Assembly (NCBI RefSeq): GCF_000238775.2
Contig: NZ_AFEJ02000001.1
Span: forward strand, 4,092,001 to 4,156,000
Direction: 5' to 3'
Length of the DNA: 64,000 nucleotides
Source: Acaryochloris sp. CCMEE 5410
GTDB lineage: Bacteria > Cyanobacteriota > Cyanobacteriia > Thermosynechococcales > Thermosynechococcaceae
Positions within the stretch are counted from its first letter, which is position 1, and the number at the start of each line of letters is the position of its first letter. This document shows positions 1-64,000 of the stretch, in pieces. Made by a program: the position numbers and the translations under genes. The notes under the pieces are model-generated. The model did not search any database and was not told where the DNA came from. It saw only the letters and a list, made by a program, of their open reading frames with translations.

Positions 1-483
1 TTGATTCTCAACCAAATGGCGGAATTGCTGAAAATGCCAGCGGCAGAATTTATGCGCACCCACGATGACTGCGGTGTACCGACCTACTATATGCAGTTAG
101 AGCAAATCGCGACCCTCTATGCCCATCTTAGTGCGGGTAATAATTTAAATATTGAGCGGGTGATGCGGGCAATGATTCACCATCCCACGTTGGTGGCAGG
201 GCAAGGTCAATTTGATACGGATTTAATGACGTTATCTGCTGGAGAATTAGTCAGTAAATCTGGAGCTGAAGGTGTGCAATGTGTAGGCCGCATCGGTGAA
301 GGCTTAGGCTTAGCGATCAAAGTTAAGGATGGGGCAAAGCGGGCGAAATATGCCGTCGCCATTCACTTGCTGCGAGAGTTAGGCTGGCTAGAACCCAGCC
401 ACGCCGATACCCTAGCCGATCGCTATTTATGTTTGAGCAACTATAAACGCCTAGAAGTGAATGGTGAGCTGGTGATGCTTTAG
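1..483 (+). CDS. L-asparaginase II family protein, 3' part only
   Basis: The visible 160 residues match the C-terminal half of the Asparaginase_II family (PF06089), which hydrolyses L-asparagine to aspartate and ammonia. Recognisable family segments are [10 protein letters not shown] (residues 22-31), [11 protein letters not shown], the stretch around [17 protein letters not shown], and the run on to LLRELGWL. The family is usually about 300-330 residues, so roughly the first half lies before the window and the apparent start at base 1 is not a real start. The stop codon overlaps the last codon of the convergent glmM gene by four bases, so the two genes share their 3' ends with no room for a separate terminator. 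Confidence 0.8.
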
Positions 484-1931
484 GCTAGATGAGTTTCAAC
501 CGCACTGACTAATCGGTCTGTCCAATGGTTGACCATTCCCATATTGCGGGCTTCTACCATGACGCGAATGAGAGGTTCTGTGCCGGAGGCCCGGACTAGA
601 ATTCGACCTTGATCCCCCATGTCATCTGTGGCTTGATCAATTAGGGTTTGGAGGGGTTGGCACTCTTGCCAGTTGCGCCTGCGATCGCGATCTTCGACGC
701 GCACATTCTTGAGAAGTTGGGGATAAGTCTGGAAGCTGTCATCCACTAAACAGGAGAGGCGGGTCTTGTTTTGGCAAATAATGGTTGCTAAATGCAATGC
801 TGTCAACAAACCATCGCCACTGACACCATAGTGGGGACATAAAATATGACCAGATTGCTCACCCCCTAACATGGAGCCGTGATTGAGCATCTCAGCATGG
901 ACATTTTGATCCCCCACGGCTGCTCGTAAGAGAGTGCCGCCTTGCTGTTGCCAAGCCAATTCGAACCCTAAATTAGACATTACGGTTGCCACAATCAAGT
1001 CATTGGGCAACTGATTTTGCTGCTGTAACGCTTTGCCCCACAGGTAGAGAATATAGTCGCCATCCACGGTTCGGCCTTGACAGTCAATCGCGAGCACGCG
1101 ATCGGCGTCGCCATCAAAGGCAAAGCCGACATCAGCCTCATGTAAGTTAACGGCTGCTTTCAAGGGTTCTAAATGTGTAGAGCCGCAATTGACATTAATA
1201 CGATCACCATCTGGCTGATCGTGTAAACAAATGACCTCAGCCCCCATGGCTTTAAAGACAGCAGGGGCTAACTGAGTGGCTGCGCCCCAAGCCAGATCCA
1301 GGACGACTTTCAGCCCTTGGAAATCGACTTGAGCGTGTAAGGGGGTCTGAATTGCATCGGTATAAGATTTTGTCAGTTCAGGCCGATGGAAATGATGTCC
1401 CCAGGTGCCCGAGGGCTGTTGTTGACCATAGGCTCGAATCCGTTGTTCAATTTTCCCTTGAGTGGCGGGAGGGAGCTTAGTACCGTTGGCTTGAAAAAAT
1501 TTAATGCCATTATCTGCTGGCGGGTTATGACTGGCAGAGACCATCACGCCACCTACTGCTTCGGTGTGATGAGTTAAGTAGGCAACGGTGGGGGTTGGAC
1601 ATAATCCGATATGCCAAACATCTAGCCCAGCGGCGGTCAGACCTGCCGACAGGGCCATCGCTAACATATCGCTGGAGTTACGAGAGTCTTGACCCAGAAT
1701 AAAAGGCTGACGGGGTGATGAATCTTGTCCCAACTCAAGTCCTGCACAAAAGCCTACTTGCAGCGCTAATTGAGGGGTGAGATGTTGACCGACATGGCCT
1801 CGAATCCCATCCGTTCCGAATAAGTTCACATCTTTTGCGGCTGCCACAACTTTGCGCGCTAGTTTGGCAGGTTGAACCGTGCGATCGCTTTTGATAACAC
1901 TTTTCTGCTTAGATTGAGAAGTAACAGACAT
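480..1931 (-). CDS. glmM: phosphoglucosamine mutase GlmM
   Basis: Interconverts glucosamine-6-phosphate and glucosamine-1-phosphate, feeding UDP-GlcNAc synthesis for peptidoglycan and outer-membrane glycans in the cytoplasm. Family signatures are present in order: [10 protein letters not shown] near the N-terminus, the phosphoserine loop SASHNP (active serine about residue 134), the metal-binding DGDADR, GGEQSGH in the sugar-binding domain, and [15 protein letters not shown] in the phosphate-binding C-terminal domain. About 483 residues, including an extra 35-residue N-terminal leader before the first core motif. I chose the ATG at 1931 because GGAG lies upstream of it. The frame stays open to 1970, which would add 13 residues. 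The gene is convergent with the asparaginase gene and divergent from the penicillin-binding protein gene. Confidence 0.95.
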
Positions 1932-2207
1932 TGGACAATACACTCCACACCATGGCTGTACGATCCCCAAAGACGGAATACCTTATCTACGGGTGAGTAG
2001 ATATACACAATGGATCCCTGCTTGGGTGTTCGTAAGCTTAACACTTAGGATAGAAAATAGCATGTTCACGGAAAGAGCTGCTGTACGCTTCTGGGATGTA
2101 ATGGGCTAGAATATCGCGGTAGCCTTAGCTAGAGCTTTTTTTGAAGATTAGGCGCTTCCTACCGATGTCATGCGGATTATGCGAGTGTGCCCTATCCAAT
2201 AGGATCA

Positions 2208-3977
2208 ATGTCCCTTTCTAATCAATCATTTTCTTTACCACGACGTCAGCGTTCTCAACGCAGTGTCGGATCCGGCCCTCGAAAGTTTGTTTTTGGTGGC
2301 TTTATCAGCCTTTTATTGTTTGGAGCGATTGTTCCGCGCCTCAGTTTTTTGCAGATTACTGAAGGGGCACTGAATCTTCAGAGAGCCGAAGAGAATCGAG
2401 TTCGTTTAATTCCAAAACGGCCTGAACGGGGCAAAATCCTAGATCGTAAAGGCCGGATTCTGGCGAACAGCACCTATACCTATTCCGTTTTTGTTTGGCC
2501 CATTGCTCAAAAAGACGAAAAGTGGTCCCAAACGGTGGATGTCCTGTCTTCGATTCTTAAAATTCCTGAAGCAGAAATTCAGGAAAGAGTAGAGGTTGAA
2601 GGACATAACTCAACCTCTCTAGTCCGTGTGGCTCAAGGGTTGACCTTTCCCCAAGTGGTGGCGCTGTCGGAACGGATGAGCGACATTGTAGGTGTCGAAA
2701 TTGATAAGGAGGCTATTCGCTATTACCCCCATGGTGAACTCGCTTCTCAAGTGATTGGCTATATCGGCGAAATTAGTGAAGAAGAGTTAGCCCGTAAACA
2801 AGACAAACCCTATCGCCTAGGAGATGTGGTTGGCCAATTAGGGATTGAAGCCTCCTATGAACAAAAGTTACGGGGCACGTGGGGAGGGAACCAAATTGAG
2901 GTGGATGGTGCAGGCCGGATTGTGCAAATCTTGGGCCAAAAATTGCCCATCGCTGGCGAGGATGTCAAACTCACCCTCGATTTAGAGGTGCAAAAGGCAG
3001 CCGAAAAGGCGTTAGGCAAACGGCAAGGGGCGGTGGTTGCCATCAATCCTAAGAACGGCGCTATTATTGCCATGGCCAGCTATCCAGGATTTAACCCCAA
3101 CTGGTTTGCCAAGCGCGTCACAGAAAAGCAATGGCAAGAGTTACAGAATCGCAAATTCCCCTTTGTTAATCGGGCCATGCAGGCTTTTCCACCGGCGAGT
3201 ACTTTCAAGATCGCCACTGCGATCGCAGGAATTGAATCCGGCAAATATTCTCCCAACGCCCTGGTAGCCACCTCAGCATCAGTGCATGGTGTGGGGGATT
3301 GGAATGGGGCAGGCTTTGGCGTGATTGGTTTTCAAACGGCCTTGCAGTGGAGTAGCAATACCTTTTTTGGCCGTGTGGGCGTGGGGACCAGTCCCAAAAT
3401 TCTAATTGAGTGGGCTAAGCGTTTAGGGGTTGGGGAGAGAACGGGCATTGATATCCCCGGAGAATCTTCTGGGTTTATTCCTGATCCAGCTTGGAAAAAA
3501 GAGGTGTTTAAAGACGCCTGGTATCCTGCTGACACCGTTATGGTTTCTATCGGGCAGGGGGCAGTACAACTCAGTCCCCTCCAAGTCTCCCTCATTTTTG
3601 CTGCCATTGCCAATGGGGGGTATAAAGTCACCCCTCACCTATTCCAGTCCGATCAGCCCGATGACCAAGGGCGGACCTCCCTGAATTTAAAACCCAAGAC
3701 CTTAAATACGATTCGTTCGGGTTTACGAGCGGTGGTCACCAGCGGTACAGGTCAGGCGTTAAATGTGCCTAGTATTCCCCCGGCAGCGGGCAAAAGCGGG
3801 ACGGCTGAAGACCCCCCTCGTTCATCCCATACTTGGTTTGGGGCCTATGCTCCCTTTAATAACCCGGAAATTGTAGTGGTGGCCTTTGGTGAAAATACGG
3901 GCGGGGGTGGGGGATCTACGGCAGGCCCCATTGCCTTAAAAGTCTTGGAAGCCTACTTTAAGGCTCAGAAGAAATAG
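2208..3977 (+). CDS. mrdA: penicillin-binding protein 2 (class B transpeptidase)
   Basis: A membrane-anchored D,D-transpeptidase that cross-links peptidoglycan during cell elongation. The N-terminus is basic, then there is one transmembrane helix (FVFGGFISLLLFGAIVP). A PBP dimer/pedestal region follows, and then the transpeptidase domain with all three active-site motifs: STFK (serine about residue 330), SSN, and KSGT (about residue 528). No glycosyltransferase domain, so class B. Length 589 residues is normal for PBP2. The ATG at 2208 is preferred; a GTG at 2187 would add seven residues. The mrdA (elongation) rather than ftsI (division) name rests on overall style and is less certain than the family call. 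Divergent from glmM, which also serves the cell wall. Confidence 0.9.
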   Translation: MSLSNQSFSLPRRQRSQRSVGSGPRKFVFGGFISLLLFGAIVPRLSFLQITEGALNLQRAEENRVRLIPKRPERGKILDRKGRILANSTYTYSVFVWPIAQKDEKWSQTVDVLSSILKIPEAEIQERVEVEGHNSTSLVRVAQGLTFPQVVALSERMSDIVGVEIDKEAIRYYPHGELASQVIGYIGEISEEELARKQDKPYRLGDVVGQLGIEASYEQKLRGTWGGNQIEVDGAGRIVQILGQKLPIAGEDVKLTLDLEVQKAAEKALGKRQGAVVAINPKNGAIIAMASYPGFNPNWFAKRVTEKQWQELQNRKFPFVNRAMQAFPPASTFKIATAIAGIESGKYSPNALVATSASVHGVGDWNGAGFGVIGFQTALQWSSNTFFGRVGVGTSPKILIEWAKRLGVGERTGIDIPGESSGFIPDPAWKKEVFKDAWYPADTVMVSIGQGAVQLSPLQVSLIFAAIANGGYKVTPHLFQSDQPDDQGRTSLNLKPKTLNTIRSGLRAVVTSGTGQALNVPSIPPAAGKSGTAEDPPRSSHTWFGAYAPFNNPEIVVVAFGENTGGGGGSTAGPIALKVLEAYFKAQKK

Positions 3978-4058
3978 CCCTCATTAAGGATCGTTGACGA
4001 CCATTGCCAGTTTTTTTTGGGTAACTCTACAATTGAGGGGCAATGATGTCGTCTTGCT

Positions 4059-5780
4059 TTGGCAAGGCAGGTAAGACTTATCGAAACGATTTACGGTAAT
4101 CTCAAAGGCTTAAAGTCTAATCAAATCAAGCAGCTGCGGCGACTCTACCATCAGCGACTTCCGAGTGATCGCATCACGACTTCTGACTTTGCCCAACGAT
4201 TAGCTGCCATCAGTACGGATATTCATCAGCCCATCAGCACCTATCTCAACCGTCGTGGCCAGGTGATTCGGGTGGGTGTGGGGTCTCCCCGGCAAACCCA
4301 AATTCCGCCTTTAGAACTGCCCCGATATGGTGCAGATCGCTTGAGCGGCATTCGCTGTGTTGCCACCACCCTTAAACAAGAGGTTCCTAAGGAGTCTGCG
4401 TTAACGGCGATGGCCTTACAGCGCTTAGATGCGTTGGCAGTGCTCACCATGACGGGCTCTGGTTTTGAGCGGCGCGGTGGTGGAGCCACGGGATATGTAC
4501 GGTCGACCTACCTGGCTCATCTCGTGCCTGATCCAACCACCCCTTGGACCATTTCTTCCCCGTTGAGTCTCGAACAATTGGCTCAACAGAATTTGATGGA
4601 TTTGGTGGAAGCCTTAGAGTCTGAATTTGGACGCTCTCTCAATACCCGCTCGTCAGGGACATCTGAAGCTGAGCAGGTGTTAATGGTTGGCGTTATTCCT
4701 CAAACCGTCTCCACAGAAGAGATGAAGGCTAATTTGGCTGAGGTGGCGCTCTTAGTGGAGAGTGCAGGTGGAGTCGTGGTAGAGACAATTCACCAAAAGC
4801 GCTCTCATCCCCATCCCCAAACGGTTGTGGGAGCCGGTAAAGTCAAGGAAATTGCCCTAAGGGCCCAAACCTTAGGGGTGACGCTCATTGTTTTTAATCT
4901 GGATCTTTCTCCGTCTCAGGTGCGTAATTTAGAGACCCAAATTGGCATTCGTATTGTCGATCGCACAGAAGTGATCTTAGATATCTTTGCCCAGCGGGCC
5001 CAATCCCAAGCGGGCAAATTACAGGTGGAGCTCGCGCAACTGGAGTATATGCTGCCGCGACTGGCAGGTCGCGGCCAAGCCATGTCTCGCCTTGGAGGTG
5101 GTATTGGCACCCGAGGACCGGGAGAAACCAAGCTGGAAACGGAGCGACGGGCCATTCAACGCCGAATCAATACCTTGCAACAGGCGGTCAACCAGCTCCA
5201 GGCTCACCGTTCCCGTCTGCGTCAACGTCGTCAGCATCAGCGAGTCCCATCCGTTGCTGTGGTGGGCTATACCAATGCTGGTAAGTCGACGCTACTGAAT
5301 GTGTTGACCAATGCTGAAGCCTATACGGCGGATCAACTCTTTGCCACTCTCGATCCTACGACCCGTCGCCTTAGCATTCCCGATCCTGAAACTCATGAGA
5401 TGCGAACTCTGGTACTAACGGATACCGTGGGATTTATCCATAACCTCCCTCCTCCGTTGATGGATGCGTTTCGAGCCACTTTGGAAGAGGTGACGGATGC
5501 TGACGCCTTGTTGCATGTTGTGGATTTGTCCCATCCCGATTGGGAAAATCATTTGCGGTCGGTGATGGATTTGCTAGGAACTATGCCGATTACACCGGGG
5601 CCGGGATTGATTGCCTTTAACAAGATGGATCAAGTCAGCAGTGAAGCCTTGGCGCTTGCCCAAGATCAGTTTCCCCAAGCTGTCTTTATTTCGGCGCAAG
5701 AGCGTTTGGGGTTGAACACTCTCCGACACAAATTGTTGGAATTAATCGATTATGCAGATTGTGCTATTTCGTCATTGTAA
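4059..5780 (+). CDS. hflX: GTPase HflX
   Basis: Ribosome-associated GTPase of the HflX family, which splits stalled or hibernating ribosomes, especially under heat stress. The C-terminal G domain shows GYTNAGKST (G1, about residue 402), DTVGF (G3), NKMD (G4) and an SAQ (G5-like) triplet. Before it comes the family's glycine-rich segment RLGGGIGTRGPGETKLE and a basic coiled helix. At 573 residues it is longer than E. coli HflX because of an N-terminal region of about 180 residues, as in other cyanobacteria. The start is uncertain: no ATG is available in frame near the beginning, and the TTG at 4059 precedes a stretch (ETIYGNLKGLKSNQ) that looks like the true N-terminus. Transcribed alone, 81 bases after the penicillin-binding protein gene. 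Confidence 0.93.
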   Translation: MARQVRLIETIYGNLKGLKSNQIKQLRRLYHQRLPSDRITTSDFAQRLAAISTDIHQPISTYLNRRGQVIRVGVGSPRQTQIPPLELPRYGADRLSGIRCVATTLKQEVPKESALTAMALQRLDALAVLTMTGSGFERRGGGATGYVRSTYLAHLVPDPTTPWTISSPLSLEQLAQQNLMDLVEALESEFGRSLNTRSSGTSEAEQVLMVGVIPQTVSTEEMKANLAEVALLVESAGGVVVETIHQKRSHPHPQTVVGAGKVKEIALRAQTLGVTLIVFNLDLSPSQVRNLETQIGIRIVDRTEVILDIFAQRAQSQAGKLQVELAQLEYMLPRLAGRGQAMSRLGGGIGTRGPGETKLETERRAIQRRINTLQQAVNQLQAHRSRLRQRRQHQRVPSVAVVGYTNAGKSTLLNVLTNAEAYTADQLFATLDPTTRRLSIPDPETHEMRTLVLTDTVGFIHNLPPPLMDAFRATLEEVTDADALLHVVDLSHPDWENHLRSVMDLLGTMPITPGPGLIAFNKMDQVSSEALALAQDQFPQAVFISAQERLGLNTLRHKLLELIDYADCAISSL

Positions 5781-5855
5781 TCATTAACCCCAATCGATTT
5801 ATATGGATGGCTACCCAATCTGCTGCTTGAGATCCTGCTTGGCAAGCTATAGGGG

Positions 5856-6311
5856 ATGATTCACGTGGTAACTGCTTCACTAGAAGACGAACTAATCAGG
5901 GCTATTTCCCATGAGAATTTTGCTGAAATTCAACGACTGTTGCAAATGGGTGCAAATCCAAATGTGCCAGCGAGCAATGGTATAACAGCTATCCATACTG
6001 CTGGCGAACATGATGTAACCGGTCAAATTGTGAGCATACTGGTTGATGCGGGGGCCAACATCAATCTTCAAAATTTACAGGGTTGGACTCCCCTGCATGT
6101 TGCGGTAGATATGGCCATTGATGGTGCAAATCAACAGAATCTCTCAGATATTGATTGGTCAACGGTAAAAATGATGCTTAATTTAGGTGCTGATCCTGAT
6201 CTTAGGGATCACCATGGCGTAACTGTTGCTGATTTAGCATCAAGTTACGGTATCAAAGCGCTGAAATTATTTGAGAAATTGGTGGTTGAGTGCTCCCAAA
6301 GCCGCGATTAA
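5856..6311 (+). CDS. ankyrin-repeat protein
   Basis: A small soluble protein of about 150 residues made of three to four ankyrin repeats. Repeat signatures are LLQMGANPNVPASNGITAIH, LVDAGANINLQNLQGWTPLH and LNLGADPDLRDHHGVT. Ankyrin stacks bind partner proteins; no partner can be named here. The end of the third repeat carries an insertion (AIDGANQQNLSDIDW). Start choice: AGGGG at 5851-5855 abuts the ATG at 5856, which is too close to act as a ribosome binding site. The GTG at 5865 lies nine bases from it and is a good alternative, giving 148 residues. Confidence 0.8.
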   Translation: MIHVVTASLEDELIRAISHENFAEIQRLLQMGANPNVPASNGITAIHTAGEHDVTGQIVSILVDAGANINLQNLQGWTPLHVAVDMAIDGANQQNLSDIDWSTVKMMLNLGADPDLRDHHGVTVADLASSYGIKALKLFEKLVVECSQSRD

Positions 6312-6410
6312 CGTGATCAATATCACTCGTCTCAACTCATGAGATCACTGAGTTATAGCTGCATTGGCAGGACACTAAGCTCAGTAATCACAACAGTCAG
6401 GGAGCAGACG

Positions 6411-6575
6411 ATGTGGATTCGACGTAGCCGTTGGCAGGAAGAACAGCCTCAACTGCAAGTTCAAGCAGAGTGGACCCTCGTGGATGGACAGCTGCAGTGT
6501 CAGTGGCAGCCCGCTACAGTTTTTGCAGAAGTGGAACAGCCTCTTTCCATGCCTAGGCGACCCAAAGCTGCCTAA
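6411..6575 (+). CDS. small basic hypothetical protein (54 residues)
   Basis: I do not recognise a family. The protein begins MWIRRSRWQEEQPQLQ and is rich in Gln and Trp, with a short C-terminal basic tail (MPRRPKAA). No membrane segment or signal peptide is visible. I chose the ATG at 6411 because GGGAG stands about six bases upstream; the frame stays open back to 6339 without a convincing start there. It lies 75 bases before the HMA-domain gene on the same strand, so the two may be cotranscribed. Confidence 0.5.
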   Translation: MWIRRSRWQEEQPQLQVQAEWTLVDGQLQCQWQPATVFAEVEQPLSMPRRPKAA

Positions 6576-6650
6576 CTCTCGTAGGATTTGTAATGATGGG
6601 AAGTGCTATGGCCCTGCTCATCGTTCTGTCCAAATTGGGAGTCTAGAAAG

Positions 6651-6842
6651 ATGATTCAGCTGACCATTTCTGATATGGCCTGTTCAGCTTGTGTTGAAAG
6701 AATCGAGGCTGCGATCGCAGCTTTGGATTCACAAGCGATGATTGAAACTCATCTAGACAAAAAGCAGGTTCAAGTTACTTCTCAGCGATCAGAAGCAGAC
6801 ATTCGCCAGGCAATTTCCGCTGCCGGTTACACACCCACCTAG
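6651..6842 (+). CDS. heavy-metal-associated (HMA) domain protein, CopZ-like
   Basis: A 63-residue single-domain protein of the HMA family (ferredoxin-like fold) that carries Cu(I) or a similar soft metal in the cytosol and passes it to P-type ATPases. The metal site MACSAC (an MxCxxC motif) is at residues 9-14. It is followed by VERIEAAIAAL, and the domain ends with ADIRQAISAAGYTP, the usual HMA C-terminus. AGAAAG precedes the ATG at 6651. No P-type ATPase gene lies beside it. Convergent with the original 3' end of the DUF938 methyltransferase gene, whose ancestral stop was only 18 bases away. Confidence 0.9.
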   Translation: MIQLTISDMACSACVERIEAAIAALDSQAMIETHLDKKQVQVTSQRSEADIRQAISAAGYTPT

Positions 6843-6859
6843 CTTTTTGGGCCTTTAGC

Positions 6860-6914
6860 TTACGGTGAGCACAAAGATGTTGAGGCAGATCGTTGCCATA
6901 TCACTGATAAGTTA
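6860..6914 (-). pseudogene. detached 3' end of the DUF938 methyltransferase gene
   Basis: Read on the minus strand and joined at the TA at 6913-6914 to the part of the gene ending at 7998, this stretch continues the methyltransferase frame. The joined end reads MPAN then NLSVIWQRSASTSLCSP and a TAA at 6860-6862. DUF938 proteins typically end in MPANNLSVVFR-like sequence, so this is the authentic C-terminus, separated from the rest by the IS630 element. The join assumes precise removal of 6915-7995 plus one TA copy. Confidence 0.85.
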
Positions 6915-6940
6915 AGCAGATGGACAAAATTAATTACATA
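6915..6940 (+). repeat. left terminal inverted repeat of the IS630 element
   Basis: The outer four bases AGCA and inner fifteen bases AAAATTAATTACATA match the reverse complement of the right end; the seven bases between them mostly differ. Confidence 0.88.
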
Positions 6941-6993
6941 GAATTTCCAGGTTGTAAACTACCTGAGTCCTCTTTTTTACATCCATTGATTTG

Positions 6994-7990
6994 ATGTCAT
7001 TAGTCCGTCCTATCTCCACCGAAAGCTTACGCTTATTGCATCGGATTTATCACTGTAGTCGCCATCATCAGGTCAGACAACGCGCCCATTGCCTCATTTT
7101 GTCTGCCCAGGGTTGGAGTCCCTACACCTTAGCCTCCCTTTTTAGTGTGAGTCCTAAAACCGTGTACAACTGGCTTAAGGCTTGGAATAACCGTGGTTTT
7201 GCAGGACTCTATAATCGCCCAGGCCGAGGTCGAAAACCGATGTTTAATCCCGACCAACAACAGCAGATTTATGAGTGGACTCAGGCATCTCCCATCCAAC
7301 TCAATCGGGTGCTAGCTCAGATTGAACAGCAGTGGTCAGTACGCGTGTCAAAGGCCACCGTTAAACGCGTCTTGAAGCAGATGGACATGAGCTGGCATCG
7401 CTTTCGCCAAGGGACATCAGGCCAGCCTTTATATGCCGACTACCTCGAAAAAAACAGCAGTTAGAACATCTCAAGAAACAAGAAGAGAAGGGAGACATCC
7501 ACCTATTCTTTATGGATGAGAGTGGTTTTTCGTTAGTCCCCTGTATTCCCTATGGATGGCAACCCATAGGGACTTATCTGGAAATCCCGACTCGTTCAAG
7601 TAAACGCTTGAATGTTCTGGGGTTTTGAGTCGACGACAAGGGCTATATGCTTATACATCAGAACAGACCATCACCAGTGAGGTTGTCAGTCATTGCATTG
7701 ATACCTTCTTTGCTGACGTGGAGTTGCCCACCGTCATTGTGATGGATCAAGCCCCTATCCATACGAGCCAAGCAATCTATGAGATGAAGGCAGAGTGGGC
7801 CGAACGGGGAATTACCTTGTTTGAGTTGCCAAGCTATTCTCCCCATCTAAATTTGATTGAGCGTCTGTGGCAATTCATGAAATATCAGTGGATTGAAATG
7901 AGTGCCTACTGGGGGTGGTCATCTTTGGTCGAATATGTGGAAAGAGTTTTGAAAACCTACAGCGATGATTATGTAATTAATTTTAGCTAA
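6994..7990 (+). pseudogene. IS630-family DDE transposase, two frame breaks
   Basis: The N-terminal part (6994-7464) has the helix-turn-helix region (LILSAQGWSPYTLASLFSVS). The DDE catalytic domain follows: FFMDESGFS in the middle frame, then VIVMDQAPIH and LNLIERLWQF in the third frame (to 7990), so all three acidic residues survive. The first frame ends at a TAG (7462-7464) just after A AAA AAC (7449-7455); a -1 slip there would join the first two parts. The second break is at TTT TGA (7623-7628), where one missing T explains the change to the last frame. That site does not fit the slippery heptamer rule. Two breaks suggest a decayed transposase, though the first could once have been programmed. 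Confidence 0.85.
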
Positions 7991-8614
7991 GTGCTTATTG
8001 GCGGGCATCGCCACGGTTTGGTTCAGGTACAGACCATGTTGGGTTGCAAGATGGCTGACTTCTGCTAACGATCGAATCCCCCATTCAGGATTACGATGTC
8101 TTAGAGACTGATCGAAGGCCAGATTACTAGGAGCGGTCGGCTGGTTTGCTTGGAAAAACGGCCCATAGAGATATAAAAATCCTTGGGGGGCAAGGAGGCG
8201 GGCAGATCCTGCTATTAATCCTTCTGTGGCTTGCCAAGGCGCAATATGAATCATATTGATATTAATGATAGCTACTACCTTAGAGTGCGTTAATCCATAG
8301 TGATCTAAGGTCTGAATAACAAACTCAGGCCAATGTGGCTGGCAAACATCTAGGGCAATCGGTTCATAGAGATTGGCCGCACGAGCTTGGTGTCGCCAAG
8401 CTGTGATACTAGTGAGAGATGCAGAAGACTGATCGCTGGGTAACCAGTCCAAATGGGGTAACTGTTGGGCCAAAAAAGCAGCATGCTCCCCTGTCCCACT
8501 CGCAATTTCTAAGACAATTCCTTGCTGGGGTAATACTTGTTTGAGAATAGTGAGGATAGGCTGATGGTTCCGCTGGAAAGCAGGAGTGTATTGCCGTTGA
8601 TCACCATTGGGCAT
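7919..8614 (-). CDS. DUF938 class I SAM-dependent methyltransferase, C-terminus replaced by IS sequence
   Basis: A Rossmann-fold methyltransferase of the DUF938 family. Visible signatures are YTPAFQRNHQPIL near the start and the SAM-binding motif VLEIASGTGEHAAF (residues about 35-48). Further on come NINMIHIAPW and a late segment MPANKHL. The substrate is unknown. From residue 207 or so the sequence (HLAKINYIII onward) is encoded by the IS630 right end, so the last 20-odd residues are foreign and the present stop lies inside the element. Without the insertion the gene would run to 6860. The catalytic core is intact, so partial function is possible. A single-gene unit, convergent with the HMA gene before the insertion. 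Confidence 0.88.
   Translation of the reverse strand: MPNGDQRQYTPAFQRNHQPILTILKQVLPQQGIVLEIASGTGEHAAFLAQQLPHLDWLPSDQSSASLTSITAWRHQARAANLYEPIALDVCQPHWPEFVIQTLDHYGLTHSKVVAIININMIHIAPWQATEGLIAGSARLLAPQGFLYLYGPFFQANQPTAPSNLAFDQSLRHRNPEWGIRSLAEVSHLATQHGLYLNQTVAMPANKHLAKINYIIIAVGFQNSFHIFDQR
7970..7995 (-). repeat. right terminal inverted repeat of the IS630 element
   Basis: Inverted copy of the left end, containing TATGTAATTAATTTT (7970-7984) and ending TGCT before the TA target duplicate at 7996-7997. It overlaps the last codons of the transposase. Confidence 0.88.
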
Positions 8615-8840
8615 AGGTTTGCGTTGCCTCGGGCACTTTGATCCAGTGTGTGCGTCTTCAGTGGGTAGGTCAAAATGAAGTTGTGTAACGGCACTACCTT
8701 AACCCAGCTCTGAAATTGTCACAATTTCGACCAATCTACAGAAGGTTGGCTGTTAGGATATGCTAAAAAGAAAAGATTTTATTAAGTAATATTTACTCAC
8801 CCTCTCTTTGTTCACCCTCAAGTCTTGGTTTAAATTACCC

Positions 8841-9410
8841 ATGTCAACCCTTAAACGCTCCGTAAGACGTTTCGCCAGCATCGCTCTTTGTGCAGGTTCT
8901 CTGGCTGTTGGAGTGCCTTTAATTAGTGAGGCACAAACCAACCCCGGCTTCAGTTTTGTCTGGGGTGATGGTCCTTCCCAAAAGCAGCAGTTGGGTTATG
9001 TTCTAAGCTATGGAACCCCAAAACATTTGAGCGATCGCTGGCGACTCAAAATTAAGCGCCAGAGTGTGGCCATTGATCGCATCAATATTACCTACCCAGA
9101 CTACTTTGATGGCAAATTCAAAGCAAAAAAGATTGAACTTCGCCATGCCCCCAAAAGTCGATTGTTTAATCTCAAAAAGGGCAAAAATATTCCTGTAGAT
9201 TCTGTCACCGTCGATCCAGATGGTGGTGTCATTGAAATCATTCCTACGGAAGTCATTCCAGCTGATACGCCTATAGAAGTCGTCGCTTCAAATGTTAGGA
9301 ATCCTAAATCTGGTGGGACATACTTTTTCAATTGTCGAATTTCATCTCCTGGAGATGTTGGCTTAATGAAACAAGTAGGCACCTGGATTATTTCTATTTA
9401 TCGTAATTAA
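8841..9410 (+). CDS. exported DUF2808 protein
   Basis: A secreted protein of about 189 residues belonging to the cyanobacterial DUF2808 family, whose function is unknown. It has a clear signal peptide: basic MSTLKRSVRRF, hydrophobic core IALCAGSLAVGVPLI, and probable cleavage after SEAQ. The mature part has the family's pattern of alternating strands (GDGPSQKQQLGYVLSYGTP, then INITYPDYFDGKF, ELRHAP, VIEIIPTEVIPADTPIEVV). It ends with SGGTYFFNCRISSPGD and a short hydrophobic strand. I chose the ATG at 8841; a TTG at 8808 would add 11 residues before the signal. A strong hairpin lies just downstream, so it is probably monocistronic. Confidence 0.8.
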   Translation: MSTLKRSVRRFASIALCAGSLAVGVPLISEAQTNPGFSFVWGDGPSQKQQLGYVLSYGTPKHLSDRWRLKIKRQSVAIDRINITYPDYFDGKFKAKKIELRHAPKSRLFNLKKGKNIPVDSVTVDPDGGVIEIIPTEVIPADTPIEVVASNVRNPKSGGTYFFNCRISSPGDVGLMKQVGTWIISIYRN

Positions 9411-9445
9411 TTTCAGGCATTAGCTAATTTAGCTACATGCTCTTT

Positions 9446-9485
9446 CCCCTTTCCATTGCAAGGTAACTCTTGCAATGGAAAGGGG
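9446..9485 (+). terminator. strong hairpin, probable terminator of the DUF2808 gene
   Basis: A perfect 17-bp stem (left arm 9446-9462 starting CCCCTTTCC, right arm 9469-9485 ending GGAAAGGGG) with a six-base loop GTAACT. It lies 36 bases after the stop codon. The bases after the stem (TTATTAATG) are not a long T run, so it could instead be an mRNA-stabilising structure. Confidence 0.7.
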
Positions 9486-9659
9486 TTATTAATGCTTGTA
9501 AAAATTGTGACGATTCTTTAACTGTCCTTGCCTATCGTCACAGGCTTACAATCTCTATATACAGTTATAAAATACTAAGAAAATCCATTTTGTGGTCGAA
9601 TGAGTTTTCTGACTAAGTATTTAGCGTTTTTTAGTTGAATTCTGGCCTGAGATACTGCT

Positions 9660-10373
9660 GTGTCACCATCAGCAAAGATTACATCCATAACATCTTCCAT
9701 TTCATATCCCTTTACTTCATTTATTTATTTCTTTGGGCGTTCGATTGTTATACCTGCTTATTTCAGCAGTATTAAAGTTTCGGGTTTAGAAAATTTTCCT
9801 CAAGAAGGGCCTGTTGTCATTGCACCTACGCATCGTTCTCGCTGGGATGGCATCATGGTTGGCTATACCTTTGGTCGACCTGTCATTGGTCGAGACCCCC
9901 GCTTCATGGTCACGGTCAATGAAATGAATGGGTTCCAAGGATGGTTTATTCGTCAGTTTGGTGGATTTCCGATTGATCCAGATCAACCTTCCATTGCGGC
10001 GCTGCGGCACGGACTTGATTTATTACAAGCCCATGAAGTCCTCGTTATTTTTCCTGAGGGAGACGTCATGCGCGATCGTTATGTCCAATACCTCAAACCT
10101 GGTTTTGCTCGCTTGGCCATTCAAGCTCAGAAAAAACTAAAAACTGGCCCGGCGATTAAAGTTGTGCCTGTAGCCCTTGACTACGGCTGTGAAGTGCCAA
10201 AGCAAGGCTGCGAAATTCATGTCAAAATTGGTTGCCCCCTCAGCGCCACTGACTATCCAGGGCCGACTAAAAAAGCGGCAGCCAACCTAAGCAGCGACCT
10301 AAAAGTTGCCCTCAATGGCTTACTGGAACATGCCACTCTCAATCCGGAAGTGACAACATCCGTATCGTCGTAA
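9660..10373 (+). CDS. 1-acyl-sn-glycerol-3-phosphate acyltransferase family protein (PlsC-like)
   Basis: Membrane-associated acyltransferase that probably converts lysophosphatidic acid to phosphatidic acid in glycerolipid synthesis. The catalytic HxxxxD motif is HRSRWD (about residues 57-62), and the glycerol-phosphate binding motif appears as FPEGD with nearby arginines. A hydrophobic N-terminal stretch (SYPFTSFIYFFGRSIVIPAYF) probably anchors it to the membrane. At 237 residues it has the usual length. The start is a GTG at 9660; no better ATG is nearby. The substrate specificity is inferred from the family only. Confidence 0.88.
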   Translation: MSPSAKITSITSSISYPFTSFIYFFGRSIVIPAYFSSIKVSGLENFPQEGPVVIAPTHRSRWDGIMVGYTFGRPVIGRDPRFMVTVNEMNGFQGWFIRQFGGFPIDPDQPSIAALRHGLDLLQAHEVLVIFPEGDVMRDRYVQYLKPGFARLAIQAQKKLKTGPAIKVVPVALDYGCEVPKQGCEIHVKIGCPLSATDYPGPTKKAAANLSSDLKVALNGLLEHATLNPEVTTSVSS

Positions 10374-10430
10374 ATAACTGCCTAGGCCAAGTTCATCTTA
10401 TGACTCAGCCTAAGCCAGGTTCTCGAAAAC

Positions 10431-12179
10431 TTAACGTGCAGCTGTTGCTTTACTTCTCTCCGTATACTTTGCTTTCAAACCGATAGGCTGTTGTGGATGT
10501 TGTAAAAGCATTAGCAGGGTGGCATTGGTTTTTAGTTCCCGCCTTAATAAGCCTTGGAGCTCTCGCTCAATATAGCTTTTAAGACCATCCCAGTCTATGG
10601 AATGGTCCGTCGATTGGCTAAACTGGTCCCAGCGGTTTCTCAAGGCCAATTCAACCGCGCTTTGTACCCACGCTTGCCATTTATCACTTGTAATTGTGGT
10701 GACGACTCCTCGCAAATGAACTTCAGGCGCTGTCAATAGTTGACCATCCAGTCCGATGGTGGCAGCGACCGTCACGAGCCCATCTTCGGCGAGGCGTTGG
10801 CGTTCTTCCAAAACATGCGCTTTTAAGATACCGGCTCGATCCATGAGCTCAATCCCAGAAGGAACCTTACCATCAATCTGAATGGAGTCAGGTGTCAAAG
10901 CCACCATATCTCCATTATTAATGATCACCATGTTTTCTTCGGGAATCCCCATACTCTGAGCAGTTTGAGCATGTTTGATTAACATACGATGCTCACCATG
11001 CACTGGCAAGAAGAATTTGGGGCGAGTTAAGTTCAACATCAGCTTTTGATCCTCTTGGCAACCATGGCCTGAGACATGAATGCCATGATGGCGACCATAG
11101 ATAACGTTGGCTCCCTGCATCATCAACTGATCAATGGTGTTGACAACCGCAATAGTATTGCCGGGGATGGGGTTTGCCGAAAAGACCACGGTGTCACCTT
11201 GGCGAATTTGGATTTGACGGTGCTCCTTACGAGCAATCCGAGATAAGGCCGCCATGGATTCCCCTTGGGATCCTGTGGTTAAGATTAAAATCTTATGATC
11301 GGGAAGATTCCGAATTGCTTTTAAGGGCTCAAACAAACTATCGGGACATTTGATGTAACCCAGATTCCGAGCATGAGCAATCACATTCAACATGGATCGG
11401 CCAACGACGGACACTGTTCGCCCCTGTTTTTGAGCAATGTCTAAAATCATGTTGATGCGATGTACAGACGACGCAAACGTCGTCACCAACAAACGTCCTT
11501 TCGCTTGAGAAAACACCCGCTCCAAATTGGGATAAACCGAGCGTTCAGAAGGTGTAAAACCGGGGACTTCTGAATTGGTTGAATCGCTAATCAGGCATAA
11601 TACGCCCTGCTCTCCATGTTCTGCCAACTTTTGTAAGTCGAAGTTTTCGCCATCCACGGGCGTGTGATCGATTTTGAAATCCCCTGTGAAAATCACCACA
11701 CCAATAGGGGTATGAATGGCGACGGTAAAGCTATCAGCCATAGAGTGCGTATTGCGAATAAACTCCACAAAGAAGTGAGAGCCTAAGCGCACAATATCTC
11801 GGGGAGCAACCGTTTTAAGCTCTGTTTTACCCGCCACCCCTGCTTCTTCTAGCTTGCGCTGCAATAAGGCCATCGCGAGGCGGGGGCCATGAATGACTGG
11901 AATATCGATTTGCTTTAAGTGAAATGCAATGCCTCCAATATGATCCTCATGACCATGGGTCACAATCATGCCCTTAATTTTGTGACGGTTTTCACGCAAA
12001 TAGGTCATATCTGGCAGCACAATATTGACCCCGTGCATACCATCTGTGGGAAATGCGAGCCCAGCATCTACTAAGATAATTTCATCTTCAAATTCAAAGA
12101 CACAGGTATTTTTGCCAATTTCATGAAGGCCACCCAGAGGAATAATCTTGAGGGCTTGTTTCGTGTCAGTTTCCGTCAT
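10431..12179 (-). CDS. rnj: ribonuclease J
   Basis: A metallo-beta-lactamase/beta-CASP nuclease with 5'-3' exonuclease and endonuclease activity that governs mRNA decay in cyanobacteria alongside RNase E. The zinc motif HGHEDHIGG begins at residue 75 and further metal ligands lie around NTHSMADS and FTGDFKIDHT. The beta-CASP region has TTGSQGE and VSGHGCQED, and PVHGEHRM is the last ligand. A C-terminal domain (to residue 582) follows. Third gene of the minus-strand series asd, dapA, rnj, 119 bases after dapA. The same order occurs in many cyanobacteria and suggests at least partial cotranscription. Confidence 0.95.
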   Translation of the reverse strand: MTETDTKQALKIIPLGGLHEIGKNTCVFEFEDEIILVDAGLAFPTDGMHGVNIVLPDMTYLRENRHKIKGMIVTHGHEDHIGGIAFHLKQIDIPVIHGPRLAMALLQRKLEEAGVAGKTELKTVAPRDIVRLGSHFFVEFIRNTHSMADSFTVAIHTPIGVVIFTGDFKIDHTPVDGENFDLQKLAEHGEQGVLCLISDSTNSEVPGFTPSERSVYPNLERVFSQAKGRLLVTTFASSVHRINMILDIAQKQGRTVSVVGRSMLNVIAHARNLGYIKCPDSLFEPLKAIRNLPDHKILILTTGSQGESMAALSRIARKEHRQIQIRQGDTVVFSANPIPGNTIAVVNTIDQLMMQGANVIYGRHHGIHVSGHGCQEDQKLMLNLTRPKFFLPVHGEHRMLIKHAQTAQSMGIPEENMVIINNGDMVALTPDSIQIDGKVPSGIELMDRAGILKAHVLEERQRLAEDGLVTVAATIGLDGQLLTAPEVHLRGVVTTITSDKWQAWVQSAVELALRNRWDQFSQSTDHSIDWDGLKSYIERELQGLLRRELKTNATLLMLLQHPQQPIGLKAKYTERSKATAAR

Positions 12180-12298
12180 ATGTTTCCTTAGCTATAAAGT
12201 CTTGTGCTATGTAGTGGGCAGACGGTGTAATGGACTGTCTGCATTGAAGTGCGATTGATTTTGTTGTGGAGCGTTGGGTTAGTAGAGGTGCTCCATGC

Positions 12299-13183
12299 CT
12301 ATAGCAATGCCAAATCTGTTAGAGAGTTTTTCAATTTTTGAATGATGGGGTCAGGTGCTTCGGGAAGCGGTAAACGGGTAGAGCCCACTTGCCATCCTTG
12401 TAACCGAAGTGCGGCTTTGACTGGGATAGGATTAGTCGTTGCGAACAATGCTTTACATAAAGGGAGTAATTTAAGATGAATCTCTGTTGCGACTTGTGGT
12501 TCCCCTGATGCAAAAGCAATCACCATCTTTTGAAGCAATTCCCCTACCAGATGACTAGCGACGCTCACTACGCCTGCCGCACCAACGGATAGATAAGGTA
12601 AGGTCAAGGAGTCATCTCCCGAGTAAATGGAAAACTCAGATGGAGTTAAACGACGAATTTGGCTGACTTGATCAAGGTTGCCACTCGCTTCTTTAATGGC
12701 GACAATATTGCTAATTTCTGCCAGCCGAGCGACGGTATCAGCTTCCAAATTCTGCCCTGTACGACCCGGTATGTTATATAACATCAACGGGAAATCAGGA
12801 ACAGCCTCTGCAATGGCCCGAAAATGTTGATATAAACCTTCCTGGGGTGGCTTGTTATAGTATGGCACAACTAACAAGGCACCATCTAGTCCTAACTTTT
12901 CAGCTTGTTTCGTAGCTTCAATGGCCTCTCGGGTGGAATTAGATCCAGTTCCAGCCATCACTTTAGCTTTACTGGCAACAGCTTTATGAACCACTCGAAA
13001 CAGTTCATATTCTTCTTGCCACGTTAAGGTTGGGGACTCACCTGTTGTACCGCAAACTAAGAGTGTATCTGTGCCGTGATCGGCAAGATGAACGGCTAGG
13101 GTTTCGGCCACAGAAAAATTCATCTCCCCAGTGTCAGTAAAGGGAGTAACCATGGCTGTCAGAATCTGTCCGAAGAAGGTCAC
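12299..13183 (-). CDS. dapA: 4-hydroxy-tetrahydrodipicolinate synthase
   Basis: Condenses pyruvate with aspartate semialdehyde, the first committed step to diaminopimelate and lysine. The 294-residue barrel has the usual signatures: ALVTPF-like [10 protein letters not shown] at the start, GTTGESPTL (pyruvate-binding threonines), the catalytic tyrosine in LYNIPGRTG, and the Schiff-base lysine in VAIKEASGN. It lies 230 bases downstream of asd, which makes its substrate, and 119 bases before rnj on the same strand. The gap after asd is long enough for an own promoter. Confidence 0.96.
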
Positions 13184-13413
13184 GCGCTGTCCGCTCCGAT
13201 ATTAAGGTTCAATGGGCTCATGTGAGTGAGAACTGGCAAACTCCAGTATTCATAGTTGATTTATCGTAACAAGCTGTATTGATGCTTTTAGTAATGTTGG
13301 CTCAGGTGGCTATCACTCTTGCCTCTTGCATAGGGGGGGTGTGTCGGCGGATTAGGCCTTCTTCTAGTTTTTGGCTATGAATTGGCGCGGCCCTATGCAA
13401 GGAGGGCAAACGG

Positions 13414-14469
13414 TTAGGCAGATGCCACAGCAGCGGGCCGTAAGAGTTGTCGTTTTACCAGTAATTCTGCAATTTGGACGGCATTTAAAGCGGCCCCTTT
13501 GCGAATTTGGTCGCCGCTTAACCACAACTCTAGGCCGTTGGCATGGGAAATATCTTGACGGATGCGGCCCACTAAAACGTCGTCTTGCCCGCTTGCATCG
13601 ATGGGCATCGGAAAATAATTGGCTTGCCAGTCTTCAACTAACTTAACCCCTGGAGAATCCTGTAGAATTGACCGGGCCTTCTCAATTGGAAAAGGTTGGG
13701 AAAACTCAAGATTAATAGCTTCTGAATGTGCTCTAAGGACTGGGACGCGGACACAGGTAACAGATACTCTTAAGTCAGGTGCGTTAAAAATCTTGCGAGT
13801 TTCTTGCACCATTTTCATCTCTTCTGTGCAATAGCCATTCGCATTCAGATCAGAATTGTGCGGAAATAGGTTGAATGCGAGGGGATAAGGAAAGATTTCG
13901 GTGGGAGGGGAATCACCATTCAAGATTGCTTGGGCTTGGACTTTAACTTCTTCCATAGCCCGCGCGCCAGCGCCACTGGCAGACTGGTAGGTGGCAGCCA
14001 GAATTCGTTGTACAGGTTGCAATTGGTGTAGAGGCCAAACCACAACATTCATCAGAATAGTAGTGCAATTAGGATTGGCAATAATCCCTTGATGTTGAGT
14101 CACCGCGTCGGGATTGACTTCAGGCACGATTAAAGGAACCTGAGGATCCATACGATAGGCGCTGGAATTATCAACAACGACTGCTCCAGCCTGTACTGCC
14201 TTGGGTGCCCAAGCTTTGGAAACGCTTCCACCGGCTGAAGCTAGGACGATGTCAATATCCTGAAAAGCCGCTTCGCTAACCTCTTCAACCTGAATAGTTT
14301 CTCCCTTAAACGTAAGGGTTTGCCCAGCTGAACGAGGAGATGCTAAGAGTTTGAGGGTGGATAGCGGGAAATTCCGTTCTTCTAGTAGGGTGATGAGCTC
14401 TGCACCCACTGCTCCCGTGGCCCCTAATATGGCTACTCTGTATGCTTGACCCAAATTTGATTCCTCCAA
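13414..14469 (-). CDS. asd: aspartate-semialdehyde dehydrogenase
   Basis: Reduces aspartyl phosphate to aspartate semialdehyde with NADPH, at the branch to lysine, threonine and methionine. The nucleotide-binding loop GATGAVGAEL is at residues 16-25, the catalytic cysteine at about residue 135 in NPNCTTI, and SGAGARAMEE and RVPVLRAHSEA mark the catalytic domain. 351 residues is normal. First gene of the asd-dapA-rnj series. Divergent from tig across a 518-bp gap. Confidence 0.96.
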   Translation of the reverse strand: MEESNLGQAYRVAILGATGAVGAELITLLEERNFPLSTLKLLASPRSAGQTLTFKGETIQVEEVSEAAFQDIDIVLASAGGSVSKAWAPKAVQAGAVVVDNSSAYRMDPQVPLIVPEVNPDAVTQHQGIIANPNCTTILMNVVVWPLHQLQPVQRILAATYQSASGAGARAMEEVKVQAQAILNGDSPPTEIFPYPLAFNLFPHNSDLNANGYCTEEMKMVQETRKIFNAPDLRVSVTCVRVPVLRAHSEAINLEFSQPFPIEKARSILQDSPGVKLVEDWQANYFPMPIDASGQDDVLVGRIRQDISHANGLELWLSGDQIRKGAALNAVQIAELLVKRQLLRPAAVASA

Positions 14470-14987
14470 CGTCTGTAAAATTAAAGGGCTAATAAAATAG
14501 TTTGATGTGTATGTTCAGGATTTAATGATCTGAGACGATTGATTTGAAAAAGGCTCAGCTTTCAAAAAAGCGAGACCGTCTGCTCTGAAGCATGGATTGA
14601 GCTGGGCAGAAAAATTGGAGGGTTACGATAATGTTGCGTTTGGATTGAAGTAACCTCTTACTCTAGTTTAGAGCATCAACCTCCGGTCTTTGAAATTTTT
14701 GATTCATTTTTCGCTTTTAGGTCAATATATTTAGACAATGCCGCTAGGAACGTGTAGGAGGAAAGGCCAAGTGCTTCTACTCCACTAGGGTTCCCAGTTA
14801 GAGCTCATTATATCGTTTGCAAGGGAAGGATTAAGGACGTGAACTGGAGCAAAATTCGCTAATCTAGGTTTAGCTGCATTCACAACTTGAATTAGAATAG
14901 CTCTACCAATATCAAGCAATCCTGCTTGATTAGTCATTACATTTTTACTCACACATTATTTTTGGTCCGCTGGGAGAGGGAATCGAT
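14470..14987 (+). other. 518-bp intergenic region between asd and tig
   Basis: No convincing ORF on either strand. It must hold the divergent promoters of asd and tig. Near its tig end there is an 8-bp perfect hairpin (ATCAAGCA at 14911-14918, loop ATCC, TGCTTGAT at 14923-14930). It could lie in the tig leader or end a short upstream transcript. The last 20 bases contain GGGAGAGGGA, the probable ribosome binding site of tig. Confidence 0.5.
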
Positions 14988-16634
14988 TTGTCTAAAACTA
15001 AAGAGCTACTAAAGGTAACACAGGAAAAGCTCCCTGGCAGTCAAATCAGTCTGGAAATAGAAATTTCTCCTGAGCAATCGCGTCAAGCGTATGAGCAAGT
15101 GATTACGAAGTTCATGCGATCGGCTAATATTCCTGGTTTTCGTAAAGGTAAAGTCCCCAAACAAGTTATTCTCCAACGGTTTGGCACAGATCAGTTAAAA
15201 GCCTCTGCGTTGGAAGATTTAGTTCAAAAGAATTTTGAAGCTGCGGTTAAGCAAGAAGAGATTGAAGCTTTAGGTAACGTTCAGTTCCGTTCGTCTTTTG
15301 ATGAACTCGCTGCTGAGTTTGAACCCGGTAAGGCGATTGTATTTGCCGTTAGTGTCGATGTCCCCCCGGAAGTCACCCTTAAGAAGTATCAAGACTTTAA
15401 AGTTACGGCTGAAAAGATAGAATATGAGTCCTCTAAGGTCGATGAAGTGCTAGAAGAACATCGATCCTCGAATGCAACCTTGGTTCCTGTCGAAGATCGA
15501 GCTGCAGCGGCTAATGATGTTACTCTCGTCGATTTTGAAAGCCGATTCTTACCCGGTGAGTCAGGCGCTGATGAAGAAGGTGAGACGCCAGAGGGAGAGT
15601 CCGTTCAAGACTTCCAACTGGAGCTTGTGAAAGGGAAGTTTATTGACGATTTGATCGATGGCATCATCGGTATGCAAATTGGGGAAACCAAGAATATTGC
15701 AGTGACGCTGCCTCAAGAATATTTCCAAGATGAGTTGGCTGGCCGCTCTGCTGAATTTACTGTCAGTCTCAAGGATATTAAAGCGAAAGAGCTACCACCT
15801 CTAGATGATGATTTTGCCCAAGATGTTAGCGAATTTTCGACCTTGGCAGAATTGCGCCAGTTTTTAGAGGAGCAATATCAGCAAGAAGCCCAAGATAGTA
15901 CGGATGCCAATGTGGAAGCAGCTCTTCTAGAGGCATTGATTGAAGAGCTAGACGTTGATCTGCCTGAAAGCATGATCGACGATGAGCTGAATGTCATGAT
16001 TCGAGAAACGCTCAGTCGCTTGCAGTCTAATGGTTTAGACATTAACAAGCTGGTGACCAAAGAGATGCTCGGGGAGATGAAAGAACGCATGCGATCGGAT
16101 GCAATTCCTCGTTTGAAGCGAACTCTAGCCTTGGCCGAAGTGGCGAAAGCAGAATCGATCACAGTTGAGGCGGATGCGATTGAAGATCGATGCCAAGAAA
16201 TTCTAAAGGATCTGCAAGGACAAGATATTGATCGGGATCGCTTAGAAGCTGTTGTTGAAGATGAGTTGTTGCATAAGCAGGTGGTAGCTTGGCTAACCGA
16301 ACACTCTGAGGTGGAATTGGTTGAGCCAAAATCTGAGGAGGATGCTGCAAAAGCGGAGGCCAAAGCAGAGGAAGAGGCTACTGCTGAAGAAGGAAAGCTA
16401 TCTGAAGCTAAGAAATCGGCTAAATCAACAGCAAAAAAAGCATCTACAAAAAAAGCAAAGTCGGCTAAAGCAGCTGAGGAAGTCGCTGATGAGACTAAGG
16501 AAGAATCAGCTGCTAAGAAAACAACGGCTAAAGCTAAACGGTCAACGGCAAAAACCACTAAGAAAACGTCTACTAAGGCGAAAAAAACATCTGATAAGCC
16601 CAAAGCAGATGATTCAACCACTGATTCTGAATAG
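14988..16634 (+). CDS. tig: trigger factor with long Lys/Ala-rich C-terminal tail
   Basis: Ribosome-bound chaperone and peptidyl-prolyl isomerase that meets nascent chains at the exit tunnel. The N-terminal ribosome-binding domain carries the signature IPGFRKGKVPKQV. The FKBP-like domain follows (from around ANDVTLVDFES to VSLKDIKAKELP), then the helical chaperone domain. The core ends near residue 447. A further 100 residues are almost only Ala, Lys, Glu, Thr and Ser (SAKSTAKKASTKKAKS and similar), low-complexity and resembling histone-tail sequences; ordinary trigger factors lack this. The start is the TTG at 14988, chosen because GGGAGAGGGA lies a few bases upstream and no ATG precedes KVTQEKLPGSQ. 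Followed by clpP and clpX, as usual in cyanobacteria, but a hairpin separates it from clpP. Confidence 0.94.
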   Translation: MSKTKELLKVTQEKLPGSQISLEIEISPEQSRQAYEQVITKFMRSANIPGFRKGKVPKQVILQRFGTDQLKASALEDLVQKNFEAAVKQEEIEALGNVQFRSSFDELAAEFEPGKAIVFAVSVDVPPEVTLKKYQDFKVTAEKIEYESSKVDEVLEEHRSSNATLVPVEDRAAAANDVTLVDFESRFLPGESGADEEGETPEGESVQDFQLELVKGKFIDDLIDGIIGMQIGETKNIAVTLPQEYFQDELAGRSAEFTVSLKDIKAKELPPLDDDFAQDVSEFSTLAELRQFLEEQYQQEAQDSTDANVEAALLEALIEELDVDLPESMIDDELNVMIRETLSRLQSNGLDINKLVTKEMLGEMKERMRSDAIPRLKRTLALAEVAKAESITVEADAIEDRCQEILKDLQGQDIDRDRLEAVVEDELLHKQVVAWLTEHSEVELVEPKSEEDAAKAEAKAEEEATAEEGKLSEAKKSAKSTAKKASTKKAKSAKAAEEVADETKEESAAKKTTAKAKRSTAKTTKKTSTKAKKTSDKPKADDSTTDSE

Positions 16635-16661
16635 CCCGTTTAAGAACGGGAGCAGCTTTTT
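16635..16661 (+). terminator. hairpin terminator after tig
   Basis: CCCGTT, loop TAAG, AACGGG directly after the tig stop codon, followed by AGCAGC and five T. A short but GC-rich intrinsic terminator form; partial read-through to clpP is possible. Confidence 0.6.
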
Positions 16662-16776
16662 CCAAAGGAGTTAAGGCATAATATAACTGGTTGACCAGGT
16701 GAAAGGGTAATCGCCTTAGATCCCCACACCTAGATATCGCTAACACTACCCATTGATACGATTAACGTTGAGGTCC

Positions 16777-17493
16777 ATGATCTTGTCTCATTCTTCTGAT
16801 CACTTCTACCCTGGTCTGTCTGGTGAGTCCAGTCCTACCTATATGCCGCCTCGCAATATCGTACCGATGGTTGTTGAACAGTCTGGTCGAGGCGAGCGGG
16901 CGTTTGATATATACTCTCGCTTGCTCCGTGAGCGAATTGTCTTCTTAGGCGGAGGGGGCTCTGCCAATGGGGGCGGCATTGATGATGCTGTTGCTGATGC
17001 CATTGTGGCTCAGCTCCTGTTTCTAGAATCAGAAAACCCCGAACAGGATATTTACCTTTACATTAATTCACCTGGCGGTTCGATCACGGCAGGAATGGCT
17101 ATTTACGACACCATTCAGCATATTCGCCCCGATGTTTGTACCATTTGTTTTGGTTTAGCAGCTAGTATGGGTGCGTTCCTTTTATGTGCAGGTACTGCAG
17201 GCAAGCGAATGGCATTGCCAAATGCGCGAATTATGATCCATCAGCCTTTGGGCGGTGCTCAAGGTCAAGCGGTAGATATTGAAATTCGAGCTAAAGAAAT
17301 TTTGTACCTCAAAAATAATCTTAATCATCTTATGGCAGGCCATACAGGTCAGCCGTTTGAGCGGATTGAAGCAGACACCGAGAGAGATTTCTTTATGTCT
17401 GCAGAAGAGGCACAAAAATATGGTTTGATTGATCAAGTCCTCACTAGACAAAATCTTCCTAACCACTCTGAAGCCGTCAGTGAAGTCCACTAA
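16777..17493 (+). CDS. clpP: ATP-dependent Clp protease proteolytic subunit
   Basis: Serine peptidase that forms the proteolytic chamber of ClpXP in the cytoplasm. The catalytic serine lies in [11 protein letters not shown], the histidine in MIHQPLGG, and the core includes [19 protein letters not shown]. Between IVFLG and [11 protein letters not shown] there is an unusual glycine-rich insertion ([10 protein letters not shown]) where most ClpP proteins have only two or three residues. The N-terminus is also about 30 residues longer than usual ([19 protein letters not shown]). ATG at 16777 is preferred; a TTG at 16753 would add eight residues. Nine bases separate it from clpX, so ClpP and its unfoldase are made together. 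Confidence 0.95.
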
Positions 17494-17502
17494 GAGAAAG
17501 CC

Positions 17503-18846
17503 ATGTCTAAATATGACTCCCATCTCAAATGTTCATTTTGTGGGAAATCTCAAGAACAGGTCCGCAAATTAATTGCTGGGCCGGGGGTCTATATCTGCGA
17601 TGAATGCGTAGATTTGTGCAATGAAATTCTGGACGAAGAGCTATTCGATACGGCTAGTAGTATGCCTGCTGCCAGTAGAGCTCCGGTTGCAGAGCGTAAA
17701 CGGTCTCAATCTGCTCCTCTGTCTCTCAACCAGATTCCTAAACCACGGGATATCAAGTCATATTTAGATGAACATGTCATCGGACAAGACGAAGCGAAAA
17801 AAGTCTTGTCCGTTGCTGTATATAACCATTACAAGCGTTTGAGCATTAGCCAAGCTTCGGCAGAGTCTGTTGCTGAATTGGATGATGCCATCGAATTACA
17901 AAAATCCAACATTTTGCTGATCGGTCCTACAGGATGTGGCAAAACGCTGCTGGCTCAGACATTAGCCCAAATGCTCGATGTTCCGTTTGCGGTGGCGGAC
18001 GCTACAACCTTAACCGAGGCTGGTTATGTAGGCGAGGACGTTGAGAATATTCTATTACGACTCCTGCAGGTTGCCGATTTAGATGTAGAAGAAGCCCAAA
18101 GAGGGATCATCTATATCGATGAAATTGATAAGGTGGCTCGTAAGAGTGAAAACCCTTCGATTACGCGAGATGTCTCTGGCGAAGGGGTGCAGCAGGCTCT
18201 ATTGAAAATGTTGGAAGGGACAGTGGCTAATGTTCCTCCCCAAGGTGGGCGCAAGCACCCTTACCAAGACTGTATTCAAATCGATACCACTAACATTCTA
18301 TTTATCTGTGGTGGGGCGTTTGTTGGTCTCGATAAAATTATTGAGCAGCGGACGGGTAAAAAAGCCATGGGATTCATCCAAGATGGTGAACTCCGGGCAA
18401 AAGAACAGCGTACTGCCGATATGCTGAGAGATTTGGAGGCTGAAGATTTAGTCAAATTTGGGATGATTCCTGAATTTACGGGTCGGATCCCGGTGATGTC
18501 TGTGATTGATGCTTTGGATGAAGATGTGCTCTGTCAGATTCTGACGGAGCCACGCAATGCTTTGGTGAAGCAATATCAAAAGCTATTGCGGATGGATCGG
18601 GTAGAGCTCGAGTTTCAGCCCGATGCAATTCGCGCCATTGCTCAGGAAGCCTATCGACGTAGAACGGGAGCTAGAGCTCTGCGGGCCATTGTCGAAGAGA
18701 TTATGCTGGATGTGATGTATGAGCTACCGTCCCAATCTCGTAAAGAGCTGACCCAATGCTTGATTACCCGCTCGATGGTGGAACAGCGGTCGACGGCTGA
18801 GTTGTTGGTGCATCCTTCCGCTATTTCGACCCCAGAATCTGCATAA
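17503..18846 (+). CDS. clpX: ATP-dependent Clp protease ATP-binding subunit ClpX
   Basis: AAA+ unfoldase that recognises tagged substrates and feeds them to ClpP. The N-terminal zinc domain has the four cysteines in CSFCGKS and CDECVDLC (residues about 10-37). The AAA+ core has Walker A GPTGCGKT (about residue 141), Walker [10 protein letters not shown], sensor residues near [12 protein letters not shown], and an arginine in FTGRIPV. The ClpP-docking IGF-type loop appears as MGFIQD, slightly variant. 447 residues. Follows clpP by nine bases. Confidence 0.97.
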
Positions 18847-18866
18847 GTTCGTTTCGGTCACATTTC

Positions 18867-19724
18867 ATGCCTCAGGCTCTCATTCGCGGTCATGATCACT
18901 ACTATGAATGGGTGACGCAAGACCCTCGTCAGTTGAGATCTGGGAAGCCTGTGATGGTGTTTCTCCATGGTTGGGGCGGCTCAAGTCGCTATTGGCGACC
19001 TATCGCCCAAGCGCTGGCTGCCGATTTTGATTGCTTACTGTATGACCTCCGTGGATTTGGGCAATCCCAAGATTCACTACGGGCGTCTAGAGCGGTCGAG
19101 ACTTATACGATTCAGTCCTATGTTGAAGATTTAGAGGCTTTATTGAATGCTTTGGAGATTCCGACAGTGTGTCTCCAGGCCCATTCCATGGGATCGACAA
19201 TTGGTGCCTTGTTTCTCAATCGATATCCTCAACGGGTGCAGCAAGCGATCCTCGCCTGTAGTGGGTTGTTTCAATATGATGAGCAAGAATTTCGTCAGTT
19301 TCATCAGGTGGGTGAGTGGGTGGTGCGATTACGGCCTCGTTGGCTGGCCCAGGTGCCCTTCTTAGATCGACTGTTTATGGCCCGCTTTCTCCATCGGCCC
19401 ATTGCATCTGACCAACGTCGAGGGTTTGTGTCAGACTATGTGGGGGCAGATGCAGCCGCTGCGTTGGGAACCTTATTGTCCGCTGTGAGTGAGTCAGTGG
19501 CAACGGCCATGTCTGCAGAATTTGCCCAGCTCCAAACACCCACGTTAATTGTGTCGGGAGATAAGGATCAGATTGTCCCAGCGGACTCGGGGGAGGAGGC
19601 TGCCGCTTTGAATCCCAATATTGACTATGTGAGGATGGCCCAAACGGGACATTTCCCCATGCTGGAAGATACTTCCACCTATCTACAGCATATTCACCAC
19701 TTTTTAACGCCGGTGACCTGCTGA
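18867..19724 (+). CDS. alpha/beta hydrolase
   Basis: A 285-residue alpha/beta-hydrolase-fold enzyme; substrate unknown. The oxyanion region is FLHGWGGSSRYW (residues about 31-42), the nucleophile elbow AHSMGS, the acid probably in VSGDKDQIVP, and the histidine in GHFPMLED. It is 20 bases after clpX and its stop is one base before the mutL start, so it is translated as part of the clpP-clpX-mutL run. No signal peptide. Confidence 0.85.
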   Translation: MPQALIRGHDHYYEWVTQDPRQLRSGKPVMVFLHGWGGSSRYWRPIAQALAADFDCLLYDLRGFGQSQDSLRASRAVETYTIQSYVEDLEALLNALEIPTVCLQAHSMGSTIGALFLNRYPQRVQQAILACSGLFQYDEQEFRQFHQVGEWVVRLRPRWLAQVPFLDRLFMARFLHRPIASDQRRGFVSDYVGADAAAALGTLLSAVSESVATAMSAEFAQLQTPTLIVSGDKDQIVPADSGEEAAALNPNIDYVRMAQTGHFPMLEDTSTYLQHIHHFLTPVTC

Positions 19725-19725
19725 G

Positions 19726-21447
19726 ATGGTAGAGTGCGCCCCCGATCTTCAGATTCAGCCTCTGGGAACTAATTTGGTTCATCGGATTGCGGCAGGAGAG
19801 GTGATTGATTCCCTCGGGGCTGTCGTGCGGGAACTACTGGATAATGCCTTAGATGCTGGGGCGGATCGGATCAGTGTGTCCCTCTGGCCTCAAGATTGGC
19901 GGATTCAGGTGGTTGATAATGGTCAAGGCCTCACTGCTGCCGATTTATCCCAAGCTGCGACGCCTCACACCACAAGCAAACTGCAGCGGGAAGAAGATCT
20001 GTGGGATATCCAGACCCTGGGGTTTCGAGGCGAGGCCCTCCATAGTTTGGCTCAAATGGGACGGTTAGAGATTTGCAGCCGACCTTTGGGATCGGCTCAG
20101 GGATGCCGAGTTCGATACGATCACCAAGGTCATGTGGTGGCCCAAGAGACGGTTGCGATCGCAACCGGTACCGTTGTCACCGTGGCAGATTTATTCCAGG
20201 ACTGGCCGACCCGCAAACAGGCCCTCCCCGATCCAGCGCGACAAATGCGGGGGGTGCAAACCATCATCCATGACTATGCCCTGTGCCACCCTCAAGTCAC
20301 CTGGCAGGTGCAGCAAAATAATCGCCCGTGGTTTAGTATCGCCCCAGCTGAAGCCGCTCAAGATATTCTTCCCCAGCTCCTGGCGACCCTGCAGCCAGGA
20401 GATTTATGTCATCATCGCTGTCAGATTCCCGATTTGCCGGGAAATAATGCGGTGGAAGTGGTGTTGGGCTTACCCGATCGCTGCCATCGCCATCGTCCTG
20501 ATTGGGTAAAGGTGGCGGTCAATGGTCGCTGTGTCCAAGTCAGTGGTGAAGATGCAGGCCAGTCTCACCCTTTGGAGCAAACCATCCTAGCGGCGTTTCG
20601 ACAAACCCTACCCCGCCATCGCCATCCCCTGTGCTTTATTCATCTCCATGCTGACCCTCAGCATGTGGATTGGCATCGGCATCCTGCTAAAACTGAGATT
20701 TACCTGCGGCATTTAGACCAGTGGCGACCTGCCGTAACCACGACGATTCAGGAAGCCCTGCAAATTCCTGCCGATATTCGGGACTCAGGTCATACTCAGA
20801 AAATTCGCCAATTGATGAAAGTGGCAGAGGCCAAAGGAGTTTATCACTTACAGCAGCCCTCCCTGTTATCCCCCCAGTCTGAGCAAGCAGCAGGGGAGTC
20901 CGGCTTTAATGTCCTGAAGGCCATTGCCCAATTGCACCGGACGTATATTGTGGCAGAGCATCCTTCGGGAGTTTGGCTGGTGGAGCAGCATATTGCCCAT
21001 GAGCGGGTTCTCTACGAGCAATTAGGCCAAGACTGGCATTTAGTGTCCTTGACCCCACCGATGATGCTGCGAGATTTAACCGAGAGACAGGTAGAGCAGC
21101 TCACGGATATTGGTATTGATATTACGGAATTTGGCCATCAGCTGTGGGCCATTCGCTCGGCCCCACAACGGCTAGCAGAACGCCCGGATTGCGAAGCGGC
21201 CCTGATTGAACTCAGTCAATGTGAGAGTATTGAAGCAGCCTTAGCCGCCACCGCTTGCCGGAGTGCCATTCGCAATGGCATGGCCCTTAACCTGTTGGAG
21301 ATGCAAAACTTGTTGGATCAATGGCAGCAAACCCGTCATCCGCGCACCTGCCCCCATGGACGACCAATTTACTTATCGATGGAAGAAGCGGACTTATCTC
21401 GGTTTTTTCGTCGGCATTGGGTGATTGGTAAAAGTCATGGAATCTAG
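19726..21447 (+). CDS. mutL: DNA mismatch repair protein MutL
   Basis: Couples mismatch recognition by MutS to strand removal. The N-terminal GHKL ATPase shows IAAGEVIDSLGAVVRELLDN, DNGQGL and LGFRGEAL; the second domain and then a C-terminal dimerisation domain follow (573 residues). Cyanobacteria lack MutH and rely on MutL endonuclease motifs. Here the DQHA(x)2E(x)4E site is varied to EQHIAHERVLYE, with D replaced by E and A by I, while CPHGRP near the end is intact. The endonuclease site may be altered or weak. Note also LLDNALDAG where many MutL have LVENALDAG. Translationally tight with the genes on both sides (1 and 6 bases). Confidence 0.93.
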   Translation: MVECAPDLQIQPLGTNLVHRIAAGEVIDSLGAVVRELLDNALDAGADRISVSLWPQDWRIQVVDNGQGLTAADLSQAATPHTTSKLQREEDLWDIQTLGFRGEALHSLAQMGRLEICSRPLGSAQGCRVRYDHQGHVVAQETVAIATGTVVTVADLFQDWPTRKQALPDPARQMRGVQTIIHDYALCHPQVTWQVQQNNRPWFSIAPAEAAQDILPQLLATLQPGDLCHHRCQIPDLPGNNAVEVVLGLPDRCHRHRPDWVKVAVNGRCVQVSGEDAGQSHPLEQTILAAFRQTLPRHRHPLCFIHLHADPQHVDWHRHPAKTEIYLRHLDQWRPAVTTTIQEALQIPADIRDSGHTQKIRQLMKVAEAKGVYHLQQPSLLSPQSEQAAGESGFNVLKAIAQLHRTYIVAEHPSGVWLVEQHIAHERVLYEQLGQDWHLVSLTPPMMLRDLTERQVEQLTDIGIDITEFGHQLWAIRSAPQRLAERPDCEAALIELSQCESIEAALAATACRSAIRNGMALNLLEMQNLLDQWQQTRHPRTCPHGRPIYLSMEEADLSRFFRRHWVIGKSHGI

Positions 21448-21453
21448 ATACCA

Positions 21454-22824
21454 ATGGTGCAAGTCAGTAAACAAGGATTGATTCTAGGATTAGGTCCGTT
21501 AGCCTTTGCCATCGCCTTTGGGGTGACCTATCTATCCGACCGCGATGCTCGGCGAGCTTCCGTGACAGGATTGGCAGCTCTCTCTGCGACCTATGCCACA
21601 GGACTGATTGCGACTGAAGATCGCCGCCGCCCTGCCGCCCTGGCGAATGCTGACTCTCTGCCAATGCAGGGTCTATCTCAGATGACTCCATCTCTGGTAT
21701 CTTCGACCCCTGTGCCTGTATCTCAATCAGCGTCTGGCGAGGTCGCTGTGTTTTGGGATTATGAGAATGTCAAAATTGCTGCCCAAGGTATCCAAGCTCC
21801 TCTGGCTGAATCTTTGGTGGAGTATTCCCAATCTCAAGGTCATACGCGCCTGAAAATCGTCTACTCCAATTGGCGACGAGAAAAAGAATCTTTAGTGCAG
21901 GCCCTATATAGTCTAGGGTTTGAGCCTATTCATGTTTCCACGGGTAAAGAAAATGCGGTTGATGTTAAGTTGACCGTTGACTGTTTAAATACGGCGTATC
22001 AATATCCTGATGTCGGCCACTTTATTATTGTCACGGGCGATCGGGATTTTGTGCCTTTGGTGAATGCCTTAAAAACCTTGGAAAAGCGGGTGACCTTAAT
22101 TGGTCGGGCTGAAGTGGCTAGCAATCAGCTGTTACTGAGTGCAGATGAATTTATTGATTTAGAAAAGCTAGATACTGAAGACACCGAAAAGGCCGCCCCC
22201 GCCCAACGGCTCACCCAAACGATTAGCTATGAGGATGCCGTTGCCTGCTTACTAGCGGCTATTAACCTAGCCCGGGATCAAGGCAAAAGCACCCGCTTTG
22301 GTGCGGTGGATCGCCTGATGCGGGCCAATGTTAAATACACCTATGCAGGGGTGGCTTCGATTACGCGCCCAGATGCTGCGCCATTTACGAACTTCAGCGC
22401 CTTTGTTGATGCAGCTGCTACGGCTGGACAAGTTCAAATTAAAACTCTGTCTGGATTTAAAGAACTGTTTTTGCCGGACGAAGATCCGGAGGCCGAGTCT
22501 GAATTTAGCTCTCAAGATTCGGGTCCTCTGACCCGGGAACAGTGGAAAATTATTCTGGATCAGGTACAAAGCGCCTTCAAAGAGACGGATCCGGAGCATA
22601 ATTCCTATGGTCGGTTTATGTCTTTGTTCTTTTATGTCCGGTTGGCGAAGAAAGATGGTCGTTTGCCCCACAGCAATGAGCGACTGAAGCAATCCCTGAG
22701 TCGCTTGGTGGATCAAGGGATTCTAATGGAACAGGCCAATCGCAGCTTTCGCGTAGCGGAAAATTGGGAGGACAAAGCTGAGATTTGGCTTGACCAATTG
22801 ATGCAACCAGAAGAGACCTCCTAA
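21454..22824 (+). CDS. NYN-domain (LabA/DUF88) putative ribonuclease with OST-HTH/LOTUS domain
   Basis: An N-terminal hydrophobic segment (LILGLGPLAFAIAFGVTYL) is followed by an Ala/Arg linker. A NYN domain (PIN-like metal-dependent RNase fold) comes next, with acidic residues in VFWDYENV, NAVDVKLTVDCLN and VTGDRDFVPLV (residues about 98-205). It continues with an OST-HTH/LOTUS-like RNA-binding region (ISYEDAVACLLAAI to IKTLSGFKELF) and a further C-terminal helical, possibly winged-helix part. This architecture suggests RNA cleavage or RNA binding at the membrane; the substrate is unknown. It begins six bases after mutL. 456 residues; the start at 21454 follows directly from the operon spacing. 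Confidence 0.85.
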   Translation: MVQVSKQGLILGLGPLAFAIAFGVTYLSDRDARRASVTGLAALSATYATGLIATEDRRRPAALANADSLPMQGLSQMTPSLVSSTPVPVSQSASGEVAVFWDYENVKIAAQGIQAPLAESLVEYSQSQGHTRLKIVYSNWRREKESLVQALYSLGFEPIHVSTGKENAVDVKLTVDCLNTAYQYPDVGHFIIVTGDRDFVPLVNALKTLEKRVTLIGRAEVASNQLLLSADEFIDLEKLDTEDTEKAAPAQRLTQTISYEDAVACLLAAINLARDQGKSTRFGAVDRLMRANVKYTYAGVASITRPDAAPFTNFSAFVDAAATAGQVQIKTLSGFKELFLPDEDPEAESEFSSQDSGPLTREQWKIILDQVQSAFKETDPEHNSYGRFMSLFFYVRLAKKDGRLPHSNERLKQSLSRLVDQGILMEQANRSFRVAENWEDKAEIWLDQLMQPEETS

Positions 22825-22851
22825 AAACGGGGCTTGGATCGGTTTGAGGGA

Positions 22852-25800
22852 TTAAGCGTAGGTTAGAGAACAGGGTAAGGCAATCCCATATCCCTGAACA
22901 TAGTCTATGCCCATACTCTGGAGCTGTTTCCGGGTGGAGAGATCGCCAACGGATTCAGCAATGGTTTGTAAGCCCATAACATGGCCAATGTGGTTGATTG
23001 ACTCCACAATGGCCTGAGTGGCAGGGTCGTTGGCCATATCTTCAATAAAGTGACCATCGATTTTCAAATAATCGACGGGTAAGGTCTTTAAATAGGCAAA
23101 AGACGATAATCCACTGCCAAAATCATCCAGGGCAAATTTGCAGCCCAATTGTTTGAGTTCATTAATAAACGTAATGGCCTGATTGAGATTAGAAATCGCT
23201 GCCGTTTCCGTAATCTCGAAACAAATTTGGGGAGCAGCATGGGGATAACGTTGGAACTGCTCTTGCAGGAACTGCAAAAACTGCTCATCGCCAATACTGG
23301 CCCCGGAGAGGTTGATCATATAGGGTAATGGCTGATCGCCCCCAGTTTGCGCTATTTGGGGTGGGTTAAAGTGATCCACTAAAAACTGACTGATCACCCA
23401 ACGATCAATTTCCGGCATCAGATTGTAGCGCTCAGCCGCAGGAATAAAGGTGGCGGCACTGATCACCTGATCTTGCTCATCCACCATGCGGAGGAGTACC
23501 TCACAGCACTGGTGAATCTCTGATTGCTCTGGGTCGGCGGGGACAATGGCTTGACCGTAAAGACGAAACCGATTCTCTTCTAAGGCCTGCTTAATGCGAC
23601 GGCTCCATCGCTGGGTTCCCCGCTGTTGGACGAGCTCTAAATCATCGAGCTGATAGACATGGATGCGATTGCGGCCTCGCGCCTTGGCTGCATAGCAAGC
23701 GGCATCGGCTGCACTAATAAGACTAGACAGATTGTGGCTATCGTAATTAATGGCCACTAGGCCAATGCTGAGACCAATGCTAAAGGTCTGTTGATTCCAG
23801 TTAAACCGGAAGGTTTGTAAGCGTTGCCGGAGTTGTTCGGCAATGACTTGGGCTCGCTCTATGGAACATTGGTGCAGGAGTAACCCAAATTCATCTCCTC
23901 CTAAGCGAGCGATAATATCGGTGCTGCGAATGGTGTGCTTGAAGAGTTCTGCCACCTGCTGGAGCAGTTCATCCCCGGCGGCATGACCACAGGTATCATT
24001 GACAATCTTGAACTGGTCGAGATCGAGATAGCACAAGACATGCTGGAGCTGATCTCGATGGGCAGACTGTAAGGCTTTCTGGAGCAGCTGCTCAAATTGA
24101 TAGCGATTGACTAAGCCGGTGAGGGAGTCATGGCTAGCTTGCCAGGTCATTTGCTGGGAGAGTTGACGAGATTGGCTAACATCACGAAAGACCACAACGA
24201 TACCGAGGATCTTGGTGTTGCGATCGCGAATCGGTGCCGCCGAATGATCAATGGCATACTCTTGACCATCCTGAGCAATTAAGAGGGCTTGATGTTCGGA
24301 GATGGCAATTTCGCCGGTCGTTAAAACGGAATCAATCAGCTGAATATCTGGACGGCGCGTTGTTTCATCTACCACCTGAAATACATCATGAATGGGATGT
24401 CCTTGGGCTTCAAAACAGGACCATCCCGTCAGCTGTTCAGCCACGGCGTTGAGATGCCGAATTTGGCCCTGGGCATCCGTTGTAATCACCGCATCACCAA
24501 TGGATTGTAGGGTGACCTGGGCGAGTTCTTTTTCTTGGAACAGTTCTTGTTCCATATACTTGCGATCCGTGATGTTATGGGCCACCCAGATGGCAGATGT
24601 TGGCGATAGGGGCGTAATACTGGCAACATACCAATCCGGTACCGATGCTGAGGGCAATTGATACTCAAAGGTGACGGTTTCTTGGCCGTTGATCGCGTGC
24701 TGAATATGCTCGTGAAAGGCTTGAGCTTGCTCATTCTCGAGAAGCAAGACTTCAGCCGTTTGATTGATCATCTCCACCATATCGGGGGAGACAAGGGAGG
24801 GGGGAATCGCATTAATCTGCTGAGTTTCCGTATCAAACACGAACACAATATCCGTCATGCCATCAAACACGGCTCGAATCTGAGCTTCGCTGGAGCGGAC
24901 CTTATCTTCTAAAATCTTGCGCTCGGTAATGTCTACACAGGAACCGATATAGCCGATAAAGTCACCATTAGGCAAAAAACGGGGGGTACCCATATCGATC
25001 AGCCATCGATAGGCACCATCATGGCGTCGGAGACGATATTCCATACAAAAGGGTTCACGGGCATCAAAGGCAGCCTTACAAATGTCTAGAGAGGTTTGAC
25101 GATCCTCAGGATGTATTCCTTCAGCCCAACCCTTGCCCAGCTCGTGGGCCATAGTCTGTCCCGTAAATTCAAGCCATTGTTGATTGAAAAACGTGCATTG
25201 TTTATCCACCCCTGACATCCATAGCAGCACGGGGGCACAATCTGCCATTTGCTGAAACCGTTGCTCACTCTCGCGCAAGGCAGTTTCTGCTTGCACCTGA
25301 TCGCTAATATCTCGTTGAACCATCAAGATATAGGGCTCTTGACTGGCCGGATCTGTCACCACATTGCAGGAGCAATCGATAACTAAAGGAGTCCCGTTTT
25401 TGTGGATGAATTCCAGGGTTTGGTGATAGCTACCCTGGTCCACTAACTGGGCTACATAAGTCTCACAGGCGGTTTGACTGGCTTCACTCAAGTAGGTCTT
25501 GAGCACACTTCCCAAGAGTTCTGAGGCTTTATATCCAGATTGTTGAATCGCTGCCTGATTCACTCGGCGAATCACACCCTGGAAATCAACGACGAATAAG
25601 GCATCGGGAGCAGCATTAAACAACATGCGAAAGCGTTTCTCACTGGCTCGAAAGGCAGATATCCCCAAGGAAACTCGGGTTTCTAGCTCTCGATTCAGTT
25701 TTTGTCGTTCTAACTCTGCCTGTTTGCGATCGCTAATATCTTGCACCATCACAATGAAGTAATCGGGCGCCCCCGTGGAAGTTGTGGCGAGAGAGATGGT

Positions 25801-27069
25801 CAAATCTAACCAGGCTGAATGGCCCTGGGGATGTCGATAGTGATGTTCTAATTGAATTGCATCTTGCTGTTGGGATTGCAGTGTTTCCTGCCAGTTCCCT
25901 CCTGCATGGGGCATTTGCAGGACATCATGCATGGGAGTGTGGGTGACTTGGGCGGGGGTGCTATGTATGAGGTCACAGAACCGTGGATTGGCCAGCATCA
26001 CTTGTCCCTGTAGATCAACATGGGCAATGCCGATCACGGCTTGTTCAAACATGACGCGGAAGCGCTCTTGGCAAAAATATAAGGTGGCTGCATCCGCCTC
26101 GACTTTTTTCTCGAGATTGAGGTTTTGATACTGGAGGGATAAGATGCGGTCGTCTCGGATCTGCTCTACCTGATGATGCAGAACCTCGGCGGTATGATGG
26201 GCTTCCGGCACATTGAGGGCATCTAAAATACTCGCTTGAGTCAAAATACCGGCTAAATCACCCTGCTGCCCCATCACCACCAGACGGCGAACCTGCATGT
26301 CTTGCATGGTTTGATGAGCGTCCCAAAGTTTGTCATCTAATTTGAGGCAGACCAAAGGTTGACTCATCACGGTTTCAGCCAAGGTAGTCTGGAGGTCGAG
26401 ACTGAGCGCCTGGAATTTGACGATATCTCGCTCGGTGATAATTCCCAAAGGCTGAACCCGGCTGGCTTGAGACTGCTGCTGGGCAATCACCACACAACTC
26501 ATCTGGTGCATGGCCATCCGCTGAGCCAATTGCTGAATCGTGTCTGAGGGAGGAGCTGTGACCACCGTTGGGGTCATCACTTCACTGACATGCCGCAATT
26601 TCAGCAACATGGTCGGTTCTAAGACTTTACGCAGGCTCTCGGTGGTAATAACACCGATCAGCCCACCCATCTCGTTTAGAACTGGTAAATGGCGGATGTG
26701 GTGCGTTTGGAGGAGGGTCAGCGGGGTGAGGATATCTTGCAGTTCAGTCTCTAGCAGGGTATAGAGTTCCGTACTCATGACCTCACTGGCGCTGACCTGA
26801 CTAAAGTCTGTTGGGGTTGTACTGAGCTTAACGATGTCTCGCTCTGTCAAAATGCCCACTAACTTCTGCTGGTGTTGGACAAGGACATAACTAGAGCGCT
26901 GGGGTCGAGCGGCGTTCGCTTTGCCTTCCCGCCCTAGGCTCATCAACAAGACCACCTCTTTTAAGCTGGCTTGGGGGGTGACAATTAGGGGATGACGCTC
27001 CAAACTGGCTTGCACAGCCGCAAGGCTTAACCAGGGCTGTTTCACCTGGGTGCTCGGTTGCCTCGTCAT
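22852..27069 (-). CDS. four-CBS, five-PAS, GGDEF, EAL signalling protein
   Basis: A soluble c-di-GMP enzyme of about 1405 residues. Order: four CBS domains in two pairs (residues about 15-290; two repeat the phrase ITERDIVK or LTERDIVK), a coiled linker, and five PAS/PAC domains (about 340-940, with links DISDRKQAE and DITERK). A GGDEF domain follows with an intact catalytic motif LGGDEFG and the substrate segment DLDQFKIVNDTCGH. An EAL domain comes last, with EVLLR in place of EALLR but keeping ExLxR, EITET, LDDFGSG, KIDG and IAESV. Both cyclase and phosphodiesterase sites therefore look competent. CBS pairs usually bind adenosine nucleotides. The ATG at 27069 is preferred over TTG at 27078. 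Convergent with the NYN gene. Confidence 0.92.
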   Translation of the reverse strand: MTRQPSTQVKQPWLSLAAVQASLERHPLIVTPQASLKEVVLLMSLGREGKANAARPQRSSYVLVQHQQKLVGILTERDIVKLSTTPTDFSQVSASEVMSTELYTLLETELQDILTPLTLLQTHHIRHLPVLNEMGGLIGVITTESLRKVLEPTMLLKLRHVSEVMTPTVVTAPPSDTIQQLAQRMAMHQMSCVVIAQQQSQASRVQPLGIITERDIVKFQALSLDLQTTLAETVMSQPLVCLKLDDKLWDAHQTMQDMQVRRLVVMGQQGDLAGILTQASILDALNVPEAHHTAEVLHHQVEQIRDDRILSLQYQNLNLEKKVEADAATLYFCQERFRVMFEQAVIGIAHVDLQGQVMLANPRFCDLIHSTPAQVTHTPMHDVLQMPHAGGNWQETLQSQQQDAIQLEHHYRHPQGHSAWLDLTISLATTSTGAPDYFIVMVQDISDRKQAELERQKLNRELETRVSLGISAFRASEKRFRMLFNAAPDALFVVDFQGVIRRVNQAAIQQSGYKASELLGSVLKTYLSEASQTACETYVAQLVDQGSYHQTLEFIHKNGTPLVIDCSCNVVTDPASQEPYILMVQRDISDQVQAETALRESEQRFQQMADCAPVLLWMSGVDKQCTFFNQQWLEFTGQTMAHELGKGWAEGIHPEDRQTSLDICKAAFDAREPFCMEYRLRRHDGAYRWLIDMGTPRFLPNGDFIGYIGSCVDITERKILEDKVRSSEAQIRAVFDGMTDIVFVFDTETQQINAIPPSLVSPDMVEMINQTAEVLLLENEQAQAFHEHIQHAINGQETVTFEYQLPSASVPDWYVASITPLSPTSAIWVAHNITDRKYMEQELFQEKELAQVTLQSIGDAVITTDAQGQIRHLNAVAEQLTGWSCFEAQGHPIHDVFQVVDETTRRPDIQLIDSVLTTGEIAISEHQALLIAQDGQEYAIDHSAAPIRDRNTKILGIVVVFRDVSQSRQLSQQMTWQASHDSLTGLVNRYQFEQLLQKALQSAHRDQLQHVLCYLDLDQFKIVNDTCGHAAGDELLQQVAELFKHTIRSTDIIARLGGDEFGLLLHQCSIERAQVIAEQLRQRLQTFRFNWNQQTFSIGLSIGLVAINYDSHNLSSLISAADAACYAAKARGRNRIHVYQLDDLELVQQRGTQRWSRRIKQALEENRFRLYGQAIVPADPEQSEIHQCCEVLLRMVDEQDQVISAATFIPAAERYNLMPEIDRWVISQFLVDHFNPPQIAQTGGDQPLPYMINLSGASIGDEQFLQFLQEQFQRYPHAAPQICFEITETAAISNLNQAITFINELKQLGCKFALDDFGSGLSSFAYLKTLPVDYLKIDGHFIEDMANDPATQAIVESINHIGHVMGLQTIAESVGDLSTRKQLQSMGIDYVQGYGIALPCSLTYA

Positions 27070-27241
27070 AAATCGCAATCCTCAGCAGGGGAAATCAAGT
27101 CTGGGAATTAGGTTAGACGCTTAATTTTCACACAAAATACCCAGAAAATGCCCTTTTAGGTTGCCCTAAATCCTTGTGAGGCCTAACATTCGATTACAAA
27201 ACATCAAGGCTTTCTGTTTGAGTGGTTAAAAGGCTACAACC

Positions 27242-29626
27242 TCAGACACCACAATAAGCAATGGTTACGCCTTTCCCACCATCAGCCTGCTCGGCAAATT
27301 CATAGCGAGAGACAAGGGGATGTTGCGATAGATAGGTTTGGACGCCTTGACGGAGTTTACCGGTACCATGACCGTGGATAATCCACAGGGGCCCTTGAGC
27401 CTTTGCGATCGCATCTTCAATCACCACTTCGGCATCGGCGACTCTAGACCCCCGGATATCTAGGGTGTTCTTGGAGGTGCGAACCATGAGGGCCGAATTG
27501 TTAGGTGTATTGTCTTCTTTTTTAGGTGCGCTATCCGTTTTCTTGGGGGGAGGGGTGACCTTCTCGCCCGTTAAGGACTCCACTTCCGTGGGCTTGACGG
27601 TCATTTTCATCATCCCAAACTGTACCACTAGCTCGTTGGTGGGCGTAATCTTAATCACGTCTGCCTTCTGGCCAATGCTGGGAATGCGAACCCGATCCCC
27701 TACTTGAGGTTGAAATCCTGTGGGAGGCGGCGCTTTGGGCTTAGTGCGAGAGGGGAGTCGCTGGCTGGCAATTTTTTCTAGACGTTCGGTGGCAACCTGG
27801 GCAGCAGGGGCGGACTTGGGCTGTTGTTGGAGGTCACGAATCACTTGTGCGATCGCTTGCTTGGCCCGGCGAATTTCTTCTTGGATTGCTTTTTCTTGCT
27901 GCTGCCGCAGTTTTTGCTCTCGCACTTTTAGATCTGAGGCCTTCTTTGCCACTTGCTGATGCAGTTGCTCCGTACTCTGCAGTAGCTTGGCGGCGGCTTG
28001 AGCCCTAGTTTCCTGCTGCCGTCGCTCCGTTTCTAATCCGGCAATCACCTGATTAACATCATCCGTCTCGCCGTCCATCTGGGCTAGGGCTTGGGCAATC
28101 ACCTGCTCATTCAGCCCCAACCGCTGGGCAATAATCAAGGCATTGGAGCGCCCCGGAATTCCCCAGAGCAACCGATAGGTAGGCTGCAAGGTGGCATCAT
28201 CAAATTCCACCGAGGCATTTTCAAAGCGGGCATCGGTGTACTTCAAGGCTTTGAGTTCACCAAAGTGGGTAGTGGCAATGGTGAGCTGAGCCTGATCGGC
28301 CAAATATCGAAGTAGGGCAATGGCCAGAGCACTTCCTTCTAAGGGGTCAGTACCTGCACCCACTTCATCCAGCAGCACCAAAGATTGGTCAGTCAAGGCG
28401 GCAATAATCTCTTGAATTCGGCGAATATGACCAGAGAAGGTGGACAAACTTTGCTGCAACGACTGTTCATCGCCAATATCGGCCAAGACCTGATCAAACC
28501 AAGGTAGCTCTACGGGTTCTTGGGCAGGAACAAAGAGTCCCACCTTGGCCATCAGAGTCGCCAATCCTAGGGTTTTCAGGGTAACGGTTTTACCGCCAGT
28601 ATTCGGACCTGTAATTGCCACCACGCGGATCTCGGGTTGAATGGTTACATCAATGGCCACCACTTCGGGGCCTTGCTCATGGTGCTGCTGCCAGACCAGT
28701 AAAGGGTGGCGCAAACGTCTCAGGGTAAGGGTTTCCGCTGCGCGGTTAACAAATTGAGGGCGATTGGCCCCTAACCAATAGCTATACCGGGCGCGGGCAG
28801 TGGCGAGATCCACTGCTGTCACAATTTGGAGCAGGGCATCTAAGTCTTCCTGTACCTCCGCCACTTTTTCGGTGAGGGCTTGGCGAATGGCTTCTGCTTC
28901 TGCTTGCTCTTGGCGAGTGAGTTGGCGCAGTCGATTATTCAGCTCTACCGTCGCCTTCGGTTCAATATAAAGAGTGGCTCCACTGGTGGAAGCATCATGG
29001 ACAATACCGGGGACAGCATCTTTTTGAGGCGCTTTGACGGGTACCACAAATCGATCGCTACGCTGGGTAATCAGCCGCTCTTGCAGCGCCGCTCCCTTCC
29101 GCTGTAAAATTCGCTGCAAAATCGTTTGGACGTCATTGCGGACCTGCCGCTGCCGCTCGCGAATCACCATTAATTTTTCGCTGGCCCGGTCAGCCACTTC
29201 TCCCTGCTCATCGATACAGTGGCGAATCTCTTGTTCTAATTCAGGGTAGGTCCGCAGGTCAGCGACCAACTGATTGAGGCTCACTAGTTCGGGATAACGG
29301 TTGATGAGGCGACGGAGGTTGCGGCTGCCTAACAGGGTTGTGGCAACCTGCAGTAGCTCTTCACCACTGAGAATGCCTTGACGTTGCGATCGCACCAATG
29401 CTGCTCGAATATCATGAATCCCCTCAAAGGTCAGTGCAGTCAAAAGCTGAGTTTCTAGGTCATACACCTCTTGGGTCTGCTGCAGTAGGGTTTCACTGCC
29501 CTCAACCGTTGTCGGAATCGGCAGCTCAATTGCTGCGGCTACCCCTAACTTGGTTGCCGCAAAAGTGGACAGATGCTGGCATAATCGCTCCCACTCCAGC
29601 AGTTCTAGGGTTTTTTCAACAATCAC
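27242..29626 (-). CDS. mutS2: endonuclease MutS2
   Basis: MutS2 lacks the mismatch-recognition domain of MutS; it acts on recombination intermediates or collided ribosomes. The core lever region is followed by the ATPase: Walker A GPNTGGKTVTLK (about residue 335), LVLLDEVGAGTDPLEG (Walker B) and TTHFGELK. A coiled-coil rich in Gln/Lys comes next, then a KOW-like stretch (QVGDRVRIPSIGQKADVI), and the C-terminal Smr nuclease domain with LDIRG and HGHGTGKLRQGV. 794 residues. The start is a GTG at 29626. mutL lies 6 kb away on the other strand and is not cotranscribed. Confidence 0.95.
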   Translation of the reverse strand: MIVEKTLELLEWERLCQHLSTFAATKLGVAAAIELPIPTTVEGSETLLQQTQEVYDLETQLLTALTFEGIHDIRAALVRSQRQGILSGEELLQVATTLLGSRNLRRLINRYPELVSLNQLVADLRTYPELEQEIRHCIDEQGEVADRASEKLMVIRERQRQVRNDVQTILQRILQRKGAALQERLITQRSDRFVVPVKAPQKDAVPGIVHDASTSGATLYIEPKATVELNNRLRQLTRQEQAEAEAIRQALTEKVAEVQEDLDALLQIVTAVDLATARARYSYWLGANRPQFVNRAAETLTLRRLRHPLLVWQQHHEQGPEVVAIDVTIQPEIRVVAITGPNTGGKTVTLKTLGLATLMAKVGLFVPAQEPVELPWFDQVLADIGDEQSLQQSLSTFSGHIRRIQEIIAALTDQSLVLLDEVGAGTDPLEGSALAIALLRYLADQAQLTIATTHFGELKALKYTDARFENASVEFDDATLQPTYRLLWGIPGRSNALIIAQRLGLNEQVIAQALAQMDGETDDVNQVIAGLETERRQQETRAQAAAKLLQSTEQLHQQVAKKASDLKVREQKLRQQQEKAIQEEIRRAKQAIAQVIRDLQQQPKSAPAAQVATERLEKIASQRLPSRTKPKAPPPTGFQPQVGDRVRIPSIGQKADVIKITPTNELVVQFGMMKMTVKPTEVESLTGEKVTPPPKKTDSAPKKEDNTPNNSALMVRTSKNTLDIRGSRVADAEVVIEDAIAKAQGPLWIIHGHGTGKLRQGVQTYLSQHPLVSRYEFAEQADGGKGVTIAYCGV

Positions 29627-29661
29627 AACGTCTTAATTTCACGGGTCATTCTCCACTACTG

Positions 29662-29817
29662 TCATCGTAACAAGCAACTTCTCTTATGCGGCTTCGAAGT
29701 GGGTGGGGCAACAATTGGTGTTTGCTTGGGTGCGGGCTGGTCGCGTTTATTATGACTTCCACCATGAGCCAATAGAACAGTAGTGCCGTCTTGCTCGAAA
29801 CCATAGGGGGTAGTCAT
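29662..29817 (-). CDS. 51-residue hypothetical protein after the metal-stress cluster
   Basis: I do not recognise it. It starts MTTPYGFEQDGTTVLLAHGG and becomes basic and Pro/Lys-rich, ending SKPHKRSCLLR. A good ribosome binding site (TTTGGAGA, about nine bases before the ATG at 29817) supports translation. It lies 47 bases downstream of the beta-barrel gene on the same strand, so it could be the last gene of that unit. No membrane segment. Confidence 0.5.
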   Translation of the reverse strand: MTTPYGFEQDGTTVLLAHGGSHNKRDQPAPKQTPIVAPPTSKPHKRSCLLR

Positions 29818-29864
29818 CGTATTTATCTCCAAAGGATAGGGAGTAGATGCGGCTTACACCTCAG

Positions 29865-30671
29865 CTAAAGAGAACGCTGGATTCCCAAGGTGACACGTAC
29901 ATCAGGAGAATCACTAGTGAGTCCCGCACCTGCTCCTACAGAAAATACCGTCAAAGGATCCAGTTGATGTCTTATGCCTAATTCCAGTAAATAAGCATCT
30001 GTATCAGCGTCTTTTTCCTGTTCAAATACCAAGTCTGACACCAGCATGGTATCGGAATTAATGCGGCGACTATAGCCCAAAATGGCAGAAAATTGATCTC
30101 GACGCTCTCCGGCTTGAGGCGCAAAGTTACGGCTATAGCCAAGATTTAAGTGCAGGCGATCCATATTGGCATTGCCAATTGTCTTAGTGGCAAGTAGCCG
30201 AACAGTGGGATCAACACTGGCACTCTCTGGTCCTGTCGGTAAATCCGCGCTCACAGAAATAGCAAAAGCTGGGACCGAAACTGACTCCGTGTTGAAGTTA
30301 TAGAACAGTTCTACGCCTACATCTTCAATATTGTCTTCGCCCCCATCCCCAAATGAAAACGGGACCGAGATACGGGCTTGGGTATTCGGAGCAATTCCAT
30401 ATTCCAGCCTGGGTTCTATCAGCAACCGATCTTCATTGCCATTGCGTTCATAGCGGAGTAGGCTTTGTACTTCTAAGCCTTTGTAGGGGATTGGGTAGGC
30501 ATCCTCAAATTCCGTAGGTAACCCTTCTTCTAGATTCAAGTGGTCGGCAGCCTGGGCTGGACTCAGACCCCAGATGGATAATGCCAAGCAGCTCACCAGT
30601 AAAGACAGTGAAATACGCAAAATCAGTACACTCCTTGTGTTACAAAACATGCAAGCTTGAAGCCCAGACAC
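29865..30671 (-). CDS. exported outer-membrane beta-barrel-like protein
   Basis: About 250 mature residues of alternating short strands typical of small outer-membrane barrels (VQSLLRYERNGN, LLIEPRLEYGI, ARISVPFSFGDGG, AYLLELGIRHQL), ending in VRVTLGIQRSL. It resembles the MetA-pathway/transporter-like barrel group (PF13557), but I cannot confirm that. A signal peptide runs RISLSLLVSCLALSIWGLS with cleavage near AQA. The open frame reaches 30671, but the strong AAGGAG at about 30630 favours a TTG start at 30620, which would put the signal peptide exactly at the N-terminus. It is 33 bases after the Met/His-rich gene. Confidence 0.7.
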   Translation of the reverse strand: MSGLQACMFCNTRSVLILRISLSLLVSCLALSIWGLSPAQAADHLNLEEGLPTEFEDAYPIPYKGLEVQSLLRYERNGNEDRLLIEPRLEYGIAPNTQARISVPFSFGDGGEDNIEDVGVELFYNFNTESVSVPAFAISVSADLPTGPESASVDPTVRLLATKTIGNANMDRLHLNLGYSRNFAPQAGERRDQFSAILGYSRRINSDTMLVSDLVFEQEKDADTDAYLLELGIRHQLDPLTVFSVGAGAGLTSDSPDVRVTLGIQRSL

Positions 30672-30704
30672 CGCTCTGGACCTGACTTATTGAAACTAAA
30701 TTGC

Positions 30705-32243
30705 TTACTGAGCTAGAGCAATTCCCGAAGGTTCATCGCTCATGGGCATGGGGTCAACATCGGGCAGATTTCCATACTTCTGTTGCCATCCCTTGATCAT
30801 CGCTTCTACCATTACTGGGTTGATTGATCCAGGTTTCATGCCTTCATGGTTCATCTGCATTTGGGGCATCAGTGCCATCATGGCGTCCATAAATGATCCA
30901 GGAAGTTCGCCGTCTTGGATGCCTGGGGTGAGCTTCAGTTTGAGCTGGGCTTTCAACTGCTGATGCATCTGATGCATTGCTGGCGACATTCCATGCTGAG
31001 CCATGTTGTCGCTCTGGGACGTCATGCCCTCATGCTGCATGCTGCCATGCATCTCACTGTGGGAACGCTCGGTTCCTTTGTGTTTCATGGTTGAAGGCAT
31101 AGGATACTGAGACATTTTGTCTTTATGGTGAGCCATGCCCTGATGCTGCTTTTCACTGGAGGGGGAAGACTTGTGCTGCATCATGACGGGCATCATTTCA
31201 TCCAGCATCTCGGTCATCATCCGGGTCATTTCACCATCAACCCCCTGGACCCATTCGTTGTAGTCCAGTGGGTTTACTTCGGGTTTCGTCAGTTCAAATT
31301 TACGAACTAGGTTTTCATCTCCTGGCTGATAGGCCATGGCATCCAAAACGCGGTAAAGCTCTGCCCGTTTCTGCTCAACGGTCCAGCCATCATAGGCAAA
31401 AATATCGTAGGTAATGCCGTGAAGCATGTGGAGGTTATCAAAGACGTTGGCGGTCTCAGGGGATAAGCGACTGTAGCGTGGTGATAATTCCCGACTCAAC
31501 AGCATCCGCCCCGGCGGTGTAGGAACGACTTGTTCACCAAACAGGTCTTCCATCTGATTCATAAATTTATCTTGGGCATCGCCATTGCCGCTCATCATCA
31601 TGGTCTCGTAGAGGGCCGGATGCCACCAGTGAGCAGCATAGAAGAAATTATTGTTCTTGGGATAATAGTTGCGGGTCAACGTGAAGTAAGGCTTCATCAT
31701 CACTGCTGCGCGCCGCATGGTCACATCTAAGGGCGCAGGACTTAGGGCAATATCCTTGTAGGTCTTGCGATAGTAGTCGTAAGTCTCCAGTAACTTTTCT
31801 TCTTTCTCATTCCAAGCAATATCTTTGTCAGACATCACATCTTCGGTCATCTCATGTAAGAGATGGACGGAATCTATCGTGCGGAATAATCGCCAAGTGG
31901 CACGGGCTGCAAAGGGTGCAAACAACTCCATCGGTGGTTCAATCCGAGGAGGGCTTTCATAGTAATCCAACACTTCTTGGTAGAGTTTGGCATCTTCTTG
32001 GATGTGTTGTTTGAAGGGGGTCAGTAAGAGCACATCATGCAATTTACTATGGGCAAAATGTAGTGCACTGGCTACCCGATAGCTACGGCGATGCCGATTG
32101 TAGAAGGACATCTGATAGGACGTGCGGGGATGGGCAACAAGATTCCGTTGCTCAGCCGCTGCTGGGTTTGGGATTTGGCCAATGGTTAAGGCTGTAGCAA
32201 AGGCTAAGGCCGCCAGTCGTTTGCGGGATTGTTGAGAAGGCAT
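30705..32243 (-). CDS. secreted Met/His-rich protein, probable metal (copper) binding
   Basis: I do not recognise a named family. A signal peptide is clear (KRLAALAFATALTIGQIPNP, cleavage near AAAEQ). Residues 30-330 form an aromatic, largely helical domain rich in Tyr, His and Met (FFYAAHWWHPALYETMMMS). Residues about 330-480 are strikingly rich in Met, His, Gln and Ser (GEMTRMMTEMLDEMM, HQGMAHHKDKMSQ, MHGSMQHEGMT, MHQMHQQL). Such Met/His clusters bind Cu(I)/Cu(II) or Ag in periplasmic copper proteins. The gene follows a two-component system and a MerR regulator on the same strand, which supports a metal-stress role. That role is inferred, not shown. Confidence 0.75.
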   Translation of the reverse strand: MPSQQSRKRLAALAFATALTIGQIPNPAAAEQRNLVAHPRTSYQMSFYNRHRRSYRVASALHFAHSKLHDVLLLTPFKQHIQEDAKLYQEVLDYYESPPRIEPPMELFAPFAARATWRLFRTIDSVHLLHEMTEDVMSDKDIAWNEKEEKLLETYDYYRKTYKDIALSPAPLDVTMRRAAVMMKPYFTLTRNYYPKNNNFFYAAHWWHPALYETMMMSGNGDAQDKFMNQMEDLFGEQVVPTPPGRMLLSRELSPRYSRLSPETANVFDNLHMLHGITYDIFAYDGWTVEQKRAELYRVLDAMAYQPGDENLVRKFELTKPEVNPLDYNEWVQGVDGEMTRMMTEMLDEMMPVMMQHKSSPSSEKQHQGMAHHKDKMSQYPMPSTMKHKGTERSHSEMHGSMQHEGMTSQSDNMAQHGMSPAMHQMHQQLKAQLKLKLTPGIQDGELPGSFMDAMMALMPQMQMNHEGMKPGSINPVMVEAMIKGWQQKYGNLPDVDPMPMSDEPSGIALAQ

Positions 32244-32404
32244 ATCGTTATTCAGGTGCTATGAGTCGTCTTGGGGCGTAATGGATCGATCCCTTCTAAA
32301 ATCCTGGCAAAACAATATGAAATCAGAATGAGATGGAGAAAGGCAGAGATCTTATTGGAGAAATGGCAGCACTTCAAACCCTTGGATCAACGAGTAAGTT
32401 CCGC

Positions 32405-33769
32405 TCAGGTAGGGAGAATCGGTAGATGGATCGTAAAAAGGCTGCCTTTACTAGGCTGGCTCTGCACCGTTATCCGTCCTTGATGTTTTTGGGCAATTGC
32501 CCAGGCAATCGCCAATCCCAACCCTGAACCGCCTGTTTGACGGTTGCGATGGCCGAAGGCCGGTCGAAGACCATCGCAATCCACCCGATAAAACCGATCA
32601 AAAATCTTGGATTGATACTCAGGTGCAATCCCTACCCCCGTATCTCTCACCTGAATCACTGCCTGCTGGTCTTGCTGACTTAACGCAAGAGTGACTTTAC
32701 CTGCTTCAGGGGTGTACTGAATCGCATTGATCACGAGGTTAAAGACGAGTCGATAAAGCTGTGCTTCATCCCCGCTGACCCATAAGGGCTGATCCATTTG
32801 AACATCGGTTTGGAGCTGGATCTTTTTGTTTAAGGCTAGAGCCGCTAACTCTTCGGCCATGTCGCTCACTAAATCCTGAAGGCAGCACGAATCATTCTGC
32901 TTCAGTTGTTTTTGGCGGTCCAACCGAGTCAACAATAGCAAGTCCTGAATCAATTGGGACAAACGTTGATGCTGGCGATCCAGGGTTTGGAGCGTTTCGC
33001 GGGCCTCTGCAGCCGATAGTTGAGGCATATCCAAGACGGATTCCACTATGGCTTGGGCTGCAGCGATGGGAGTGCGTAATTCATGGGCCGCATCTGCTGT
33101 AAATTGCTGTATTTGCTGGTAGGACTGACGAATCGGTTGCATCGCTCGTCCAGCAAGCCACCAGCCTGCAACACCGATAAAAAACAGAGCTAAGGGCAAG
33201 CCCGCAAATAGAACCAATCTAACTGAGGAGAGATATTGATCAGAATGCTTGAGAGAGCTACCGACTTGCAGATATCCCCAAAGGGGCGCATCAGGATTTT
33301 GCACAGGGATAGTGATTTGACGGTAGCGAATATTGTCCTCGTCCTGAATATATTGCCATGCTGTCATAGACGAAGAGGACGGTAGACCCTTGGGTCTCAA
33401 CCCAGCCAAAGCAATCAGGTTTTGGGAGGTATCTAAGAGCCGAATGTAATAGCTGCCCTGGAACATCTCCCCTGGTGAATGATCTGCGGAGCTAGCAGAC
33501 GTTATGCAGGGTTCTGAGGTAACGCAGGAATCCGGCAAAAAGCGTTGGGTACTGGTGGGAAGTTTGCCAGGTTGAATGAGCATTGGCTCTATATTGTCGT
33601 GTAACCGACCTGCGATCGCTTGCAATTCCCGATCCGCAGCCGTTCGATGGGCATGATCAATCGCCTCATAGACACCAAAGCCACTGAGGGTCAAAATAAT
33701 ACCCATCACCCCGGCATACCAGCTTGCCAACCGCCAGCGAGTCTGACGAAATAGCGTCCGCTCATTCAT
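32405..33769 (-). CDS. sensor histidine kinase of an OmpR-type two-component system
   Basis: Classic membrane sensor, 454 residues: first transmembrane helix at about 15-35, a periplasmic loop of about 150 residues with two close cysteines (SCVTSEPC), a second helix (LVLFAGLPLALFFIGVAGWWL), and a HAMP-like linker. HisKA follows with AHELRTPIAAAQ, and HATPase with NLVINAIQYT, VRDTGVGIAP and GGSGLGLAIAW. The cysteine pair could sense a metal or redox signal, but this is inference. Its start overlaps the response-regulator stop by eight bases, so the two are translationally coupled. The Met/His-rich gene follows 161 bases later. Confidence 0.92.
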   Translation of the reverse strand: MNERTLFRQTRWRLASWYAGVMGIILTLSGFGVYEAIDHAHRTAADRELQAIAGRLHDNIEPMLIQPGKLPTSTQRFLPDSCVTSEPCITSASSADHSPGEMFQGSYYIRLLDTSQNLIALAGLRPKGLPSSSSMTAWQYIQDEDNIRYRQITIPVQNPDAPLWGYLQVGSSLKHSDQYLSSVRLVLFAGLPLALFFIGVAGWWLAGRAMQPIRQSYQQIQQFTADAAHELRTPIAAAQAIVESVLDMPQLSAAEARETLQTLDRQHQRLSQLIQDLLLLTRLDRQKQLKQNDSCCLQDLVSDMAEELAALALNKKIQLQTDVQMDQPLWVSGDEAQLYRLVFNLVINAIQYTPEAGKVTLALSQQDQQAVIQVRDTGVGIAPEYQSKIFDRFYRVDCDGLRPAFGHRNRQTGGSGLGLAIAWAIAQKHQGRITVQSQPSKGSLFTIHLPILPT

Positions 33770-34457
33770 GGGTTAGATGAAGACGATAACCCACTCCATA
33801 GACGGTCTCAATGGCTTGATCACAGCCCAGGTCAGACAATTTTCGCCGCAGTTGCCGCATCAGGGCAGCTACCACATTACTGATGGTGTCGGCGTCCGCT
33901 CCCCAAAGCTGATTAAGGATCTGATCACGACTGACAATTTGTCGAGGATGCTGCATAAAATACTCCAATAGCTGAAATTCTTTATGGGTCAACAAGACAC
34001 TCTGACCTTGTCCCTGATCCAGGATAGAGACATTGTGGGTGCCATAGTCCAACGTGAGCGGCCCCACCTGGAGTTGTTGGGGCTGAAAATGGGGCGATCG
34101 TCGCTGTAGTGCCCGCAAGCGGGCCAGTAATTCAATTTTGCGAAAGGGTTTAACCAGATAATCATCTGCTCCCGCATCCAGCCCGGTTGCGGTATCTTCC
34201 GGTTGATCCTTGGCGGTCAACATCAGGACGGGCAAAGGACTCTGCTGAGCCCGAAGGCGTTGGCACAGATCAATCCCGGATAATCCTGGCAATAACCAGT
34301 CGAAGATCGCCAGAGTGTACTGGGTCCACTGGCTTTCTAGATAGCCCCAAGCCTCCCTGCCATCTTTCGCCCAATCGACAATGTAAGCTTCCTGGGTGAG
34401 GGTTCGCTGAATGGCGGCTCCCAGATCCGGCTCATCTTCGACTAGTAATACTCGCAT
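33762..34457 (-). CDS. OmpR-family response regulator
   Basis: A 231-residue DNA-binding regulator. The receiver domain has acidic pocket EDE (residues 7-9), phospho-acceptor Asp53 in FDWLLPGLSG, the threonine in MLTAKD and the lysine in VKPF. The C-terminal winged helix follows (VLLTHKEFQLLEYFMQHP to VYGVGYRLHL). It lies five bases after the MerR gene and overlaps the kinase gene by eight bases. Its targets are probably the exported genes downstream and itself. Confidence 0.95.
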   Translation of the reverse strand: MRVLLVEDEPDLGAAIQRTLTQEAYIVDWAKDGREAWGYLESQWTQYTLAIFDWLLPGLSGIDLCQRLRAQQSPLPVLMLTAKDQPEDTATGLDAGADDYLVKPFRKIELLARLRALQRRSPHFQPQQLQVGPLTLDYGTHNVSILDQGQGQSVLLTHKEFQLLEYFMQHPRQIVSRDQILNQLWGADADTISNVVAALMRQLRRKLSDLGCDQAIETVYGVGYRLHLTHE

Positions 34458-34462
34458 AAGCG

Positions 34463-34879
34463 TTACAAGGAAACGGTTGAAATCAACGGGCAGATATCAC
34501 CGGGTTGAGGTCGGGGCTGATTAGTGGCCCAGCGATCTCGATATTCTTCCAATTCAGATTTAAAGGACATCATCTGTTGGATTTGATGGTCAAGCTGTTC
34601 AATCTTGTCTTGCAGCATCGACTGCACCCGTTCACAAGGGATGTCCCCTTGTTGGTGAATATTGAGGATTTCTCGAATTTCCTCTAAGGAAAACCCCAAG
34701 GTTTGTGCCTTCTTGATAAACTGCACCTGCTGCACGGTCTCTTGGGGATAATAGCGGTAGCCATTGTCTCCACGATCCGAGTGAATTAACCCTAAGCTTT
34801 CGTAGTACCGCAACGCCCCAACAGCAACCCCAGTTTGCCGTCGAACCTCACCAATTTTCAGGTGTGTGGCTGTAGTCAT
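34463..34879 (-). CDS. MerR-family metal-responsive regulator
   Basis: A 138-residue regulator. The winged-helix DNA-binding domain (LKIGEVRRQTGVAVGALRYYE) is followed by the wing (GDNGYRYYP) and a long dimerisation helix (FIKKAQTLGFSLEEIREIL). The C-terminal effector part has cysteines in DIPCERV and GDICPLIS. In metal-sensing MerR proteins (CueR, ZntR, CadR, MerR) a cysteine at the start of the dimer helix and one or two near the C-terminus form the metal site, and this protein has that layout. Which metal is unclear. First gene of a unit with the response regulator (five bases) and kinase. Two MerR-type promoters lie just upstream. Confidence 0.9.
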   Translation of the reverse strand: MTTATHLKIGEVRRQTGVAVGALRYYESLGLIHSDRGDNGYRYYPQETVQQVQFIKKAQTLGFSLEEIREILNIHQQGDIPCERVQSMLQDKIEQLDHQIQQMMSFKSELEEYRDRWATNQPRPQPGDICPLISTVSL

Positions 34880-34906
34880 CTTTTCGTTGAGTAGAAAACT
34901 ACCTTT

Positions 34907-34938
34907 ACTTTAAACCCTACAGTTGACTGTAGGGTCAA
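34907..34938 (-). promoter_or_regulatory. MerR-type promoter/operator for the merR-regulator-kinase unit
   Basis: On the minus strand: -35 TTGACC (34938-34933), a 20-bp spacer, -10 TAAAGT (34912-34907). The spacer region contains a perfect dyad, ACCCTACAGT/ACTGTAGGGT separated by two bases (34914-34935). An over-long spacer filled by a dyad is the hallmark of promoters that MerR proteins activate by DNA distortion. It points toward the merR gene, which implies autoregulation. Confidence 0.8.
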
Positions 34939-34969
34939 GCCCACCACCCAGGTGCGCGATATTTGCCCC

Positions 34970-35001
34970 TTGACTCTTTAGTTAACTGTAGGGTTTAGCC
35001 T
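34970..35001 (+). promoter_or_regulatory. MerR-type promoter/operator for the glutaredoxin-MauE gene
   Basis: On the plus strand: -35 TTGACT (34970-34975), a 20-bp spacer, -10 TAGCCT (34996-35001). The spacer region carries the imperfect dyad ACTCTTTAGT and ACTGTAGGGT, whose right half equals the perfect dyad of the neighbouring minus-strand site. The same MerR protein therefore probably controls both directions. The start codon is 33 bases downstream. Confidence 0.78.
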
Positions 35002-35034
35002 ATGAATGACTCCAATTGTACAGGGAGGTGAGTG

Positions 35035-35832
35035 ATGACGACCTTAAACACAACCCAGACACCCGTTAAGCTCTATCGCATGTCCACCCCAGACCATGAC
35101 TGTCCCTGGGGCCTGAAGGCTATCCATTTGCTCAAGGAGCAAGGTATTGAGTATGAAGACCACCCCTTGCGCTCTAAGGAAGAGGTGGAGGCATTTAAAA
35201 CAAAACATGAGGTCCCCACCACACCACAAATTTTCATTGGCGAGGAACGCATCGGGGGTTATACCGATCTAGCACAACATTTTGGTGTGGAAGTTGAGGC
35301 TGCTGACTACTCCTACACCCCTGTAGTTGCCCTCTTTTCCACGGCTGGCCTGATTACCCTTGCAACCTCGTTAGGGATGACCGGTTTTATGGGAGTATCA
35401 CTTTCAATGCTGGCATCCCTGAAGCTAATGGACCTGGATGCCTTTGTCGAAGGATTTCAGAAGTATGACCTGATTACCCAAACATTCAAGCCCTATGCAA
35501 AGTCTTACCCCTTTGCCGAACTGCTGATTGGCCTGGGTTTCTTGTCTGGAGTGGCACCACTATTAACTGGGATCAGTTCACTGTTGATTGGAACCAGTGG
35601 TGCTATCTCTGTGTTCAAAGCAGTCTATATCGACAAACTGGCGTTGAACTGTGCCTGCGTAGGCGGGAATACTAAGACGCCATTGGGTATTGTCAGCTTT
35701 GCCGAAAACGCGATTATGGCTGGTATGGGGGCTTTTCTAATATTTACGTCAGTGGGTGACAGAACCCTGGAAACAGTGCAGACGCCAGATTCGTTATCTT
35801 CTGCTGTGGTGCAGCTTAGGGATGACGTGTAA
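35035..35832 (+). CDS. glutaredoxin domain fused to MauE/DoxX-like membrane protein
   Basis: Residues about 8-85 form a glutaredoxin-like domain (VKLYRMSTPDHDCPWGLKA, then VPTTPQIFIGEERIGGYTDL) whose active site is CPWG, with one cysteine, as in monothiol glutaredoxins. The rest is a four-helix membrane domain of the MauE/DoxX-like type (VVALFSTAGLITLATSLG onward) with a CxC pair in LNCACVGGN. Such fusions probably pass electrons or thiols across the membrane. GGGAGG six bases before the ATG at 35035 decides the start; the GTG three bases earlier is too close. Divergent from the MerR gene and very probably controlled by it through the promoter at 34970-35001. Confidence 0.85.
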   Translation: MTTLNTTQTPVKLYRMSTPDHDCPWGLKAIHLLKEQGIEYEDHPLRSKEEVEAFKTKHEVPTTPQIFIGEERIGGYTDLAQHFGVEVEAADYSYTPVVALFSTAGLITLATSLGMTGFMGVSLSMLASLKLMDLDAFVEGFQKYDLITQTFKPYAKSYPFAELLIGLGFLSGVAPLLTGISSLLIGTSGAISVFKAVYIDKLALNCACVGGNTKTPLGIVSFAENAIMAGMGAFLIFTSVGDRTLETVQTPDSLSSAVVQLRDDV

Positions 35833-36001
35833 AAAATTGACCTGCACGGCTCAACTCATGCAGATGGCGTAAGAATCTTGTCGAGTTTTTAACCTTCTCC
35901 GTTCAAAGTATCTGCGAAAGCAGTTTTCTCTATCGCTGGCCCACGTTCATGCGGGTGAGCTGATCTCTTGTAGAGAAATCGATGCAGATTTCTGGGTAGG
36001 T

Positions 36002-36794
36002 ATGTCTTTTAAGCGGCGTAAGTTTCTCTCTCTAGTCAGTCTGGCTGGCTTGGGAGTTGGCGTTCTGCATCATCAGGCTCAATCCCAGGAGCCAATTCAG
36101 GAAAGATTGGTTAGAAGAACCCATATATTGGGTTCAACCCCATCTCATCTACGATTCGTCGCAGTGGGGGATGTGGGCACAGGAAAACGGTCTCAGTTTA
36201 AGGTTGCTCAATCCATGATGGCGTACTGCAAGCAATATCCCTTTTCTCTGGTTTGGCTTGTGGGAGATAACATCTACAACTCAGGAGATATTCACCGAGT
36301 TAAGAGCGTATTTGAAAAACCCTATAACGCTTTACTGCAAAGTGATGTGACGTTTCATGCCGTGTTAGGCAATCATGATGTTCGATCCAACGAAGGTAAG
36401 GATCAGCTGCGCTATCCGGGGTACAACATGCTGGGGCGATACTATACGTTTGGGGATGAACTGGCTCAATTCTTTGCCCTAGATACCAATCCTGGCCATC
36501 ATTGGCCCGCCCAACTCGAATGGCTAGAACAAGCATTATCTCGATCGCAAGCAGCCTGGAAAATTGTGTTGGGACACCACAATATCTATTCTTCAGGTTG
36601 GCATGGTGCATTTCAGCACTGGGTTGAATCATGGGGACCATTGATGGGCCATATTCCTAGTCAACCGATGCTTTTAAAGCAGCTCCCTCCGTTGTTTAAC
36701 AAATATAGCTGTATGTCAATGGGCATGAACACCATTACGAACGAACTCAACCTATTCGTGGCACCACCTATCTAACCTGTGGCATTGGTGGGGC
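36002..36794 (+). pseudogene. metallophosphoesterase, frameshifted and truncated
   Basis: An exported calcineurin-like phosphoesterase resembling purple acid phosphatases. A twin-arginine-like start (FKRRKFLSLVSLAGLG) is followed by metal-binding blocks VGDVGTG, VGDNIYN, GNHD and LGHHNIYSSGWH. At about 36706 the frame is lost: the current frame ends in 30 unrelated residues and a stop at 36773. A second frame carries the expected last metal block NGHEHHYERTQP and continues TTYLTCGIGG up to about 36794. There the homology stops at a junction with an antisense response-regulator fragment. About seven bases missing near 36706 would explain the break. Probably non-functional. Confidence 0.8.
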
Positions 36795-37089
36795 AAAGTC
36801 ATCGGCACCCGCGTCTAAGCCCATCACTTTATCGGTCAAGGTATCTTTGGCAGTTAGCATTAACACAAACCCGCTATACCCTGAACGACGTAGTTGTTGA
36901 CAGAGACTAATCCCATCCAAACGCGGCAGCATGATATCTATATAGAATCAGCTCATAGTCAGCCGTTTGGGTATAGTGCCAGCCGAGTTCACCATCTGCC
37001 GCTAAATCGACAATGTAATGTTGATGACGCAAATCTTCGGCTAGGGGCTTGGCAATCCGATCATCATCCTCAACCAGCAGAATTCTCAT
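36795..37089 (-). pseudogene. fragment of an OmpR-type response regulator (receiver domain)
   Basis: Reading from the ATG at 37089: MRILLVEDDDRIAKPLAEDL and on to YELIL. A one-base insertion near 36940 then shifts the frame. The continuing frame gives DIMLPRLDGISLCQQLRRSG, then LMLTAKDTLTDKVMGL and GADDF. It breaks off before the conserved KPF and the whole DNA-binding domain, exactly where the metallophosphoesterase fragment ends. A dead remnant; its partner kinase is not present nearby. Confidence 0.82.
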
Positions 37090-37123
37090 GTGGTGGTTCT
37101 CACTGGATAATGATGCATTGTGT

Positions 37124-38029
37124 TTATTTCCCAGATGGTAGCCATGAATTGCTCCTTTCTGCTCTGGATCCTGTTGGGTGAGTCAGCAGAACAACTTGGC
37201 TAGGTATGGTCTGTGGAATGTTGAGTTGTCCGAGTACTCGTTTCATGACTGCTCTGAGGTGAACCAAGGGGGTTGCTCGTTGTAGATGGCTCAATTTGTC
37301 CAGAACATCATATTGATGAGCAACCTGCCAACCCCAAGTTTGAAAAAATCCCGGTCCTTGATGGGGTGCAAATTTAAAAGCAGGTTCTCCATTGGCAACG
37401 TATTGATCATAAAGGGTGTGGTTGTATTGCATATGCTAACCCCTTAATACGGTCGGTGCAGCTAATTCTAATATCCACCAGCTGATACAGGGCTGTTGCC
37501 TTAAATGGGCAGCGAGTTTCGAAACCTGATGCTCAGACCAATACCCTAAGAGCCCTTCAATGATTACAAGAGCGGGTTTTGAGAGTTGATGGGTAATAGA
37601 GAAAAGGGAGCGTCTGAACGTTGAATCAGCTAAATCCCCCTTAATTCGCTTAAGGATGCATCGAGATTTTACCCCCAGGAGCTGTTGGTGTTTGTACTCT
37701 AATATGCCTGGCAGATCGACGTCTAACCAGATCAAAGATGATGGAAGGTTCAGCCGATAAGGCCGAGTATCCAGACCTGCTCCTAAGTTCATCACAAGAC
37801 CAATATTTTCATGGGCAATTCGCTCTTGGACCAGCTTGTCAATCAGATGAGTTCGAATCGCGATCGCATCTGCATACGGTTGAGCATCTCCTGATAGGGC
37901 CTGAAAAAGTTGCCCTTGCCCACCCGCCAACTGTCGTGCCCAAGGATCTTGAAAGAGTGCGTCACTGCGCTCTGATTCCAAGGCTCGAGATAAGGCTACT
38001 AGGTAGGCAGATTCTGAAAGTTTGCTCAT
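37124..38029 (-). pseudogene. LCM-family (Ppm1/TcmP-type) SAM methyltransferase split by an in-frame TAG
   Basis: The first part (38029 to 37436) begins MSKLSESAYLVALSRALES and has the SAM motif NLGAGLDTRPYRL, WLDVDLPGILEYK and IEGLLGYW, all typical of leucine-carboxyl/polyketide O-methyltransferases. It ends ELAAPTVLRG and TAG (37438-37436). The same frame resumes at once with HMQYNHTLYDQYVANGEPAF and FKFAPHQGPGFFQTWGW, the normal C-terminal part, to the stop at 37124. Only one nonsense codon separates the halves. An upstream ATG at 38086 would add 19 residues. The second half could also be made from its own ATG at 37432. Confidence 0.8.
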
Positions 38030-38131
38030 GGCAAACGTGGCATAAAGCCCAAAGAAACAGCCTTTACCGTAGGCAGTGAATGTCAAGAACTCGACAAGAT
38101 ATATTTTTACGGTGTCAGGGGTAGGTCGCTA

Positions 38132-40096
38132 TTATCGAACGCCAATCAGAATCATAAATTGATAAGGATCTAGCATCAGCTTTTGGGTCGCGGTGATCGT
38201 GGTTCCTGACACAATATCTGTAAAAGTTTTGCGCATACCGAGTAGCCGTAACTGCCTCCCCACAATGGCCTGCTCACGTTCCGTAAAGTTGCCGAGCACC
38301 AACACACTTTGATCATCATGGTGGCGGAAATAGCCAAATACATGATCATTGCCTGGATCCATCAAGACCGTTTCTGACCCCGTAAAAGCCCGGTTTTGCT
38401 GACGAATATGAATCAGCCTCAACAGTCCCAAATAGATTCTCCCCCAGACTTCTTCTGAGTTTCGGCGCGAGTCAGCCCGTTCCCAATCGAACGTGAGTCG
38501 ATGCGTCCATCGACTATCTCCATCCTTCTCGGGGGATTGACCATAGTCATAGTCGTTGAGGATACCTAGCTCATCTCCTAAATAAAGCAGGGGAATGCCT
38601 CCAATAGTTAATAAAATGCCGTGAAGCAGCAGAATTCGCCGGATGGCCAGCTCCACTTGGGCTAAATCCTGTTCATAGAGCCCTTTCTCAAGACCACACA
38701 GAGAAGCTGTAGTCCCAGAAATACGGGCGAGTTGGGTTTCTAGGTTTTCTTGGAAAGGCAGGCCGCGGGCAAAACTATTTTCAAATCGATTGGTATAAAA
38801 AGCCGTCAAGAACTGCCGATGGTGCAACGGATTGATATTCAGTTCCCAGGCATCATTATCCGAAAAGGTCCAGCCAATATCGTCATGGCACCGGATATAG
38901 TTAACCCAAGCACAGCCGTCGGGCAGATCAAACCGCTTTTGCATGGCATGGCGCAACAATTGAGTATTCCGAGTTGCTAGCGCTTCCCATAACAGGGCCA
39001 TCAACTGTGGATTGTAGGATAGCGGACATTCTTCTTCACTGATATAGCGTCTGACTTCATCGGGATGGACGATTGCTTCCGATTTGAAAACCATCGCTGG
39101 AGCCGCAATTTGCAGCACCACATTAAAGGCTTGAATCAGTAAATGGGCTTCTGGGAGATTCTCACACGAACTCCCTAGCCGCTTCCATAAAAAGGCGACG
39201 GCATCTAGCCGTAGAACTTCGACCCCCACATTGGCCAGGAACAGCATTTCCTCAGCCATATGGCTAAAAACTGTGGGATTTTCGTAATTGAGGTCCCACT
39301 GATAATTACAAAACGTCGTCCAAATCCATTTGCGAATCTTGGTGCGGTAGGTAAAACAACCCGGATGCTCATCGGGGAAAACTGAATTAACCGTTTGTTC
39401 AAACTGATCGGGTAGCTCGCGATCGCGATACATCCGGTAGTACTCCTGATGCTCCCGATCGCCTGCCATAGCTCGCTTGGCCCATTGATGCTCATCGGAC
39501 GTATGGTTAAACACGAAGTCCAGGACCAGACTAATGCCATGTTGCCGCAGTTCAGTGGCGAGATCAGCCAGTTCCTCCATCGTGCCGAGGGAGGGATCGA
39601 CCTCGCGATAGCTACTCACGGCATAGCCCCCATCATTGTCGCCTTCTAGGGTTTTGAATAAAGGCATCAGATGAAGGTAGGTGATCCCTAGTTCCGTGAG
39701 ATACGGGATGCGATCGCGGATGCCACTCAAATCACCTGCAAAGAGATCGACGTAACACATAGCCCCTACCATCCGATGGGACTGATACCAGTGGGGGTCT
39801 GCTTCTCGCATCACATCCAAGGCCTTCAGTTCATCGGGCCGTTTCATCCACATATGGGTGGTTGAATCTAAAATCTGTTCTAGATGATAGAAAAAGTCAT
39901 ACTGATGGCCATACAGCTGATACAGCAAGCCAAATAAACGGGGAAAGTGGGTTTTAATGCGCTGAACATAGCTTTGCCATGTCCCTTGATCAATTTGGTC
40001 CGCATAGCGAACTTCTAAACGGGGCATTAACCGGGATAGGGACTTGATACTGTGTCGCTTGAGGGCTACAGCATCCATGGCTTCTTGCATCGGCAT
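38132..40096 (-). CDS. amylosucrase-type GH13 glucosyltransferase
   Basis: A GH13 alpha-amylase-fold enzyme matching amylosucrase, which transfers glucose from sucrose to build alpha-1,4-glucan and releases fructose. Catalytic motifs: nucleophile Asp in EVLRLDAVAF, acid/base Glu in FKSEAIVHP, and transition-state Asp in IRCHDDIGW; also DFVFNHTSDEH and LYLGDELG. An N-terminal helical domain of about 90 residues (LMPRLEVRYADQ) and a C-terminal beta domain fit the family's 630-650 residues. Sucrose hydrolase is the main alternative. The frame is open to 40186; I chose ATG at 40096. It probably feeds glycogen from sucrose, a compatible solute in cyanobacteria. Confidence 0.88.
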   Translation of the reverse strand: MPMQEAMDAVALKRHSIKSLSRLMPRLEVRYADQIDQGTWQSYVQRIKTHFPRLFGLLYQLYGHQYDFFYHLEQILDSTTHMWMKRPDELKALDVMREADPHWYQSHRMVGAMCYVDLFAGDLSGIRDRIPYLTELGITYLHLMPLFKTLEGDNDGGYAVSSYREVDPSLGTMEELADLATELRQHGISLVLDFVFNHTSDEHQWAKRAMAGDREHQEYYRMYRDRELPDQFEQTVNSVFPDEHPGCFTYRTKIRKWIWTTFCNYQWDLNYENPTVFSHMAEEMLFLANVGVEVLRLDAVAFLWKRLGSSCENLPEAHLLIQAFNVVLQIAAPAMVFKSEAIVHPDEVRRYISEEECPLSYNPQLMALLWEALATRNTQLLRHAMQKRFDLPDGCAWVNYIRCHDDIGWTFSDNDAWELNINPLHHRQFLTAFYTNRFENSFARGLPFQENLETQLARISGTTASLCGLEKGLYEQDLAQVELAIRRILLLHGILLTIGGIPLLYLGDELGILNDYDYGQSPEKDGDSRWTHRLTFDWERADSRRNSEEVWGRIYLGLLRLIHIRQQNRAFTGSETVLMDPGNDHVFGYFRHHDDQSVLVLGNFTEREQAIVGRQLRLLGMRKTFTDIVSGTTITATQKLMLDPYQFMILIGVR

Positions 40097-40445
40097 GGGT
40101 AATGGAGTGATATGGCAATAGTGTATCGGTAACCAGGATGTCTGCAGGGAGATGAACCGCCTATAGGTCCAGCTGACCCCTTGCATATAGTGCCCAAAGA
40201 TGAATCATTCCAGCGTAATCCCACGATTTTCTGGGGTATATTTCTATATCTCTGCCCAAACTGCAACCTGACGTTCCATGTCAGAGAATAGAGATGTTCT
40301 TGCTCGCCATTAACAGATTGCTCCTTTCGATATCCTCAACCGATCAAGCCTGTCTAGATCTGCTGAGATAGATCTGCTGAGAAATGTGGGCCTGGAACGT
40401 CGGCACAAAATTGTTTTAGTAGGGAATTCAACCCTCAAGCGGCTA

Positions 40446-40880
40446 TCAGCTAAAGTCACGGAGCATCTTTTTGATTTCCAGATTATGCATCTCTTCCTGG
40501 CCAATTTTGGTGCGGGCATATTCTTCCAGGTAAATACTGGCGTTTTCTACAACATCTAAGAGCTGTTTGTAGAGATTCAGGGCCAACTGCTCATGGTTCA
40601 AGCTTTCTTGCAGCAAGTTTCTGACGGCATGCTGATTGGTTTCTTCGATGGGAGCAATCTTTTGGCTCGGATGCCCTTCCAAGCCAGTGATGATTTCTCC
40701 CGCTTCCTGGGCATGAGTAAGGGATTCACTCGCTTGCGATTTAAAGAAGTCCACAATGGGTAATCGATTTGGCCCCGTTACCATCAACCCATAGTGGGTA
40801 TAGCGGACAACCCCTGCCAATTCAAATTCCATAATGCGATTAAGAAGGGCAATGGTTGCTGCGGTATCGAGATCTCTCAT
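40446..40880 (-). CDS. ferritin-like / bacterioferritin family protein
   Basis: A four-helix ferritin-like protein of about 144 residues. Likely iron-site residues are Glu in NRIMEFELAGVVRYTHYG, ESLTHAQEAGEII (ExxH), QESLNHEQLALNLYKQLL and IGQEEMHNLEI. This spacing (E, ExxH, E, ExxH) suits the bacterioferritin/DUF455-like group. It probably stores or oxidises iron; heme binding cannot be judged. ATG at 40880 is preferred over 40922 because the family's N-terminal helix begins right after MRDLDTAATIALL. Monocistronic. Confidence 0.8.
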   Translation of the reverse strand: MRDLDTAATIALLNRIMEFELAGVVRYTHYGLMVTGPNRLPIVDFFKSQASESLTHAQEAGEIITGLEGHPSQKIAPIEETNQHAVRNLLQESLNHEQLALNLYKQLLDVVENASIYLEEYARTKIGQEEMHNLEIKKMLRDFS

Positions 40881-41083
40881 AGGTAGAAGAAATTTAAACG
40901 GATTAGGATGTCTCTGTAGCACCCTGAATGCCTGACTGTCGTGACATTGCGGTGGCAGAGAAGAAACCCAAGTGTAACACTTGTTTTTGACCAGACTAGG
41001 CTGATCAACGCAAAAGCGTTACAGACAAAATATTGAGATAACCGGCAGGGTGGATGGCCGCTATGATAGGTGACCCTCAAAGG

Positions 41084-42052
41084 CTATCCCATTTGCCGTA
41101 GCCACCTGGGAATCTGTTCTGAGAATTTATGATGATAATTCTGGGCTTCACTGGCGCTCATGCCTTCATGGCGGGCATCTTCAAGCAGCTTGCTCATGGA
41201 CCGCATACGGTCTTCTACGTCCACCCAAGAATCCGGCGATGCTTTCAAGAGGGCATTGAGCTGAGAGCGGATGCGATCCGCTGCAGGCGTACCATTGACG
41301 GGAGAAGCCGCTGGACTTGAAGACGCTGACTGCAGTCGAGGGGCCGGCACTTCACAAGCGACCGGCGGTGCATGGGTGCTAATCAGATATTGCTCTAAGC
41401 GAGACGGCAAGCTGGGGGGAGGGTCTAATAGCTGGCTTTGAGGGGGGATGTAGGTATGGGTCTGGTCGTCATAGGCCAGAACTTCTCCGGTTTCGATGTG
41501 ATAAATCCAGCCATAAATTTGCAGTTTGCCCTGCAGCAGCCGCGATCGCACAATGGGATACGTCTTCAGATTATCAATCTGTACCAAGACATTTTCGGCT
41601 ACTAAAATTTCAACCCGCTCTTCCCCTTGAGATTCGGGGTAGTTCTCTGCCACCAATCGTCGGGTGGTTTCGGCATGTTGTAACCAGTCATAGACCAAGG
41701 GCATATCGGCTTGCAGCTTATTCAGCTTCATCAGCCCTTTCATCGCCCCGCAGTGGGAATGGCCGCAGATCACCACTTGATCGATCTCTAGAGCAGCAAT
41801 GGCATATTCAATGGTGCCGCCTTCGCCGCCATTGGCCGCTCCATAGGGAGGCACAATATTACCGGCATTGCGAATCACAAATAATTCCCCGACGTCTGTC
41901 TGAGTGATCAGATTGGGGTCAACCCGCGAATCAGAGCAGGAGATAAATAAGACACGGGGCTTTTGACCGTGAGAGAGTTCTTCTAAGAGTTCTTGATTTT
42001 GGGCAACATAGCTTTGCTTAAACTCTTGTAGACCACGAACTAGCTTTTTCAC
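41084..42052 (-). CDS. ccaA: beta-class carbonic anhydrase (CcaA-type)
   Basis: Converts bicarbonate to CO2, in cyanobacteria inside the beta-carboxysome for Rubisco. Zinc ligands and dyad are at Cys39, Asp41, Arg43 (ISCSDSRVD), His98 and Cys101 (GHSHCGAMKG), the same numbering as CcaA of Synechocystis. The catalytic domain ends near residue 210. A C-terminal extension of about 110 residues follows, with a Pro/Ser/Ala-rich linker and a final helical part (LNALLKASPDSWVDVEDRM). CcaA proteins carry a shorter C-terminal tail that binds CcmM. The carboxysomal role is inferred; no ccm genes are in the window. Confidence 0.92.
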   Translation of the reverse strand: MKKLVRGLQEFKQSYVAQNQELLEELSHGQKPRVLFISCSDSRVDPNLITQTDVGELFVIRNAGNIVPPYGAANGGEGGTIEYAIAALEIDQVVICGHSHCGAMKGLMKLNKLQADMPLVYDWLQHAETTRRLVAENYPESQGEERVEILVAENVLVQIDNLKTYPIVRSRLLQGKLQIYGWIYHIETGEVLAYDDQTHTYIPPQSQLLDPPPSLPSRLEQYLISTHAPPVACEVPAPRLQSASSSPAASPVNGTPAADRIRSQLNALLKASPDSWVDVEDRMRSMSKLLEDARHEGMSASEAQNYHHKFSEQIPRWLRQMG

Positions 42053-42266
42053 GACTCAACTTCCTTGACATGACTTGGCGCGAACCATGTCATCCGGCTT
42101 AGTCCACGCAAGTTCTGGGCTTGTAATCTTCTCAAGACTTCAGTTTAAACTATATTCAAGCAGTCAAAAGATATAAAAAATTTATCGTTCCCATCATGCC
42201 GTGATCCGTTGGCGATTCGGTTCGGTAATCTTCTCATAACCGGATGTTTGGGGTCCTAGAGGCAGC

Positions 42267-43142
42267 ATGCAAGATAGACGCTACCCTTATCAAGCTTTTG
42301 ATCCAACCTTAATTCGCTCCTTTTTTGAGTCGGTGGGCCCGCATCTGACCCTCCATTCCGTAGAGCTGTGCACAGCGGGAAAAAGCAATACCAACTTCAA
42401 GTTAACCTTGAGCGATGGCAGTGTATATATCCTGAGGTTGTACGTCAACAGCAAGCCTGAGCAAGACGCCTATATTTTTAAACTCGTGAAGGATATTGTC
42501 CCTGTACCTGAGCTACTGGCTCAAGGACCCCAGTGGGCCATCTTGTCGTTTTTGCCTGGGCAGCTGTTGACTGAGACACCAGACCATGTGGAGCAGACCG
42601 CCACGGCTCTTGCCCGTCTCGCTGACCTCAAATTCAATATGCCGGGTCAGCTACAGACAGATGGATCGATCACCCCCTTCGACTTTGGCGGACTCTCGGA
42701 CTATATGGCGCAACAGCTCCATCATCCAGAGGTTCAGTCTTGGCTCGGCTTAGACGGGCTGAAACGTCTGCAGCATCTCCTAGCTCAAGAGGCGCATCGC
42801 CTCCAGGAACTCGATACCTCAGCCTGTCTTGTTCATGGAGACTTCAATCCCACCAATATTCTGATTCAGGACGGTCAGGTGAGTGGCTTACTCGATTGGG
42901 ACTATTGCCATTCGGGAACGCCCTACATGGATATTGGCAATCTGCTCCGGCATACCCCCATCAACCAGCACCCACAAATTAAGGCAGGACTGGAACGGAG
43001 AGGGATGAGGTTGCCGCCGGATTGGCAGCGACGGGCTGAGCTGGTTGATTTGGCCAGTCAGTTAGAATTCTTGACCTCTAGTCGTTCTGACACCTTTAAA
43101 CAGCAATGTGTCCGTCGAATTGATCGGACGGTCTGTGGGTGA
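42267..43142 (+). CDS. aminoglycoside phosphotransferase/choline kinase-family protein
   Basis: A kinase-fold phosphotransferase of 291 residues; the small-molecule substrate is not known. The Brenner-type catalytic motif is LVHGDFNPTNILI (HGDxxxxN) and the metal motif follows in GLLDWDYCHSG. The N-lobe (TAGKSNTNFKLTLSDG) resembles the nucleotide loop. Typical relatives are homoserine, choline, or methylthioribose kinases and antibiotic kinases. It is transcribed alone, convergent with the symporter gene. Confidence 0.85.
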   Translation: MQDRRYPYQAFDPTLIRSFFESVGPHLTLHSVELCTAGKSNTNFKLTLSDGSVYILRLYVNSKPEQDAYIFKLVKDIVPVPELLAQGPQWAILSFLPGQLLTETPDHVEQTATALARLADLKFNMPGQLQTDGSITPFDFGGLSDYMAQQLHHPEVQSWLGLDGLKRLQHLLAQEAHRLQELDTSACLVHGDFNPTNILIQDGQVSGLLDWDYCHSGTPYMDIGNLLRHTPINQHPQIKAGLERRGMRLPPDWQRRAELVDLASQLEFLTSSRSDTFKQQCVRRIDRTVCG

Positions 43143-43175
43143 GCCTGCTGAGCCAGCGGATGCCGTCAGGATAGA

Positions 43176-44993
43176 TTAGGGCGTAGGGACGCCTGTTCCG
43201 GGTCTGACCATGGGGGGAGATTTAGACTTATTGAGTTGGCGCAACCACATCCAGCCGATGACGGCAATAACCAAGGAGATCCAGCCCGTTGTCGGTTGCA
43301 GTAGCAAAAAGCCGCCCACCGTAAACATGGAACCAAACAGAATTAAGCTGGACGCGAGCACTCGCAGAATATCTTTGCCTAAATCTTGTAAGGGAGCGAG
43401 TCCAGTCTGAGATTGTTGCCGCGTCCACCCAGGTCCACCGGGACGAACTTTGGCGTAAAACTTGTTTAAGGTTGCCTCCGATTCGGGGGGCGTTAGCAGC
43501 ATGGCGGCAACCCAAATCACGGTAGTGATGGAGGTAGTGACGAGCAGCTTCAAACCAAAATCATCGATTTTAAGCACGGGAATGATAGTAGTGAGTAAGC
43601 CAATCAGGAAGCCTCCTAGCATAGACGCTAATTCAGCTGCTGCATTAATCCGCCACCAATACCATCGCAAAATTAAGACCAGACCTGGTCCGGTGCCAAT
43701 GGCAATCACAAGTTTGAAGACATCCACCACGCTTTCAGAGTAGAAGGCTGCAATGGCACCAATTAGGGTGACCAAGACTGAGGCAACGCGGCCTGCAGAA
43801 ATGAGTTGAGCTTGAGAGGCCTGGGGATTCATAAACCGCAGGTAGAGATCATTGGTTAAATAGGAAGCGCCCCAATTGATGGAAGTGGAGACGGTACTCA
43901 TAAAGGCGGCTACCAGAGAAGCGAACACTAGACCCAGTAAGCCTTGAGGGAGATAGTCTTTCATCAGGAGGAAGTACCCCAATTCCTGATCTTTGGTATC
44001 GGGATAGAGCACTACTGCCGCTAAACCCACCAAAATCCAGGGCCAGGTGCGCACTACATAGTGCATGATATTGAACAACCAAGCGGATTTTTCAGCTTCT
44101 TGTTCATCCTTAGCTGCCGCGAGCCGTTGAACAAATTCACCGCCGCCATCACTACGGCGAAAGGACCACCATTGCAGAAAGATGTAGGCGAAAAAGGCAT
44201 TAATACTAATCCCTGCCGATTCACTCCACTGCAGCCAACCCCCTTCGCCTCCTATCTTTAAAGGGACGAAAGATAAAACATCATGATTCGTGGCTTGCTG
44301 GGCTTGCTCGACCAGGAGGTTGATACCGCCAATTTGCTGGACAGCGGCAACGGCAACGATTAAAGCCCCCACTAAGGCTAAGAAAAACTGGAAGAAATCA
44401 GTGGCGACCACCCCCCATAAACCGGAGAGGCCAGCATAGATTAAGACAAAAATACTGACGGCGATGACTGTCCACAGTTTGAGATCGCTGTCGGCCCCAA
44501 TGCCTATACTTTGCCAAACGCCCAGGGCATCCACCATTTTCACCATGGCTAACATGGCATAGCCGATGCCAATGCAATTGATGGGAACTGCAAATAGAAA
44601 GGCTTTGGTGCCCCGTAGTACGGCCGCCGTGTTACCGCCGTAGCGCATTTCCGTTAACTCAGCGTCAGTAATAATTTCTGAGCGCCGCCATAATCTCGCG
44701 AAGATATAGATCATGACGATATGGGCAAAGCCAAAACTCCACCATAGCCAATTGCCAGCAATGCCTTTAGTGGCGACTAAACCTGCCACCACTAACGGGG
44801 TATCGATTGAAAAAGTTGTTGCGGCCATACTGGTTCCAGCCAGCCACCAAGGTAAAGAACGACCCGATACAAAGAAATCAGCTAGACTACCCGATGCTTT
44901 CCGAGACAAATAGATGCCAACGAAAAGAGTAAACACCAAGTAGGCTGCGACAATAATCCAATCAAAAAGCTGCATAAGTGATGGTGTATACAA
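43176..44993 (-). CDS. sodium:solute symporter (SSS family)
   Basis: An inner-membrane Na+-coupled transporter of 605 residues with about 13 hydrophobic segments. The family motif region is around SGLWGVVATDFFQFFLALVG and the N-terminus has the usual LADFFVSGRSLPWWLAGTSM (helix 2 with the sodium-site region). No close substrate can be assigned; relatives carry proline, pantothenate, sugars or acetate. A soluble loop near residues 515-545 (AKVRPGGPGWTRQQSQ) precedes the last two helices. Confidence 0.9.
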   Translation of the reverse strand: MYTPSLMQLFDWIIVAAYLVFTLFVGIYLSRKASGSLADFFVSGRSLPWWLAGTSMAATTFSIDTPLVVAGLVATKGIAGNWLWWSFGFAHIVMIYIFARLWRRSEIITDAELTEMRYGGNTAAVLRGTKAFLFAVPINCIGIGYAMLAMVKMVDALGVWQSIGIGADSDLKLWTVIAVSIFVLIYAGLSGLWGVVATDFFQFFLALVGALIVAVAAVQQIGGINLLVEQAQQATNHDVLSFVPLKIGGEGGWLQWSESAGISINAFFAYIFLQWWSFRRSDGGGEFVQRLAAAKDEQEAEKSAWLFNIMHYVVRTWPWILVGLAAVVLYPDTKDQELGYFLLMKDYLPQGLLGLVFASLVAAFMSTVSTSINWGASYLTNDLYLRFMNPQASQAQLISAGRVASVLVTLIGAIAAFYSESVVDVFKLVIAIGTGPGLVLILRWYWWRINAAAELASMLGGFLIGLLTTIIPVLKIDDFGLKLLVTTSITTVIWVAAMLLTPPESEATLNKFYAKVRPGGPGWTRQQSQTGLAPLQDLGKDILRVLASSLILFGSMFTVGGFLLLQPTTGWISLVIAVIGWMWLRQLNKSKSPPMVRPGTGVPTP

Positions 44994-45266
44994 TTTTGCT
45001 TGCCGTCATCATGCCATAGACTGGCTGGATTACAGGATGTTCCACGTGGACGATGCCTGGGTTAGATATCCCCGTCTAGCGGTAGCATTCCCCCTAAAAC
45101 GGCAACTCAGTGGAAACCTATCGGCAAGCTGACTTTTACATCTCTTTAAATAAGCCAGTCAATCAGTCAAGGAACGTTGAGTGCATAAACCCATCGACCC
45201 AACCCTACTGAGTGAAGGAAGAGATTGGCGTCTCTCATCAAAATTCACTAGATAAGGAACATCACC

Positions 45267-45809
45267 ATGCAACGCTCTACTCTCATGCACTTGACTCAGA
45301 CCGCAACTCAACGCCTGTTGACGTTAGGAGCCTTAGTCACTCTCTCTGCCAGTAGCGTGATGGCAGCGCCGCAGCAGTCTCAATGCCCGGACGGTTGGGA
45401 ACCCTCTCCTAGTCCCGCCACTCAATGTCAACCCGGCAGTTTTACGCATCAGACTCCTCAACCGCTGCGTTTTCGCAGAGCGGATCTAAAGGTTCGGCAG
45501 TATCGATTTAGTCGCAGGAGTACCAAACGAATCAAGATTCAGGTGGCGAATGCCGGACTTAGAGCAGCACGGCCTACGGTGCTACGCCTGACAGTTCGCC
45601 GTATTGATGGCACACCGGTCGGGCGGATGATGAAGATCAAAGTGCCCGTTATTAACGGTCGGCAAACCCAATGGGTGAGCTTGAATGCCGCTCAGATTTT
45701 GCCCAAAACAGTGGCCCTCAAAGACACCACCTTTCGCATTGATGTGGATTCAACGAATTTCGTGAAAGAATCCAACGAAAAAAACAATACCACTTGGCAC
45801 AACCTTTAG
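45267..45809 (+). CDS. exported CARDB-like protein
   Basis: A 180-residue secreted protein of unknown role. The signal peptide runs TQRLLTLGALVTLSASSVMA with cleavage near AAPQ. After a Cys-Pro linker (CPDGWEPSPSPATQC) comes a single Ig-like domain of the CARDB type. Its visible signature is IKIQVANAGLRAA, VLRLTVRRIDG and the closing VDSTNFVKESNEKNNT, which matches the usual end of CARDB (V-ES-N-NN-). The domain could mediate surface adhesion. A ribosome binding site AAGGAA precedes the ATG at 45267. 273 bases separate it from the symporter gene and hold no other gene. Confidence 0.72.
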   Translation: MQRSTLMHLTQTATQRLLTLGALVTLSASSVMAAPQQSQCPDGWEPSPSPATQCQPGSFTHQTPQPLRFRRADLKVRQYRFSRRSTKRIKIQVANAGLRAARPTVLRLTVRRIDGTPVGRMMKIKVPVINGRQTQWVSLNAAQILPKTVALKDTTFRIDVDSTNFVKESNEKNNTTWHNL

Positions 45810-46084
45810 GGGATGTGGATCGGGAGAGAGTGTTGTGTCTAGGGCTCTCTTCCTGCGGCTTTTTGCCTGAGAATACACCGTCCACATGTGATGGTTATCA
45901 CTTCTCCAGACTTGAACTATCACAGCTGCTATAGACCGGTATCACGGCTATCAGCATGATGAATGGCTAATAATTTTGTCATTCCAGTCTAACTCTGTGG
46001 CTGCCCGACTCAATTCGCCACGGGGCACAAGAGGAGATTTTGATAGTAACGCTTGTTTATTCTGTTGTTGCTGAGCAATAGGTT

Positions 46085-46534
46085 ATGACTCATCCCCAAG
46101 ATTTTGAGCAGAGTTCCCAATTCGATCGCTACGGTGCTGGATCTACCCCGAACCTCACGGTTGAAATTTCTAGTCGTCCACTCTATCGTCAAGTTCGGAG
46201 ACAGAGATCTGGGATGACGCCTATGGACTCTATCGAGTTTGAAGGTACGGCATTGGATCAGTTATCCCATGGCAAGGTTGCTTGGTGGGTTGCGATCGCA
46301 AGTTGGTTTGTCTATGGCATACCCATGGGAATCTTAGCGTTTCCGGTTCTGGGAGAGCAGGTCAAGGTAATGGGAGACCATCTCATAAAACTCTTCCATT
46401 CCCCTTTGTCTGGCACGCTGTGGTTTCAATTTTTGATGATATTGTTTGCCACTGCATTTCTAGTCATGGTGTGTCTTTGTACGCTGATGATTCTGGTGAA
46501 AGGGACGATCCGGAAACTCCAACATCGCCGTTAA
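46085..46534 (+). CDS. hypothetical protein with two transmembrane segments
   Basis: Unrecognised. About 70 polar residues (STPNLTVEISSRPLYRQVRR) precede two hydrophobic helices, VAWWVAIASWFVYGIPMGIL and FLMILFATAFLVMVCLCTLMI, and a basic C-terminus (KGTIRKLQHRR). It is probably an inner-membrane protein with its N-terminal part in the cytoplasm. About 275 bases of plain intergenic DNA precede it. Same strand as the next membrane protein, 143 bases on. Confidence 0.55.
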   Translation: MTHPQDFEQSSQFDRYGAGSTPNLTVEISSRPLYRQVRRQRSGMTPMDSIEFEGTALDQLSHGKVAWWVAIASWFVYGIPMGILAFPVLGEQVKVMGDHLIKLFHSPLSGTLWFQFLMILFATAFLVMVCLCTLMILVKGTIRKLQHRR

Positions 46535-46677
46535 ACTCTCTGGACCCATGATTGAGCTGAGTTTAAAGAGATTGAACCGGCCATACCTATCCCCACTTTT
46601 CTTTTTCTAGAGACTCACAAGTTCCTCAACATTCATCCATAAGCTGAAAATAGAGGCTATGGAACAGGAGTCTGAGG

Positions 46678-47124
46678 ATGAGAAAACACCATCATCGGGG
46701 GGATGAGCGCCAAAAAATTATTGCCTTATGGACGGCTTTTCTATTGGGCATGCTCTTTCATACCCAACTGGCTTTAATGCCGTTGTTTCATGGGCTGAGT
46801 GTGGCCCACTCCCATATCAATGATCTACCCCTCACTACCCTCTTTTGGCTGATGTTGGGCGTCTTTGGCATGGCGATGGCTGCCATTATTGCCACCGCTT
46901 TTGTGAAAGGACAACGATACAAAACGCTACATTTTGGCTTGACGTTGCTTTATACCGTCATCAATATTAGCCACCTAGCCCTGGATCTAATCGTTGGAGT
47001 CCCCAGCTATCAGCTGTGTCTGATGGGGTATCTGCTGTTGATTGGTCTCCTGCTTAACCTTGTCGCTTTTCAATGGTTTCACTCAGAGTTGGATAAACAA
47101 CCGGTCTTGAGGTCAGCTCGTTGA
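46678..47124 (+). CDS. hypothetical four-helix membrane protein
   Basis: Unrecognised, 148 residues. A basic, His-rich start (MRKHHHRGDERQK) is followed by hydrophobic segments IIALWTAFLLGMLFHTQLAL, LFWLMLGVFGMAMAAIIATA, LHFGLTLLYTVINISHLAL and LCLMGYLLLIGLLLNLVAF. His residues near the membrane face (FHGLSVAHSHIND, NISHLALDL) are noticeable and could bind a metal or heme, though this is guesswork. It lies just before the large response-regulator gene. Confidence 0.6.
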   Translation: MRKHHHRGDERQKIIALWTAFLLGMLFHTQLALMPLFHGLSVAHSHINDLPLTTLFWLMLGVFGMAMAAIIATAFVKGQRYKTLHFGLTLLYTVINISHLALDLIVGVPSYQLCLMGYLLLIGLLLNLVAFQWFHSELDKQPVLRSAR

Positions 47125-47246
47125 CTGTTAAGACCGGTTTTCCTGACCGTTCGACCGATGTCTTCCTGGTGCGATCGCAAAAATACGCCCATAATTGGAG
47201 TAGCGATTCCCTAAGTGATTCAATCGGACCTAACGTCGGGAGGCCG

Positions 47247-49535
47247 ATGATGCGAATACTTGTTGTTGAGGATGATCAGCCCACCGCTGAAACCTTAACC
47301 ACGCTCCTAAACCAGTGCAGCTATGCAGTGGAAACTGTGGCGGATGGTGAAGCCGCTGCGGATCTGGTGAATGCCTTTGAATATGACTTGCTCCTGCTGG
47401 ATGTGATGCTGCCTAAGGTGGATGGCATTACCCTCTGTCGCCAACTGCGAAATCAAGGCCATACCATGCCGATTTTGCTGCTGACGGGCAAGGGGGACAG
47501 CCATGACAAAGCGGTGGGTCTCGATGCCGGGGCGGATGATTACGTCGTCAAACCCTTTGACCTAGAAGAATTAGAAGCTCGTATTCGGGCCTTACTGCGT
47601 CGGGGACATCTCCATACCTCGCCGATTTTGGAATGGGGTCGCCTGCAGTTGGATCCCAGCTCCACTCAGGTGAGCTATCACCAGCAGCTCCTAGCGTTGA
47701 CGCCCAAAGAGTATGCGCTGCTGGAATTGCTGATGCGTAACCCTCGGCGGGTCTTTAGCTGCGGCATGTTGCTAGAGCATCTATGGACCTATGAAGACAT
47801 GCCGGGGGAAGAGGCCGTTAGAACCCATATCAAAGGTTTGCGCCATAAGCTCCGGGATGCGGATGCACCGGCCGATATGATCGAAACGGTGTATGGCATT
47901 GGCTATCGTCTTAAACCATTAGCAGAATTAGAAGCAGAAACCCCTTCCTTCCAGCAGGAAAATCAAGCGGCCATTGCCAATATTTGGCAGCGGTATCATG
48001 CTCGGATTCGTCAGCAGGTTCAGGCATTGGAACAGGCCAGCGTTGCCTTTCAAACTCACCAGGGCCACCTCAACGCCGATCAACAGCAGCAAGCAGAGCA
48101 AGAGGCCCATACCTTAGCAGGGGCCTTGGGCATGTTTGGCATTCATGCGGGGACTCACTTAGCGCGCCAGATTGAGCAACTCCTGCACCAGCCCCAACCT
48201 CTAGGAACAGAGGATATTGGAGAATTTCAGCATCAGGTAGAGACGCTCCGACAGACGATTGAGGCCCATGGCCCGGTCTCACCTACCGACACCTTGGATT
48301 CCCTAGGCACCCTGCCGTCTTTGCTGGTGATCGATGCCGATCAAGACTGGATAGCTGACTTAACGGACCAAGCTCGATATTGGGACTGGACCGTCCAGAC
48401 GGTGAAAGATCTAGACGCCGCCCATCGGTCCCTGACTCAGGATGTGCCCCAGGTGATTCTGATGGATTCAGCCGTAGCCGACTGTAAAGATCAAACCCTG
48501 GCTTTCCTAGAGCAGGTGACCCATCATACGCCTCCGATTCCGGTCTTGTTCTATGGTCTGCCGGAAGGACTCCATTCGCGGCTAGAAGTGGCTCGTTTGG
48601 GGGGGAAAGCTTTTTTAGAGAAACCGATCGCTCCCATGCAGGTGCTCCAAGAGGTGGAGCGGGTGCTGCACCAGTCTCAATCCATCACTGCCAAAGTCAT
48701 GATTGTGGATGATGATCCGAGTTTGCTGCAGTTACTGCCTCCTTTATTGGAGCCTTGGGGGTTTAAGGTGAGTACCCTTGCTGATTCCAGGCTATTTTGG
48801 CAAACCTTAGTGGCGGTCTCTCCAGATCTCCTGATTCTCGATATCGAAATGCCCCATGTGGGGGGGATGGACCTTTGCCAGATCGTCCGCAATGATGCCT
48901 ACTGGCATAACCTGCCGATTATCTTTCTCACGGCTCATACCGAAGCCGAGACGGTCAATCAGATTTTCGCCCTGGGGGCGGATGATTTTGTCAGTAAACC
49001 CGTTGTCGGCCCCGAACTGGTGGTGCGGCTCGTCAATCGTCTGGAGCGCATGCAGCTTTCTCAGCAGCTCTGGCAGGTGGATACCCTCACCAAAGCCTAT
49101 AAGCGGCAACCCGCCATTGCTCGCTTGGACCAGATGATGAAGCGAGCGCAAGATCTACAGCAACCCTTGAGTCTGGCCTTAGTTAAAGTGACCAATCTGC
49201 GGCAGATTAATGCTGAATTTGATTTGGAAACTGGAGACTCGATTTTGCGTCAGGTGGGATATACCCTAGGTCAAGGCTGTGGGAAAGATGATGTGGTGGC
49301 TCGCTGGAGTAGCAATGAGTTCTTGATGGGGCTGCAGGATGTCCAGTCGATGGAAGCAGAGGATCATGTCCAACATCTGTGCCAGGACTGTTTGCAGGCC
49401 CACGCTCTGACCCATGCAGCTGTGCCCATGCACCTCGACTTAGGGGTGGTGCAATATCCTGAGGCGGGTACGACCTTATCGGCCCTGTACAAAGCTGCCG
49501 ATTGCCACCGGATGGGGAGGCAAGTGGATGATTGA
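47247..49535 (+). CDS. six-module response regulator (REC-wHTH-Hpt-REC-REC-degenerate GGDEF)
   Basis: Modules in order: a receiver (phospho-Asp in LLLLDVMLPKVDG) and an OmpR-type winged helix (LTPKEYALLELLMRNP to VYGIGYRLKP). An Hpt-like helical part follows (EAHTLAGALGMFG, likely phospho-His). A diverged receiver is next (LVIDADQDWIADLT), then a good receiver (LLILDIEMPHVGG, FVSKPV). A GGDEF fold closes the protein, with signature SSNEF in place of GGDEF, so cyclase activity is not expected. Its frame is open to 47121, but GGGAGG sits just before the ATG at 47247, which I chose. The stop overlaps the kinase start by eight bases, so the kinase probably acts on it. Confidence 0.88.
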   Translation: MMRILVVEDDQPTAETLTTLLNQCSYAVETVADGEAAADLVNAFEYDLLLLDVMLPKVDGITLCRQLRNQGHTMPILLLTGKGDSHDKAVGLDAGADDYVVKPFDLEELEARIRALLRRGHLHTSPILEWGRLQLDPSSTQVSYHQQLLALTPKEYALLELLMRNPRRVFSCGMLLEHLWTYEDMPGEEAVRTHIKGLRHKLRDADAPADMIETVYGIGYRLKPLAELEAETPSFQQENQAAIANIWQRYHARIRQQVQALEQASVAFQTHQGHLNADQQQQAEQEAHTLAGALGMFGIHAGTHLARQIEQLLHQPQPLGTEDIGEFQHQVETLRQTIEAHGPVSPTDTLDSLGTLPSLLVIDADQDWIADLTDQARYWDWTVQTVKDLDAAHRSLTQDVPQVILMDSAVADCKDQTLAFLEQVTHHTPPIPVLFYGLPEGLHSRLEVARLGGKAFLEKPIAPMQVLQEVERVLHQSQSITAKVMIVDDDPSLLQLLPPLLEPWGFKVSTLADSRLFWQTLVAVSPDLLILDIEMPHVGGMDLCQIVRNDAYWHNLPIIFLTAHTEAETVNQIFALGADDFVSKPVVGPELVVRLVNRLERMQLSQQLWQVDTLTKAYKRQPAIARLDQMMKRAQDLQQPLSLALVKVTNLRQINAEFDLETGDSILRQVGYTLGQGCGKDDVVARWSSNEFLMGLQDVQSMEAEDHVQHLCQDCLQAHALTHAAVPMHLDLGVVQYPEAGTTLSALYKAADCHRMGRQVDD

Positions 49536-52146
49536 GCAAGTTCACCTGCTGCCTGAGCAACAGAGCTGGATGACGTCTTTGCTGAATACGTTGCCTGCGC
49601 TGGTGGTGATTCTGGATGTCCAGGGACGGATTGTAGGCTTTAATCAGGCCTGTGAACAGGTGTCTGAGTATACCTTTGCGGAGGTGAAAGAGCGATTTCT
49701 CTGGCAGGATTTGCTGTTGTCAGAGGAACGGGCTGGTGTACAAGCCGTTTTTGAGCAGTTGTTGTCCCATCAAGGCCCCAGTCAACATCAAAATCACTGG
49801 CGAACAAAGACAGGAGGGCGCCGCTTGATTGCTTGGTCGAATTCCGTGATTCAGCAGGGGCATGCGGTCCAATTTGTGATTTGCACGGGCGTTGATATTA
49901 CGGAACAGCAGCAGTCGGCATTGGCCTTGCAGCAGCAGATTGAGCATGAACGACTGTTGAGTGGTATTGCTGCCCGTATCCGCCAATCCTTAGATCTGCG
50001 GACCATCCTCAACACCACCGTGGATGAAGTTCGGCAGCTGTTAGAGACGGATCGGGTGCTGATCTTTCGGATCGAACAAAATTGGGACGGTATCGTGCTA
50101 GTGGAATCCGTCGATACGGCCCAATGGCCCTCGATCCTGGGGGTTAAAATTCACGATCCGTGTTTTCCCGATATTTATGGGAGGCCGCCAGAGCACATCC
50201 ATGCCAGTGCGGTTGATAATATCTACACCGCCAATCTGTCTCCCTGTCATCAAGAGTTACTCCAACAGTTCCAGATTCAAGCCAATTTAGTGGTGCCCAT
50301 TATTTTGGAGGATCGAGTCTGGGGCTTATTGATGGCCCACCATTGTCGGGAGCCGCGCCATTGGGAGTCCCTAGAGATTAAGTTACTGAGTCGATTGGCG
50401 ATTCAACTTGCGATCGCAATTCAGCAGTCCGAACTGTATTGCCAACTGCAGGCGGAATTGACGGAGCGTGAACAAGTTGAAGTGGTTCTGCAAGAAGCCA
50501 AACATAATCTAGAGCAGCGGGTTGTGGAGCGCACCGCAGCCCTCCGTCAGGCTAACCAACAATTACGGTCTGAACTGCAGACCCGTCAGCAGGCAGAAGC
50601 GGCTTTACAGCATTCGCAGAAGCGGATCTCTGGCATTTTGGAAATTGCCGATGATGCCATTATTTCTGTGGATGGCTCCTTTACCATCACCCTGTTCAAC
50701 CAGGGGGCAGAAAAGATGTTTGGATATCGCCGTCAAGATATCCTCGGTCAGCCTCTGCATAAGCTCTTGCCTGATGATTTAGTGATCTCTCATCAGTCTC
50801 AGATGCAGCAGTTTGGTGACCCATCAGTCGATCCATCTATGGCCACCCAGATGGGGACCCGGCGTCGCCCGATCACCGCTCAACGTCGAGATGGCACTTA
50901 CTTTACGGCGGAGGCCTCTATCTCTAAACTGCAGCTGGGGGAAGAACAGGTCTTTACGGCCATTCTGCGAGACATTACCGAGCGTCTAGAAGCCCAAGCG
51001 TCCCTGACCCAGCTCACCCGCCAAAATGAATTGATTCTCAATTCCATGGGGGAAGGACTCTGTGGGCTGGATTTGCAATATCACATCACTTTTGTGAATC
51101 CCGCAGCGGCGGAGATGTTGGGCTATGCGATTCCGGACCTGATTGACCAACCCATAGAAATCATTTTGGGAACCCACCCTCAACTCCTAAAAAATGATGA
51201 AGATGCCACATATCCCTTTGAAGATTCCTTAGTGTCGGGTACCACCCATCGCTTTATCACGGATGAATTTCGACGGCGAGATGGCACCCTATTCCCGGTG
51301 GAATATGTCAGTACCCCCATTCGCGAACAGGATGGGATTACGGGGGCGGTGATCACCTTCAAAGATACGAGCGATCGCCAGGTGGTGGAACGGATGAAGG
51401 ATGAATTTATTTCCGTGGTCAGCCATGAATTGCGTACGCCGTTGACCTCCATTCATGGGTCTTTGCGTATGCTCACCAGTGGCCTATTATCCCCTCACTC
51501 CGATAAGAGTCAGCGCCTCCTCAACATTGCCGTCGATAGTACGGATCGCTTAGTGCGATTAATCAATGACATTCTCGATGTGGAACGGATTGAATCGGGT
51601 CAGGTCAGTATGACCAAATACCCGTATAATATTTCAGATTTGATGACCCAATCTGCCGATACGATGCAGGGAATGGCTACTCAAATGCAGGTCACATTAA
51701 AGGTGACACCTCTATCAGTGCTAACGGATGTGGATGGCGATCGCATTGTCCAAACAATGACCAATCTTCTGAGTAACGCCATCAAATTTTCTCGTCCGGG
51801 AGGCATTGTGGAAATGAACGCTCATCTTATGCCTCAGCAGTCCCCAAGTTGTGCTTTGGCTACCGAACCTGATGCCACATCCCTCTCGCCTGCAGACGCC
51901 CCGCAGGTCTGTATTTGGATTCGAGATCAGGGCAGAGGCATTCCCCCGGATAAAATTGACACCATTTTTGAACGGTTTCAGCAAGCCGATTCTTCGGATG
52001 CTCGTGACCATGAGGGCACAGGGTTAGGACTTGCCATTTGCCAGAGTATTGTGCATCAACATGGCGGCCAAATTTGGGTAGAAAGTCAGCCAGGGAAAGG
52101 GAGCACCTTTTCCTTCACATTACCCATTCAGCGAAATGATACATAA
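49528..52146 (+). CDS. PAS-GAF-PAS-PAS sensor histidine kinase
   Basis: A soluble or peripheral kinase of 872 residues: PAS (about 15-130), GAF (145-310, with the phytochrome-like phrase WGLLMAHHCREPRHW), coiled linker, PAS (360-490) and PAS (490-620). HisKA follows with SVVSHELRTPLTSIHGS, then HATPase (LLSNAIKFS, IRDQGRGIPP, GTGLGLAICQ). No chromophore cysteine of the usual phytochrome type stands out in the GAF, though IYGRPPEHIHAS and similar text suggest a light-sensor relative. It overlaps the upstream regulator by eight bases, and the CheY-like gene follows 15 bases later, so the three form one phosphorelay. Confidence 0.9.
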   Translation: MIEQVHLLPEQQSWMTSLLNTLPALVVILDVQGRIVGFNQACEQVSEYTFAEVKERFLWQDLLLSEERAGVQAVFEQLLSHQGPSQHQNHWRTKTGGRRLIAWSNSVIQQGHAVQFVICTGVDITEQQQSALALQQQIEHERLLSGIAARIRQSLDLRTILNTTVDEVRQLLETDRVLIFRIEQNWDGIVLVESVDTAQWPSILGVKIHDPCFPDIYGRPPEHIHASAVDNIYTANLSPCHQELLQQFQIQANLVVPIILEDRVWGLLMAHHCREPRHWESLEIKLLSRLAIQLAIAIQQSELYCQLQAELTEREQVEVVLQEAKHNLEQRVVERTAALRQANQQLRSELQTRQQAEAALQHSQKRISGILEIADDAIISVDGSFTITLFNQGAEKMFGYRRQDILGQPLHKLLPDDLVISHQSQMQQFGDPSVDPSMATQMGTRRRPITAQRRDGTYFTAEASISKLQLGEEQVFTAILRDITERLEAQASLTQLTRQNELILNSMGEGLCGLDLQYHITFVNPAAAEMLGYAIPDLIDQPIEIILGTHPQLLKNDEDATYPFEDSLVSGTTHRFITDEFRRRDGTLFPVEYVSTPIREQDGITGAVITFKDTSDRQVVERMKDEFISVVSHELRTPLTSIHGSLRMLTSGLLSPHSDKSQRLLNIAVDSTDRLVRLINDILDVERIESGQVSMTKYPYNISDLMTQSADTMQGMATQMQVTLKVTPLSVLTDVDGDRIVQTMTNLLSNAIKFSRPGGIVEMNAHLMPQQSPSCALATEPDATSLSPADAPQVCIWIRDQGRGIPPDKIDTIFERFQQADSSDARDHEGTGLGLAICQSIVHQHGGQIWVESQPGKGSTFSFTLPIQRNDT

Positions 52147-52161
52147 AGGTAGAACGGATAC

Positions 52162-52542
52162 ATGACAGCAAAGTGCATCCTCGTAGTGGATAACGAGCTT
52201 TACATTCAAGAAGTGGTTCAGATTGCGTTAGAAACGATCAACAACTGGCGTGTCGTCACGGCCAGTTCTGGTGCTGAAGGGCTTCTGAAGGCGGAGAAAG
52301 AACGCCCTGATGCCATTCTTTTGGATATGATGATGCCGGATATGGATGGGGCCACTACCTTTCAAAAGTTGCAGGCTAATCCAGTCACGCAAACCATTCC
52401 AGTGCTGTTACTGACCGCTAAAATTCAAACAGCGGATCAAAAGCGTTATCAAGCCATGGGTGTCCATTCGACGATTGCCAAGCCCTTTGATCCACTACAG
52501 CTCCCCACTCAGATTGCAGATGTATTAGGCTGGCAGTTATAG
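52162..52542 (+). CDS. CheY-like single-domain response regulator
   Basis: Receiver only, 126 residues. Phospho-acceptor Asp in AILLDMMMPDMDG, threonine in LLLTAKIQ, lysine in IAKPFDP; the usual first acidic pair is reduced to a single Asp (VVDNELY). Without an output domain it works by binding partners or passing phosphate. It lies 15 bases after the kinase gene. Confidence 0.92.
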   Translation: MTAKCILVVDNELYIQEVVQIALETINNWRVVTASSGAEGLLKAEKERPDAILLDMMMPDMDGATTFQKLQANPVTQTIPVLLLTAKIQTADQKRYQAMGVHSTIAKPFDPLQLPTQIADVLGWQL

Positions 52543-52580
52543 CCGCCCGATCAAGGGCTTGATCCTTACTCTCTCCTAGT

Positions 52581-53675
52581 ATGAAGCCATCCGAACCTTC
52601 TCTTACCCTGTCGATTGCCAGTTTAATGCGTATAGGGGTGATCAGTTTGGGGCTGCTGTTACTATGGCAACTCCAAAATTTAGTCGTAGTGCTGATGATT
52701 TCCATCGTCTTGGCCTCTACCCTGGCTCCAATTATTCAACAGGTGGAATCGTTACGAGCGCCTCGATGGTTGGCGGTGCTAGGGGTCTATATCAGTTTGA
52801 TTGGAGCGGCTATCACTGCCGCGCTGGTGATTGGTCCGACGATCACAGAGCAAATTCAACGTATTGTTGCCGCCCTACCGGGTTATTTAGATGCCCTGAC
52901 GACGCTGATCGAAGACTCGATTATGCAGTTGGGCATCAGTAAGCCAGAAGATTTAGGCATGATCAATCAGGTATTGGATCTACAAGCTCTGACGGCTTGG
53001 ACCTTTCGTTCGAGTCAAAAGCTGATTCTCCAGTCCGTAGATATCACCAAAGGCTTATTGGGAGGGGTCTTTAACTTGCTGTTAGCGCTGATTTTGTCAG
53101 CCTATATGTTGTCCGATTCCCAACGCTTGCTGCAAGGGCTGGCCGCGCTCTTTCCTCAGCCCTGGGAACAGCGGCTGGCGGATCAAGTCCCTCCCGTGAG
53201 TCAACGGATGGGGGCCTATATCCAGGGTCGCCTACTGGTCTCGCTGATTTTGGGAACCACGGTGAGTATTGGCTTGAAGCTGATTGGCATTACGGAAGTG
53301 GCGTTGGGACTGGGAGCCATTGCAGGGCTGACGAATTTGATTCCCTTTTTTGGACCCGTACTCGGGGCGATTCCGGCGTTGCTGGTGGCGGTTGCCCAAG
53401 GGGGCTGGACGGTGGTGTGGGTGTTTTTGTTGTTTGTGTTGATCCAAAATCTAGAAACCTATGTCCTTGATCCGTTGGTGGTGAGTCCGTCGGTGAATGT
53501 GCCGCCCTTGTACCAGCTGTTAGCGGTATTGGGAGGTACCCAAGTTTTGGGAATTATTGGGGCCTTAATTGCCCCACCCTGGGTCGCGGCAGGAGGCGTT
53601 CTGATCGAGAATTTATATCTGCAACCCAAACGCGATGCAGAGCAGCAGACTCAGCCTGGGTCAGAGACGGGGTGA
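52581..53675 (+). CDS. AI-2E family transporter (PF01594-type permease)
   Basis: A membrane protein of 364 residues with about seven hydrophobic segments and the family's central loop (IPFFGPVLGAIPALLVA). AI-2E family members have been linked to export of autoinducer-2 or to Na+/H+ exchange; the cargo here is not known. It starts 38 bases after the CheY-like gene on the same strand. Confidence 0.88.
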   Translation: MKPSEPSLTLSIASLMRIGVISLGLLLLWQLQNLVVVLMISIVLASTLAPIIQQVESLRAPRWLAVLGVYISLIGAAITAALVIGPTITEQIQRIVAALPGYLDALTTLIEDSIMQLGISKPEDLGMINQVLDLQALTAWTFRSSQKLILQSVDITKGLLGGVFNLLLALILSAYMLSDSQRLLQGLAALFPQPWEQRLADQVPPVSQRMGAYIQGRLLVSLILGTTVSIGLKLIGITEVALGLGAIAGLTNLIPFFGPVLGAIPALLVAVAQGGWTVVWVFLLFVLIQNLETYVLDPLVVSPSVNVPPLYQLLAVLGGTQVLGIIGALIAPPWVAAGGVLIENLYLQPKRDAEQQTQPGSETG

Positions 53676-53703
53676 CTGACGGCTGAGTTCAGATCCTTCA
53701 TTG

Positions 53704-53744
53704 CCAAACTTGAGGGGTGATCCTCACAGTTTCCCCAAGTTTGG
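53704..53744 (+). terminator. hairpin after the AI-2E permease gene
   Basis: CCAAACTTGAGGGG pairs with CCCCAAGTTTGG, leaving one bulged A and a loop of about 15 bases. No T run follows, so it may be a terminator or a stabilising structure. Confidence 0.45.
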
Positions 53745-53836
53745 AGAGTATTCTCCACATAAAGGATACTGGCTGACTTCTGTGATGGAAGCAGTACCTG
53801 AATCTGAATAACTGCGTTCGACCCCCCTAAAGACTG

Positions 53837-54148
53837 ATGACGAAGACCTTAATTAATCTCACGTTAGCTATCGTTAAAGAAGAGGCGGAGTTACTCGCAG
53901 AGTATTGTCCCAACCCTATCTACCAGGAGGTGCTAGGGAATCCCGCAACTAAACAGGAACTGATGACCTATGTTTTAAGTCGAGTTCCCAATACCTATGT
54001 ACTGACTGCGGAACCAACGGCCCTGTCTGCTCGTGGACAAACCACTGCCTACCGTCTCCACATTGAGACACTACTGAAGCAAGGCATGGACGCACTTGGC
54101 AGCCATCGTCCGATAACTGCCCTTCGAGAGACTCAAACTGTTGGATGA
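53837..54148 (+). CDS. ComFB-like protein, possible cyclic dinucleotide receptor
   Basis: A 103-residue protein of the late-competence ComFB type, with the family phrase EYCPNPIYQEVLGNPATKQ and TYVLSRVPNTYV. In cyanobacteria, ComFB/CdgR-like proteins have been reported to bind cyclic dinucleotides (c-di-GMP, c-di-AMP). That function here is by family only. It lies near the large GGDEF-containing regulator, which could hint at shared second-messenger signalling. Confidence 0.75.
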   Translation: MTKTLINLTLAIVKEEAELLAEYCPNPIYQEVLGNPATKQELMTYVLSRVPNTYVLTAEPTALSARGQTTAYRLHIETLLKQGMDALGSHRPITALRETQTVG

Positions 54149-54251
54149 GCGGCTTAATGTCTGTTTTACCTTGCTTAGATGACTAGCCTGACTGTTTGTA
54201 CTTGTAGATGAGATTGTTTAACCAAGCATTAACGATGCTGGGGGACTGGAG

Positions 54252-54488
54252 ATGACTGCCAACCGATACCAACAACTGATTGACTTTTTGACCCAAGAAG
54301 TCGGGATTTCGACAGAGTCGATCAATATTGCCCTGAAGTCTTGTCAACAACAGCAAGGGCCTTTGCCGATGATTCTGTGGCAGTACGGTTTGATTACATT
54401 AGAGCAGCTTAATGAGGTCTTTCATTGGATCGAGACATCCTTTGGTCCCGATGAAACCTACAACATTACAATCAACTGTGAAAAATGA
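54252..54488 (+). CDS. DUF2949 protein
   Basis: A 78-residue cyanobacterial protein of the DUF2949 family, function unknown. The match rests on YQQLIDFLTQEVGIST and LPMILWQYGLITLEQLNEVF. The shape suggests a short helical protein. Its stop overlaps the start of the next gene by four bases (ATGA), so translation is coupled. Confidence 0.75.
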   Translation: MTANRYQQLIDFLTQEVGISTESINIALKSCQQQQGPLPMILWQYGLITLEQLNEVFHWIETSFGPDETYNITINCEK

Positions 54489-54781
54489 GGTTTTATATGT
54501 TCTCTTTAACCACTCGACATCAACCTTGGTGGGTCCATATTCAAACCACGATTCCTGATTGTCACTATTATTTTGGTCCCTTCGACAGTATCGAAGAGGC
54601 AGAGGCCCATCAATCAGGATATGTAGAAGATTTAGTCCAAGAGCAAGCTTTAGAAATTGTGGTCAAAGTCAGTCGCTGCCAACCTGAAATGTTGACTCTT
54701 TGTGATGAAGACGATCTGTATCCTATGGACTGGCGGGATCTGTCTCCCCATGACCGACCGACGGTGCTATGCCATTGCTAG
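54485..54781 (+). CDS. DUF1816 protein
   Basis: A 98-residue protein of the cyanobacterial DUF1816 family, function unknown. It has WWVHIQTTIPDCHYYFGPF and IEEAEAHQSGYVEDLVQE, as expected. The start overlaps the DUF2949 stop (ATGA). An internal ATG at 54500 is possible. It ends with conserved-looking cysteines (TLCDEDD, VLCHC). Confidence 0.72.
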   Translation: MRFYMFSLTTRHQPWWVHIQTTIPDCHYYFGPFDSIEEAEAHQSGYVEDLVQEQALEIVVKVSRCQPEMLTLCDEDDLYPMDWRDLSPHDRPTVLCHC

Positions 54782-54784
54782 CCT

Positions 54785-55093
54785 TTAATCGGTGGTAATC
54801 CAGAAAAAGCCTGGATCCGTGCGCCGCTGATCATCCAATAATTCAGATTCCCAAATATCAGGATTGGCGGTGGCTTCTAAGGGACGCTTGCCCGACATCT
54901 GTAGCTCCAGGTCGGAAGCTGTAGTGGAAGCCTCGCTATTCTCAGAAAAGAGGGTAATCGACGGCTTCACTTCACCCCCCAATGCATCAGCGGATTCTCG
55001 TGGTGCAGGGGTAGAGGGAGTGGTTCCGGCCCAGGCAGGACTGGTGAAGGTTGTCAGCAGACTGGCAACCAGGATGAATTTGAGAGAAGTCAT
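54785..55093 (-). CDS. small exported hypothetical protein
   Basis: A 102-residue protein with a clear signal peptide (LKFILVASLLTTFTSPAWA, cleavage near AGTT) and a short, polar, Ser/Thr/Glu-rich mature part without cysteines. I do not recognise it. Its stop is four bases beyond the DUF1816 stop, so the two are tail to tail. The mature protein is probably disordered. Confidence 0.6.
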   Translation of the reverse strand: MTSLKFILVASLLTTFTSPAWAGTTPSTPAPRESADALGGEVKPSITLFSENSEASTTASDLELQMSGKRPLEATANPDIWESELLDDQRRTDPGFFWITTD

Positions 55094-55276
55094 GGTAGGT
55101 GTGAGGGTTTCAGATACTGGCAGTCTAGAAACTCGCGAGAAAAGTTGGGGTGTCTCAGCCCAGCCTGTAATGGCGATCTAGATCATTGCTAGGATGCCCA
55201 CTCTCTCGTGAGAGAGATCTGGAAGGATGGGCGTGCGATCGCACCCTCTGTATCACAAGAACCGCAGCTAGACCTT

Positions 55277-56086
55277 TTAACCCCGGCGACCGCTGACATA
55301 GGCTGCCGTCAGGGGATCTTGGGGACGGGTGAAAATCTCTTGAGCGGAGCCAAATTCAATCAATTGGCCCACATCATGCTGCACCCAGAAAAAAGCCACA
55401 TCATCGGCAATACGGGAGGCTTGGCCGAGGTTGTGAGTGACAACCAGAATCGTATAGGTGCCTTTTAACCGCAGAATTAAATCTTCGATCACTTCGCTGG
55501 AGAGGGGATCCAGGGCGCTACAGGGCTCGTCCATGAGTAAGACTTGAGGTTTTAAGGCCAGTGCCCTCGCGAGACAGAGGCGCTGCTGTTGCCCTCCAGA
55601 CAGGGAGAGGGCAGGGGCTTTGAGGCGATCTTTGACTTCTGCCCACAGACCCACATCGGTGAGAGTGGTTTCGATGATGTGGTGGATATGGGTGCGATCG
55701 CAAATCCCATGCTCTTTTAAGGGAAATGCCAAATTGCGGTAAATAGAGAGGGGAAAGGGATTTGGCTTTTGGAACAGCATGCCCACTTGGCGGCGCAGGG
55801 GTGTTAGGGGCATCGTCGCCGTATCGCAATCATTTAAATAGACCTGGCCGGAAAGTTGGGCTTTCGGCGTGAGTTCATGGAGGCGATTTAAACAGCTTAA
55901 AAAGCTGGTTTTGCCACAGCCCGATGGACCGATTAAAGCCGTAATTTGTCCGGCTCGGAACTGAGCATCCACATTGGCGAAGGCCACCTTGCGACCATAC
56001 CGTAAACTCAGGTTCTCCACCCGGACGCTAGGCGGCTGGTGATGATCGGCGGTGAAGGATGGCGGGCTTAAGGTGGGAGAGGTCAT
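55277..56086 (-). CDS. pstB: phosphate ABC transporter ATP-binding protein
   Basis: Energises phosphate uptake through PstA/PstC. Walker A GPSGCGKTS (about residues 53-61), signature LSGGQQQRLCLARAL, Walker B VLLMDEPCSALDP and the switch histidine in VVTHNLGQA. 269 residues, the usual length. Its start overlaps the pstA stop by four bases. Last gene of the pstS-C-A-B unit; no phoU follows. Confidence 0.96.
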   Translation of the reverse strand: MTSPTLSPPSFTADHHQPPSVRVENLSLRYGRKVAFANVDAQFRAGQITALIGPSGCGKTSFLSCLNRLHELTPKAQLSGQVYLNDCDTATMPLTPLRRQVGMLFQKPNPFPLSIYRNLAFPLKEHGICDRTHIHHIIETTLTDVGLWAEVKDRLKAPALSLSGGQQQRLCLARALALKPQVLLMDEPCSALDPLSSEVIEDLILRLKGTYTILVVTHNLGQASRIADDVAFFWVQHDVGQLIEFGSAQEIFTRPQDPLTAAYVSGRRG

Positions 56087-56955
56087 AGAATTTGCAATTT
56101 GGATTGGCGAAAGCGTTCGGCGAACCAGGAAACAAGAGTATTAATCACAATGAGCAGAATCACGAGGACTAAGGCCGTCCCATAAGCATTCTGTTCACCC
56201 CCCGGAATATTCATCACCAGGTCGAAAATATGAATCGATAGTACCCGGCCAGAGTCGAGTAGTGATGTCGGCATCCGATCGACATAACCACTAGTGAAAA
56301 TTAAGGCAGCGGTTTCTGCAATGGCCCGTCCAATTCCCAGCAAAATCCCCACGGCAATCCCCGGTAGCGCTGCGGGTAAAATCAGGGTTGTCAGGGTGCC
56401 TAAACGAGATAATCCTAATGCTGCCGCTGCTTGACGATACTCGCGAGGGACATTAACCAGGCCCACCTGAATGGAACGAATAAGGATGGGCAATACCATA
56501 CAGGCTAAGGTCAAGCCCCCAGACAGAATAGAGAATCCCAAGCCTAAAACCTTTGAGAAAAAGGCATTGCCAAACAGACCAAACACAATGGATGGCACCC
56601 CCGCCAAAATATCTAAGCTGAGACGAATGGCCTGATGGGAGCGCTGTGGACTGAATTCCGTTAAAAATAGAGCCGTGCCTAATCCTAGGGGGAGGGATAC
56701 GCCCATACAAACCCCTAACACTAACCCCGTGGAGACCAGAATGGGAGCAATACCGCCTTCTAGCCCAGCTTTATTGGGGGCTTGAGTTATAAAAGCGCCA
56801 TTGATGGCTTGCCCTCCTTGCCAAACCACATCGCTGAGTAGCCAGAGGAATAAAGCGGTAATCCCCAAGGCCACCAACCAAACCATCAGGGTTGCCCCTT
56901 GCTCCTTGCCAACAGGGATAGCCAGACGACGGACCATCTTAATCCTCCGGTGCAT
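56083..56955 (-). CDS. pstA: phosphate ABC transporter permease PstA
   Basis: Inner-membrane permease with six or so helices and the ABC-coupling EAA loop (REYRQAAAALGLSRLGTL). 290 residues. Overlaps the pstC stop by 17 bases and the pstB start by four, so the three are translated together. Confidence 0.94.
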   Translation of the reverse strand: MHRRIKMVRRLAIPVGKEQGATLMVWLVALGITALFLWLLSDVVWQGGQAINGAFITQAPNKAGLEGGIAPILVSTGLVLGVCMGVSLPLGLGTALFLTEFSPQRSHQAIRLSLDILAGVPSIVFGLFGNAFFSKVLGLGFSILSGGLTLACMVLPILIRSIQVGLVNVPREYRQAAAALGLSRLGTLTTLILPAALPGIAVGILLGIGRAIAETAALIFTSGYVDRMPTSLLDSGRVLSIHIFDLVMNIPGGEQNAYGTALVLVILLIVINTLVSWFAERFRQSKLQIL

Positions 56956-57751
56956 CCGTCCAGGGATCGGTGACGAGGACCAACCCAGTCACCACCAGCA
57001 TCAGAACAAGTCCGCTGGCAAACAAAGCTGAGCGGTGAAGATCGAGGGCATAGGCCATTTCTAGGGCTATATTGGCGGTCAATGTCCTCACGGGGGCAAA
57101 GATCGAATCGGGGAACTGGACAACATTCCCGCAGACCATGAGGACCGCCATGGTTTCACCGAGGGCGCGGGCAGTGGCGAGCATGACAGCCGTTAAGAGA
57201 CCCGAACGAATAGCAGGTAAACAGACGCCCTGGATGGTGGCCCAGGTTCCTAGGCCCAGGGCAGCTGACCCGCGCCAGTAAGTAGGCGGTAAGCTGGCTA
57301 GACTGGCATCAGTCACCAGGGCAATGGTGGGCAAAATCATCAGAGCCAAAATCAGAATGCCCGCCAGGAGGCTAGAGCCAGGCGGCTGAACTTTGGCAAT
57401 TAAGGGTACGAGAACCACCAGTCCCCATAAGCCATAGACCACAGAGGGAATGCCAGCTAGTAACTCGATTAGGCGTCGATAGAGTTGGGCCACGCCTGCC
57501 GGGGCATAGTACTGACAAAATACCGCTGATAAAAGACCTAGAGGGGTTGCCACCAATACCGCGCCAACGGTGACTCCCAATGTTCCCATCACCATCGGGG
57601 TGAGATTGTAGGCCTGTTCGCTAGGGTGCCAACCTGGATCTCGCCAAAACTGATCGAGAGAAATAGAGCGCAGAATCGGTAGCGTTTCCCAGATAAGAAA
57701 GCCCAGAATCAATAGCAAAATTGCCCCGGAACACAGCGCCAGGATTTGCAA
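56939..57751 (-). CDS. pstC: phosphate ABC transporter permease PstC
   Basis: Inner-membrane permease paired with PstA, six helices; the coupling loop is PPTYWRGSAALGLGTWATI. The open frame reaches 57841, overlapping pstS by 71 bases. However GGAGG lies six bases before a TTG at 57751, giving a 270-residue protein that begins MQILALCSGAILLLILGF, right at the first helix and 19 bases after the pstS stop. I chose that start. Partly overlaps pstA. Confidence 0.9.
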   Translation of the reverse strand: MQILALCSGAILLLILGFLIWETLPILRSISLDQFWRDPGWHPSEQAYNLTPMVMGTLGVTVGAVLVATPLGLLSAVFCQYYAPAGVAQLYRRLIELLAGIPSVVYGLWGLVVLVPLIAKVQPPGSSLLAGILILALMILPTIALVTDASLASLPPTYWRGSAALGLGTWATIQGVCLPAIRSGLLTAVMLATARALGETMAVLMVCGNVVQFPDSIFAPVRTLTANIALEMAYALDLHRSALFASGLVLMLVVTGLVLVTDPWTDAPED

Positions 57752-57770
57752 GAGAACCCTCCAGCTTGCT

Positions 57771-58607
57771 TCACTCTTGAACTGGAACAAGGGACTGCTC
57801 CTGAACAATATCCTTGACCTGGGAGGATTGAGCAAAATCAATAAATTTTTGCTGTTGAGGATTAAGAGGTCCTTGAGTCACCAAGTTAAGGGGACGTGAT
57901 AGAGGGAACGAACCATCCCGCACGGTTTGAGCAGTAGCTTTCACACCTTCTAGGGGCAAAACTTTAATGGGCGTGCCCTGCTCGACATTCACCTTCGCTG
58001 CACCGACAGAAACATAGCCAATGGCCAGCGGGTTACCTGCCACGGTTTTGATGCCTTGCTCGTTATCGCCAATGACTACATCCGCTTTAATCTGCGAGGA
58101 CTTGAGCTGGAAGTGCTGGGTAAATACTTCTAATGTGGAGCGACCTTCAGCTTTATTGACGACGGTAATGGCTTGGGATTTACCGCCAGCGTCCTGCCAA
58201 TTGTTGAGCTTGTCCGTGTAGATGTCGGTAATTTGCTGGCGGGTCAGGCTTTGAATGGGGTTATCCCGATGGACAATCACGACGACGCCATCTTTGGCGA
58301 TGGTATGGAAGTTGAGGCCCTGGTCTGCTGGCTTAGCGGCTCGGGACACCATGCCAATATCGGCGACCTGTTGGCGCACATCGGCAATGCCGCGAGAAGA
58401 CCCACCCGTTTGCACGTCAATCCGCACCTGGGGGTTTTGGGCTTCATAACGTTTGGCGATTTCGGAGGCGACGGGGGCAACGGTACTGGACCCAGTAATC
58501 ACCAGTTTTTGAGGGGCGCTACCGGAGCTAGACGCTTGTAAACTGCTGCAGGCTTGCAACCCTAGGCATAAGCCCAAAAACGCACCTGCGATGGCTCGAC
58601 CAGACAT
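57771..58607 (-). CDS. pstS: phosphate-binding lipoprotein PstS
   Basis: Periplasmic phosphate receptor of the transporter. The lipobox LGLQACSS near residue 20 indicates a lipid-anchored protein. The binding domain has ITGSSTVAPVASEIA and TGGSSRGIADV, the two phosphate-gripping loops. At about 278 residues it belongs to the shorter PstS group. ATG at 58607 is chosen because AGGAA is five bases upstream; the frame is open to 58631. First gene of the pst unit. Whether it is under Pho control or under the ArsR protein upstream is open. Confidence 0.93.
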   Translation of the reverse strand: MSGRAIAGAFLGLCLGLQACSSLQASSSGSAPQKLVITGSSTVAPVASEIAKRYEAQNPQVRIDVQTGGSSRGIADVRQQVADIGMVSRAAKPADQGLNFHTIAKDGVVVIVHRDNPIQSLTRQQITDIYTDKLNNWQDAGGKSQAITVVNKAEGRSTLEVFTQHFQLKSSQIKADVVIGDNEQGIKTVAGNPLAIGYVSVGAAKVNVEQGTPIKVLPLEGVKATAQTVRDGSFPLSRPLNLVTQGPLNPQQQKFIDFAQSSQVKDIVQEQSLVPVQE

Positions 58608-58779
58608 AACGGTTCCTGCTAATGACTCCATAAAAATTCGGTGACCCCTGGGTGTAAGGGCCGCATAAAAGTTTGAATAGGTCGTAGAGGAACGACCTAG
58701 GATAACGAACTTAATAACACCGGAAAATATAGTTGAACATGGCTCTAGCTCCTAACTTCCACAGCCTAAACACCACTGA

Positions 58780-58937
58780 TAGCCCCCTAAATCCCTCACT
58801 GGTGAAGGACTTGTCTGCTCGACCCACACAGGATCTGTGACAAAGTTGAACCTCAGCAGATCTAGAGGTCTCACGATCTAGATTCATTAGCCTAGACATA
58901 GGCTCAAAGTCCTCCAGAATGGGGGATTTAGGAGGCG
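58780..58937. repeat. decayed inverted pair of the GCCCCCTAAAT repeat family, no ORF inside
   Basis: Left copy 58780-58812 (TAGCCCCCTAAATCCC...) and right copy 58904-58937 in opposite orientation (...GGGGGATTTAGGAGG), about 90 bases apart. Both are variants of the 36-38 bp repeats around the DUF559 gene at 62681-63191. The inside holds no credible ORF. This resembles a non-autonomous, MITE-like derivative. It fills most of the 394-bp gap between the ArsR gene and pstS, where I see nothing else except probable pst promoter DNA. Confidence 0.7.
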
Positions 58938-59001
58938 AGTGCAAAAGCCGATGTTGCCAAAAGAGATGGCAGAAATCTCGGTATCAATCACTTTTCATTC
59001 C

Positions 59002-59304
59002 CTAAATAGAAAAGGAGGTAAATGAGAATTCGCAACAGCCCAAATTCAATCCTTCTTGGGACACCTGACTTTGGACATCCGGTACCAAGGCATAAAGGAC
59101 GGCTTTGCCATCGCGAGTGGCTTGCACAAATCCAGCCTGCCGCAGCACTTTTAAATGGTGGGACAGGAGACTTTGCTCGACGTTCAACACGGCATTGATT
59201 TCATTGACGTGTTGAGGGCCATTCATCAATAGCTTCAGAATTGAGAGCCGAGTGGCGTCTGCTAAGGTTTTGAGCTTGTTGGCACAAGATTGAGATGTTT
59301 TCAT
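59002..59304 (-). CDS. ArsR/SmtB-family regulator
   Basis: A winged-helix repressor of about 100 residues with the helix-turn-helix LSHHLKVLRQAGFVQATRDGKAVLYAL. Cysteines occur at the N-terminus (SQSC) and as a vicinal pair near the C-terminus (LGCCEFSF). Vicinal C-terminal cysteines form the As(III) site in some ArsR proteins, so arsenite sensing is a reasonable guess. ATG at 59304 has AAGGTGAG upstream. The AT-rich 59326-59497 region holds the palindrome TTGATATCAA (59374-59383), which could be an operator. Same strand as pstS, 394 bases ahead. Confidence 0.85.
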   Translation of the reverse strand: MKTSQSCANKLKTLADATRLSILKLLMNGPQHVNEINAVLNVEQSLLSHHLKVLRQAGFVQATRDGKAVLYALVPDVQSQVSQEGLNLGCCEFSFTSFSI

Positions 59305-59497
59305 GCTCACCTTGCTTCTGGTCAACCTAGGGTGTAGGTATTTATAGTAATTTTTATCTGTGTTGAATATATCTTGATATCAATTTTGATTCATTAATCA
59401 TAGATTAAAGTTTCCTGAATCTTGCTGATCCTGGAAAAGCTGCGGGTAGAACTTGGATAGGCTATCTTGGACAGGTTTATGGTGAACTGGAACGGTT

Positions 59498-60016
59498 ATG
59501 AGTTTTGTGGTGGTCGACGTGGAGTCGGATGGTCCTATCCCCGGCGACTATTCGATGGTTTGTTTTGGGGCTGTGATTGTAGAGCCAACGTTGTCCAAAA
59601 CGTTTTATGGCCAGTTAAAGCCAAGTTCTGAACAGTGGGTTCCAGAAGCGTTAGCGGTCAGTGGCTTCAGCCGAGAAGATGTCCTTGGCTTTGAGGAACC
59701 AGCCATAGTGATGCAGGCGTTTGCGGATTGGATTGCCGAGAATAGTAAGGGGCGTCCGTTTTTTATTTCGGACAATAACGGCTTTGACTGGCAGTTTATC
59801 AATTGGTATTTTCACCATTTCCTGGGCAATAATCCCTTTGGCCATACATCTTCCAATCTTGGCTCTCTGTACAAAGGGCTGGTCAAGGACACCTTCACGA
59901 ATTTCAAGCACTTACGGAAAACGGCGCATACTCACCATCCGGTGGATGACGCTCGGGGTAATGCAGAGGCGCTATTGCTGATGAAGGAACAGGGCTTAAA
60001 AATTAGTCTGAGATAA
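59498..60016 (+). CDS. DnaQ-like 3'-5' exonuclease (DEDDh)
   Basis: A 172-residue exonuclease domain protein. The DEDDh residues fit: Asp/Glu in VVDVESDGPIPG, Asp in SDNNGFDWQFIN, and His-Asp in THHPVDDARGNAEAL. Relatives trim RNA or DNA ends; the substrate here is unknown. It stands alone on the plus strand, with base composition like the neighbours, before an AT-rich region. Confidence 0.85.
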   Translation: MSFVVVDVESDGPIPGDYSMVCFGAVIVEPTLSKTFYGQLKPSSEQWVPEALAVSGFSREDVLGFEEPAIVMQAFADWIAENSKGRPFFISDNNGFDWQFINWYFHHFLGNNPFGHTSSNLGSLYKGLVKDTFTNFKHLRKTAHTHHPVDDARGNAEALLLMKEQGLKISLR

Positions 60017-60224
60017 AAAGGTCTTATAGGAATCTAATATCATTTATAAGATTTCGTGAGACTGCAATTCTTGCCAGTTCTAATTCAGCTTAAAGGTGAT
60101 TCTCATTACTCACTTCAGATTAATGTATATGATTTTTTTAGAGAAAAATTTTTAATTTAGATCGAATGATTGTATGGGGTATCTTGAAGAAGAGCAATAA
60201 AAAATTGGGATAGTCGTTACGCAA

Positions 60225-60845
60225 GTGAACACAGAGCATAATCAAAAGACTCAGGAATTTCGATCTGCTACTGAATTTCCAACATCTATTCAAGAGCTTG
60301 ATATTAAAGAGGCTGATCGAGTTTATTGCGAAATAAGGCAATATCTTGTCAGCACTAATCGTAGTCAAGGACAACTACGACGTTACAACGAAAGCTACAG
60401 ACAGGACATAAGTAAATATCGAGATAACATATCTGATCTTCAGAAAACTCGCGATAATCTCCAACTTGCAATTAATCAGCTCACTGCCGAAAAGAAAGAA
60501 TTACTAAATGACAAATCTGAAGCTATTGAGTTGCTAGAGCAAGAAGTAACAAATTTATCTGGTAATCTTGATACATTATCTGAAGCTTTTGAAGGAATTA
60601 TCGATTTCGATGATCCGAATGTCCAATGGGCCTCAACAAGCTTTATGACAAGGGTATGGAATTTTCTAAAGTCTGTTCGCCTAATTGTTCGAGGGTGGAA
60701 TATAGAAGATCAACTTCCCTCTACTGCAGACCATGAGAGTTTACCCCCTAGTCGAGAAAATATTGCTATGGAGGAAAGAGAGAACCCAAGAATGTATACT
60801 GACCCTGCTTCTATAAATAGAGCACTGAGAGATGATACAGGCTGA
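60225..60845 (+). CDS. AT-rich hypothetical coiled-coil protein
   Basis: Unrecognised, 206 residues. The middle (residues about 55-125) is a coiled coil with charged heptads (DISDLQKTRDNLQLAINQLT, LLEQEVTNLSGNLDTL). A short amphipathic stretch (WNFLKSVRLIVRGWN) follows; the tail is acidic and polar. The start is a GTG at 60225. DNA here is much more AT-rich than the core genes, hinting at acquisition by transfer. It is five bases ahead of the next unknown gene, so the two are surely one unit. Confidence 0.6.
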   Translation: MNTEHNQKTQEFRSATEFPTSIQELDIKEADRVYCEIRQYLVSTNRSQGQLRRYNESYRQDISKYRDNISDLQKTRDNLQLAINQLTAEKKELLNDKSEAIELLEQEVTNLSGNLDTLSEAFEGIIDFDDPNVQWASTSFMTRVWNFLKSVRLIVRGWNIEDQLPSTADHESLPPSRENIAMEERENPRMYTDPASINRALRDDTG

Positions 60846-60850
60846 TAGTT

Positions 60851-61243
60851 ATGGGTAAAAAGAAAATCAATTCTCTTTTAAAGCGTCTAAAAGAGAATCA
60901 TCAGAAAGATATAGAGAACTCTGCATATATTTATAGTGTTGCTCAAGGTGCTGTCAATCAAATAGATACAGTAGCTCATAAGCAAAAAAGTGGGATTACA
61001 CCATCTTGCAAGTTATTGCCATCAATAATTGATAAAGAAGAACTTGTTCGAAGATATAAGAATTATAATGGCTGTAGAAAAGCAGCAAAAACGCTAGGCA
61101 TAAAGTTTAAGAAAACACCTTCATGGAATAAGTTGATTTGTGCTTTTTCTTATGCGGAGATATTTAAAGAAATCTGCAGGGATTATAGTAACAACAATCC
61201 GGATCCATTATTAAGTGGAATAACTATAGAAATACAATTTTGA
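60851..61243 (+). CDS. AT-rich hypothetical protein, second of pair
   Basis: Unrecognised, 130 residues, strongly basic in its first half (MGKKKINSLLKRLKENHQKD). A possible helix-turn-helix-like stretch is ELVRRYKNYNGCRKAAKTLG, in which the pattern resembles DNA-binding domains of the psq or MerR-N type, but this is weak. Five bases after the coiled-coil gene. The IS4-type element begins 72 bases past the stop. Confidence 0.6.
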   Translation: MGKKKINSLLKRLKENHQKDIENSAYIYSVAQGAVNQIDTVAHKQKSGITPSCKLLPSIIDKEELVRRYKNYNGCRKAAKTLGIKFKKTPSWNKLICAFSYAEIFKEICRDYSNNNPDPLLSGITIEIQF

Positions 61244-61315
61244 ATCATATTCTAATAACTTATCTATATTTTCCCTGCCTCTGCTAGTTTTCGCTGTATT
61301 TCCAGAGATGGAATG

Positions 61316-61331
61316 CTGACTGCCTGACAGA
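61316..61331 (+). repeat. terminal inverted repeat of the IS4-type element, left
   Basis: CTGACTGCCTGACAGA, identical to the reverse complement of 62613-62628; the 9-bp target copy GATGGAATG lies immediately outside. Confidence 0.92.
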
Positions 61332-61348
61332 TCTTTGTATTCCATAGC

Positions 61349-62520
61349 TCATAAAGCTTTGCACTGTAGAGAGCGGATACGAGAGAACCAGATTTTGTTG
61401 TAGTGTTTCTTTTGAGCTTTTTTAGAGGCAAAACACGGTTGCGGATCCTTGGTGAATAAGGGGACTGGCATCAACAACTCCCGTCCTTTATGGACCACCC
61501 CCTTGAGCCACCGCAATCCAATCTTGAGATAGCTAATGCCTCTGTGCCAATGGGGATCAACCTGTTGGCGTAGCCCTTTAATATGAACAGCCATCCCCTG
61601 AGCCGTGCTGTATAGCAGTGCCACAGCAGCAATCAGGTACAGCCTCTCCAGAGCATCAGCACAGCGAATTTTCGACTCTTCAAGCTCAAACACACCAGAT
61701 TTACTATCGAGGAATAATTCTTCCACCCGAAACCTCAAGGCGTATTGCCACAAGGTTTGTAACGAGGGTGATTCATCTGTAATCACTGCCCATGGTTCTT
61801 TTACGCCTCGGATATTCGCCAGTACCAAATTGCACCGATAGAGGCCATCATCCCAAAGCCCGACATTACGGTAGAGGAGAGCTTCTCCTTTGGATGGCCA
61901 TAACCTACGGACTTCTCTTGGACATTGACGGGGGCCATGGAGAAGGACATCACATGGGATACGCAGACAGTAATGCCAACGGCTCTGCTGTAACCAGCTC
62001 ATCAGTTGATGGTTCGCGAACCCACGATCTGCTAACAACATGACATCTGGATGCTGCCGTAATAACCAACGGGCCTGACGCAATAGCGGTTGATATTCCT
62101 CAAAAGCAACCGCCGCACTCTTGTGCTCTAATACTTTCCATAACAACGGTACTGCTCTGCCACAGCAGACAACGGATACATGAATCATGCAGTATTCATT
62201 CCATAAAACCGTGGTATCCATCGCTAGGTAAAGGCGATGGGTTCGCCAGTTCTTAAGCGCTAGAAGGACCAAAGGGACATACAGTTTGTGGACATCAATG
62301 AGCGGATTGCACAGAAAGCGTTGCCAGCGACGCTCGACACTTTGGGCTTTTTTGCTCGGCAGGGGACATAGGATTCCCAAGCAGATAAGCATAATCGTTC
62401 ACTGCAGATTAAGGCGCTCACCATCCATCCCAGGGTCATGAGATGACGCAAATCTCGATAATGGCTGTGTTGACGTAAAAAGGAGAACAGTTGACGATAA
62501 ATTTGGGTGGAGCCTGACAT
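61349..62520 (-). CDS. IS4-family transposase, probably made by -1 frameshifting
   Basis: The first frame starts at the ATG at 62520 (MSGSTQIYRQLFSFLRQ) and reaches A AAA AAG at 62353-62347. A -1 slip there continues in the second frame as AQSVERRWQRFL and so to the stop at 61349, giving about 390 residues. The slip exactly joins matching protein halves, and A AAA AAG is the best-known bacterial -1 slippery heptamer. The catalytic domain has Asp in AMDTTVLWN, Asp in LLADRGF and the YREK-type box YALRFRVEELFLDSKSG, typical of IS4. Without the slip, the first frame gives an 86-residue protein. A one-base loss is the alternative reading. Confidence 0.85.
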
Positions 62521-62612
62521 TTGAGTAACGCTGATTTGTGCTTAAATCTAGCTTCACATGTCGCTCCACTCTTTTCTCAAAGACTATGAAAATAAAGGCT
62601 TTGAGATACTTC

Positions 62613-62628
62613 TGTCAGGCAGTCAGGA
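62613..62628 (-). repeat. terminal inverted repeat of the IS4-type element, right
   Basis: TCTGTCAGGCAGTCAG, the exact inverse of the left end, followed by the second GATGGAATG target copy. Confidence 0.92.
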
Positions 62629-62680
62629 TGGAATGATATGGCGAACGTTAGAGGCTGTTTTAAAAGCCCAGTTAATTCTG

Positions 62681-62718
62681 CATTAGCCCCCTAAATTCCC
62701 CATTCTGGGGGACTTTGA
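62681..62718 (+). repeat. left inverted repeat of the DUF559 unit
   Basis: Begins CATTAGCCCCCTAAATTCCC and ends GGGGGACTTTGA; matches the right copy (63154-63191) inverted, with two mismatches in 38 bases. The inside is itself a hairpin (CCCCA, TTC, TGGGG). Confidence 0.9.
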
Positions 62719-62763
62719 GGCTTATTATTATTCTAGAGGTGAGACAGAGGTAGGGGTAACAAG

Positions 62764-63189
62764 ATGCGAGAGAAAAGAGCGCAACACCACCGTATTCGTG
62801 GTACGACCCCAGCAGTCGTTGCCGCCGCACAACGACTGAGTCTCAATCTGACGCCTGCCGAACAAAAACTGTGGAAAGCACTGCAAAAACGTCAACTCAA
62901 CGGTCTAAAATTCCGCTGTCAACACGCCATCAGCTCGTTTATTGTCGACTTTTACTGTCCCCAATGTCGATTAGTGATTGAGCTAGACGGCGACATTCAC
63001 AATCAGCAGGTGGAGTATGATGAAGCCCGTACCGAGCAGCTTCATCAGCTTGGTTACCGAGTGATCCGATGCCAGAACTCAAACGTTATTCACCACCTGG
63101 ATCATGTACTTCAGCAAATCCGACAGGCGAGTGAGCAAAGCATTGAACTACAGTCAAAGTCCCCCAGGATGGGGGATTTAGGGGGCTAA
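62764..63189 (+). CDS. DUF559 (Vsr/restriction-like) endonuclease-domain protein
   Basis: A 141-residue protein of the DUF559 group, which has the PD-(D/E)XK-like fold of very-short-patch and homing-type nucleases. Expected blocks are LTPAEQKLWKALQKRQLNGLKF, IVDFYCPQCRLVIELDGDIH (with the metal-site Asp, Glu and Asp) and QLHQLGYRVIRCQN. Its last residues (SKSPRMGDLGG and the stop) are encoded by the right inverted repeat itself, so the repeat and gene have grown together. It stands alone between inverted repeats, next to an IS element. A nuclease role in spreading the unit is a guess. Confidence 0.85.
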   Translation: MREKRAQHHRIRGTTPAVVAAAQRLSLNLTPAEQKLWKALQKRQLNGLKFRCQHAISSFIVDFYCPQCRLVIELDGDIHNQQVEYDEARTEQLHQLGYRVIRCQNSNVIHHLDHVLQQIRQASEQSIELQSKSPRMGDLGG

Positions 63190-63191
63190 TG
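63154..63191 (-). repeat. right inverted repeat of the DUF559 unit
   Basis: TCAAAGTCCCCCAGGATGGG to GGGGGCTAATG, inverse of 62681-62718. It includes the DUF559 stop codon at 63187-63189. TA at both outer ends (after CAT and before ATG) could be a target duplication. Confidence 0.9.
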
Positions 63192-63353
63192 TAGCATGAT
63201 TGAGGCTATTGACTAGAAAGGCATCGGATTTAGTTGTGAGGAGTCATACTCTCCTTACAACCCTGTCCATGGCTAACTTACAAGAGTTTTGTCCTGTACT
63301 CAAGGATCAGAGTAATAAAATCAGTCTTTGGGTCCTTTCTCTCTTGGTTTATT

Positions 63354-64000
63354 ATGTCGGTACCAGATTTAATCCATACCCTGGAACAGACAACCCGGAA
63401 AAGACTCAAACAAATGTCTGTTGAGGACTTTAATCAAAGCCTGAATGACACCTATCACCATTTGCAGCGTCAGCCCAATGCTTATGCACTGAATGATGAA
63501 CATCAAATCGTTGGACTGAGTTTGCAAGGAGTGGATGGCCATGAATTAGTGGACGCATCCATCGAGCAATATCCCCATCTCTCCGCCTTGTATTTATTCG
63601 ATATTGTCTCGCCAGAAATCGTCCCATTTGCCAGTCTCCCAGGGCTCTCCACCATTGCCCTGTCGGGACAAGACGTGACGGCTACCTCCTATCTTCAGCA
63701 AGCCACAAATCTCACCACGGTTTATTTAAAAACCACCCATATTTCGGATTACTCCTTCTTGTCGGACCTCAAGAACCTAACCCACCTAGACTTAAGCAAC
63801 AATCAGATTGCTGATATTTCCTTTATCCAAGACCTTAAACAACTCACTAGCCTCGGCTTAGCAGCAAACAAAATTGTTGATATCTCAGGACTAAAAGACC
63901 TGACGACACTGAACAGCCTGAATTTACGCTCCAATGCAATAGACGATTATTCCGTGTTGCTCAATTTCAAAGAACTTAGCCAACTAACGGTTAGCGTTCG
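63354..64000 (+). CDS. leucine-rich-repeat protein, 3' end outside the window
   Basis: An open frame from the ATG at 63354 to the end of the window (215 residues so far). The N-terminal 70 residues are helical and polar (IHTLEQTTRKRLKQMSVEDF). SDS22-like leucine-rich repeats follow with the pattern LKNLTHLDLSNNQIADISF, LKQLTSLGLAANKIVDISG and LTTLNSLNLRSNAIDDYSV. Such proteins bind partners; membrane or enzymatic domains may follow outside. No good ribosome binding site is visible, so the start is uncertain; no other start precedes it in frame after the stop at 63237. Confidence 0.75.
   Translation, partial: MSVPDLIHTLEQTTRKRLKQMSVEDFNQSLNDTYHHLQRQPNAYALNDEHQIVGLSLQGVDGHELVDASIEQYPHLSALYLFDIVSPEIVPFASLPGLSTIALSGQDVTATSYLQQATNLTTVYLKTTHISDYSFLSDLKNLTHLDLSNNQIADISFIQDLKQLTSLGLAANKIVDISGLKDLTTLNSLNLRSNAIDDYSVLLNFKELSQLTVSV

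Follow-up and report, generated by a model that had tools for sequence, protein, structure and literature searches.

REP and REPIN sequences are palindromic hairpins, often arranged as inverted pairs, that are tied to one enzyme family, the RAYT (TnpA-REP) transposases. The repeats described here, which accompany genes for the DUF559 domain, are likewise palindromic hairpins, frequently in inverted pairs, and also go with one enzyme family. They differ from REP/RAYT systems in that the enzyme is of the EDxHD/Vsr type, with no HUH tyrosine transposase among the Pfam matches of the protein studied here, and in that the repeats combine runs of C and G with a tail rich in C. No GTAG or CGTC tag was seen by eye beside the palindrome in the printed DUF559 repeats. 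A second point of comparison is provided by I-Bth0305I and the intein homing endonucleases, which DUF559 matches in fold and sequence and resembles further in its presence within two intein-like frames. Those enzymes reside in self-splicing introns or inteins, however, and DUF559 in palindromic repeats. An earlier report (PMC9403480) places a DUF559 gene in the EDxHD homing family. MITEs (Nezha, Correia/NEMIS, RUP) and the Rickettsia palindromic elements are also short palindromic mobile DNA, and the outer elements of Acaryochloris described below (types O1–O3) look MITE-like. The Rickettsia elements insert in frame into genes (PMC10969869). DUF559 units differ from both groups in carrying a nuclease gene with covarying repeats and in the absence of a target duplication at the one DUF559 site outside Acaryochloris that was resolved to the base.

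REP/RAYT systems and homing endonucleases come closest, and the DUF559 unit looks like a variant combining features of both. No paper joining DUF559 with such repeats was found in an open-access library, and the nuclease–repeat partnership suggests a type of small mobile DNA not previously described. On balance, we think that DUF559 units are probably small mobile elements that combine a gene for a homing-type endonuclease with the cognate palindromic repeats and spread by break repair. The observed part of this explanation consists of the association of gene and repeat, their covariation, presence/absence polymorphism at single sites and the nuclease fold.

The DUF559 locus and its relatives in Acaryochloris

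The window, a 64,000-nt stretch of the Acaryochloris sp. CCMEE 5410 genome, contained a DUF559 gene between two inverted repeats and, upstream, an inverted pair of the same repeat type without an open reading frame (Table 1). The sequence-only reading had described the gene as enclosed by near-perfect 38-bp inverted repeats, and direct reading of the sequence confirmed that 36 of 38 bases match between the arms at 62681–62718 and 63154–63191; a repeat search extended the arm match to 57 nt at 82%. It was equally correct that the right arm encodes the last eleven residues and the stop codon of the protein. The TA placed at the outer ends was a loose description, as the arms actually read CATTAG...CTAATG.

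Table 1. Features of the DUF559 locus and the upstream ORF-less element, in window coordinates.
Feature	Position	Strand	Basis or remark
Whole ORF-less element, ~305 bp, outer type O2	58700-59004	-	Empty-site alignment with congeners
Inner inverted repeat pair of the ORF-less element	58780-58937	.	Repeat type as in the DUF559 unit; interior unrelated
IS	61313-62629	-	Adjoins left flank of the DUF559 unit; DDE_Tnp_1 transposase ORF 61349-62392; boundaries read by eye
Left flank, homologous to flanks of other copies	62646-62682	+	BLAST L002 1381-2037 to L001 1383-2037
Left inner inverted repeat: C-run tail, TAAAT linker, hairpin (TTAGCCCCCTAAATTCCCCATTCTGGGGGACTTTGA)	62683-62718	+	
DUF559 nuclease gene, 141 aa, EDxHD/Vsr-type fold	62764-63189	+	PF04480 E 9.8e-34
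Right inner inverted repeat: hairpin and G-run tail	63154-63189	-	
Right outer flank, conserved in other copies	63190-63300	+	Terminates in TTTTGTCCTGTACT (outer inverted repeat, type O1)

The same genome (8.09 Mb) held five full-length DUF559 copies, two of them free of internal stops, and one remnant. Both arms were present in four of the full-length copies; the fifth, copy E, had a degenerate left arm, and the remnant kept one arm. The repeat pattern, searched with up to three mismatches, was found 12 times on the forward and 12 times on the reverse strand, compared with 2 and 0 for the reversed-pattern control. Eighteen of these 24 matches formed nine inward-facing pairs less than 600 bp apart (pairing was computed for the 22 matches on contig 1, and the two on contig 2 were judged unpaired by eye). 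Because there are multiple DUF559 copies and the repeat counts exceed the control, the arrangement of repeat and gene is not due to chance.

Homology between the copies continued past the inverted repeats. On the left it ran for 37 bp in the window copy and 59–91 bp in four others, and on the right for 110–118 bp in the copies matched, as far as CAGTACAGGACAAAA-like inverted ends. An outer-end search of the genome did not match the left flank of the window copy, and no outer left end was found for it. The IS adjoining that flank has inverted ends of 16 bp, CTGACTGCCTGACAGA, with GATGGAATG on either side (ends read by eye). In copy E and in two loci of a congener (L042 and L046 of G004), the inner DUF559 unit lies inverted with respect to its outer flanks, as if flipped by recombination between the repeats.

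Comparison with congeners located the boundaries of several insertions. The ORF-less element of the window has outer ends GGATAACGAACTTAAT and TTTTCATTCC, with CTA/CCTA on both sides; two congeners (G004 and G005) are uninterrupted at this site and lack the ~305 bp, and two more (G002 and G006) also lack it, the left side aligning loosely. Element s20 (CTTAG on both sides) is absent from G005 and G003, and s22 (AGAAT on both sides), whose target is itself a C/G-run hairpin repeat, from G005. Element s14, with ill-defined ends, is absent from G003. A DUF559-type element of G004 with an internal deletion (L050) is absent from G005 and ends at CAGTACAGTACAAAAC and GTTTTGTCCTGTACT. The four resolved empty sites in congeners were all bounded by outer inverted repeats. 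Terminal inverted repeats together with a target-site duplication, as in DDE-type MITEs, were read by eye for types O2 (s28, s20) and O3 (s22); for type O1, which holds DUF559, L050 showed outer inverted repeats and an empty site with no clear duplication. Short duplications thus accompany three of the four resolved Acaryochloris insertions, as in DDE transposition.

The ORF-less pairs occupied two further outer contexts, distinct from the flanks of the DUF559 copies. Joined outer halves without an inner pair were not found for type O1 in the CCMEE 5410 genome, where the sole match across the joint covered 24 bases (E 0.89), or for type O2 in seven genomes, which gave 10 matches in two of them. 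The O2 copies that were read, including the G004 match, contain an inner pair or the remains of one. Since there are empty sites and no O2 match across the joint, we conclude that the pairs move in Acaryochloris as cores of MITE-like elements. The recent insertions located in this way are explained by the outer ends, presumably used in trans by a DDE transposase.

These boundaries revise part of the sequence-only reading, which had taken the 38-bp repeats as the ends of a mobile unit and the ORF-less pair as its small derivative. Empty sites were found, both in congeners and in other genomes, but in Acaryochloris the boundaries do not fall at the 38-bp repeats: the four resolved sites, from searches that did not include the window's own DUF559 copy, end at outer repeats instead. 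The ORF-less pair does carry the same repeat as the DUF559 unit, and this repeat is all that the two share. A simple deletion derivative is excluded by the unrelated interior, the other flanks and the pair's own empty site; the pair is part of a distinct, MITE-like element ~305 bp long. Despite the nine repeat-bounded pairs in the genome, it is accordingly very unlikely that a self-contained transposable unit terminates here at the 38-bp repeats and gave rise to the ORF-less pair, as in all six DUF559 loci homology passes the repeats to the left, to the right or in both directions.

Association of DUF559 with hairpin repeats across phyla

The wider survey covered 80 named loci from many phyla, 88 genomes of the phylum (66 with the DUF559 family), 20 genomes of the order (12 with the family) and 9 of 37 plasmid records, and the pooled sample comprised 212 distinct DUF559 domains. 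An inverted repeat common to both 400-bp flanks (score of at least 17) was found at 37/77 domains in cyanobacteria versus 0/120 control placements, at 24/85 in other phyla versus 0/163, at 26/41 in the f20 family (a different class of the phylum, with small genomes) versus 1/57, and at 3/3 in other members of the phylum versus 0/5. In an earlier, overlapping count restricted to the named loci, 36 of 79 exceeded the 95% quantile of the controls and 43 did not. The printed repeats follow a common plan, consisting of a C-rich tail, a short linker and a hairpin of C and G runs. A Y-hairpin, defined as a C-run hairpin with a C-rich tail, lay within 300 bp of 66/83 DUF559 domains (78 loci), compared with 12/221 of the remaining ORFs at those loci; hairpins on both sides were seen for 35/83 and 0/221. 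Given these same-locus controls, chance and locally abundant repeats are rejected as explanations of the association. Related copies are included in the sets, such as the five from the CCMEE 5410 genome and three near-identical Azospirillum records, and the counts are therefore not independent events.

Two observations touch on the conditions under which the sequence-only reading would have been refuted. No Y-hairpin stood within 300 bp at 17 of the 83 domains, and the repeat core CCCCCTAAATCCCCC (up to one mismatch) was abundant in some genomes without a DUF559 match, with 82 places in G059 and 38 in G109. Repeat count and DUF559 count were moderately correlated (Spearman 0.48, n = 39), and genome size did about as well (0.47). 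The core is a perfect mirror repeat; since the pattern reads the same backwards, a reversed-pattern control gives equal counts and is unusable for CCCCCTAAATCCCCC. Its mirror symmetry also makes triplex (H-DNA) formation conceivable. DNA folding of three repeats against shuffled sequences gave z-scores of −0.45 for the left arm, which is no better than the shuffles, and −2.45 and −2.67 for the others. A known RNA family was rejected as the identity of the repeats, the best match having E 0.79.

Hairpin repeat pairs of the same plan were also observed downstream of the DUF559 gene on plasmid pGJ3-1 of the gammaproteobacterium Photobacterium sp. GJ3, and large palindromes downstream of that of Sinorhizobium sp. 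K101, which we take to recall RIME elements. Two Picosynechococcus plasmids carried the same DUF559 unit next to different upstream genes.

Repeat type covaried with nuclease sequence. Among cyanobacterial gene pairs from different genomes, a common repeat was found in 5.9% at 35–45% nuclease identity and 9.8% at 45–55%, rising to 43.9% at 55–65% and 86.3% at 65–80% (72 of 18,721 pairs were removed for similar far flanks). For pairs from the same genome, the values were 0/13 at 35–45% identity and 4/17 at 45–55%. The rise was weaker elsewhere, reaching 33% of 15 pairs in the f20 family and 24% of 17 in other phyla at 65–80% identity. When flanks were swapped among genes of the same genome at 55–80% identity (499 pairs), the shared fraction dropped from 0.279 to 0.151 on average (sd 0.022; highest value in 1000 swaps 0.224). 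The type of repeat tracks the subfamily of the nuclease more closely than the host genome. Likeness of the flanks at high identity could reflect the unit travelling as one piece; the argument for specificity is built on the 55–80% range and the within-genome swap.

These results bear on the possibility that DUF559 is captured cargo, persisting as a selfish or defensive nuclease, while the repeats or MITEs are moved by other enzymes such as DDE transposases acting on the outer ends. It draws support above all from the outer inverted repeats that mark the four resolved Acaryochloris insertions and from the abundance of the core in some genomes without DUF559 (G059, G109), and it is in keeping with the many insertions housed in restriction-related genes. 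Within genomes, however, repeat type tracks nuclease subfamily, a single gene family carries the association in many phyla, and in the single base-resolved insertion outside Acaryochloris the boundaries coincide with the repeats. We regard the cargo reading as rather unlikely.

Insertion states at restriction-related genes

Three restriction-related genes were found in empty, repeats-only and full states at one site each. The first, an N6-adenine-methylase-like gene (Pfam N6_Mtase E 6e-4, just under the cut-off), was present in 12 of 241 genomes. It is empty in G193, holds a 645-bp insert of repeats plus DUF559 in G014, and holds repeats only in G118 and G283. Nucleotide identity between G193 and G014 beside the insert was 94.9% and 89.6% on the two sides. 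The junction, TTTGCCC|GATGAGGG, was the single site resolved to the base; it has no target duplication, and the target already contains the repeat tail GATGAGGG.

The second site lies in HsdR (HSDR_N E 1.2e-47), where 22 of the 29 homologs read (L365 was unreadable) have a linker of 17–29 aa. One homolog (L367) contains repeats only, and two carry DUF559, namely L356 from Acaryochloris G005 and L362, the latter from the same genus as an empty homolog (L360). Four others (L361, L371, L375 and L379) have other, longer linkers. At the third, site 2 of the DUF1156 genes, 24 of 30 loci were readable: DUF559 was present in six, repeats only in one (L322) and a linker of 22–27 aa in eleven, and the remaining six hold 33–107 aa of other sequence, partly other peptide repeats. 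Other in-frame peptide repeats (NHGDTEDTE, EVSKENGE) were seen at the same linkers in four DUF1156 homologs (L333, L338, L339 and L342), so other small repeats use these linker sites as well. The inserts read at the methylase, HsdR and DUF1156 sites are open in frame. This does not hold for every insertion of the kind: in two Synechocystis plasmids the frame of DUF559 closes 28 and 54 codons upstream, and the annotation splits the host gene into pieces.

From these states, the association and the covariation, we conclude that the units come and go and that nuclease and repeat belong together. The occurrence of all three states at one site weakens the idea that the repeats are not mobile and serve expression of the nuclease gene, whether as terminators, as stabilisers of its RNA or as translation stops. 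In 55 of 155 stand-alone genes, the stop codon falls inside a Y-hairpin or no more than 14 nt from one, while Y-hairpin stretches make up an average of 15% of the 300 nt downstream (204 domains), and this would suit a role in expression. The repeats are nonetheless also found upstream and without any gene, and inside host genes they are read through in frame; we consider this reading very improbable.

The nuclease and its proposed route of spread

The sequence-only reading had related DUF559 to the Vsr nuclease fold, and similarity was found to I-Bth0305I in both sequence and structure and to Vsr in structure. In profile searches, the window protein matched 3hrl (E 6e-31) and I-Bth0305I (3r3p, E 8.3e-6). 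An AlphaFold2 model (mean pLDDT 80.9) returned 3hrl and 3r3p_A (E 1.7e-6, TMt 0.81) in Foldseek, with a weaker match to 1vsr (E 2.7e-3). Across 35 sequences, E33, D62, E73, H79 and D86 were invariant and D75 was conserved in at least 90%; these residues are candidates for the EDxHD site. The Pfam matches of the protein were DUF559 itself and, below their cut-offs, MTES_1575 and PvuRts1I-like, and by this search the 141 residues contain no added DNA-binding domain. Assignment to a defence system was rejected, as PADLOC gave four weak matches, including a homing endonuclease model (E 4.3e-6). A DUF559 domain was also present within two intein-like frames, L071 (G017) and L078 (G022), whose matches to Hint and intein-splicing models (E 3e-5 and 6e-6) were both under the cut-offs. 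Both frames adjoin DNA methylase sequence, and their C-run repeats are read in frame.

A Vsr-like fold would also suit a repair or hairpin-processing nuclease that acts on palindromes already in place. Selection would then retain the gene close to the palindromes, which the nuclease would not move. The 1vsr match is in line with this, as is the Caulobacter protein VsrA, which holds a DUF559 domain and is needed for a DNA damage response when a cytosine methyltransferase is missing (PMC12907096). We consider such a maintenance role improbable, given that the gene is present or absent together with the repeats at the same sites and that intein-like frames carry the domain.

For the favoured reading, spread by break repair, the following route is proposed. 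The nuclease would bind and cut a site resembling its own repeat, either the tail or the hairpin, and the unit would be inserted when the break is repaired with a copy at another location as template. ORF-less pairs may be targets waiting for invasion, or may be moved in trans; in Acaryochloris, pairs have additionally become the core of MITE-like elements with outer inverted repeats of their own. Cleavage and transposition by DUF559 units are both predictions from sequence. From the present data, DUF559, a "domain of unknown function", gains a testable role, and a candidate enzyme family can be named for cognate palindromic repeats in many phyla. The TPSPxPxGEG-type runs of restriction proteins are likewise explained as translated repeats of this hairpin kind.

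More tentatively, and with somewhat less than even confidence, we propose a class of mobile DNA, extending across phyla, in which each homing-type DUF559 nuclease recognises the palindromic repeat specific to its clade and promotes the spread of that repeat through break repair. Such a class would be a counterpart of REP/RAYT that relies on another enzyme, and the source of many "untagged" bacterial palindromic repeats, BoxC of E. coli with YcjD possibly among them. In E. coli K-12, YcjD belongs to the DUF559 proteins and its final codons extend into a C-run stretch (NC_000913.3 1351040-1351760); a C/G palindrome lies 166 nt after the ycjD stop in this strain. BoxC is given as 56 bp in 32 copies (PMC2267715), and the ycjD-linked repeat may be BoxC, judging from size and number and not from a sequence comparison. 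A 53-nt stretch with the ycjD palindrome, taken from strain H240, had matches in 5375 of 5426 E. coli genomes, at a median of 18 and a maximum of 32 places; ycjD of K-12 offers a tractable case.
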